Source of the DNA: Thiotrichaceae bacterium
GTDB lineage: Bacteria; Pseudomonadota; Gammaproteobacteria; Thiotrichales; Thiotrichaceae
DNA length: 45,342 bases
Reading direction: 5' to 3'
Assembly (NCBI GenBank): GCA_026988295.1
Contig: JALSLM010000150.1
Span: forward strand, 1-45,342
Shown here: positions 1 to 45,342 of the stretch, one piece after another
Position numbering within the stretch: position 1 is the stretch's first letter
How the letters are laid out: each line of letters starts with the position of its first letter
Notes under the pieces: model-generated
Told to the model about the DNA's origin: nothing
Databases searched by the model: none
What the model saw: the letters and a program-made list of their open reading frames with translations, nothing else
Position numbers and translations under genes: made by a program

Positions 1-3000
1 ACAACACATTCCGCTCGGCAAAACCTTCAATATTATCCATACCATCATGCCACCAGCGTACTTTTGCCAAAGGTGTATTTGAGATAATAAAGGAATGCAT
101 CTGGATTTTTTCAGCATGAATCATTTGGTCATCGCGCATTTTTTTCTCAAGCTCTTTAACTGTTTCAAAGAATTTAAGCTTGGGGTCATCAAGTCCAGAG
201 CAATGAAGTATACCTTTAGGATCAACAAAAACAATGTGCTGTGTGTCGCCATCCAACACCCAAAGGATAAAATCAGGATAGAAGTTTCCTGCTTCAAAAA
301 AGCCTAAACCGCGACCGCGAGACTGATTTCTCAATAAGTAAATCTCTTTGTCCTTTAGTACGATAGGCTCGCTTTCATAGTACTTTCTTAAATCACAAAC
401 AAAGTTATATTCGCCATCATTTAAGTGTGTAGGGCTTACTTTGAATAAATCACTATCAACACCTTTTTTCAAGTGCAGTAACGGTGAGTACAGGTGCTTT
501 TCAAAGAAAATTACTTCGCCTTTTCCTGCAATATTAAAATCAGTCAAATTGCCGTTTATAATATGCTGCTGTAACTCATCAATCCGTTGCAGAATCATCT
601 TTTCAGATTCATCAATTAGCAACTTATACTCTTCAAAGAAATTTGGATCAGATGGATCAAGTTCGGCATATTTTCGATGTGGTGCTTCAAAGGCTTCTTG
701 CTCAGTTTTATAAAAACGGTCGCAATATTTCTTTAGCAAAGTAATTGCTAAGTCTTGCCATTCAAAATAACGCTCAAAGCTGGTTAATTGCATACGTTCT
801 TTAGGTATATAAAGCGTGTACCAAGAACGATCTTGCAAGGTGGCTTTAATTGCCTCAACACTTAAATTCAGGTTGTACCAGTTGCGTTCTGCCTTGAGTT
901 GCTGCATTGCCTTATAAATTGCATCAAAGTCTATAAAAGCCAAATGCTCGGCTTCTAGCTTCATGTTATCCAAATCAGCATTGTGTCTAGTTACACGAAC
1001 CCCCCTACTCGATTTTGCGACCACTCGGGGATACCAATCCAACGTCACATTCAAATGATGCCCTTCGTGATTTGTTGCATAGTCCTCTGGCGCAACAAGA
1101 ATCGTTTTTTGTTGTTTCTTAAAATTAATATCATCAGGCACTTTTACCGTAATCAACGGTGTTTTAGGCAAGCTAATTTTAATGGGAATGGTCTTCTTAA
1201 TCATACTGTCTGTCTTTTTGATTCCTTCACCTTCGAGGAACTCATTAAAACGAGCCATATAATCGGATTTCACACCAAATACATTCAGTGTTTCCAAAAT
1301 AGGCAAGTATTCATCCTTTGCCACCCAAACCATTTCACTGTCATTACCAGCACCTTTAGCCGCCCAGTGAATCGCTCGACTACGCTTCATGCAATTTTCA
1401 AAACCACGTAAACGCACCCCACGACCGAATAACTGGATAATCTCTGAACCTTCTGATTTGCCTACATGCATCAAACCCATTGTGGACACACGATAACTAT
1501 TCCAGCCTTCAGAAAAACGCTTAGAACCAATCAATAGATTAATCTTAGAATCTTTATCATTAATGCCTTTGAAGATGGATGTATAAAAGCTTTTTTCACT
1601 AACGCTCAATTCCTCTTGTGCCTCACAAAGCTTTTTAACTTTTGGAGCATCGCCAACATTAATCACGCCAAAGTTTTCTTCACTTGAGCCTAAACGTAAA
1701 GCCAGCTCGCCATCACCTCCTTTAAGAAAATCAACATGCAAAGTGCCACCCGCAGGTGCATTAAATAAGGAATCTAAAATATCACTAAAAACTTGCTCTG
1801 CCTTTTCACCTGTACCAACCAGATACGGAAAAGCCTCGGCAAAAATATCTTTATTCTTTTGATTCAATAAGCCTGTATCACCACTTAATAATTTTTCAAG
1901 GTTTCTAATACTAGTTTTCTGCTCTCGCACAAATTCAGCGATAAACAATAAAATATCGACAACATCCGATACCTGTTTACGGCTTTCAGTACGCACCGCA
2001 GCCACTTTACTACCGACAAACACCCATAAAGGCTTACCCAAATCAAAAGCTGTATATTTAGCTTTATTCTCAGCATAAACACGGCTTTGCTGATAAAAAC
2101 TCAGTAAACACGCGGTTAAATAAAGCTGACGATTCTGCCTATCCGCCTCGCTGGAATCATCCGCATCAATATTAAGAATCTGAAAATCTTTACCAAAACC
2201 ATCGGCATGAAAATAACGGTAAGAATAATCAAACAAGATGGCTTTAGCATACTCATCTGCCAGCTTTGGGGTACTGCCAACCGCTTGCCCCAAGGTTGCA
2301 GAATATTCAAAAGTAAAACCTTCCCGTGCCAGGCGTTCACGCATATCAGACCAAACATCACCCTTAGCACCACGATGCCCTTCATCAATCAACACCAGAT
2401 TATTTTGCTCAAACTGATCAACTGAAACGGTTTTCTTTTTACCTTCTTCTTTAAGCTTATTCATGTCGATAACATCAATAATACTGTCACCGTACCTCAT
2501 GCTACCTTTAGCTACTTTTGAGAACTCAGACGCAGTAATACCTGACAACTTTAATTCATCCAAATGCTGGTGAGTTAAACCCTCATTAGGGGTCAACACA
2601 ATAATGCGGTTTAACTCATGCTCTTTACGATGCTTTTTAAGGTAATGCTTATACTGCAAGAGGTTCACATGCATCAATAAGGTTTTACCGCTGCCTGTCG
2701 CATTCCAGTACGCCAATTTTTTAAGATTTTCTTCTGTAAAAGGCTTGAGTAGATTAGTCTTTTTCTCACCCCATTCAGTCAAGGATTGATTAAATTGATC
2801 AAGGTGCTGGTTCAAGGTTTCTAATAAATCATCAGGGTCACGAAAATACCAATCCAGATAGATTTCAGTGAACAACAAAGTAAGATACTGAAAATACTTC
2901 CAGCGTATCAGCTGTGATGAGCGTTTTTCATTGATTTGACGTGTATGGCGTTGAATGTTTTCATCAAACTCAAGCAATAATTCTGGCGTTAAAATACTGT

Positions 3001-3201
3001 TATCAGGGAGTAATCCTAAAATCTCATTGTAATAAGCCGAATTGCCTTCTTTGTCGTTTAACTCAAGTGATTCATCAATTAATCGGCGTGACATTTCCCT
3101 AAAAGGATCAATATCCAGATTAAAAACATCCGCACCAAATAGGCTTAACATAAAGCGATTAAGAACCAGCTTGTGTGGGAATGGGATAGTTGCTTTAGCC
3201 A
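1..3201 (-). CDS. res: Type III restriction enzyme Res subunit / DEAD-box helicase (partial, runs off left edge)
   Basis: My reading of the minus strand from ATG at 3201 (MAKATIPFPHKLVLNRFMLSLFGADVFN...) stays open to position 1. Walker A WNATGSGKTLL, DEGH box (LIDEGHRG), helicase motif QLFGRGVRLRG, and a C-terminal PD-(D/E)xK-like segment FEAGNFYPDFILWVLDGDTQHIVFVDPKG. Absent from the ORF track because it has no stop in the window. Confidence 0.9.
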
Positions 3202-3298
3202 TTATCTAGTTAACCTTTTTTTACCACGAAAGACACTAAATACACGAAAGTTAGTTTGGCTTCGCCAATTTATAATCTTTTTCGTGTCGTTCGTGTGT

Positions 3299-4315
3299 TT
3301 AGTCGTTTTTAGAATCATCTTTAAGCTCTTTTAGTACTTGATCAAAATCACTTTCAAACAAACGATCTTGCACCATACGGTATTTTTCAAATTCACTGCC
3401 TGCGTGTTTAATCGCGGCTTTTGCTGATACTTTGCCACTGCCTGTCAAAACATCTCTATCGGTAAACTCAATAAACTTATCCAAACGTGTCGCCCAGTCT
3501 TCCATCGTCATAGGGATTTTTCGCATGGCACGTTCTTCGGCAAGTTCAAGATAGGCGTTAACGATACGACCTAAAGCATTAATTTCATCTTGCGTGAGGT
3601 AGTTTTTGGCAATACCAACATCGCTTTTGAGTATTTTACCTGTGGGGGCTTTCTCCCAACTGGTTAATCCCATATTGGGTTGATTACTATCCGCTCTTTG
3701 TTTGATTAGCTCAGCAGCCGTATGACCATGAATCGCAAAATGCAGCTTATTTTGCACCTTGGCGAAGAAGGCTTTGGTGGTGGGGGCATCTTTATTGTAA
3801 TCGACACTAGTGGCATAAATATCGGTAACCTTTTGATAAAACTTACGCTCACTTAGGCGAATTTCCCGAATTTCTTCAAGTAGACGCTCAAAATAATCTT
3901 CATTCAGAAAACTGCCGTTTTCCATGCGTTTTTTATCCAGCACATAGCCCTTAATAGCAAACTCTTTAAGAATCTGCGTTGCCCACTGGCGAAACTGCGT
4001 GGCTCGCACTGAATTAACGCGATAACCGACGGAAATAATGGCATCCAGATTATAAAATTTAGTCTGATAACGCTTACCATCAGCAGCAGTTATTCGGAAT
4101 TTCCTAATAACTGAATGCTCTTCTAACTCATTCTTGCTAAATATATTTTTCAGATGCTCATTAATCGTTGGCACGCTTACATCAAATAACTCAGCCATCA
4201 GCTTTTGAGACAACCAAACCGAATCCTCCTCATAACGGGCTTCAATGCTTTGTTCTCCTGCTTGCGCGGTGAAGATTAAAAACTCAGCGGTACTGTTGCG
4301 GATGCGCTTATTCAT
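3299..4315 (-). CDS. RhuM family protein (virulence RhuM-like, often next to R-M genes)
   Basis: 338 aa ORF; RhuM-type sequence VWLSQKLMAELFDVSVPTINEHLKNIF...YNLDAIISVGYRVNSVRATQFRQWAT. Confidence 0.88.
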   Translation of the reverse strand: MNKRIRNSTAEFLIFTAQAGEQSIEARYEEDSVWLSQKLMAELFDVSVPTINEHLKNIFSKNELEEHSVIRKFRITAADGKRYQTKFYNLDAIISVGYRVNSVRATQFRQWATQILKEFAIKGYVLDKKRMENGSFLNEDYFERLLEEIREIRLSERKFYQKVTDIYATSVDYNKDAPTTKAFFAKVQNKLHFAIHGHTAAELIKQRADSNQPNMGLTSWEKAPTGKILKSDVGIAKNYLTQDEINALGRIVNAYLELAEERAMRKIPMTMEDWATRLDKFIEFTDRDVLTGSGKVSAKAAIKHAGSEFEKYRMVQDRLFESDFDQVLKELKDDSKND

Positions 4316-4410
4316 ACGCTATCACCACAGCTTTTATTGCCCGAACAGCATCCCAGCAACTATCGAGGATTCCTCGGTAGTTCCTCAATAACCTTAAAAT
4401 ATACTTATTT

Positions 4411-4636
4411 ACCACGAAACACACTAAATACACGAAAAGAGTTAAAAGGGATATTTTTTGCTTAACGACAATTGCTCTGACACTTGTATAAAGTGTGCAA
4501 AAAGTGGGGGGGTGGGTTTTATAAAGTGGTTTTAAAAACCCACCCCCCCTGTTTTTTGCACTTTTTATGGAACTTACCACTAAATACACGAAAGGGATTG
4601 CTTGTTTTTTTTCGTGTTTTTGCTGTGTTTCGTGGT
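4411..4636. repeat. Nested repeats: element F arms around an element C hairpin
   Basis: ACCACGAAACACACTAAATACACGAAA (4411-) inverted relative to TTTCGTGTTTTTGCTGTGTTTCGTGGT (-4636), enclosing GTGCAAAAAGTGGGGGGGTGGGTTTT/AAAACCCACCCCCCCTGTTTTTTGCAC (4495-4561). Confidence 0.75.
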
Positions 4637-4661
4637 CAAAGAACTTAGCGGTGTGATTCAT

Positions 4662-7600
4662 TTAAACATCCTGACAATCAAACATCAGTGTTTCAAAGGC
4701 TTCTTCGATGAGTTGTACTTTCCAGCTTTCTTCGCTGGTTTTTAGATTGGGCAGGTTGTTGTCGCCATTCACATAGACGCGATCAAACTCCCTATCTCGC
4801 GTGTTATAGCTTTGCTTGCGGAACCATTCATCGAGTGCGTCGTTATCGGTTTGCTTTAGGTTACGCCAGATAATATGCACACTTTCATCCGCAGGGTTTG
4901 TGCCAATCACCTCGACCATGCCCTGTTGTTTGCGCGTGGATTCTACCCTTAGCCCCAGCAGATAATTAAAGGTTTCCACCAAATCAATCGCTTGCTGTTT
5001 GGTTTCATTATCCCGCACCACCCGCATCTTGGCGTTAAAGGGATCAATAAACAGCTCACGCGAAAACAAACTGCCCTTCGCCTCAATATCCAGCATATAG
5101 TTAAGCAGATAATCTTCTTTCAGGTTTTTGTTATCAGGGTTATTGAGTAAATCGGCTTGAATTTCGGTGCGTTGTAGTTGCAAATTATCGACGACATCTT
5201 CGTAGGATTCTAAGCGGTTGTATTTAAAGCAGTGGCTAACACCGTTGTAGTTACCGTCTTTATCCGCTACGGGTTTACCGTTTTTCCAGTTTTCAGAATA
5301 GACGACTTTTTTAATACGGGGTTTTAAAACGGTATCAAAATATTCACCCATTTCAACTAGGATGTATTTGCGATTGCCTTTGTCTTCGCGATTTAGGTTG
5401 ATAGTTGCATGGGCGGTTGTGCCTGAGCCTGCGAAGTAATCAAGTATTGTATTTTTTGAATTACAAAATTGTTCCTCTAAGACACTAACTAATGACATAG
5501 GCTTTGCATAAGAAAACTTATTTTCACCAAAAATATTTTGGATCTCTTTTGTAGCTGCTGTATTTAAACCACTAAATAGCTTAGTTATACCATCTTCTTC
5601 GATAAATCCTGTACCAACTCCAATTAAAGTGGATACTGGGTTTACATTTGATTTTAAATTACTTTTGAACCTTTTAAGCATCGGTCCAGTGATAGTAATT
5701 CCTATCTTTAGTAACGAAGGATCATCAGGAAAAGCAATAATACCTTCCTCAATTTTTTTATTCATAGATGATGGTATATATGACCAAACTCTATTGGGGT
5801 TAGCTGGATATTTTTTACCTGAGAAAGGTGAAACTAATTCATAAAACTGGTTAGGTCTTTGAGAACTATCCATTCCTACGGTTAAATCACCTAAAGTCCA
5901 ATCACCCCTTGGATCATTATCAGGGTTAGAATAAGAACTATAATTTTTTTCAATACCTTTTGCTTTTTCAAAACCATCTTTTGTAAAACAAACTACATAC
6001 TCATGGTCCTGAGATAGTAGGTTTTGTGACATTGCTGAACTAGACCTTCTCTTTCGTATGAATGTAGCTTCATATGATGAATCTCCAAAAACATCACGCA
6101 AAACTAAATGTAGACGATTAAACTCATAATCATCAATAGAACATAAAAATACACCTTCATTTTGTAATATTTTATAAATAAATACTGCCCTATCAGACAT
6201 CATGGAAAGCCAAGATGAGTATTGATACGCATCTTTATACGCAAAACCATCTTCCCCCGTATTATAAGGCGGATCAATATAAACACACTTCACCTGTTCC
6301 CGATAACGCTCTTGCAACAAATTCAAAGCCTGAAAATTCTCCGAATGGATCAATAAGCCATCCATCTGCTCATCAATATCGTCAATTTCAGCCAGTAGCC
6401 GTTGTTTAAAGTCCTCATCAAACAGCCCTGTATCAATCAATAAATACGGATTTTCCTTTAAGCTTTGTTTCGTGACTTTAGTGTCTTTGGTGGTCTCTTT
6501 ATCAATAAATCCCAATTCCACCCACTCATCCAACTGCTGCTGATTCGCCAATATCTCCCCATAAAACGCTTCAGGCACACGATCCAGCGTCATGCAGTAA
6601 TTGCTTTCCAGCACAAACTTTTTCTTTAACCAGAGCTTTTTCTGAAAGTCTTCCAGCTGGGCTAAAAAGGCGATAAGCTTTAAGGCGATGCCTTTAAACG
6701 CCACTATTTTCTTTAAGCTGCGTTCATTGCTTAATAGCTGGCTTGCTAAGGCATCGGTGCTGTCTGGCACAATATCATCCAGCAGTAGCAGTTCATTTTT
6801 AATAAAAAAGTCAAGTTCCCGCCTTAAAAATCTGCCCAGGTCTTTATGAATAAAATAATCAAAGCTGTTTTTGGCGGTGTAGTCGGTGAGGTATTTTTCT
6901 AGTACGGTTCTGTTTTTATTTTTATCGGTGGGTTTGGGGGCTAATAGTTCCGCCTGCCAGTTTAGCCAGTCTTGCTGGTTTTCAAAAACGCCTTCACCAT
7001 TAAAGGTTTTAATCCATTCAATGGTTGCCAGATTGATATTTTTTTGTGTACGTTTTCCACTGTCTGCTTGATAGTTAAAATGCAGGATTAGCTCTTGTTT
7101 GCCTTCATGCTGTCGTATGGATACAGGCTGGTTTTCATCGAGAATAAAACGGCGTTCTTTGTCACTGGCTTCTTTTTTGTTGTTTTGTTCGGTACTGGCC
7201 TGTACTAGCTCAAAACGGACGGTTTTTTTGTTGTTATCATTATTATTGTCACTTTCATCGTTGCCTAGCTTAAAGGCGTAGTTGCTAAAACTTTCGGCAC
7301 TTTTAATATAATACTGGTCGGCATTCGCCCAATGCAGTTTGACCTCTTCGCCATTCATGGGCAGGGGTGAGTAGGTTTCCTGCTTGTAACGACGCAGTGA
7401 CATAAAATCACCACCATCATAATAGCGGCTAAAAAAGGTGGTTAAGTGGGAGAATATCTCGGCTTCGTCTTTTTCGAGGCTGTTGTTTGCTCCATCACCC
7501 AAGAGTGCTTTAAGTTGTTGTACTTTGGGTAGCGTATCAGGGTCTGCTCCCAGCTCTTGCGCTTGTTTAATCGCATCATCCAGCTCTTTTTGGGTATCCG

Positions 7601-7799
7601 TCGCTTTACCACCTGCTTGCAAAGTCTCGCGTATGGTGGGCAATAATTCATTATTCAAAAAGCCTTCTATCTCGGTATGCTTGGCATTCATAATGCGGTA
7701 GATACCAAAATCCAGATCCGCTTGATCCATCATAAAAAGTTCTTTGAGTGTGGCAACAAGCTGTTGCTGTTTATCGCTGGTTTTGCTCATATTGGTCAC
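4662..7799 (-). CDS. mod: Type III-like site-specific adenine DNA methyltransferase (Mod) with long N-terminal extension
   Basis: 1045 aa ORF; DPPY motif (VYIDPPYNTGEDGFAYKDAY) followed by the SAM motif DYFAGSGTTAHATINLN (beta-class order); ~490 aa precede the catalytic core. Confidence 0.9.
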   Translation of the reverse strand: MTNMSKTSDKQQQLVATLKELFMMDQADLDFGIYRIMNAKHTEIEGFLNNELLPTIRETLQAGGKATDTQKELDDAIKQAQELGADPDTLPKVQQLKALLGDGANNSLEKDEAEIFSHLTTFFSRYYDGGDFMSLRRYKQETYSPLPMNGEEVKLHWANADQYYIKSAESFSNYAFKLGNDESDNNNDNNKKTVRFELVQASTEQNNKKEASDKERRFILDENQPVSIRQHEGKQELILHFNYQADSGKRTQKNINLATIEWIKTFNGEGVFENQQDWLNWQAELLAPKPTDKNKNRTVLEKYLTDYTAKNSFDYFIHKDLGRFLRRELDFFIKNELLLLDDIVPDSTDALASQLLSNERSLKKIVAFKGIALKLIAFLAQLEDFQKKLWLKKKFVLESNYCMTLDRVPEAFYGEILANQQQLDEWVELGFIDKETTKDTKVTKQSLKENPYLLIDTGLFDEDFKQRLLAEIDDIDEQMDGLLIHSENFQALNLLQERYREQVKCVYIDPPYNTGEDGFAYKDAYQYSSWLSMMSDRAVFIYKILQNEGVFLCSIDDYEFNRLHLVLRDVFGDSSYEATFIRKRRSSSAMSQNLLSQDHEYVVCFTKDGFEKAKGIEKNYSSYSNPDNDPRGDWTLGDLTVGMDSSQRPNQFYELVSPFSGKKYPANPNRVWSYIPSSMNKKIEEGIIAFPDDPSLLKIGITITGPMLKRFKSNLKSNVNPVSTLIGVGTGFIEEDGITKLFSGLNTAATKEIQNIFGENKFSYAKPMSLVSVLEEQFCNSKNTILDYFAGSGTTAHATINLNREDKGNRKYILVEMGEYFDTVLKPRIKKVVYSENWKNGKPVADKDGNYNGVSHCFKYNRLESYEDVVDNLQLQRTEIQADLLNNPDNKNLKEDYLLNYMLDIEAKGSLFSRELFIDPFNAKMRVVRDNETKQQAIDLVETFNYLLGLRVESTRKQQGMVEVIGTNPADESVHIIWRNLKQTDNDALDEWFRKQSYNTRDREFDRVYVNGDNNLPNLKTSEESWKVQLIEEAFETLMFDCQDV

Positions 7800-7800
7800 T

Positions 7801-8094
7801 TTATTTATTTTCCATTTTTAACTGTTTGATGCTTTGTACAAAATGATTTAAACCTGACTCAGTTTTAAACTGGTCGAATTCGACCAGTTTAAAATCTGGG
7901 TTATTTAGCTTTTCCCATAAGCCAAGTAGTTCAAGGGTATTTTTGTTTCTTAACCAGTTTTTAACTATATCTGCGGGAGCTTCTGGGTTTTTGTGTTTAG
8001 CTATATCCGTAAGGCTTACGAATTCTTCCATATCTGCTTGAATCAGCGATATTTCCGTCCCACTAACGTTAATTTTTTTTGTTTTTTTAGCCAT
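7801..8094 (-). CDS. KilA-N domain-like small protein
   Basis: 97 aa ORF one base upstream of mod; FVSLTDIAKHKNPEAPADIVKNWLRNKNTLELLGLWEKLNNPDF matches KilA-N pattern. Confidence 0.75.
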   Translation of the reverse strand: MAKKTKKINVSGTEISLIQADMEEFVSLTDIAKHKNPEAPADIVKNWLRNKNTLELLGLWEKLNNPDFKLVEFDQFKTESGLNHFVQSIKQLKMENK

Positions 8095-8119
8095 ATTCTC
8101 GTTAAGTATTCTCCCTTAA

Positions 8120-10999
8120 TTAAACAATAGACCAGCGTATCAAAAACAGATGATGCGTGCTGGTTTTTTGAATTAATCTTTTTTCTAGCCCTGCGATGAG
8201 TTCATCACGCTTATCTTCAATGGCATCTTCAACATCAAAAATCCTTCTGCGCTGATCCCTTTTCTGTTTTTCTAACTTCTTGATTTTGGTTTGCCATTCT
8301 TTTTGTTCTTCTAAGCTTTGTGCTTGTCGTGACTGGCGTTTGGCATCTCGGATTTTTAGTTTGGTGTCTTCTAGTGCTTTTTCAGAGGATAAAATTTGAT
8401 CTTCTGCCCATGCTTCTAGTTTTTCTCTGGCTTGCTCAAAATACTTATTATTTTCTTCCAATACTTGATTGAGCTTGGCTTTGATTTGTTGTTTGGCGTT
8501 TTCCTTTAATGCTTCGGGTGGTTCTTCGCTAACACTGCCTTGTGTCGTAGCCGATAGGTTAAAGAGTTGTTCGCAAAGTTCTTGGTCGAGCAATTCACCT
8601 GTATCGGTTTGTGCGGTAAACACGAGATGCTCTTCATCTTGAAAGCTTTGTAATTCCAATTGATTCAGCTCTAGCCAGCCTGATTTTGTGGCTAGGCTCT
8701 CTAGTGCTGAAAGTTTGTAAGGGTGGCTTGTTAAATCAAAAATGACATTGGCAACGGGGGTGTTTAAGCGTCGTCCTTTATCCAGCACATATTCACCTAA
8801 GGGATGATTCATGCGGTAGATTTGAATATCATCACTTTTATCTACACCTTTGTGTTTAAGGCGGTATTTTCCTGCGGGTGAGGTTTCTATGGGTTTGCTT
8901 AGATTAAAGGTGAGTTTGTTATTATCAAAGGTGGCTGCCTGTGCCAGTAAGTGCTGTGTAAGTTGCCAAAATAATCGGCTGATTATATCCAGACGTTCTT
9001 CTGCTTTTTGCTTGCGTATTTTTAGTAGCTCATGGATTTGCTGATCAAAGTTTTCAAAAAGCTTGGCTTCGGTTTCTGCCATGCGTTTGGTAATGGTTTC
9101 ATCCAGTTCTTTTTGTAATTCATCAAATGCTGTGTTGATTTCTGTTGGGGTACGGCATTGATCGTAAATTGAAATAATACGCTTTTCAAAGTCGATGCCT
9201 GATTCTATACGCCCTAGAATTTCATCGGATGATCCAAATAAACCATCAAATAGCTGGAACTTGTCGGTTAATAATTCGAGTACACGTCCATCTGCTTCAT
9301 TCTTTTTATTGAGAAAGTTGATGACAACCACGTCAAACTTTTGCCCATAACGATGACAACGACCAATGCGCTGTTCTACCCGTTGCGGATTCCACGGTAA
9401 ATCATAATTTATAACCAGATTACAAAATTGCAGGTTGACACCTTCGGCAGCGGCTTCGGTGGCGATGAGGATTTCTGCATCATCTCTAAAGTTGTCGATA
9501 ATAGCTGAGCGTTTGTCTATGGCGAGTGAGCCTGTGACTTTGTACGTGCCTTTATTTTCTTTAACCCAATTCTGGTAAACTGCTTTTTGACTTTGGGTAT
9601 TATTGCTACCGCTAAAGGTAATGACTTTGCTGTTGTAACCATGACGCTCAAGATATTGCGCGAGATAGGCTTGAGTACGGGTGGATTCTGTAAAGATAAC
9701 GGCTTTGCGAGGCGAGCCCATTTTTTGCATTTTCTCAAAGCCAATATCGAGTGCTTTGCAAAGCGCATGGGATTTTTCGTCTTCTTTGATGTTATAGGCA
9801 AGCTCAAGGTATTGCTCAAGCTCGGCAATTTCACCTTTGAGCAGTGTCATGTCTACTTCTATTTTGGGTGCTTCTTGCTGCTCTTTTTCTTGATCGGCTA
9901 TTTGTTGTAATTCTTGCTCAAAATCGTCTTCTAATTCATATTCAATATCTTCGTCGTCAATGAGCTTTTCTATCCAATCGCTTTCAAGCACTTGCTCTTC
10001 TAATAGCTGGTTGAGACGCTCTAGCATTCCTTCTAAGGTTTTTATGACCGCTGGGGTGGATGAGGCTAATAATTTGCGTACAGCCAGTGATACGAGGTGT
10101 TTTTGACGGTATGGAAGTGCGTATGAATTTTCTCTTTGTAGAAATGCTGATATTAAATTATAAAACCTCACCTCTTCAGGTGATGGCGTAAAGGGAATGG
10201 TAACGGGAATACGTTTGGTGTATTTGATGTATTCCAGCACATGCCGTCTTAGTGTTCTTTGGCAGAATTCTTTTAAGCGATATTTTAAGGCTTCAATATC
10301 ATTGCCATCACGCATAAATTGGGAACGGAAGCTGCTTATGTCACCAAATAAGTGTTCATCAATAATGGTGCTTAAGCCAAAGAGTTCTAACAGGCTGTTT
10401 TGTAAAGGTGTTGCGGTGAGTAATAACTTTTTACTACCTGCAAAAGTTCGTTTTACGGCTTGCCCTGTCTGGTGACTTTCTCGATGTGCATTTCTGAGTT
10501 TGTGGGCTTCATCAATCACCACTAAATCCCAAGGGATTGTTGTTAGGTGCTTTTCAATACTGGTGACATAGTTGAAAGATATGATGTTGATTACATCTTC
10601 TCTTAGTGGTGAGTGAATGCCCTTTTTTTGCAGTGTCTTGTAAGTTTTAGCATCCAGCACTCGTACAGGAAGATTAAACTTTTCTGTTAATTCATTTGCC
10701 CATTGTTTTCGTAACGATGCAGGGCAGATGATTATAATGCTTCTTTTACGCTCTGCCCAAAGCTGACTCATCACTAAAGCAGCTTCAATGGTTTTGCCCA
10801 AGCCTACTTCGTCCGCCATCAAAACACCTTTGTTTAAAGGGTTTTGCAGTGCAAACAATGCGGCATCTATTTGGTGTGGGTTTAGATCAACCGAAGAATT
10901 GAAAAGAGATTGAGAGAGTCGATCAATATCACCTCCACGCCTTCTGCGTGTGAGTTCGTATGCGTAGTATTTGGCGTGATAGTTTGTGATCATATCCAT
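8120..10999 (-). CDS. SNF2-family helicase (HepA/DrmD-like)
   Basis: 959 aa ORF; LMADEVGLGKTIEAAL, VVIDEAHKLRN, LLLTATPLQNS, ATEAAAEGVNLQFCNLVINYDLPWNPQRVEQRIGRCHRYGQ. Confidence 0.9.
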   Translation of the reverse strand: MDMITNYHAKYYAYELTRRRRGGDIDRLSQSLFNSSVDLNPHQIDAALFALQNPLNKGVLMADEVGLGKTIEAALVMSQLWAERKRSIIIICPASLRKQWANELTEKFNLPVRVLDAKTYKTLQKKGIHSPLREDVINIISFNYVTSIEKHLTTIPWDLVVIDEAHKLRNAHRESHQTGQAVKRTFAGSKKLLLTATPLQNSLLELFGLSTIIDEHLFGDISSFRSQFMRDGNDIEALKYRLKEFCQRTLRRHVLEYIKYTKRIPVTIPFTPSPEEVRFYNLISAFLQRENSYALPYRQKHLVSLAVRKLLASSTPAVIKTLEGMLERLNQLLEEQVLESDWIEKLIDDEDIEYELEDDFEQELQQIADQEKEQQEAPKIEVDMTLLKGEIAELEQYLELAYNIKEDEKSHALCKALDIGFEKMQKMGSPRKAVIFTESTRTQAYLAQYLERHGYNSKVITFSGSNNTQSQKAVYQNWVKENKGTYKVTGSLAIDKRSAIIDNFRDDAEILIATEAAAEGVNLQFCNLVINYDLPWNPQRVEQRIGRCHRYGQKFDVVVINFLNKKNEADGRVLELLTDKFQLFDGLFGSSDEILGRIESGIDFEKRIISIYDQCRTPTEINTAFDELQKELDETITKRMAETEAKLFENFDQQIHELLKIRKQKAEERLDIISRLFWQLTQHLLAQAATFDNNKLTFNLSKPIETSPAGKYRLKHKGVDKSDDIQIYRMNHPLGEYVLDKGRRLNTPVANVIFDLTSHPYKLSALESLATKSGWLELNQLELQSFQDEEHLVFTAQTDTGELLDQELCEQLFNLSATTQGSVSEEPPEALKENAKQQIKAKLNQVLEENNKYFEQAREKLEAWAEDQILSSEKALEDTKLKIRDAKRQSRQAQSLEEQKEWQTKIKKLEKQKRDQRRRIFDVEDAIEDKRDELIAGLEKRLIQKTSTHHLFLIRWSIV

Positions 11000-11343
11000 T
11001 AAAGGGCATTATAAACTGTATAGAATATAACATAAGCAAACACAAAGTTAAGAAATCTAACGTAGTGTAATGATACTTAATCATTTTAATTTAGTATTTC
11101 TAATCTAAGCATGGAAGCCAAACTTCTGTACCCAGTATGTAGGTTTTTATATATCTAGTTGCAATATTCAAGGTTTCAATCCGAGTTCTCGGACAGCCTC
11201 CTAGATTAAGATATATACCCATCCCCCCCTATTTTTAGATATTTTTCAGATGGTTTAAACCTGAGTCTGTGAGGCTAATGCGAGCACTCCATCAAGCCAA
11301 TATTGTTGGAGTAGAAGTAGCCCCACAGATTTGTGATTTCAGA

Positions 11344-11883
11344 TTAACGAAAGACTGCTTTAAAAGCCATTCCAAGTACATCATCTACCATTGAACCATC
11401 ATGATCTCGATCAAAAATCTTAGTTAAGAAGCTTGTAGATTCTTGACGTTGTGGCTTTGCAGAACCACCAAACATACCTTTACTCAATGCACCCATAACC
11501 ATTGTTGCAACAACTGGAAGCATTTTCTTTAATAGAGAACTACTTAAGCCTGTTTTTTCAGATGCACGTTTGGCAACATGACGACTAACATCCTTATTGC
11601 CAAAAATATGACCAAGAATATCATTGCCATCTTTTATAGTTTCTTCACGCCCTAAAATCGCTGGCTCGTCAAGATAACGTGAATGATTGCCCTTTTCTAA
11701 AGCATCGAATAAGCTCCCTAAACCAGATTCTTTTTTGGCATGAAAGCCAAGACCTTCAGAGAGTGATTTTGCCAAGGATGAAATAGCATCTTTAGCCTGT
11801 GAATCATCAACATTGAATTTTTTAGCAAATTCAGAAATCGTATCAGTATTGCTTTTCTCAAAAAGCAGGTCAGTAATATTCAA
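11344..11883 (-). CDS. DUF937 domain-containing protein
   Basis: ORF of 197 aa in the track; AAGGAGAT ribosome-binding site lies just before a TTG at 11883 (NITDLLFEKSNTDTISEFAKKFNVDDSQAKDAISSLAKSL). DUF937-like repeats. Confidence 0.7.
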   Translation of the reverse strand: MNITDLLFEKSNTDTISEFAKKFNVDDSQAKDAISSLAKSLSEGLGFHAKKESGLGSLFDALEKGNHSRYLDEPAILGREETIKDGNDILGHIFGNKDVSRHVAKRASEKTGLSSSLLKKMLPVVATMVMGALSKGMFGGSAKPQRQESTSFLTKIFDRDHDGSMVDDVLGMAFKAVFR

Positions 11884-11955
11884 TGGTATCTCCTTGTATT
11901 TATTCCTAAATGGATAACTATAAGATACCCCTATCAATTAGGCAAATAATCCTTT

Positions 11956-12122
11956 CTAGGAGGCTGTCTGAGAACTCGGATTGAAACGAAAATGCCAGAA
12001 ATATTATAAGGTGAGCTTATCAAAAGAGGCGAATAGTTACTCTATTTAACGAATTTGATAAGTTCAGATTATGATGTTTATGGTATTTGCAGTCAATTCT
12101 TAGTTCTCGGACAGCCTCCTAG
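11956..12122. mobile_element. Element D copy 1 (167 bp, bounded by CTAG)
   Basis: CTAGGAGGCTGTCTGAGAACTCGGATTGAAACGAAAATGCCAGAAATATTATAAG ... TTAGTTCTCGGACAGCCTCCTAG. Confidence 0.85.
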
Positions 12123-12310
12123 TACTCCAATAATATTGGCTTAATTGAAGATATTACATAAGTTCTTTTACAGCCACAAAAGTCATATATACCCATCCCC
12201 CCATTTTTTTGATAATTTTTATAAATTACTCTTTACCTCAGGCTCACTCAAAGGTATCCTTGCGCTCTTTCTATTTTTACATCTATTTTTGATCTAAAAA
12301 TAGAAGCTAT

Positions 12311-12402
12311 GGAGAAGTGGCCGAGAGGCTGAAGGCGCTCCCCTGCTAAGGGAGTATATGGTTTATCCCGTATCGAGGGTTCGAATCCCTCCTTCTCCGC
12401 CA
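12311..12402 (+). tRNA. tRNA-Ser(GCT), CCA encoded
   Basis: GGAGAAG/CTTCTCC acceptor stem, loop CTGCTAA with anticodon GCT, long variable arm, TTCGAATCC T-loop, CCA end. Confidence 0.96.
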
Positions 12403-12409
12403 AATTATG

Positions 12410-12494
12410 TATATTTTGCAAAATTCAGCTCTTTACTTGTTAGAATTGTTTATTAAGAATTACTTGACTTGTTGAGCTGAAATTTGCAAAATAC
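12410..12494. repeat. Long imperfect inverted repeat between the two tRNA genes
   Basis: TATATTTTGCAAAATTCAGCTC (12410-12432) pairs with GAGCTGAAATTTGCAAAATAC (12474-12494). Confidence 0.75.
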
Positions 12495-12528
12495 GCCACC
12501 TTGCCTTATCAGGCAATTCAAGACCTAC

Positions 12529-12605
12529 GCGCTGGTAGCTCAGTTGGATAGAGTACCTGGCTACGAACCAGGGGGTCGGGGGTTCGAATCCTCCCCAGCG
12601 CGCCA
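12529..12605 (+). tRNA. tRNA-Arg(ACG), CCA encoded
   Basis: GCGCTGG/CCAGCGC acceptor stem, anticodon loop CTACGAA (ACG), GGTTCGAATCC T-arm, CCA end. Confidence 0.96.
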
Positions 12606-12760
12606 TATTCAAATATCAGGGTATAAATTTTACCCTGATAATTCTTCTAAATAAGTATTTCACTAATCGTTAAATACTATCACCCCATCAATATTAGCTT
12701 GATGGAGTAATATGGTATTTATATGATAATGCTTTATCACCTGAATCTGTTGATTCTTAC

Positions 12761-13375
12761 TCAAACTCTAAGCATTCCTTTATCCACAATAAAATCAATT
12801 ACTTGATCTATATTTTCACCATCTTTTAAATTAGTGAAAATAAAAGGTTTCTCAGCGCGCATTCTTTTTGTATCGCTTTCCATGACTTCTAGTGAGGCAC
12901 CAACCATTGGGGCAAGGTCTATTTTATTGATAATTAATAAATCAGATTTTGTAATACCAGGCCCACCTTTACGAGGTATTTTATCCCCTGCGGCAACGTC
13001 TATAACGTAGATGGTGAGATCAGATAGCTCTGGGCTAAATGTTGCACTAAGATTGTCGCCACCGCTTTCAATAATGACAAAATCTAAATTTGTAAAACGC
13101 TCGCACATGGTATCAACCGCAGCAAGATTAATTGATGCATCTTCACGGATTGCAGTGTGTGGACAACCTCCTGTTTCTACACCCATAATACGATCAGCAT
13201 CTAGTACTTTATGACGCAGTAAGAACTCAGCATCTTCTTTGGTGTAAATATCATTCGTGACAACAGCAAGATTGTAGTCGTCTTTCATTTTCTTACAAAG
13301 TTGGCGTATTAAAGCCGTTTTACCTGAACCGACAGGTCCACCGATACCGAGTCTTAGTACATCTTTATTGCTCAT
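12761..13375 (-). CDS. ureG: Urease accessory GTPase UreG
   Basis: 204 aa; [13 protein letters not shown]-loop, [25 protein letters not shown]-like NKIDLAP. Confidence 0.97.
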
Positions 13376-13406
13376 TTTTAATACCTTGCTGATTTTTTAA
13401 TTTATT

Positions 13407-13459
13407 CTGAATCTGTGAGATTAATACGTCCTGTGCCGTAGTGACCTCATGGATTCAGG
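13407..13459. repeat. Element A short deletion derivative between ureG and ureF
   Basis: CTGAATCTGTGAGATTAATACG ... CGTAGTGACCTCATGGATTCAGG, both termini of element A retained. Confidence 0.7.
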
Positions 13460-13514
13460 TTTTTGTTTATATAGGGAAATACACAAAGCACTCCCCTATT
13501 CTAAGAATAAAACA

Positions 13515-14201
13515 CTAAGAACGAAATAGTCTTGAATATTGTGTTTCATGCTGTGAACTGAGAATTGCTAGCATAGGCAATGATGCGCCTATATCTATAT
13601 CATCTAATACTTGCGCTTGTTGAATAACTTCAGGAACTTTGGGAAGTAAATTAGATAATACCCGTTGCCCATCTGTTTGCCCTAAGGGTACTAATTTAAT
13701 GGCAGCCGCAATTTGGTTATCTAACCATGACCAGAGAAAGCCGTACATTGTTTGCTCAAGGTCTATTTTCCATTCCACTGCTGCCAGTGTAAACAAGGTT
13801 AAAAAACAGGTGTTATCGTATTTCTTCCAGACATTTGCTTGCGGAATATCAAGATCACTTAGCAAGCGCGCCAAAGCCACACCAAGATGGTGATCTTCTG
13901 CGCGTAGTTCACTAGTTTCACGCTGGGCATAAAGCTGCTGATTCCAGTATTTAACAGTATCAATATCTTCATCTTCCCATGCTTGATACAGACGTGATAA
14001 TACTGCCAAATCAACATATTTTAAACTCAGTTTGAGCGTATCAAATAGCCAATTCTGAAGTGATTCTACATTGTTCACAAGCCCTGATTCTACAACCGAT
14101 TCAAGCCCTTGTGAATACGCAAACGCACCTACTGGCAAAGTTGGGCTACTAAGTTGTAATAGTTTTAGTAAGCTAAGATTACTTGATTTGGTACTAATCA
14201 T
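13515..14201 (-). CDS. ureF: Urease accessory protein UreF
   Basis: LLKLLQLSSPTLPVGAFAYSQGLE signature; likely start MISTKSS at 14201, overlapping the ureE end. Confidence 0.93.
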   Translation of the reverse strand: MISTKSSNLSLLKLLQLSSPTLPVGAFAYSQGLESVVESGLVNNVESLQNWLFDTLKLSLKYVDLAVLSRLYQAWEDEDIDTVKYWNQQLYAQRETSELRAEDHHLGVALARLLSDLDIPQANVWKKYDNTCFLTLFTLAAVEWKIDLEQTMYGFLWSWLDNQIAAAIKLVPLGQTDGQRVLSNLLPKVPEVIQQAQVLDDIDIGASLPMLAILSSQHETQYSRLFRS

Positions 14202-14664
14202 GCGAATGATGACTATGTTGATGCGAGTGACTTCCACTACTGTATGCACCAGATTCAGGTTGAAATGGAGCCTGTTCTACTTTAACCACTAATCCTAAAC
14301 CCTGTACCATCGCATCCAACACATGATCATGTTGATAGCGTAATTTGCCCTGCTCTATTTGCAAAGGCATGTGGCGATTGCCTAAATGGTAAGCAGCTCG
14401 TGCTATTAATAAAGGATCATCAGAATAAATTGTTGAGAGTGTTTCATTCGCTGCCTTAATTTCAACAATTAGCTCCTTATTTGAGCTGATAATTAAATCT
14501 CCATCTTCAAAGCTTACACCCTTTTCAAAAAACAGACCTACTTCTTGACCGTTATCTAGTGTGACTTTAAGACGACTTTTAATACGCTCATCAAGTGTTA
14601 GGGTTAGTGTTGCATCTGCTTGTTTATTATTATCAGATTGCAATTTCTTTTCAAATTTAAGCAT
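14194..14664 (-). CDS. ureE: Urease accessory metallochaperone UreE
   Basis: 156 aa; YHLGNRHMPLQIEQGKLRYQHDHVLDAMVQGLGL and His-rich C-terminus HSHQHSHHSHD. Confidence 0.95.
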   Translation of the reverse strand: MLKFEKKLQSDNNKQADATLTLTLDERIKSRLKVTLDNGQEVGLFFEKGVSFEDGDLIISSNKELIVEIKAANETLSTIYSDDPLLIARAAYHLGNRHMPLQIEQGKLRYQHDHVLDAMVQGLGLVVKVEQAPFQPESGAYSSGSHSHQHSHHSHD

Positions 14665-14806
14665 TGTATTTTTGATTCAGATAGAAATAGAGGGGATGAC
14701 TTATACATTCCATAATATTGGTTTGATGGAGTACTCGCCAAAATATACAAAAAAAGGGGGGGATGGGTAGATACCTGAAGTTTATTTAACCCCGTGTCTT
14801 GAGATA

Positions 14807-15239
14807 TTAATTACTCCACTGCTTCATTAACTCAGGATGACTTTTCCATAGACCTTTTTTCTCAGCTTTTGCCTTTTTCTGAGCTGTTTCCAATACCATT
14901 TTTAAGGTATTACTAATAGGAAAGCGAGTGAGCAATAAGGCATAACCTGCTTCTACCATTTTCTCATTTAATGATTCACCTTTCTCATTAATGACAATGG
15001 CAGGAAGTCGATTATATTTATCTTTTTGCGTTAGACTTCCTAATAAACTCACTTTTTGACCTGATGCAAGCAGCTCTTTCAGATAGTCTGTCGATAATCT
15101 ACCAAGTTCTAGTAGATCAGACTTTTTAATCCCTTATCGCTATATCATGCTGGGCAGCATTGGCTTTACTAAAAATGCTGCTAAAGACAGTAGTAAGAAA
15201 AATAAATAGCAACAATTTTGTTAATAATATTTTTTTCAT
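14807..15239 (-). pseudogene. Frameshifted SNase/thermonuclease-like secreted protein
   Basis: ATG at 15239 gives a signal peptide MKKILLTKLLLFIFLTTVFSSIFSKANAAQHDIAIRD-stop. The +1 frame continues KKSDLLELGRLSTDYLKELLASGQKVSLLGS...VEAGYALLLTRF...AKAEKKGLWKSHPEL, typical of SNase C-termini. Confidence 0.6.
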
Positions 15240-15297
15240 AAATATTTATGAGGATAAACTCTTCACATTGAAGAGCATAAACCCCAATCCAATAAAT

Positions 15298-15885
15298 TTA
15301 GAACTCTCCAGTAGCACCCGCTTCCATAATATCTAGAATCACTTTTTTAACAGTTTTAGCTTCTTTTAATAGCTTTTCAGGAAGTGTTTTACCACCATAA
15401 ATCATCATATCCATATCCAGCGCATACAACCAAATTTTTCCTTGCTTATCTTCAACCATCGAAATTCGACAGGGTAAATAGGCTGAAAAAGCTAAGGAAT
15501 GCTCAACCATTGTCATGGCAGTTAATGGATTACAATATTGATAGATCGTTAAAAGGCGCTGCTTTTTATCCGTTTTAGCTTCAACTTCGGCAGATAATGG
15601 CAATATACCAACTGCTTTTATATTCAACTCTGTTGCAACAGAACTCATTGCTTCAGCTGCATCTTCCGCTGAAACACCTTCATCTAAAGCTCTTTTCCAG
15701 ACAGTAGCATCAGCAGAAGTCCCACTTTCTTTAAGCTTTGTCCACATATCTAAATAAACTTTTTTAGCTCCTGGGTCTAATGCATTCAGGGCATCTAACT
15801 CCCCTGAAAACTTGCTATAAGCATAACCCCCACCAATCAATGCAATTAAACCAATGATGGCTAATAAATTTCGAATAAATCCCAT
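15298..15885 (-). CDS. DUF302 domain-containing membrane-anchored protein
   Basis: 195 aa; N-terminal TM segment; YCNPLTAMTMVEHSLAFSAYLPCRISMVEDKQGKIWL is DUF302-like. Confidence 0.75.
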   Translation of the reverse strand: MGFIRNLLAIIGLIALIGGGYAYSKFSGELDALNALDPGAKKVYLDMWTKLKESGTSADATVWKRALDEGVSAEDAAEAMSSVATELNIKAVGILPLSAEVEAKTDKKQRLLTIYQYCNPLTAMTMVEHSLAFSAYLPCRISMVEDKQGKIWLYALDMDMMIYGGKTLPEKLLKEAKTVKKVILDIMEAGATGEF

Positions 15886-15983
15886 TATTACCTCCTAAAT
15901 AAAATGAAATATTGTTACTTGAGACCTTCCACATGAAAAATCTTTGTGCTTTAAAACATAAGAAATCAAATACAAACAAATAC

Positions 15984-16391
15984 CTACCAAGTTGTATCAA
16001 TATTTTTCATTAAGCCAAAACTTTTAACAAATGGACCTGCCATCTTAGGATTTTTCATCATAGCCCCATAGTCACCTGTTTTAAACTTAAGTTTACCACT
16101 AGCGTAAGCCATGCCCATCCCAGCCATACCAATACCTTTGGTTACCCATTTTCTCCAGTCATTTGGGGCTGCGCGCATGTCCCAATCGGGTGTTTCACCA
16201 TCCCAATCCCCTGCACTAATACACTCACCGTTCTCAACAATGAAAACCCCACGTGGGTCTTCTTCATTTTTATATCCACAGGTGATTACTGAATTAAAAC
16301 CAATCTCAGCCAATTTATCTTTCACCCCTGGCTCGTTATTCCATTCATCTTTTAAGGCATTCATCCAATCAGCAGTAAATAATTCTGACAT
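15984..16391 (-). CDS. SCP2 sterol-binding-like domain protein
   Basis: MSELFTADWMNALKDEWNN start at 16391; PDWDMRAAPNDWRKWV...GKLKFKTGDYGAMMKNPKMAGPFVKSFGLM. Confidence 0.6.
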   Translation of the reverse strand: MSELFTADWMNALKDEWNNEPGVKDKLAEIGFNSVITCGYKNEEDPRGVFIVENGECISAGDWDGETPDWDMRAAPNDWRKWVTKGIGMAGMGMAYASGKLKFKTGDYGAMMKNPKMAGPFVKSFGLMKNIDTTW

Positions 16392-16662
16392 AATATTTCT
16401 CCGTAGCGTTAATGAAACCCTGAAATAAATCAAGGCTACGCCTGATTCTATACAAAAAAAGGTTCAGATACACGGGAACCGTAAAAAAAACTGATCTTTT
16501 TTAAAAGTCATTCTATATTGATCTATGTCATTGATTCCTCACAGGTCAAGTTTGATTTAATATTCTTTTGTCGTTCGCCTAGGAATGATACAGAGTGCAC
16601 CCTTTAGTTTTTTTGTGTTTTATCAATTCTGATAATTAACTAATATTAAGGAGATATTTATT

Positions 16663-18708
16663 ATGCCAGCTGGACTTTTTATTGCGATTATTTGCCCATT
16701 TGCAGCACTCGCTTATGGTTATTATTCGATAAAATGGGTAATGGACAAGCCTGAAGGTAACGAAAAAATGGTAAAGATTGCCAAAGCCATTCAGGAAGGC
16801 TCTAATGCCTATTTTAAAAGACAATATAGTGCGATTGGTTATGTTGGTCTTGCACTTGTTGTACTGTTGCTGATTTTTCTAGACGGCATGACTGCCTTTG
16901 GTTTTGCTATTGGTGCAATCCTCTCTAGTCTTGCTGGTTTTATCGGCATGTACGTTTCTGTTAGAGCAAATGTGCGTACCGCAGAAGCTGCTAAAGAAGG
17001 GCTTAATGCAGCAATGCAAGTTGCTTTTCGTGGTGGTGCAATCACAGGAATGCTTGTTGTTGGATTAGGTCTGTTTGGTGTTACATTTTTCCTCTTCATT
17101 GTTGGTGCAGCAACAGATGCTGGTGATAAACTTAATCTTGCTCCATTAGTGGGGCTTGCATTTGGTGGCTCACTGGTCTCGATTTTTGCACGTCTTGGTG
17201 GCGGTATTTTCACAAAGGGTGCTGATGTTGGTGCTGACTTAGTAGGTAAAGTTGAAGCGGGTATTCCAGAAGACGACCCACGCAACCCAGCAACTATTGC
17301 TGATAACGTAGGTGATAACGTAGGCGACTGTGCTGGTATGGCAGCTGACCTGTTTGAGACTTATGCTGTAACAATCGTTGCGACCATGATGCTTGGCATA
17401 TTAACCTTTGGTGCAAACAGTAATGCCTTGATTTACCCCTTAGTTCTTGGTGCTGTTTCAATTCTCGCATCAATCGTAGGCACTTTCTTTGTGAAAGTGG
17501 GTGATGATAATAATGTTATGAAAGGTCTTTATAAGGGACTTATCGTTTCTGGTGGTCTAGCAGCCGTTGCCTTTATCCCTGTTACCTACATGATGATGGG
17601 TGATTTACCAGCAATGGATGGAGTATCTACAACAGCAACATCTATTTACATGAGTGCTTTAATTGGTCTAATCGTTACAGCATTATTAGTTGTTGTCACC
17701 GACTATTACACTTCAACTTCTTTCAACCCTGTTAAAAACCTTGCTAAAGCATCAACTACAGGTCATGGCACTAACGTCATTGCTGGTTTAGCACTTTCAA
17801 TGCGCTCTACTGCTGCTCCTCTATTGGTTATCTGTTTTGGTATTTGGGCAGCACACGCGCTAGCTGGCTTATATGGTATTGCTATCGCAGCAACATCAAT
17901 GCTTTCAATGACAGGTATTATCGTTGCAATGGATGCATTTGGTCCAATCACTGATAACGCGGGCGGTATTGCTGAAATGTCAGACCTTCCTCCTGAAATC
18001 AGAAATATCACTGATGCACTGGATGCAGTTGGAAATACAACTAAAGCAGTTACAAAAGGATATGCAATTGGTTCTGCGGCATTAGCAGCACTTGTGCTAT
18101 TTGCTGACTTTACGCATGGTCTTACAGCAACTGGTCTTTCGAATTTAACCCATCTAACATTTGATCTATCTAACCACATGGTAATCATTGGTTTATTTAT
18201 TGGTGGTATGATTCCTTACCTATTTGGTGCGATGGCAATGGAAGCGGTTGGTCGTGCGGCTGGTGCAGTTGTTATTGAAGTACGTCGTCAGTTTAAAGAA
18301 AAGCCAGGTATCATGGATTACACCGAAGAGCCTGATTATTCTCGTGCTGTTGACCTATTGACTAAATCTGCAATCAAAGAAATGATCATTCCTTCATTAT
18401 TGCCTATCTTAATCCCACTGATTGTTGGCCTAACCTTAGGTGCGCAAGCACTAGGTGGATTATTACTAGGAACAATTGTTACAGGTTTATTTGTTGCAAT
18501 CTCAATGACCACAGGTGGTGGCGCATGGGACAACGCTAAAAAGTATATCGAAGACGGTAACTTTGGTGGCAAAGGCTCTGAAGCACACAAAGCCGCTGTT
18601 ACTGGTGATACTGTAGGCGACCCATACAAAGACACAGCGGGACCAGCAATTAACCCATTGATTAAAATCATCAATATCGTAGCACTGCTAATGATTCCAT
18701 TACTTTGA
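16663..18708 (+). CDS. hppA: Membrane-bound proton-translocating pyrophosphatase
   Basis: 681 aa; [65 protein letters not shown] upstream of ATG. Confidence 0.97.
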
Positions 18709-18737
18709 TAATTACTTGATTGATACAAGGTAAAATT

Positions 18738-18770
18738 AAAAAGCCACATCTTTCGATGTGGCTTTTTTTG
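18738..18770 (+). terminator. Rho-independent terminator of hppA
   Basis: AAAAAGCCACATC TTTC GATGTGGCTTTTTTT hairpin plus T tract, 30 nt after the hppA stop. Confidence 0.9.
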
Positions 18771-18835
18771 GCTAAGAAACAGGTAGCGACAAACTCAATC
18801 CTAAGGAAAAGTTTCCATTTATCATAGCCCTGTAA

Positions 18836-18925
18836 ACCCATCCCCCCTGTTTTTTCCACTTTTTACATAAAACTCTATTTTTCTCTGCGTTATAAAAAAT
18901 GCTAAAAAAAGGGGGGGGGATGGGT
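18836..18925. repeat. Element C full copy (~90 bp)
   Basis: ACCCATCCCCCCTGTTTTTTCCACTTTTTACATAAAACT ... GCTAAAAAAAGGGGGGGGGATGGGT. Confidence 0.85.
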
Positions 18926-19012
18926 ATCTACAATATCTGAGAATTTAGCAAGCGTGAATTCCTATAATAATTGGACTTGATCAGGCTTTCCTTAAGATAC
19001 CTTTTTACTAAA

Positions 19013-19163
19013 GAACGCACATGGAATAAGTTGAGCAATTATGATTTAGGATTCTGATCCAATAATCTAAAGAGAAGCATAGTTATTCTACGCGACGATT
19101 GAGATCATTGGATCAGGAGCAAAAAGGTAAGTCAGAATAATTAAGTTATTTCATGTACGTTCC
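19013..19163. repeat. Nested inverted-repeat element
   Basis: Outer arms GAACGCACATGGAATAAGTTGA / TTAAGTTATTTCATGTACGTTC; inner arms TGATCCAATAATCT / AGATCATTGGATCA. Confidence 0.65.
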
Positions 19164-19187
19164 TAATTAATTATCCGTAGAATTTAC

Positions 19188-20069
19188 TTATCTGCTTGTA
19201 TCAAAGTCACTCCAAGGATCTATATAGAAATCAGGTGGGATAGGAGGTCTTCCTGGAGGGTAAGGTGCATAGCCACCATTATCTTCTGGCCAAAAACGGT
19301 TGTTATTACGATGATTATTCCTATAGCGATTACAATTTATAATACCGCGTTTACATAGGGTGCTTCTCCATTCGTATTTATAAAAGTATTTCTTGCTAGG
19401 GTTGTTTTTGGCGATAAACCGTACATTCACGCTAGGTGAATATTCTTCTTTGCCAAAACCAGTACCTGCTGACTCACTTTTGTAACTAAGATTGCTAGAG
19501 GGTGCTGCTCTGTCACCAAAGCCATTTCTATACTTCTTTTTATAGTATCGTTGCTTTTCATTATAGACAGCTACCGCAATAACTCCCATAGCTGAACGGT
19601 CACCCCAAGCGTTTGAATATGAGTCACCTGCTGACGTAAAGTAAAAGCGATTTACATGGTTTTTAGCTGTTCGCCAGCCTTTATAATTTGCTGTTTCATA
19701 AGGGTCAAGTATGTACATTTTCTCATTGCTACGAAGATAGGATTTCCTGCCCGTAAGAATATTGCGCCCATCTACTGCAACGACAACTCCGATGCGACGA
19801 TTGCTGGTATTGCGAATCCTGATTTGATAGCGCTTGCCCTTTACTGCTTCAAGATAAGCGCGTTGTGTATTATAACTACGGCTATCTGTGGGATATTGTT
19901 TTAGGTAGTGCCCTCTATCATCGACCACATCAATGCGTACTGCTGAATTATTATACGGCATCCAAGGTTTAGAATCAGCGTTAACACTTGTCATTGATAG
20001 AATAAGGACAAAAAAAGCCACGAAGGGGGGAAAAGGAGAGCGAAAAATACTATTTTTTTGATTTTTCAT
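19188..20069 (-). CDS. Hypothetical secreted protein
   Basis: 293 aa with N-terminal signal peptide (FVAFFVLILSMTSVNADS) and proline-rich C-terminus. Confidence 0.8.
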   Translation of the reverse strand: MKNQKNSIFRSPFPPFVAFFVLILSMTSVNADSKPWMPYNNSAVRIDVVDDRGHYLKQYPTDSRSYNTQRAYLEAVKGKRYQIRIRNTSNRRIGVVVAVDGRNILTGRKSYLRSNEKMYILDPYETANYKGWRTAKNHVNRFYFTSAGDSYSNAWGDRSAMGVIAVAVYNEKQRYYKKKYRNGFGDRAAPSSNLSYKSESAGTGFGKEEYSPSVNVRFIAKNNPSKKYFYKYEWRSTLCKRGIINCNRYRNNHRNNNRFWPEDNGGYAPYPPGRPPIPPDFYIDPWSDFDTSR

Positions 20070-20193
20070 TTTTATGGTTTCCTATTGTTATTAATTTAAT
20101 ACAACCATTTCGACAAGCTAATTATGATTTTGTTCACTTTGCTTGATTATTTATTGAGTTATTTTGCCGTATTCTTTAAACCATTATTTCATG

Positions 20194-20405
20194 CCTGAAT
20201 CTGTGAGGCTACTACGGCATGATGAACAAGTTATTGATTCCACAGCGGTTTAAAAAATACTCGCTTAACCTATGGGTGAAGCTAAGATTTAGTGAGCTTC
20301 CCACCTGCGCTAGCAGATGGTGAACTCAATTATGTAGAGCTTTTTAATTCCACTGTGAAACCAATACCTTATCCCTCATATCCGCATTAGCCTCGCGGAT
20401 TCAGG
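20194..20405. repeat. Element A copy 1 (212 bp structured element with terminal inverted repeats)
   Basis: CCTGAATCTGTGAGGCTACTACGG ... CCGCATTAGCCTCGCGGATTCAGG; internal hairpins shared with 35630-35842. Confidence 0.9.
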
Positions 20406-20429
20406 TCATGCTTCACATCCATATAAAAA

Positions 20430-23105
20430 TCATAATCTTGCTACGCTCGAAGAACCTCCTAATAATACACGTCCAAAGTTTTGTGGATTTTTCCAAGCAT
20501 TATCATTTTTTGAATGCCAAGCGAGCTTACCATCTCTGCCTCTGCCACTATCATCATCATTAATTTGCACATCAATGCCAATTGTTTGACCTGCAATAGG
20601 TCTTACGCCTAAGGTTCTCCAAGGAATTGAAGTCTCAAGTGTGTAACCTTGGTTTGTGCGTATCATGGTTTGACGTATACCTAAATTACTTCTGTGTGGT
20701 GAGCTTTTACTGAGGCTTACATTTTTATCTTTCCAGCGATAAATAAAGTGGAAGTCATTTTTGCCATCAAAGCTTGAAGAGCGACTTCCATCTGCATCTA
20801 TATAAAGTTCTATGGAGTCATCACTCCAAGGTGCGCGAGAATCACGGACAAACTTATCATCAATTGTATCAACACGAACATATAGGTATCTGTCATCCCA
20901 ATGGGATTGCCATACTGCGGATAAATCACGCCCATTGTCTATTCTTCCATCAACAATATTTGATAAGCGTAAAGAGGCGCTATTTTTCCATATTGGACCT
21001 GGTCCTATAACGTGATGTGCAATAGCATTAGGAGGAACTTTTTGATTTGCTCTGGCTCTCATCGCATTTTGCTTTTGCTCCCAAATAGCTCTGTAATCTT
21101 TCTTCTGTCTGTTGTTGGCTTTTTTGACAGGTCTCCTTATTCGCTGCTTAGTTGCTCTTGCAGCCAGGATAGTTCTTCTTTTATTGGCCTGTTTTTGTTG
21201 AGCTAACTGTTGTTGTCTTTTTAGTTGCTGTTGTTTTCTGACAAGTAATTGTTGTCTTCTAAGCTGTTGTTGTTTAATAATTTGTTGCTTTTTAAGTCTA
21301 TCTCTTTGTGCAACAGACACTGGTACGCGAGTGCCAATCGTAGAGCGTGGTTTTTTAGCCGCAATTACACTAGGTTTTTTGTTGGAATGTTTAGATTTTA
21401 CCAGCTCAAAAACATTAGCTATTGGATTAATTGCAGGTTTCGCAAGGCGCGCAATACGAGGAGAAGAGCATCCATTCCACCAGCATGGGTTTCTTTTAGC
21501 AAAACTCATTAATGCACGATGCTTTGGTGCTTTAGATACAGGTTGTCCAATATGTTCTTTAGTACCCCAGCTACCAAACCACTGGTAGGTTCTGGGAGCA
21601 GAGAAATTGACAAATAATTTTCCACCACCTGCTTTCCAGCCACGCATAAAATTGGTGTAGGCTGTTGCCATACGTTGATCTTTATTTGCAGCAATGAATA
21701 ATTTTGTTGGATGCGAATTAGTTCTGCGTGCTTTCCAATCAACCAGATGTTGTCCACCTTCGTAGGCTATCAAATCTACACCAAACTTTTTAGCCATCTC
21801 TGCATTTTTACGGATGTCTTTTATTACTGAAGGAATAGAATATCTTTCCTTTGGGTCGTACATCATTTTAAATAATTGCGCAACACTACGTGCTCTTTTA
21901 GAGCTTGCAAGTTTTGGGAAAAAATAAGGTGCGATAGCAATAGCATCAGTCTTTTTATAGGCATTTCGATAGGATAACAACATCTCTGATGACCTTGTCC
22001 ATCCTGCCCAACTACCCATAACACGAACAATACGGCTAGTCCCACCAAAAGTTTGCTCCCACATATCAAAAATCTGAACAGAGCGCATCGAAAAGTATTT
22101 ATAACCAGCTTTGAGCCTGTCAGTATCTAGGTGTAAACGCTCACCCTGATCTTTTACATAGTGAGCCTGATCAAAAATGGTATTCCAAGCTTCATTAGTA
22201 TACTCAACATAAGCTTTAAGCCCTGGTTTTAGATGCTTCTTTACATACTGAGCATATCTACGTATATAGTTGTTATCAGCTTTATGTGGCAAGTTAAACC
22301 ACGGGTCTGCATTTAGCATATTCGCAAGAGCTACCATAATCTCAAGTGGTGCGCCGCGCACTCCCTGTTTTCCAGCCCAAGTTGCATTATTAAGTTTTGG
22401 ACGATTTTCCCATTTGCTGATCGGGTTACGGGTAATACCTGACATATTCATAAAACGAATGACTTTAAAGTCTTTCATGTAATTTAAATATTCAGGATTG
22501 AAGACCAATTTGCTGTGATATTTTTCAAAGGATAAGAATTTTCTTCCACGGCACTGTTTTGCGCTATTAACACGCTTATATTTGTTACCAGCACAAATAC
22601 CACCTGGCAACAAAACACGAATATTTCGTAGATAATTAGCAGGGTTACTGTGTTTGATAACCAGTTTTACCCTGAACTCGTTATCACGACCAGCAGTAAT
22701 TTTTATTATATCTTTGCCTCTTTCGCGGAAGACAAGCTTGGCATCATCACTATAGCTGAGGATACCCTCACCATCATAGAGCACAGTATATAAGCCTTCA
22801 GGGACAGTACCTTTTGGGAGTTTATAAAGAAAACGAGTGCCAACCTGACCACCATTAAGGTTCTTAGGCCAGCCATTTTTATCATAAATAATTTTGCCTT
22901 TAGTGAGCCAAGGGCGCGCTTCTTCAAAAGGCAGCGAAGTTTTGAAAATATCAATGAAAGGGATGCTGGCATCATCATCCATAATTTCATTACTGTTTAT
23001 CCCAAGTGGTGAGCGGGTATTTGGGGCAGCCATTACAATATTATTAATAAATAGGCTCAGAAGAAACAAACCTATCAACACCTTTTTATTATTCTTATAT
23101 TCCAT
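20430..23105 (-). CDS. Secreted protein with glycoside-hydrolase-like N-terminal region, Gln/Lys/Arg-rich linker and C-terminal CBM9-like domain
   Basis: Start MEYKNNKKVLIGLFLLSLF at 23105; NADPWFNLPHKAD...VEYTNEAWNTIFDQ; C-terminal WQSHWDDRYLYVRVDTIDDKF...WSDDSIELYIDADG is CBM9-like. Confidence 0.8.
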   Translation of the reverse strand: MEYKNNKKVLIGLFLLSLFINNIVMAAPNTRSPLGINSNEIMDDDASIPFIDIFKTSLPFEEARPWLTKGKIIYDKNGWPKNLNGGQVGTRFLYKLPKGTVPEGLYTVLYDGEGILSYSDDAKLVFRERGKDIIKITAGRDNEFRVKLVIKHSNPANYLRNIRVLLPGGICAGNKYKRVNSAKQCRGRKFLSFEKYHSKLVFNPEYLNYMKDFKVIRFMNMSGITRNPISKWENRPKLNNATWAGKQGVRGAPLEIMVALANMLNADPWFNLPHKADNNYIRRYAQYVKKHLKPGLKAYVEYTNEAWNTIFDQAHYVKDQGERLHLDTDRLKAGYKYFSMRSVQIFDMWEQTFGGTSRIVRVMGSWAGWTRSSEMLLSYRNAYKKTDAIAIAPYFFPKLASSKRARSVAQLFKMMYDPKERYSIPSVIKDIRKNAEMAKKFGVDLIAYEGGQHLVDWKARRTNSHPTKLFIAANKDQRMATAYTNFMRGWKAGGGKLFVNFSAPRTYQWFGSWGTKEHIGQPVSKAPKHRALMSFAKRNPCWWNGCSSPRIARLAKPAINPIANVFELVKSKHSNKKPSVIAAKKPRSTIGTRVPVSVAQRDRLKKQQIIKQQQLRRQQLLVRKQQQLKRQQQLAQQKQANKRRTILAARATKQRIRRPVKKANNRQKKDYRAIWEQKQNAMRARANQKVPPNAIAHHVIGPGPIWKNSASLRLSNIVDGRIDNGRDLSAVWQSHWDDRYLYVRVDTIDDKFVRDSRAPWSDDSIELYIDADGSRSSSFDGKNDFHFIYRWKDKNVSLSKSSPHRSNLGIRQTMIRTNQGYTLETSIPWRTLGVRPIAGQTIGIDVQINDDDSGRGRDGKLAWHSKNDNAWKNPQNFGRVLLGGSSSVARL

Positions 23106-23310
23106 TTTGTTGTGTCGCCCTTGTTGGTTATTTCTTTTTAAAATTATAATTAACCATATCCCCATGATTAGATTAATAAAGCTTATTGTTTTTATAATTC
23201 TGCCCTAAGAAATTTATTTTATAATTTTTCTATAAAGAAGAATTTATCGCCAATTTACACCACATATACTGAATATAAGCTGACTGTGGTAGTAAGATAT
23301 TTTTTTTATT

Positions 23311-24234
23311 CTATGTCTCTAAGCTGAATGTTAGATTCTGTAAACTCTGAAAGTTCAATAATTGACCAGAAAGAGGGTCAGTAAACTCGATAGATTTTGC
23401 AAGTAATTGTAGTGGGTGGCTGTAATCCTCACCCTTACAAGGAAGTAATACAGGGTAGAAAGGATCATTTAGAATAGGGATGCCGAGCGACATCATGTGT
23501 ACGCGAAGCTGGTGTTGTTTTCCAGTGATTGGCTTTAATAAATATTTACTCAGATTTTTTTCTGATTGGATAACTTGAATTATTGTTTCAGAATTTATCT
23601 CCCCTTCTGCTTCTTTCATAATAAAGAAGGGCTCACTTTTGACAATACGGCTTTTACGCGTAAGAGGAAAGTCTAGCGCAGATGTCGCAGCAATGGCTTC
23701 GTATCTTTTAGAAACCTGCCGTTTTTGAAAAAGTGTCTGATACGCTCCACGTACTTTGCTATTACAGCTAAATAAAACTATCCCTGCGGTTTCTCTATCA
23801 AGACGATGAATTGGGCTGATTTCTTCATTTTGATAATGATGTTTGAGCCTTGCTAACAAGCTTTCTTTCACATAACGACCTGTCGGTGTGACGGGGATAA
23901 AATGTGGCTTATCAACTACAATAATATTTTCATTTTTAAAAAGAATTTTTTCATTAAAGGGAATCTTGGGTTCATTAGGGATTTCACGATAATAGAATAA
24001 GAATATTTCACCTTGATAGGGTGTTTTTTTATTAAAAGCTATGCCTGTTTCATTAACAATATCACCGCGTGACATTCTATCTTCAAGAATTTCTTGACTA
24101 ATAAACGGAAAGCGTTCTACTAGAAAGTCTAAAATTGTCTCCCATTTCTTTTCAGAATCTTTAGGAAGCCAAACACGACTTGCTGAAATACCCTCTCGCA
24201 TAGGAAGTGGTGATTTTAATTTTTCTTTACGCAT
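23311..24234 (-). CDS. RluA-family pseudouridine synthase
   Basis: 307 aa; ISPIHRLDRETAGIVLFS catalytic motif; GKQHQLRVHMMSLGIPILNDPFYP. Confidence 0.93.
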   Translation of the reverse strand: MRKEKLKSPLPMREGISASRVWLPKDSEKKWETILDFLVERFPFISQEILEDRMSRGDIVNETGIAFNKKTPYQGEIFLFYYREIPNEPKIPFNEKILFKNENIIVVDKPHFIPVTPTGRYVKESLLARLKHHYQNEEISPIHRLDRETAGIVLFSCNSKVRGAYQTLFQKRQVSKRYEAIAATSALDFPLTRKSRIVKSEPFFIMKEAEGEINSETIIQVIQSEKNLSKYLLKPITGKQHQLRVHMMSLGIPILNDPFYPVLLPCKGEDYSHPLQLLAKSIEFTDPLSGQLLNFQSLQNLTFSLET

Positions 24235-24248
24235 ATTATTCTATTTGT

Positions 24249-25226
24249 CTACTTTTGTAGCTTTGGTAGCTGTTGTAAATTTAACCATTTAAGAATACGT
24301 TTATCGGTCCAATATATGGGTTTGAAAGGGTTTTTTCCTGAAATAAAGCCCACATGCCCACCGTTATCAGAAAGCTCTAATTGCACATTAGGAGATAATT
24401 CATCCTCACAGGGTACGGTATATTCCCACATGAATGGGTCATCTTTCGCGTGTAAAATCAGTGTTGGTTTTTTTATATCTTGCAAAAACTGTCGGCTACT
24501 ACATTGTTGATAATAATCATCTGCACCACTAAAGCCGTGTAATGGTGCTGTAATCTGATCATCAAAAGCATAAAAGGTATTTAATTTCTGGACATCAATA
24601 TCAAAAGGCATTTTATAGAGTGATGATTTTTGCTTATATTTTTTTTGGCAACAAGAGATTAAATGCTTTTGGTAGATACGAGAAAAACTTTTCTCCAGTC
24701 GTTCCCCTGCGTGAGAAAGAGTGAATGGAACAGAAACAGCAATAGCAGTCTCAGTCATGGCATTATTACCCTGCTCACCGAGCCATTTAAGTACTATATT
24801 ACCTCCTAGTGAAAAGCCAATCACTGCAAAAATCCCTTGTTTATATTGACTCCTCATATATTCGATAACAGTTTGCAGATCAGCAGTATCACCACTATGA
24901 TAGCTTCTAGGGAGCCGATTTAATTCATCACTACAGCCCCTGAAATGAACGAAACAAACCCCATATCCATCATCCTCAAGTGTTTTTATGAGTGGTTTTA
25001 TGTAGTGAGATTCTAAAGAACCTTCCAGACCATGCAGAATAATAACCAGTGGTTTATCTTGAATATCACTAATGACCAGATCAATAAAGTCACCGTCATC
25101 AAGTTCAAGGCGTAAATTTTGTAAATCTATTTTGGGTGAGCTACGAAAAAAGCTGCTCCACAAAGTTTGCAAATGTGAGTTAAAAAGCCACCATGCGGGT
25201 TTGAATGAACTCTTGATAATAGGCAT
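24249..25226 (-). CDS. Alpha/beta hydrolase, YheT family
   Basis: 325 aa; PLVIILHGLEGSLESHYIKPL, AVIGFSLGGNIVLKWLGE nucleophile elbow, FNSHLQTLWSSFFR. Confidence 0.9.
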   Translation of the reverse strand: MPIIKSSFKPAWWLFNSHLQTLWSSFFRSSPKIDLQNLRLELDDGDFIDLVISDIQDKPLVIILHGLEGSLESHYIKPLIKTLEDDGYGVCFVHFRGCSDELNRLPRSYHSGDTADLQTVIEYMRSQYKQGIFAVIGFSLGGNIVLKWLGEQGNNAMTETAIAVSVPFTLSHAGERLEKSFSRIYQKHLISCCQKKYKQKSSLYKMPFDIDVQKLNTFYAFDDQITAPLHGFSGADDYYQQCSSRQFLQDIKKPTLILHAKDDPFMWEYTVPCEDELSPNVQLELSDNGGHVGFISGKNPFKPIYWTDKRILKWLNLQQLPKLQK

Positions 25227-25248
25227 AGTTTTTTATTGTTCCTAAATC

Positions 25249-25363
25249 CTAGGAGGCTGTCCGATAACTCAGATTGAAACGAAAATGCCAGAAATATTAT
25301 AAGATCAGATTATGATATTTCTGAAATTTTCGTTTCAATCGTAGTTCTCAGACAGCCTCCTAG
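25249..25363. mobile_element. Element D copy 2 (115 bp hairpin element bounded by CTAG)
   Basis: CTAGGAGGCTGTCCGATAACTCAGATTGAAACGAAAAT ... ATTTTCGTTTCAATCGTAGTTCTCAGACAGCCTCCTAG. Confidence 0.85.
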
Positions 25364-25520
25364 TATTGTAAAAAGTATCAAAAAAAGGGGGGGGGGATGG
25401 GTTTTTAATAAATTAGTGCCTGAATCTGTATCTTAGAGGTCGGATTAGCGATAATGTAATCCACCAGATCGTGCTAATACATCGGGCACTGCGCAATGGT
25501 CATTGCTCTAAGGAATCGAC

Positions 25521-25684
25521 TTAAGGAAACCCTGATCAAGTCCAATTATTTTTAGCTTGCCAAATCTGCCGATATTTTCCATGAAGATCGACGCAATAGA
25601 ATAACTATTACATCTCACTTCATGAAAAATAGGGACAGATTTTTCTGCGCTAAATACTAATCAACTTAATCAGGTTTTCCTTAA
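25521..25684. mobile_element. Element B full copy (164 bp)
   Basis: TTAAGGAAACCCTGATCAAGTCCAATTATTTTTAGCTTG ... AATCAACTTAATCAGGTTTTCCTTAA; right end overlaps the parE stop codon. Confidence 0.88.
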
Positions 25685-27567
25685 ATAATTGCAAGGTCTC
25701 CTTTTTCTTCTAGCCATGTCTTCCTATCTTGTGCACGTTTTTTTGCTAATAATAAGTCCATAACCGCACGGGTTTCTTCGGGGTTATTCATAGTAAGTTG
25801 CACCAAACGGCGAGTATCAGGGTCCATACTGGTTTCGCGTAATTGTAGTGGATTCATTTCACCCAAGCCTTTAAAACGAGTAACACTGATTTTGCCCTTG
25901 GTTTTTTTTGCTTTAACACGATCAAGAATGGCATTGAGTTCATCTTCATCCAGTGCGTATTCCACTTTTTTACCAATATCAATTCGATATAATGGAGGCA
26001 TTGCAATATACACATGACCCGCTTCAACCAACGCAGTAAAGTGTTGCACAAACAATGCACAAATCAATGTTGCAATGTGCGCGCCATCGGAGTCAGCATC
26101 GGCAAGAATACAGATTTTACCGTAGCGCAAATCATCCAGATTACTAGAATCAGGCTCTACGCCAATAGCAACCGATATATCATGGATTTCATTGGATGCT
26201 AGAATTTGTGAGGAATCAACCTCCCAAGTATTCAGAATCTTACCGCGTAACGGCATAATTGCCTGAAACTCACGACTACGTGCTTGTTTAGCCGAGCCTC
26301 CTGCAGAATCACCCTCTACCAAAAATAATTCAGTTTGATTTAAATCTTGAGAGCTACAATCTGCCAATTTTCCAGGCAAGGCAGGCCCTGTTGCAATTTT
26401 CTTGCGTACCACTTTTTTGCTGGCCTTGGCACGTTTTTGAGCATTATTAATAACATGCTCGGCAATCAGATCACCAATATTGGGGTTTTGATTAAGGTAT
26501 AAACTAAATGCATCTTTAACCACGCCAGCAACAAAACTAGCAGCCGCACGAGAAGAGAGTCTTTCTTTGGTTTGCCCAGAAAATTGTGGATCAAGCATTT
26601 TAAACGATAAAATAAAGCACAGCTTATCCCAAATATCATCAGGGCTTAGCTTTAACCCCCGTGGAAGCAAATTGCGAAACTCGGCAAACTCACGCAAAGC
26701 TTCTGTCAAACCCGTGCGTAGCCCGTTAGTGTGTGTGCCGCCCTGTGCTGTAGGGATCAAATTAACGTAGCTTTCCTGCACCAGATCACCGCCTTCAGGC
26801 AACCAGCAAAGCGCCCAGTCAACGGCTTCATTTTCACTTTTAAACTCACCTAAAAAAGGCTCTTCAGGCAGATTTTCAAACTCACTAATGGCATTTATCA
26901 AATAATCACGAATTCCATCTTCGTAATACCATTCTTCGGTCTCATTTTTTGCCTCTTCGGTAAACGTAATATGCAAACCAGGGCATAAAACTGCTTTTGC
27001 CCGAAGATTATGCTTGAGCCGTTTAATCGAAAATTTAACCGTATCAAAATATTGTGCATTGGGCCAAAAATGTAGAGATGTACCCGTATTTTTCTTGCCA
27101 ACCTTACCAATCACTTCTAGCTCAGTTTCTTTGTGCCCGTTTTCAAACACCATTTCATATTCTTTGCCATCACGCTTAATACGCACTTCAAGAATCAGAG
27201 AAAGCGCATTAACCACAGAGATTCCAACACCGTGCAAGCCCCCTGAAAACTGATAGTTTTTATCTGAAAACTTACCACCTGCATGAAGCGTACTAAGAAT
27301 AACCTCCACCCCAGAAACCTTTTTCTCAGGATGAATATCGACAGGCATACCACGCCCATTATCAGTGACAGACAAAGAACCATCGGTATGTAGAATCACC
27401 TGTATCTTATTAGCAAAGCCTGCCAAAGCCTCATCAACACTATTGTCAATCACCTCCTGTGCCAAATGATTAGGGCGCGAGGTATCGGTATACATACCAG
27501 GACGCTTGCGCACAGGGTCAAGACCGCTTAAAACTTTTATGGATTCAGCGTTATAGTCATTGCTCAT
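25681..27567 (-). CDS. parE: DNA topoisomerase IV subunit B
   Basis: 628 aa; VDEALAG, LHGVGISVVNALS, ELFLVEGDSAGGSAKQAR, RFKGLGEMNP; length and C-terminus fit ParE rather than GyrB. Confidence 0.95.
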   Translation of the reverse strand: MSNDYNAESIKVLSGLDPVRKRPGMYTDTSRPNHLAQEVIDNSVDEALAGFANKIQVILHTDGSLSVTDNGRGMPVDIHPEKKVSGVEVILSTLHAGGKFSDKNYQFSGGLHGVGISVVNALSLILEVRIKRDGKEYEMVFENGHKETELEVIGKVGKKNTGTSLHFWPNAQYFDTVKFSIKRLKHNLRAKAVLCPGLHITFTEEAKNETEEWYYEDGIRDYLINAISEFENLPEEPFLGEFKSENEAVDWALCWLPEGGDLVQESYVNLIPTAQGGTHTNGLRTGLTEALREFAEFRNLLPRGLKLSPDDIWDKLCFILSFKMLDPQFSGQTKERLSSRAAASFVAGVVKDAFSLYLNQNPNIGDLIAEHVINNAQKRAKASKKVVRKKIATGPALPGKLADCSSQDLNQTELFLVEGDSAGGSAKQARSREFQAIMPLRGKILNTWEVDSSQILASNEIHDISVAIGVEPDSSNLDDLRYGKICILADADSDGAHIATLICALFVQHFTALVEAGHVYIAMPPLYRIDIGKKVEYALDEDELNAILDRVKAKKTKGKISVTRFKGLGEMNPLQLRETSMDPDTRRLVQLTMNNPEETRAVMDLLLAKKRAQDRKTWLEEKGDLAII

Positions 27568-27608
27568 TAAAAATACATCTCAGAAACTCGTTTGAACTTA
27601 GCAGTATA

Positions 27609-27755
27609 TTAAGGAAACCCTGATCAAGTCCAATTATTTTTAGCTTGCCAAATCTGCCGATATTTTTCATGAAGATCGACGCAATAGAATAACTATTACG
27701 TCTCACCTCATAAAAAATAGCGACAGATTTTTCTGCGCTAAATTCTCAGATATTA
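27609..27755. mobile_element. Element B copy, right end lost at junction with element C
   Basis: TTAAGGAAACCCTGATCAAGTCCAATTATTTTTAGCTTGCCAAATCTGCCGATATTTTTCATGAAGATCGACGCAATAGAATAAC, nearly identical to 25521 onward. Confidence 0.85.
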
Positions 27756-27760
27756 TAGAT

Positions 27761-27846
27761 ACCCACCCCCCCTTTTTTTACATTTTTTTATAGCACAGAG
27801 TCATATAGTTTTATGTGAAAAAGTGGAAAAACAGGGGGGGATGGGT
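27761..27846. repeat. Element C full copy (86 bp)
   Basis: ACCCACCCCCCCTTTTTTT ... AAACAGGGGGGGATGGGT; reverse complement aligns throughout with 18836-18925. Confidence 0.85.
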
Positions 27847-27909
27847 TTATAGGTGATAAATGAATACTTTTCTTTGTATTTGAGCTTGTAGTTACCCAGA
27901 TTTTAGCCA

Positions 27910-27942
27910 AAAAAAACCACATCGAAGGATGTGGCTTTTTTA
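27910..27942. terminator. Orphan terminator-like hairpin related to the hppA terminator
   Basis: AAAAAAAACCACATCGAAGGATGTGGCTTTTTT; reverse complement nearly matches 18738-18770, but no gene end lies close by. Confidence 0.75.
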
Positions 27943-28008
27943 AGGAAACCCTGATCAAACCACTAACTTTGTGATTATTAGTTTTCGGCTCGATCTTTAA
28001 AAAATTAC

Positions 28009-28164
28009 GCCCAAGCATGGTTGGTAGCTGGCGAGATATGGCAGAAACAGAGATTAGACTTCATAAGCCGACAATATCTGAATGGAAGAGCTCCAAACCA
28101 AGAGACCTTACATTCAGAAATAGCTGCATGGAAGTATCACGAAACTAAGAGGCTATTTGTGTAA
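28009..28164 (+). pseudogene. Remnant of an IS630-like transposase C-terminus
   Basis: Reading frame KQRLDFISRQYLNGRAPNQETLHSEIAAWKYHETKRLFV-stop resembles the IS630-type segment (I)ELSVLSRQCLDRRIPxxETLxxEVAAW; no intact upstream ORF. Confidence 0.65.
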
Positions 28165-28264
28165 ACTCGCATCTCACAACTAAAGCTGCGAGAGATTAAA
28201 TGAAAATCTCTTTACCCATCAATAAAAACTTGATGGAGTACTTATAGCCTGAGAAAAGCTATGA

Positions 28265-28414
28265 CTATAGCATGTGGCTCAAAACTGCCATTAATACAAT
28301 AAAAACTACGCTAGCCAGTAATGATTTTACAATCGGTGGTAGTGGTGTACACATATCATTGTGATCATGTGCGTATGTGTCCTGCCCGAATAAACTTTTT
28401 AAAAAACATTTCAT
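28265..28414 (-). CDS. 49-aa putative single-pass membrane protein
   Basis: GGGGGAGCATCCC then ATG: MKCFLKSLFGQDTYAHDHNDMCTPLPPIVKSLLASVVFIVLMAVLSHML-stop; good RBS and C-terminal TM helix; below the ORF-track length cutoff. Confidence 0.55.
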   Translation of the reverse strand: MKCFLKSLFGQDTYAHDHNDMCTPLPPIVKSLLASVVFIVLMAVLSHML

Positions 28415-28810
28415 GGGATGCTCCCCCTAGTATTAAATATTAAGATGACGCATGAAAGAATTTACCTATTTTAGCTGGAGTAATAATGACCCCATCTAAC
28501 TTGCCTTTTTGCTTGTGTTTAGAAGGTTGTGTTCATTGCTGAATAACTCTGCACTTTGAAAAGCATCAAAACAGAAATAAGCAAGATAAATTTTTCCAGA
28601 CCACCTGACTATGATTCTGTAGAACTTATAATAATAGAATAGTTCAATAAATCATTTAACTGATCCGCTATTATCAGTCATATTAATGACAGCATATGAA
28701 ATTCTGTCATTTGATTTTCATTCTAGCAAAGAAGAAACTAATAAACAATTAAAAAACAGTTAATTTAACAATTAAAATCAATCACTTGACAATTATCAAA
28801 ACCGTTGATT

Positions 28811-29977
28811 TTAAAAGTTATTTCTTGGCGTTTTCTTATTCTGTTGCTCTCCTTTCTTAGCTTTAGCCTTCTTTTCGGCTTTCTTTTTTGCCTTTTCTTC
28901 AGCTTTTTCTTGCGCTTCTATGCGATCAAGTTCGGCATCCATTTCATCATCAGTTAACTCGGAAAACTCTTCACTTTCATTGAAGAATTTTTCTTCATCA
29001 CTGATTTCATCAGTTTCAGAGTTTGAATCCTTGGAGCTATCTGTTGTTTTACTTGATGTATCAAAAGAATCTTCATCTTGATAACCATCAAAAACAGGGG
29101 AATCATTTGAGCTATTATTCGAAGAATCTTCTTTATAGGTATATTTATCATCCTCCCACTGTTTGCCTGCTTGGATAGTGGCAGTTGCTTGGTGAGCAGA
29201 GCTATAGTCGTCTTCGGTATCCATTTTTTCTTTTGCGGCACTTGCTTCTTTTACACGAACCTTAAAGTATTTACTAAAATACAAGCCGACTTCAAATAGC
29301 ATCCACATTGGCACAGCAAGCATTATTTGTGAGATAACATCGGGTGGTGTAAGCAACATACCGAGTATAAATGCTCCTACAATAACGTAAGGGCGCTTGC
29401 TTTTAAGGCTTTCTGCCGTTGTCATTCCTGTGCTGATAAGCAATATTGTTGCAATAGGCATCTCAAAGCCAAACCCAAAGGCTAAGAACATCATCATTGT
29501 AAAATCAAGGTACTGTCCAATATCAGGGCTATAAGTTGCAACATCAGGAGCAAATTGAGGAATAATTGTAAACATCATTGGCAGCAAGACAGAATAAACA
29601 AAAGCTATACCAAGATAAAATAGAAAAACACTGGATGCTAATAGAGGGTAAACCAGTCTTTTTTCATGCTTATATAGTCCTGGTGCTACAAAGGACCAAA
29701 TTTGATAGAGAAGATAAGGAAGGGTAATTAAAAAAGCAACTAGCAGAGTTAGTTTCATAGGAACCAAAAAAGGGGCAATGGTTCCAGTAATGATCATCTG
29801 CTGGTTCTGATCGGCTAATGGTGCTGCCAACCAGTTATAGATATTTTTTGAAAAGGGGAAAAGAGCAAAGAAGATAACTGCAACTGCAATGACCGCTCTG
29901 AGCAATCTATCGCGCAGTTCTATTAAGTGTGTTAAAAAACCTTGGGCTTGGCTGTTGCTTGCGTCTGTTGTACTCAT
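28811..29977 (-). CDS. tatC: Sec-independent translocase TatC with long acidic/lysine-rich C-terminal tail
   Basis: 388 aa; LIELRDRLLRAVIAV, FWSFVAPGLYKHEKR-type YQIWSFVAPGLYKHEKRLVYP, FGFGFEMPIA; about 130 aa of low-complexity tail. Confidence 0.96.
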   Translation of the reverse strand: MSTTDASNSQAQGFLTHLIELRDRLLRAVIAVAVIFFALFPFSKNIYNWLAAPLADQNQQMIITGTIAPFLVPMKLTLLVAFLITLPYLLYQIWSFVAPGLYKHEKRLVYPLLASSVFLFYLGIAFVYSVLLPMMFTIIPQFAPDVATYSPDIGQYLDFTMMMFLAFGFGFEMPIATILLISTGMTTAESLKSKRPYVIVGAFILGMLLTPPDVISQIMLAVPMWMLFEVGLYFSKYFKVRVKEASAAKEKMDTEDDYSSAHQATATIQAGKQWEDDKYTYKEDSSNNSSNDSPVFDGYQDEDSFDTSSKTTDSSKDSNSETDEISDEEKFFNESEEFSELTDDEMDAELDRIEAQEKAEEKAKKKAEKKAKAKKGEQQNKKTPRNNF

Positions 29978-30303
29978 TTCTTCCTAGCAGATGTTTGTGC
30001 GTCTTTCATGCTTTCATCAAGTAATTGACTGGCTTCATTAAGTTCGCTACTGATATCTGTTTTTGTACTTTTCATCATATCGCGTAATTCACCAATCTCT
30101 TCTTTTTGTTTGGCTAACATGCTTTTGAGTTCGTCTGCACGCATTTCTCGCTCTATATCATCACGTGTTGTCGCAACAAATGCTTTAATTTTCCCAATAA
30201 ACTTGCCGACTTTTGCGGCGACTTCAGGTAGGCGTTCAGGCCCTATCACTATTAAAGCAATAATACCGACGACCAGTAATTCAAGAAAGCCCGAATCAAA
30301 CAT
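29974..30303 (-). CDS. tatB: Sec-independent translocase TatB
   Basis: 109 aa; MFDSGFLELLVVGIIALIVIGPERLPEVA; overlaps tatC by 4 bp. Confidence 0.95.
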   Translation of the reverse strand: MFDSGFLELLVVGIIALIVIGPERLPEVAAKVGKFIGKIKAFVATTRDDIEREMRADELKSMLAKQKEEIGELRDMMKSTKTDISSELNEASQLLDESMKDAQTSARKK

Positions 30304-30329
30304 GCGAATCTGTTACCTAGATAAACTGA

Positions 30330-30569
30330 TTATGATTTTGTTGTATCTTTAACTTTAGCTTCAACGTCTATGACGCTATCTTTTGCAGTTTGCTTAAGTT
30401 TTTCAGCTGCCTGTGCGCCCTCTTCTTCACCATCTCTCATGGCATTTTTAAAGTTTTTAACTGCGCTACCCAAATCGCCACCTGCATTGCGTAGACGTTT
30501 AGTCCCAAAAATAACAACAACGATGACTAAAATTACGATTAAAGACCACGGACTGATTCCAGAAAACAT
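30330..30569 (-). CDS. tatA: Sec-independent translocase TatA
   Basis: 79 aa; [39 protein letters not shown]. Confidence 0.95.
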
Positions 30570-30627
30570 GGGGAACTCCTTCTAAGTATATTTATGCCTA
30601 AATCCATTAACTTGTAGCCTTATAAAT

Positions 30628-30972
30628 TTAGGAATTATTACGACTAGCCTTTTCGACTAGACCAGATGTACCAAAACGACGTTGTAATTCTTGCAAAACA
30701 TCATCTGGATGTAAATTTTTATGTGCTAATAATACAAGGGTATGAAACCATAAGTCAGCAACTTCGTAGACTAATTTATCGGTTTTTTTATCAAGCTCTG
30801 AATCTTTTGCTGCCATAACAACTTCGGTGGCTTCTTCTCCCACTTTTTTCAGGATAGAATCAAGACCTTTAGCATAAAGACTGGCCACGTATGAGCTTCC
30901 AGCTTCGGCAGATTTTCGTGCTTCAAGTACCTTAGCTACGTCAGAGAGTGTATTGTGATTTATTGCATTCAT
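30628..30972 (-). CDS. hisE: Phosphoribosyl-ATP pyrophosphatase
   Basis: 114 aa; [30 protein letters not shown]...[17 protein letters not shown]. Confidence 0.95.
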
Positions 30973-30992
30973 AGGATAGTTAGTATTGTGAC

Positions 30993-31766
30993 TTAAATTC
31001 GTACTTCAATGCCTTGATCTGCCATAAATTGTTTGGCTTCACCAACCGTATATTCATTAAAGTGAAAAATACTGGCAGCAAGTACCGCATCCGCACCTGC
31101 TTTTAATACACCATCTGCCAAATGTTGCAGTGTGCCTACACCACCTGATGCAATCACAGGGATATTTACTGCATCGGTAATAGCCTTAGTTAAAGGGATA
31201 TTAAAGCCTGATTTAGTACCATCTTTATCCATGCTAGTAACAAGCAGCTCACCTGCGCCATATTCAGCCATTTTCTTTGCCCATTCTACGGCATCAATGC
31301 CTGTATCATTACGACCGCCATGAGTAAAAATATCCCAGCGATCAGGCTCACCTTCTTTGCTGACTTTTTTTGCATCAATGGCAACGACAATACATTGTGA
31401 ACCATAATATTCAGCCGCTTCTCTAACCAGTTCAGGGTTATGAATAGCAGCAGTATTAATAGCTACTTTATCAGCACCAGCATTTAACATGGTTCTAATA
31501 TCTTCAACCTTGCGTATCCCGCCGCCAACCGTTAGCGGGATAAAAACCTCAGAGGCAATGGCTTCAACCATATGAACAGTGGTTTCTCGGTTATCTGAGC
31601 TAGCCGTAATATCAAGAAAGGTGATTTCATCCGCACCTTCACGATTATAACGTGCAGCAACCTCAACGGGATCACCTGCATCTCGAATATCAACAAAGTT
31701 AACACCCTTTACTACGCGACCGTTATCAACATCGAGACAAGGAATAATGCGTTTTGCAAGTGCCAT
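30993..31766 (-). CDS. hisF: Imidazole glycerol phosphate synthase subunit HisF
   Basis: 257 aa; [43 protein letters not shown]. Confidence 0.97.
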
Positions 31767-32500
31767 TAGTGTAAATTCTCCACATATTTATGTGCTTCAG
31801 CAAGATCAATAGTGCCTTCATAAATCGAACGCCCAAGGATTGTTCCCATAATGCCTGAGTCTTTAACCTCACATAATTCGATGATGTCATCCATATTAGT
31901 AACACCACCTGAGGCAATCACAGGAATAGAGATGCTTTCCGCCAATGAAATGGTGGCATCAACATTAACACCTTTCATCATGCCATCACGCGAAATATCT
32001 GTATAAACAATGGCCACTACCCCTGCCTGTTCAAATTTTTTGGCAAGCTCAATAGCAGAAACACTCGACACTTTATCCCAGCCATCGGTTGCTACCATGC
32101 CATTTTTAGCATCAATACCGACAATAATATGCCCAGGAAATTGCTTGCATAAATCTTTAACAAATTCAGGATCTTCAACCGCTTTAGTGCCAATAATACA
32201 ATAGCTTACCCCAGCATCAAGGTAGGCTTGTACTGTTTTTGCATCGCGTATGCCGCCACCAATCTGTATAGGCAGATCAGGGAATTTTTTGGCAATTGCT
32301 TCAACAGCATCATTATTAACAGGTACACCATCAAATGCACCATTCAAATCAACTAAATGTAGTCGTTTGGCTCCTGCATTTACCCAGCGTGTTGCTGTAT
32401 CAACAGGGCTGTCTGAGAAAACAGTGGTATCTTCCATGCGTCCTTGACGAAGGCGCACACATTGTCCATCTTTTAGATCAATTGCAGGTAATAAAAGCAT
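31766..32500 (-). CDS. hisA: HisA isomerase
   Basis: 244 aa; [40 protein letters not shown]. Confidence 0.97.
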
Positions 32501-32523
32501 AATAGTTTGTCCCCAGTCCGCGT

Positions 32524-33165
32524 TTATGGTTGCCCGTTCCAGTTAGTGAAATTCTTTAAAAGTTGTAAGCCATCATCCGCACTTTTTTCTGGATGTGCTT
32601 GGATTGCAAAGACATTATCTTTGGCTATAGCTGAAGGATAACTGATTCCAAATTCAGTTTCTCCTGAAACAATGGATTTATCCTCTGGTGCTACAAAATA
32701 GCTATGCACAAAATAAAATCGCGCATTATCTTCAATTCCCTTCCAGAGTGGATGATCTTGCGTGTGTTTAATTTGATTCCAGCCCATTTGTGGTATTTTT
32801 AGTCGATTACCAGCGGCATCGGTTGCGCCGATGTGATCTGTAAAGTGTTGTACTGTGCCTTTATATTTGCCGATACAGTCAACACCGCCACCTTCAACAC
32901 TATGCTCCATTAATACCTGCATACCCATGCAAACACCAAGAAAAGGCTTGCTTAGAGAGACTTCTGTAATAACATCCACAAGTTCATGTTTATGTAATTC
33001 ACTCATACAGTCAAGAGCCGCCCCTTGACCAGGAAAGACAACGCGATCTGCCTTAAGAATATCATCAGGTGATGAAGTGATAACAACCTTCTCATCAGTA
33101 ACGTGTTGCAAGGCTTTGTGAACAGAATGGAGGTTTCCCATGCTGTAGTCTATTACGGCAATCAT
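32524..33165 (-). CDS. hisH: Imidazole glycerol phosphate synthase subunit HisH
   Basis: 213 aa; [40 protein letters not shown]. Confidence 0.97.
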
Positions 33166-33241
33166 TTATATTTTCGCTTCTATTTATTAGCAGGTTTTGT
33201 TAGCAGGCTGTCTATTTTCAGACGGGGTTATACTATAACTT

Positions 33242-33835
33242 TTACAGCGTACCTTTAGTGGAAGGAATGGCATTTTCGGCACGTTCATCGCGCTCAACGG
33301 CCATTCGCAGTGCGCGCCCGAATGCTTTAAAAACTGTTTCAGCAATATGATGAGCATTTTTACCACGGATATTATCTAGGTGTAGGCTCACTAAAGCGTG
33401 GTTTACAAAGCCCTGAAAAAACTCACCAAACAGATCAACATCAAAACGTCCTATCATGGCACGTTTGTAATCTACATTATCTTGTAATGAAGGACGACCT
33501 GAAAAATCAATAACCACACGAGAAAGGGCTTCATCTAATGGTACATAAGCATGACCATAGCGATGAATACCTCTTTTATCACCAATCGCTTTAGCAAAAG
33601 CCTGACCCAAGCTTATACCAATATCTTCAACCGTATGGTGATCATCAATTTGAGTATCTCCATTGGCCTCGATTTCAATATCAATCATGCCGTGCAAAGC
33701 TATTTGCTGCATCATGTGATCAAGAAATGGCACCTCAGTCTTAAAACGGGCTTTGCCCGTCCCATCAAGATTGATACTGACAGTGATTTGAGTTTCTAAT
33801 GTGTCTCGCTTGATAGTAGCTGTACGTTCAGTCAT
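33242..33835 (-). CDS. hisB: Imidazoleglycerol-phosphate dehydratase
   Basis: 197 aa; [40 protein letters not shown]. Confidence 0.97.
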
Positions 33836-33948
33836 ATTCTAATAAGTGATAAAGTTAATACAAAACATAGTAGCATATTGTAAACAGTCTGAAAGATAAA
33901 AAAATATAAAAAACAGGGGGGGATGGGTTATACAGGGTAGTCACATTT

Positions 33949-34743
33949 TCAAACAGCCACCTTGCCTTTTATATGCTCATGGCTACGATAAGTTAGTAAC
34001 TCAAAGTCATCAAACTTGAAATTGAAAATTGACTTAATATCAGGGTTTATTTTCATTTGTGGCAAAGGATAGGGGTTGCGACTCAGTTGTAGCTTAGTCT
34101 GCTCTATATGATTTGAATATAAATGTGCATCCCCCAGTGTATGCACAAAGTCCCCTACTTTTAAGTCTGTTACCTGTGCAACCATCATAGTCAGCAAGGC
34201 ATAAGAGGCAATATTAAATGGTACACCTAAGAATATATCAGCACTGCGCTGATAGAGCTGGCAGGATAGCTTGCCATCAGCAACATAAAACTGAAAAAAA
34301 GCATGACAGGGTGGCAATGCCATATTTTCAATATCGGCAACATTCCAAGCACTAACAATAATACGGCGCGAATCGGGTGTATTTTTGATTTGATCAATTA
34401 TTTGGGATATTTGATCAATATGCTTACCATCAGGGGCTGGCCAAGAGCGCCACTGTGAACCATAAACAGGGCCTAAATCACCTTTTTCATCAGCCCATTC
34501 ATCCCAAATTTTCACTCCATTTTCTTTAAGGTAATGAATATTTGTATCACCTTGCAAAAACCATAAAAGCTCGTGAATAATTGAACGCAAATGGCATTTT
34601 TTAGTCGTCACCAGAGGGAATCCCTCAGAGAGATCATAGCGACTCTGGTAGCCAAACACTGATCTTGTGCCAGTGCCTGTACGATCTTCTTTTATTGTGC
34701 CATTCTTATACACATGGCGCATTAAATCGAGATATTGTTTCAT
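33949..34743 (-). CDS. thyA: Thymidylate synthase
   Basis: 264 aa; [54 protein letters not shown]. Confidence 0.98.
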
Positions 34744-35537
34744 GTAGTTTGCTGCTCTTTATTTTTTGAATATGCCCAAACGATTAAAGCCAAGCCAATA
34801 ATAATCATAGGGATTGATAATAACTGCCCCTCCGTTAGCCATTCAATTCCCAAAAAATTACTATCATCAGGAACACGGAAAAACTCAACAGTTGAACGCG
34901 CAACACCATAACCTAATAAAAACAGCCCCGTAACAGCACCCGTTGGGCGAGGTTTCTTAGAAAAAATCCAAACCAATAAAAACAACAGTATACCTTCACC
35001 AACAACCTCATAAAGTTGTGATGGATGACGTGGTTGATTATCTACATGCCTAAAAACCATACCCCAAGAAACATCAGTGGGTCGCCCCCAAAGCTCACCA
35101 TTAATAAAATTACCCATACGCCCTGCCCCCAAGCCAATAGGCACTAATGGCGCAATAAAATCACCCAGCCTAAGTGGTGTGATCTTCCATTTTTTTGCCA
35201 GAAGAAGCATGGCAACCGTTACGCCTAACAAGCCACCATGAAAACTCATGCCACCCTCCCAAACCTTAAACAGGCTTAGTGGATTTTCCATAAGTTGTGG
35301 GAATTTATAGAAGAGCATTTCACCAATTCTACCTCCCGCAATAACACCAATCGCACCATAAAACATCATGTCATCAACCTGATCAGGTGTCACAGGGCTA
35401 TTAGGTCGGCGTGCGCGCATTTTCCCTAAAAATAGAAAAGACAGAAAACCAATAACATACATCAAACCATACCAGCGAATGCCAGTGGTTTCGGTAAAGT
35501 GAACAAGTATTGGATCAATTTCAGGATATATCAGCAT
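34740..35537 (-). CDS. lgt: Prolipoprotein diacylglyceryl transferase
   Basis: 265 aa; [40 protein letters not shown]; overlaps the thyA start by 4 bp. Confidence 0.97.
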
Positions 35538-35629
35538 AGTAGTTTATTAGTTAAATTTTATTAATTAAAGGTAATCATCGAAAAACAATTGTTGTGTAAA
35601 TAATTGTTTTTTATTGTTTTACACTTAAA

Positions 35630-35842
35630 CCTGAATCCGTGAGGTCACTACGGCACAGGACGCAAGCTATTGATTCATCAGGGGTTTAAAAAATACCCGC
35701 TTAACCTATGGGTGAAGCTAAGATTTAGTGAGCTTCCCATCTGCGCTAGTAGATGGTGAACTCAATTATGCAGAGCTTTTTAAATCCCGTGCTAAACCAA
35801 TATTTTACGCCCTGTTATCCGCATTGACCTCACGGATTCAGG
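35630..35842. repeat. Element A copy 2 (213 bp structured element with terminal inverted repeats)
   Basis: CCTGAATCCGTGAGGTCACTACGG ... CCGCATTGACCTCACGGATTCAGG; abuts the trpC stop codon at 35843. Confidence 0.9.
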
Positions 35843-36640
35843 TTAAAAGAAAAGCTGCTTGAGTTCAGCACCTGGATCTTCTGCGCGCATAAACGCCTCG
35901 CCAACGAGAAAAGCATTCACCTGATGATCACGCATAAGCTTAATATGATCGGCTGAATGAATCCCGCTTTCAGTTACGACGATACGGTTTTCAGGTATTT
36001 TATCTAATAAATCTAGGGTTGCATCCAATGAAGTCTCAAAGGTACGAAGATTACGATTATTAATACCTACCAGATCAGCCCCCAAAGGAAGAGATCGCTG
36101 TAGCTCTTCAACATCATGCACTTCAATTAAAACATCCATGCCAAGCTCACGCGCGAGTGTATATAAACTAGCCATTTGCTCATCACTAAGCACTGCAACA
36201 ATCAGTAAAATACAATCAGCCCCCATTGCGCGAGCTTCATACACCTGATAACTATCAACAATAAAATCTTTGCGAATAACTGGCAAATCACAAGCCGCCC
36301 TCGCCTGTTTTAAATAGTCATCAGAGCCTTGAAAAAAATCAATATCAGTCAAAACTGAAAGGCAACTAGCCCCACCTTGCTGATAGCTTTTAGCAATCTC
36401 AGCAGGCTTGAAATTTTCACGAATCACCCCTTTGCTGGGAGAAGCCTTCTTAATCTCAGCAATAACCGCAGGATCTTCAGCCGCAATTGTTTGTCGCATA
36501 GAATCAACAAAACCTCGCACGGGGGATGCCTCATGCGCTAGCTCAAGCAAAGAAAGCTCAGCAATAGTCTGTTTGCGATCACTGATCTCTTGCTGCTTGC
36601 GCTGAATAATTTTTTTAAGAATGTCGGGTGTATTGCTCAT
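35843..36640 (-). CDS. trpC: Indole-3-glycerol phosphate synthase
   Basis: 265 aa; [53 protein letters not shown]. Confidence 0.97.
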
Positions 36641-36669
36641 ATTATTTAGTATTACTTTTATCTTGATCT

Positions 36670-37689
36670 TTATTCAAAAGAATTGGTGATATTAATCAAA
36701 TCCAACAACTTCTGCTTAGCTGCACCTGAAGCAATAAGCTCTAATGCACGATTAATACCCGCCTGATGAGAGCTTTCAAGCCCAGCAACATAAATAGCTG
36801 CGCCCGCATTAAGAGCCACAATATCACGCGCCGCATTAGCCTCATTGTTTAAAACAGAATAAACCATTTCGAGACTCTCTTCAGCATCCTTAACACGAAT
36901 TTGGTCAACGGGCTGAATTGACATCGCAAAATCTTCAGGTTTAATCGTATACTCAGTAATCTCCCCATCTTTAAGCTCTGCCACCGAAGTGGGAGATGAA
37001 ATGCTAATCTCATCCATGCCATCATCTGCATGTACCACCATCACATGATTACCGCCAAGTTTATTTAACACCTCAGCAATAGGTCTTAGCCAGTCTTTGC
37101 TAAACACACCCAATACCTGATTAGGTGTTCCCGCAGGGTTGGTTAATGGCCCTAGCAGATTAAACAAAGTGCGTGTCCCCATCTCTTTACGTGGGCCAAT
37201 CGCATGTTTCATGGCACTGTGATGCAAGGGCGCAAACATAAAACCCACCCCTACTGTTTCTACACATTTTTTAACTTGATCTGCTGTAATACTCAGATTA
37301 ACACCCGCCGCTTCAAGCAGATCAGCCGCACCAGACTTGCTTGAAATAGAACGATTACCATGCTTAGCCACACGCCCACCCGCTGCTGCAACCACAAAAC
37401 AACTCGCAGTTGATACATTAAACGTGCTACTACCATCACCCCCTGTGCCAACAATTTCAACTAGATTTTCTGTATCAAGATCAACTTTAGTTGACAAGGC
37501 GCGCATCACACTCGCTGCCGCCGTAATTTCCTCAACTGTTTCGCCTTTCATACGCATAGCGATTAAGAAACCGCCAATTTGAGCATCAGTTGCCTGCCCC
37601 GTCATGATTTGTTGCATAACTTCAGTCATTTCTTCTTGACTTAAGTTTTGATGCTCAATAGTTTTTTGTATAGCAGTTTGGATATTCAT
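36670..37689 (-). CDS. trpD: Anthranilate phosphoribosyltransferase
   Basis: Start [14 protein letters not shown] at 37689; [48 protein letters not shown]. The upstream extension in the ORF track is element C translated. Confidence 0.96.
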
Positions 37690-37747
37690 GTGGTATTTAA
37701 AATCTAATATAGTGTCAAGGAACAATAGATAGTAGCAATATGCTTTT

Positions 37748-37836
37748 AAAAAAACTATAAAAAAAGGGGGGGGATGGGTAACATAGATATTTAACTGCAT
37801 ATATACATACCCATCCCCCCTTTTTTTTCATTTTTT
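37748..37836. repeat. Element C inverted pair in the trpD / MscS-like divergent intergenic region
   Basis: AAAAAAGGGGGGGGATGGGTA ... TACCCATCCCCCCTTTTTTTTC. Confidence 0.8.
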
Positions 37837-37964
37837 CTAATTTAAACCTAATTACATTTATTTATTTGTGATGACTAGTAAGTAGACAATTTAGTGGTAT
37901 CATAGCCGAAAAAAACAAGGGGATTAGGGTTTAAGAAAAGGCGCATAACACTATCAAATAACAA

Positions 37965-39689
37965 ATGAAAATTATAAAAATAAATCATATCACTTACACA
38001 CAGACTACTACATTAGCGAACTTACCTTTATTAATTAGCAAGTTAGTGCTTTTTCTTGCATTATTTCTGCTATATTTTTCTCCTAATATCAGTAGCGCAA
38101 AAAATCATATACCTAAATCAGAACTAACGGGGGAAACATTATCAACACTATTAAGTTTTGTTGAGCTGCAAGATCAACTTAAAAGAGATTTGAAGACTCT
38201 CAGAAAAGACCTGAGAAAAGCAGCTTCGGATAGCGAAAAAGCTGATATAAAAAAGCAACAAAAAAAGGTAGAAGATAAGTTAAAAGGTACGACTAATAAT
38301 ATTGAAAATATTGCTGCTAATACTGATTTAAGTATATTAAGAGCAAGTAAGCCAGAGCCTTTCAATCTAAAAAAAGAGATTTTCTCACTGCTAGAGCCTG
38401 CCCTGAAGGAAATGAAACACGCCACCAGTGATGTGCGTCAAAAATCAGAATTACGCGAACAAATTGCCTATTATGAGCAACGTGAACCTGTTGCTAAAGA
38501 AGCACTTGAGAATATCGCTTTATTAAATCGCGCTAATAAAAATCCTAAAATTAAAAAGGTGCTTATTAAAATGAATAAAAGCTGGGGTAAGCAACTGGTT
38601 TTTATTCAAAGTGAGTTACAGGCAAAAAGACTTCAATTAGCAAAAATTGAAGAGCAAAGAATTTCTTTTACGGAACAATCAGAAAGTTATTTCCGTGATT
38701 TTTTTCAACGCCGTGGTTGGACACTGATTCAAGCACTCTTGGCGGTTATTGCTGTATTGATTATATCTCGGTTTATCCATAAGCTCATTACTCGCACTAT
38801 AAAAGGTTATCGAGCACAACACAGAAGTGTTCCTCTGCGAGTGACTGATCTGCTACACCGCTTTATTACATACTTATTTATTATTCTTGGGCCACTGATT
38901 GTTTTCTATTTGGAAGAAGATTGGGTTCTTTTTAGTTTGGGAATTCTCTTGCTAATCAGTATTGCCTGGACACTAAGAAGCATTATTCCCCGATATTGGG
39001 GACAATTTGAATTATTTCTTAATGTTGGTCCTGTCAGAGAAGGTGAGCGACTGATACTGAATGGCATTCCTTGGCGTGTAAAAAATATCAATATGTATTC
39101 GATATTAGAAAACCCTGTCGCAGGTCTAAGTCAGCGTGTTGATATCAACGAGCTGGTTGATTTACGCTCACGCCCAGTGGAACAAGGCGAACCTTGGTTT
39201 CCTTGTAAACGGGGTGATTGGGTGCATTTAAGTGATGGAATTCGGGGCAAGGTCACGGGCATTTCAATGGAGTTTATACAATTAATTCAACGTGGTGGAG
39301 CGGTTATCACCTATCAACTAAGTGACTTTTTAGCACTTTCACCAAAGAATATATCAAAGAGCTTTAGAATCAAAGAAACCATTGGTATTAGTTATACCCA
39401 CCAAAAACAAAGCACAAATGAAATTGTCGAAACTCTAAAGGCAGCACTAAATAAACGAGCTATAGAAGAAGGCTACAAAGATGATTTTCATAATATTAAT
39501 GTTGAGTTTGAATTAGCGGCTGATTCATCACTTAACCTTGTAGTTATCGCAGACTTTAAAGGTAGCGTTGCTGATATTTATATGCGCTTACGTCGTTCTA
39601 TTCAGCGCTGGTGTGTTGATGCTTGTACCGAGAATGGCTGGGATATACCATTCCCACAACTAAGTATCCATGCAGAATCAAATAAATAA
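37965..39689 (+). CDS. Mechanosensitive channel (MscS)-like membrane protein with N-terminal coiled coil
   Basis: 574 aa; TM segments, KRGDWVHLSDGIRGKVTGISMEFIQLIQRGGAVITYQLSDFLALSPKN resembles an MscS beta domain. Confidence 0.65.
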   Translation: MKIIKINHITYTQTTTLANLPLLISKLVLFLALFLLYFSPNISSAKNHIPKSELTGETLSTLLSFVELQDQLKRDLKTLRKDLRKAASDSEKADIKKQQKKVEDKLKGTTNNIENIAANTDLSILRASKPEPFNLKKEIFSLLEPALKEMKHATSDVRQKSELREQIAYYEQREPVAKEALENIALLNRANKNPKIKKVLIKMNKSWGKQLVFIQSELQAKRLQLAKIEEQRISFTEQSESYFRDFFQRRGWTLIQALLAVIAVLIISRFIHKLITRTIKGYRAQHRSVPLRVTDLLHRFITYLFIILGPLIVFYLEEDWVLFSLGILLLISIAWTLRSIIPRYWGQFELFLNVGPVREGERLILNGIPWRVKNINMYSILENPVAGLSQRVDINELVDLRSRPVEQGEPWFPCKRGDWVHLSDGIRGKVTGISMEFIQLIQRGGAVITYQLSDFLALSPKNISKSFRIKETIGISYTHQKQSTNEIVETLKAALNKRAIEEGYKDDFHNINVEFELAADSSLNLVVIADFKGSVADIYMRLRRSIQRWCVDACTENGWDIPFPQLSIHAESNK

Positions 39690-39868
39690 AAGCTCAATCT
39701 GACCCTCCCTTATTAGAGGAAGCAGGGAGGGATAGGAGGGATATAACTAAACAAAGGAATCATCTGCTCAACGATGATGACGCCATGACAATAAAAAATG
39801 TAAAAAAAGAGGGGGGATGGGTATCTAAAAATCTGCTCTGAATAAAAAAATTATTCCACTCATGCTCC

Positions 39869-39943
39869 TAAGGAAAACCTAATTAAGTCGATTAGACTTT
39901 AGCGCAAGCTAAAAATAATTGGACTTGATCAGGGTTTCCCTAA
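39869..39943. mobile_element. Element B short deletion derivative overlapping the nadA 3' end
   Basis: TAAGGAAAACCTAATTAAGTCGATTAGACTTTAGCGCAAGCTAAAAATAATTGGACTTGATCAGGGTTTCCCTAA. Confidence 0.85.
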
Positions 39944-40984
39944 GTTATTAGCAAAATCCAGCATCCGTTGAGTCGATTGAAATGCTTTTAAACGAACCTT
40001 TTCATCCACAAAGATTTCATTTTTGCCGGTCTTTAGAACTTCTAATAAATTGTGCAAGCCATTCATTGCCATCCACGGACAATGCGCACAACTAGTACAG
40101 GTTGCGCCTTCTCCGTGAGTTGGTGCTGCAATAAACTTTTTATTGGGTGCTGCCTGTTTCATTTTATAGAAAATGGCTTTATCTGTGGCGACAATAAATT
40201 CTTGGTTAGGAAGGTCTTTAGCTGCATTGATGATTTGTGTGGTCGAGCCAACAACATCTGCTAATGCAATAATTTCATCGGGTGATTCTGGGTGAACTAG
40301 CACACCTGCTTCTGGGTGTTTTTCTATTAATTCGCCGAGTGAGCGTGTTTTAAACTCATCATGAACGATACATGCCCCTTGCCAACGTAGCATTTCAACC
40401 CCTGATACTTTCTGAATATAGTTACCCAAGTGTTTATCAGGAGCCCATAATACTTTTTTGCCTTGCTTGCCTAGCCAACTGACTAAATCTAGCGCAATAC
40501 CTGATGTCACTACATAGTCAGCTCGGGCTTTCACATCGGCACTGGTATTGGCATAAACCACCACGGTATGATCTGGGTGTGCATCGCAAAATGGGGAAAA
40601 CTCTTCTATCGGACAACTCAAATCTAGCGAGCATTCAGCGTCTAAAGTGGGCATTAAGACGCGCTTTTCTGGGGTTAGGATTTTTGCTGTTTCGCCCATA
40701 AAACGCACCCCAGCCACAATCAGTGTTTTTGCAGGATGCTGATTGCCAAACTTTGCCATATCTAGCGAATCAGAAATATAGCCGCCTGTTTCTTCTGCCA
40801 GCTCTTGCAAGTCTTGATCGACATAATAGTGTGCGACTAAAACTGCATCTTGTTCTTTTAACAGCTTTTTTATTTCATTTTTCAGTGCTTCTTTTTCATC
40901 AGCCGAATAATGAGGGCGCAGTGATTCTATCTGTGCGGTTACAGGTGTTTTAAAAGTGGGAATTATTGGAGAAGTCGCAGTCAT
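39929..40984 (-). CDS. nadA: Quinolinate synthase
   Basis: 351 aa; [52 protein letters not shown]. Confidence 0.97.
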
Positions 40985-41032
40985 GCCTTTATACTCAGGT
41001 CTCTTTTTGATTATTCAAGTATAGCAACAATC

Positions 41033-43837
41033 ATGTCTGATAAAAATACTGAAAACACACAGAGTCCACTTGTTCTTGTTGATGGCTCATCTTATTTATT
41101 TCGTGCATTCTATGGATTGCCCAATACTTTAACCAGCCCCGACGGTATGCAGACTAATGCCATTCACGGCGTATTAAGTATGCTAGACAAGCTACGCAAA
41201 GACTATAAGCCCGAACACATGGTGGTTATTTTTGATGCTAAAGGTAAAACATTTCGCAATGATATGTACCCCGAATACAAGGCAACTCGACCACCAATGC
41301 CTGATGAATTACGTGATCAAATTGCGCCACTGCATGAAATAATCGAAGCACAGGGCTACCCTATGATTGTTATGCCAGGTGTTGAGGCGGATGATGTTAT
41401 CGGCACGATGTCAACGCTCTATGATGGCAAAGTCATTATTTCGACAGGTGATAAAGATATGGCGCAGTTGGTTGATGAGCAAACGCATCTCATTAATACC
41501 ATGTCGAATACTTACTCTGATCGGCAGGGCGTGATTGATAAATACGGTGTTCCACCTGAATTAATCCGTGACTATTTGGCTCTTATGGGAGATAAATCAG
41601 ATAATATTCCTGGCGTTAATAAGGTTGGTCCTAAAACAGCGGTAAAATGGCTAAACCAATATGGCTCACTAAAAGCAGTTATGAAAAATGCTGATAAATT
41701 CAAAGGCAAAATTGGTGAATATCTACGCGAAGCACTGGACTACCTTCCCTTATCTTATGAACTTGTCACGATTAAATGTGATTTAGAGCTTGATTGTTCA
41801 CCAGAATATTTAAGTTTTAATGAGGTAAATACTCAAAAACTAGCAGAACTTTATCAAAAGTATGGTTTTCGTACTCGTTTAAGCAAATTGCAATCTGAAT
41901 CTAGTGAAGAAATCAGCTTAACGACAGAAACAGCAGATACAAATGAGCCTATCGAAACAGCCATTCCTGAAATTGAGGACATTAAAGAAGTTAACTATGA
42001 GACCATTCTCACAAAAGAGCAATTAGACAAGTGGCTTGAGCAGCTCAAACAAGCCCCCCTATTCGCTTTTGATACCGAAACCACTAGCTTAGCTTATATG
42101 GATGCAAAACTGGTTGGCGTATCATTTTGTATAAAATCAGGCAGTGCCGCTTATTTGCCACTGGCGCATGACTATATTGGCGCACCTAAACAACTTGATT
42201 TTGATAAAACACTAGCAAAGCTTAAACCACTCCTGGAAGACCCAACAGCACTTAAAGTTGGGCAAAATCTTAAATATGACCGTTCTGTGTTGCTAAATTA
42301 TGATATTGAGCTAAAAGGCATTACCCACGACACCATGCTTGAATCTTATGTTTTAGATTCAGTTTCCAATCGACATGATATGAATACACTATGCAAAAAA
42401 CACTTGAATCATATTAATGTTAAATTTGAAGATATTGCAGGCAAAGGCAAAAAACAACTCACCTTTAACCAAATCGAATTAGAACCAAATCAAGAAAACA
42501 ACACTCAAGGAGCAGCATTTTATGCGGCAGAAGATGCCGATATGACTATGCGTCTGCATAAATTTTTCTGGCCACAGCTCAAGCCTCGCAAACAACAAGA
42601 AAAACTTTATCGTGAAATTGAAATGCCTCTACTCAAGGTCTTATCTGATATTGAGCGCAACGGTGTATTAATTGATGCAGAGCTACTCGCCATTCAAAGC
42701 AAAGAACTCACTAGCCGTATGGCAGAGTTAGAAGAAAAAATATACAAAAAGGCGGGGGGTGGGTTTAACTTAGGCTCACCCAAGCAAATTCAGGAAGTCT
42801 TCTTTAGTGAAGATAGGCTCAATTTACCCGTAATTCGCAAAACCCCCAAAGGACAACCTTCAACAGCCGAAGATGTTTTGCAAGAACTTGCACAAGAACA
42901 TGATGTGCCTCGTTGGTTATTAGAATATCGAGGGCTTAGCAAATTAAAATCCACCTATACTGATGCACTCCCTAAAGAAATTAATGAAAAAACAGGACGA
43001 GTTCATACCTCTTATCATCAGGCGGTAACAGCAACAGGTCGCCTATCTTCAAGCACACCTAATCTACAAAATATTCCTGTACGAAATGCCGAAGGTCGGC
43101 GCATTCGCCAAGCCTTTATCGCCCCAAAAACAGATACCACAAGCTTTAAAATTTTAGCCGCAGATTATTCACAAATTGAATTACGCATTATGGCGCATTT
43201 GTCTGGAGATGAGGGACTTCTAGAAGCCTTCTCACAAGGCAAAGATATTCACCGCGCCACCGCAGCTGAAATTTTTGACATTACTTTAGATAAGGTTGAA
43301 ACAGAACAACGTCGTGCTGCCAAAGCCGTCAACTTTGGGCTAATTTATGGCATGTCAGCTTTTGGGCTCGCCAAGCAACTCAATGTATCACGCACTGAAG
43401 CCGCCGAATATGTAAAACGCTATTTTCAGAGATACCCAGGCGTACAACAATATATGGAAGACACCCGCGAAAAAGCCAAAGAACAAGGCTATGTTGAAAC
43501 ACTCTTTGGGCGCAAACTCTTCCTACCCAATATCAATGCAAAAAATGCCATGTTACGCAAAATGGCAGAACGCACCGCCATCAACGCCCCCATGCAAGGA
43601 ACAGCCGCCGATATTATCAAAATATCAATGATTGCAGTGAGTGACTGGTTACGCGAAAAAACCACCGACACTAAAATGATAATGCAAGTACATGACGAAC
43701 TCGTCTTTGAAGTTGCCGAAAACCAACTAGAACAGGTTGAACCCATTATTGTAGAGCGCATGGTAAATGCCGTAAAACTCGATGTACCATTAATTGTTGA
43801 TACAGGAATTGGAGACAACTGGGATCAAGCACATTAG
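41033..43837 (+). CDS. polA: DNA polymerase I
   Basis: 934 aa; LVDGSSYLFRAFYGLP, FAFDTETTSL exo motif, DYSQIELRIMAHLSGD, KAVNFGLIYGMSAFGLA, QVHDELVFEV. Confidence 0.98.
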   Translation: MSDKNTENTQSPLVLVDGSSYLFRAFYGLPNTLTSPDGMQTNAIHGVLSMLDKLRKDYKPEHMVVIFDAKGKTFRNDMYPEYKATRPPMPDELRDQIAPLHEIIEAQGYPMIVMPGVEADDVIGTMSTLYDGKVIISTGDKDMAQLVDEQTHLINTMSNTYSDRQGVIDKYGVPPELIRDYLALMGDKSDNIPGVNKVGPKTAVKWLNQYGSLKAVMKNADKFKGKIGEYLREALDYLPLSYELVTIKCDLELDCSPEYLSFNEVNTQKLAELYQKYGFRTRLSKLQSESSEEISLTTETADTNEPIETAIPEIEDIKEVNYETILTKEQLDKWLEQLKQAPLFAFDTETTSLAYMDAKLVGVSFCIKSGSAAYLPLAHDYIGAPKQLDFDKTLAKLKPLLEDPTALKVGQNLKYDRSVLLNYDIELKGITHDTMLESYVLDSVSNRHDMNTLCKKHLNHINVKFEDIAGKGKKQLTFNQIELEPNQENNTQGAAFYAAEDADMTMRLHKFFWPQLKPRKQQEKLYREIEMPLLKVLSDIERNGVLIDAELLAIQSKELTSRMAELEEKIYKKAGGGFNLGSPKQIQEVFFSEDRLNLPVIRKTPKGQPSTAEDVLQELAQEHDVPRWLLEYRGLSKLKSTYTDALPKEINEKTGRVHTSYHQAVTATGRLSSSTPNLQNIPVRNAEGRRIRQAFIAPKTDTTSFKILAADYSQIELRIMAHLSGDEGLLEAFSQGKDIHRATAAEIFDITLDKVETEQRRAAKAVNFGLIYGMSAFGLAKQLNVSRTEAAEYVKRYFQRYPGVQQYMEDTREKAKEQGYVETLFGRKLFLPNINAKNAMLRKMAERTAINAPMQGTAADIIKISMIAVSDWLREKTTDTKMIMQVHDELVFEVAENQLEQVEPIIVERMVNAVKLDVPLIVDTGIGDNWDQAH

Positions 43838-43974
43838 GTTTTAAAGTTGTTGACTATTCATTTATACAAGTACTTCATCTTGCATCATTAAGCCTCCTAA
43901 GAGGCTGCCTCAAGCTTGGGAACAATTAAAAACTCTTTGGCTGTCTGTATCACCTGAGTCCGTGGGTATTATAA

Positions 43975-44046
43975 AATGCAAAAAAAAAGGGGGGGATGGG
44001 GATATCCAAGATATAGGATACCCATCCCCCCCTTTTTTCATACTTT
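43975..44046. terminator. Element C inverted pair, possible bidirectional terminator between convergent polA and coq7
   Basis: AAAAAAAAAGGGGGGGATGGGGATATCC AAGATATAGGATACCCATCCCCCCCTTTTTTC; A tract, GC stem and T tract on both strands. Confidence 0.65.
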
Positions 44047-44691
44047 TTAGATTCTTGCTGCGGTTTTAGTCATTACTTTTGACATTAGTGGCATTAAAAT
44101 CTTGCGTACGGGTAGTGGTAGTTTAGCTGCTCCCGCTTCTACTGCAACATCAGCATGATGTGCTTCATCAATTTTCATTTGCTGTAAAATTGCCATGCTT
44201 GGGGTGTCTGCTACTGGTAATTTTCCTATGTGTTCTTGCAAATGCCTTACTACTTGGTCTTCTGTTTCCTTTACAAAGCCAAGGCTCCACTTATCACCTG
44301 CTAATCCCGCTACCGCTCCAATTGTGAATGACCCCATATACCATAGTGGCCCGAACAGGCTTTTCTTTGCGTCTAGCTCAGTAAGACGTAATTCACACCA
44401 GTTTAAGTGGTCATTTTCTTCCATTGCAGAGCGATCCATTTGTTCGCGTATGTCTTCTCGTTTGGCTGTTAATGCCTGACCACGATACAGACCCTGTGCT
44501 GATACTTCACCTGCATGATTAATACGCATAAGACGGATTGATAGCTTTTTTTCATCTTCCGTTAGCGGGGTTTCTACTTTTATATGTGCAGCAGGATTTG
44601 GACGCTCGGTGGTAGGTGCTAATGTATGCACAGTGCGCATAGCTTGATCTACTTCATTAATGATTTTATCGAATAAGCTTAATTTACGCAC
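44047..44691 (-). CDS. coq7: Demethoxyubiquinone monooxygenase Coq7
   Basis: RLMRINHAGEVSAQGLYRGQAL, EENDHLNWC, IDEAHHADVAVEAGA; probable GTG start (VRKLSLFDKIINEVDQAMRTV) at 44691. Confidence 0.95.
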   Translation of the reverse strand: MRKLSLFDKIINEVDQAMRTVHTLAPTTERPNPAAHIKVETPLTEDEKKLSIRLMRINHAGEVSAQGLYRGQALTAKREDIREQMDRSAMEENDHLNWCELRLTELDAKKSLFGPLWYMGSFTIGAVAGLAGDKWSLGFVKETEDQVVRHLQEHIGKLPVADTPSMAILQQMKIDEAHHADVAVEAGAAKLPLPVRKILMPLMSKVMTKTAARI

Positions 44692-44708
44692 ATGATGCTC
44701 CTTAGTCC

Positions 44709-44831
44709 TTAATAAAGAAACCTTGATCAAGTCCAATTATTTTTAGCTTGCCAAATCTGCCGATCTTCATGAAAAATAGCGACAGATTTTTCTGTGCTAA
44801 ATTCTAATCGACTTAATCAGGTTTTCCTTAA
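44709..44831. mobile_element. Element B deletion derivative between dsbA-like gene and coq7
   Basis: AAAGAAACCTTGATCAAGTCCAATTATTTTTAGCTTGCCAAATCTGCCGAT ... CTAATCGACTTAATCAGGTTTTCCTTAA; lacks ~40 bp present in 25521-25684. Confidence 0.85.
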
Positions 44832-45342
44832 TTACTTTTTCTCTTTCTTAGTTAGCATATCAATTACTTTGAAGAGCTTCTCTTCACTTCCTGCCATATA
44901 AACACTGGTGCGGTATTTTCCATTGATAATAACAGCAGGAACAGATTGAGCTTTTGAAGTTTCACCAACTTCTTGTGCTCTTTTTAATTTAGCTTGAAAT
45001 GCCATTGAATTTTGTACATTTTTTACCTGTTCTTCTGTGTAGCCAAACTGCTTAAAAAGGCGAATTACAGTAGCTGGATTGCGTAGATTTCTTCTTTGAT
45101 CATGAATTGCCTGAAAGAGTTGTGTGATAAGTTCTTTCTCGCCCGTTGGATCAAGAATATCAGCTAAATAATAGGTATTTGCATCTTTTGCCCAGCTAGG
45201 GTTTAACATGGCAGGAACTTGTTTAAAATCAACGAACTCAGGATGGTTTTTCCTGTATTTAAGCATTGCCGGCTCAAGCGTATAACAATGTGGACAACCA
45301 AGCCACATTAACTCAATAACTTCAACTTTACCTTCTGGTGCA
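44832..45342 (-). CDS. dsbA: Thiol:disulfide interchange protein DsbA-like (partial, runs off right edge)
   Basis: APEGKVEVIELMWLGCPHCYTLEPAML open to the window edge; CPHC redox motif; AQSVPAVIINGKYRTS cis-Pro region. Confidence 0.9.
   Translation of the reverse strand, partial: APEGKVEVIELMWLGCPHCYTLEPAMLKYRKNHPEFVDFKQVPAMLNPSWAKDANTYYLADILDPTGEKELITQLFQAIHDQRRNLRNPATVIRLFKQFGYTEEQVKNVQNSMAFQAKLKRAQEVGETSKAQSVPAVIINGKYRTSVYMAGSEEKLFKVIDMLTKKEKK

Follow-up and report, generated by a model that had tools for sequence, protein, structure and literature searches.

The window, by which we mean the whole 45,342-nt stretch analyzed here (contig JALSLM010000150.1 of the Thiotrichaceae bacterium assembly GCA_026988295.1), carries two copies of a palindromic repeat, hereafter Element A. 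We refer to the strand that reads as minus in both window copies as R, and to the opposite strand as F. The features are as follows:

13406..13459: internally deleted element derivative, 54 bp
20189..20193: left target-site duplication of copy 1, TCATG, read directly
20194..20405, minus strand (strand R = minus): Element A copy 1, 212-bp MITE, GGCTA arm type
20194..20211, plus strand: left terminal inverted repeat of copy 1, CCTGAATCTGTGAGGCTA
20227..20239, minus strand: candidate IHF site of copy 1, AATCAATAACTTG, a match to the consensus WATCAANNNNTTR, read directly
20288..20335, plus strand: nested hairpin module of copy 1, TTTAGTGAG...ATTATGT, which converts the 160-bp into the 212-bp form
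20388..20405, minus strand: right terminal inverted repeat of copy 1
20406..20410: right target-site duplication of copy 1, TCATG, read directly
35625..35629: left target-site duplication of copy 2, TTAAA
35630..35842, minus strand (strand R = minus): Element A copy 2, 213-bp MITE, GGTCA arm type
35630..35647, plus strand: left terminal inverted repeat of copy 2, CCTGAATCCGTGAGGTCA
35663..35675, minus strand: candidate IHF site of copy 2, AATCAATAGCTTG, a match to the same consensus
35724..35771, plus strand: nested hairpin module of copy 2
35825..35842, minus strand: right terminal inverted repeat of copy 2
35843..35847: right target-site duplication of copy 2, TTAAA, which includes the stop codon of the minus-strand ORF 35843-36640

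The boundaries of both copies had been placed correctly (20194-20405 and 35630-35842) in an earlier, sequence-only reading of this DNA. The copies are 86% identical, both end in 18-bp terminal inverted repeats and are flanked by perfect 5-bp duplications, and no ORF of at least 100 aa overlaps either of them. The joint change that the same reading had described in the outer stem, GAGGCTA/TAGCCTC in copy 1 against GAGGTCA/TGACCTC in copy 2, is indeed there, as are the T.G wobbles it had noted in copy 1.

Across the source genome (2.77 Mb in 279 contigs, 89.9% complete), the end CCTGAATCYGTGAGG was matched 195 times in forward and 197 times in reverse orientation, i.e., ~195 end pairs, while the reversed control pattern of this end had no match in the genome. 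The 212-bp form is present in ~40 copies genome-wide; the commoner 160-bp form, to which most of the other copies inspected belong, is without the ~50-bp nested hairpin. An exact 5-bp duplication, in most cases with T first and A last, was found at 90 of 124 close copies from the source genome and its family relatives, for which boundaries were not chosen by the duplications, and this number dropped to 7, 0, 0, and 1 when the right flank was shifted by 1–4 bases. Given its 18-bp inverted repeats, 5-bp duplications, and high copy number, Element A is almost certainly a MITE, i.e., a short, multicopy, non-coding element with inverted repeats and target duplications.

Several variant forms were also observed. 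The nested hairpin module (TTTAGTGAG...ACTCAATTATGC) lies at different positions and on opposite strands inside the element in two lineages, measures 48 nt in the window copies and 30 nt in genomes G034 and G027, occurs at further sites (L207-L212), and is made of other letters with complementarity retained in genome G029; the module may be mobile in its own right, as a small independent unit. Derivatives of 54 to 61 bp (L065, L072, L074, and window positions 13406-13459) keep both ends, some of them with 5-bp duplications, and are possibly a minimal mobile form. Mosaic copies (L064:2761-2920 and L125:226 onward) combine the left arm of one type with the right arm of another so that their stems mismatch, which points to recombination between copies.

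Next, we considered which transposase might move the element. No match to an IS1380-type DDE transposase (PF13701) was found in the source genome, nor was an IS1380 transposase found in 19 of the 34 other element-bearing genomes, where weak PF13701 matches in relatives (about 19–22 bits) were not counted as IS1380; the helper of the source genome may thus be lost, unassembled, or too divergent. In the Thiotrichaceae MAG G025, however, PF13701 transposase remnants are preceded by an 18-bp end, CCTGAATCCGTGACTTCA, identical letter for letter to the MITE end of that genome. Complete IS1380 relatives with 5-bp duplications were identified in Ectothiorhodospira marina (1695 bp, ends CCTGAATCCGTGA) and in an uncultured gammaproteobacterium (1652 bp, ends CCTGATTCCGTAACTT). 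Distant MITE lineages with other ends had an IS1380-family counterpart with corresponding ends, either in the same genome or within the genus, including G564 (MITE end CCTAGATCCTGCAAGTG, IS1380-family end CCTAAATCCTGCAAGTG), G367 (CCCTAATCCCCAGATAGAAA and CCCAATCCCCAGATAGAAA, respectively), and G673/G536 (a ATCCGACATTG core). Over 18 bp, matched MITE-IS pairs agreed at 18, 16, 16, and 14 positions, compared to mostly 8–12 for mismatched pairs. Hence MITE and IS1380 ends vary together by lineage in four matching cases, with the partner in the same genome for G025, G564, and G367. This lineage-matched variation is the best evidence for mobilization by IS1380, and, judging from the end sequences, an IS1380-family transposase is very likely the helper, acting in trans. 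The sequence-only reading had raised the possibility of a mobile element and of a helper transposase: mobility is supported by the 5-bp duplications and by IS1380 elements with matching ends in relatives, and a probable helper was likewise found in relatives but not in the source genome, for whose population we predict an IS1380 element with ends CCTGAATCCGTGAGGTCA or CCTGAATCCGTGAGGCTA. Compared by eye, the interior of the element bears no likeness to the left end of the G025 IS1380 past the end repeat, so that Element A is best described as mobilized by, rather than visibly derived from, IS1380.

The element is distributed well beyond Thiotrichaceae. A DNA similarity search among 369 genomes across the class detected it in 13 other genomes, and a covariance model built on its inner 96 positions extended this to 21 other genomes from about 20 gammaproteobacterial families, along with 13 genomes of three more families from other parts of the phylum. 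Matches in other classes are individually weak (36–51 bits, Infernal) and mostly multicopy; their acceptance is based on the multiple copies, a length of nearly always 158–163 bp, and the usual presence of end repeats and 5-bp duplications. Among genome representatives, 31 of 32 measured 158–163 bp, and most had CC...GG ends and 5-bp duplications, although the boundaries of far copies were scored partly on duplications, so that far duplication counts are somewhat favored. We assign the interior to an old superfamily of near-constant length (158–163 bp without nested insertions). Spread by plasmids or phages was rejected, as no plasmid or phage matches to the element were found.

In both window copies, R is the better folding strand, with −104.4 kcal/mol for R (minus) against −79.2 kcal/mol for F (plus) in copy 1, and −105.0 against −89.9 kcal/mol in copy 2. 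Shuffled sequences never reached the fold stability of the element (z = −10.1 and z = −12.5 in two shuffle tests), which, together with the ~40 full-length copies in the genome, indicates that this folding is not due to chance. The R fold of the window copies is one long rod plus the nested hairpin. Small internal loops interrupt the rod, which contains an A/U tract and is capped by an apical hairpin; the latter, GCUU-C-ACC-NNNN-GGU-U-AAGC, is conserved in sequence within the close group and reads GUCG...CGGC in one lineage with pairing retained. The multi-stem hairpins initially described from the plus strand belong to the weaker fold and are not conserved; it is the rod on the minus strand that is. 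Rfam 15 returned nothing but tRNAs above the gathering score on the window, and sub-threshold matches only on the 160-bp form (the best being microRNA-precursor models), so that membership in a known RNA family was rejected.

Compensatory changes were frequent. In an alignment of 22 distinct sequences drawn from several families, 94.6% of cells were paired, double compensatory changes affected 31 of 68 pairs (a level reached by 0 of 500 shuffles), and the covariation score was 0.348, compared to 0.157 in shuffles (0/500 as high) and ≤0.076 with partners slid. Among close copies, pairing is preserved by 22 double substitutions whose two changes fall on the same branch of the tree; random re-pairing yields 1.2 on average and never more than 6. 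Covariation was weak in the 212-bp set alone, in which double changes compatible with pairing numbered 3 (control mean 0.6, maximum 3), and the signal thus comes from the 160-bp set. The sequence-only reading had proposed selection on, or correction of, the folded form, and a covariation test with more copies: in our analysis of more copies, covariation lies well above controls and supports selection (31/68 pairs; 22 changes against a mean of 1.2), while correction is disfavored by conserved mismatches and by one-sided wobbles that persist across genera and families.

We then asked whether both strands are equally maintained as folders. R was more stable than F in 123 of 125 close copies (median difference 19 kcal/mol). 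For copies from 32 genomes, arms were aligned as DNA, giving no credit for wobbles, and the copies were oriented by a profile based on sequence alone; R folded better than F in every one of these genomes, and G.U-type positions likewise outnumbered A.C-type positions in 32/32 genomes (totals 289 vs 36). When only the IHF motif was used to orient the far copies, R came out as the better strand in 27 of 31; the four exceptions, in which either both arms carry AATCAA-type motifs or the motif is inexact, are the reason why the profile was adopted. Since symmetry at the DNA level or a cruciform predicts equality, this asymmetry suggests that one strand, either RNA or single-stranded DNA, is selected to pair, and selection on the R-strand fold is likely. 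RNA is favored here because many wobbles persist, and these weaken DNA hairpins more than RNA ones.

The other possibility is that folded R acts as single-stranded DNA, exposed when the DNA is replicated or the element transposes, and offers the transposase or a host protein a hairpin to act on. R also folds better under DNA parameters (−53.5 vs −40.3), so a folded single DNA strand could yield the same wobble bias; in addition, the element is defined by its IS1380 ends and selection is apparently tied to propagation (see below). Yet each representative carries 3–13 G.T-type pairs, which RNA tolerates better than DNA, and a DDE transposase normally uses double-stranded ends, leaving a one-strand fold unexplained. 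Overall, we consider this alternative unlikely, and an R strand acting as RNA the better reading of the wobbles.

To evaluate where selection acts, we compared recent and long-term changes and the genes flanking each insertion. Reconstructed recent changes from Watson-Crick pairs gave 185 G.U and 124 A.C (1.5:1); among long-term survivors, this ratio is about 8:1. Among the 98 copies with readable flanks, both flanking genes have the same direction as R in 27 and the opposite direction in 32. This balanced orientation and the 185:124 split suggest that inserted copies are nearly unconstrained, and a fold that persists in lineages still spreading but fades in single copies argues for a role in propagation. 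These two signals, each of them negative or weak, suggest that selection acts on how the element propagates and not on regulation of the host.

An action in cis within host transcripts, as an mRNA stabilizer, processing site, or terminator similar to ERIC, Correia, or NEMIS elements, is in our view improbable. The fold is very stable, R is co-directional with the flanking genes at both window copies, and reviews present bacterial MITEs as folding transcripts regulating mRNA (PMC10969869, PMC2229807); against this, orientation is unbiased across the 98 copies, the decay of new copies hardly distinguishes the strands, and copy 2 is without a U-tract terminator. The operon-linked regulatory element suggested by the co-directional window copies was rejected on the 27 vs 32 count, and an intrinsic terminator or internal sigma-70 promoter was rejected as well, no promoter-like (sigma-70) or terminator-like (intrinsic, U-tract) site having been found in copy 2.

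It is very improbable that wobbles arise without any selection on the fold, through template switching between arms and strand-biased mutation: some double changes are confined to single copies, terminal repeats included, and deamination of one exposed strand would create G.T pairs, but conserved wobbles and mismatches are not erased and persist from one family to the next, the same classes of mutation are not clearly in excess at unpaired positions (45 vs 37, uncorrected for composition), and the arms of different families use different compensating letters.

Taken together, the best explanation, and one we regard as probable as a whole, is that Element A is an IS1380-moved MITE whose R-strand rod, probably as RNA, serves its own propagation. 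An IS1380-family DDE transposase would recognize the ends of the element, move it in trans, and duplicate 5 bp of target; the interior would be maintained so that R folds as a nearly fully paired rod relying on G.U pairs; and the R strand, most likely working as RNA, would serve the propagation of the element itself and not the genes beside its insertions. A wider generalization, which we find conceivable but doubtful, is that of a phylum-wide superfamily of gene-less transposons, nearly constant in length, in which a one-strand structured RNA is needed for spread, the core has endured, and the ends are exchanged to match the resident IS1380.

IHF may contribute by bending the short element so that its ends meet, and such a bend would help because a 160-bp duplex is stiff. 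On strand R, the right arm contains a match to WATCAANNNNTTR in 112 of 125 close (Thiotrichaceae-group) copies, and in 24 of 32 genome representatives compared to 0.8% of shuffled elements; AATCAANNNNTTG is a candidate IHF site. Alternatively, this motif could be conserved for the RNA instead of for IHF binding.

Element A shares with the IS1380 family (which includes ISEcp1) CC(T/C) ends, AT-rich 5-bp duplications, and lineage-matched terminal repeats, but is without a transposase, and its interior does not correspond to an internally deleted version of the IS1380 copies that we observed. Like ERIC, Correia/NEMIS, and other palindromic bacterial MITEs, it is short, intergenic, high-copy, and strongly folding. 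ERIC in Yersinia and Correia/NEMIS in Neisseria are the cis-acting, transcript-level systems for comparison, and 155-bp Correia elements also carry an IHF site (PMC2229807). However, the termini of ERIC and Correia are TA per review, while Element A has CC...GG (IS1380) ends with 5-bp duplications, which speaks against assignment to the ERIC/NEMIS-type RNA-processing MITEs; Element A is also spread more widely, is unbiased in orientation, and has a measured strand-specific fold. MITEAba12 of Acinetobacter is tied to a resident IS, ISAba12, through shared ends and duplication length (PMC6382973), but differs from Element A in its ends, 9-bp duplication, length (111–114 bp), and host family (Moraxellaceae). 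MITEs are abundant in the large sulfur bacterium Ca. Thiomargarita nelsonii, including one family that forms a large hairpin, and no parent IS was found for them (PMC4853749); by description, these are set apart by 10-bp duplications (hupL family) and TATAG repeats (hairpin family). The long terminal repeats and 5-bp duplications make an identity as REP/REPIN, i.e., GTAG-type hairpins mobilized by RAYT, unlikely.

Hairpins in bacterial MITEs are already known; the common interpretation is that they regulate mRNA or simply follow from the inverted repeats. Here, a one-strand fold is conserved with many compensatory changes across ~20 families, and its signal fades in individual copies. This allows "needed to spread" to be told apart from "useful to the host", and the contribution of hairpin structure to the success of MITEs becomes directly testable. 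In the open-licence literature, as far as it was accessible to us, we found no description of IS1380-driven MITEs, of the Element A sequence, or of a strand test on MITEs.

Other repeats were observed in the window. A palindromic repeat with ends CTAGGAGGCTGTC occurs at 11955-12122 and 25245-25367: its 168-bp copy has a G.U:A.C ratio of 7:1, with a fold that reaches −88 for the plus strand and −59 for the minus strand, and its 123-bp copy is symmetric. Another family, with ends TTAAGGAAACCCTGATCAAG, occurs at 25519-25690, 27607-27750, and 44710-44837, the first copy having a G.U:A.C ratio of 6:0 on the minus strand. With one-sided wobbles in these two unrelated repeats (7:1 and 6:0; a third repeat is at 1:2), the wobble bias may be general to palindromic repeats. 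Finally, short repeats in which A/T runs adjoin GGGGGGGATGGGT or its complement, often as inverted pairs, are present in at least 14 places of the window (e.g., 18836-18936 and 27755-27857).
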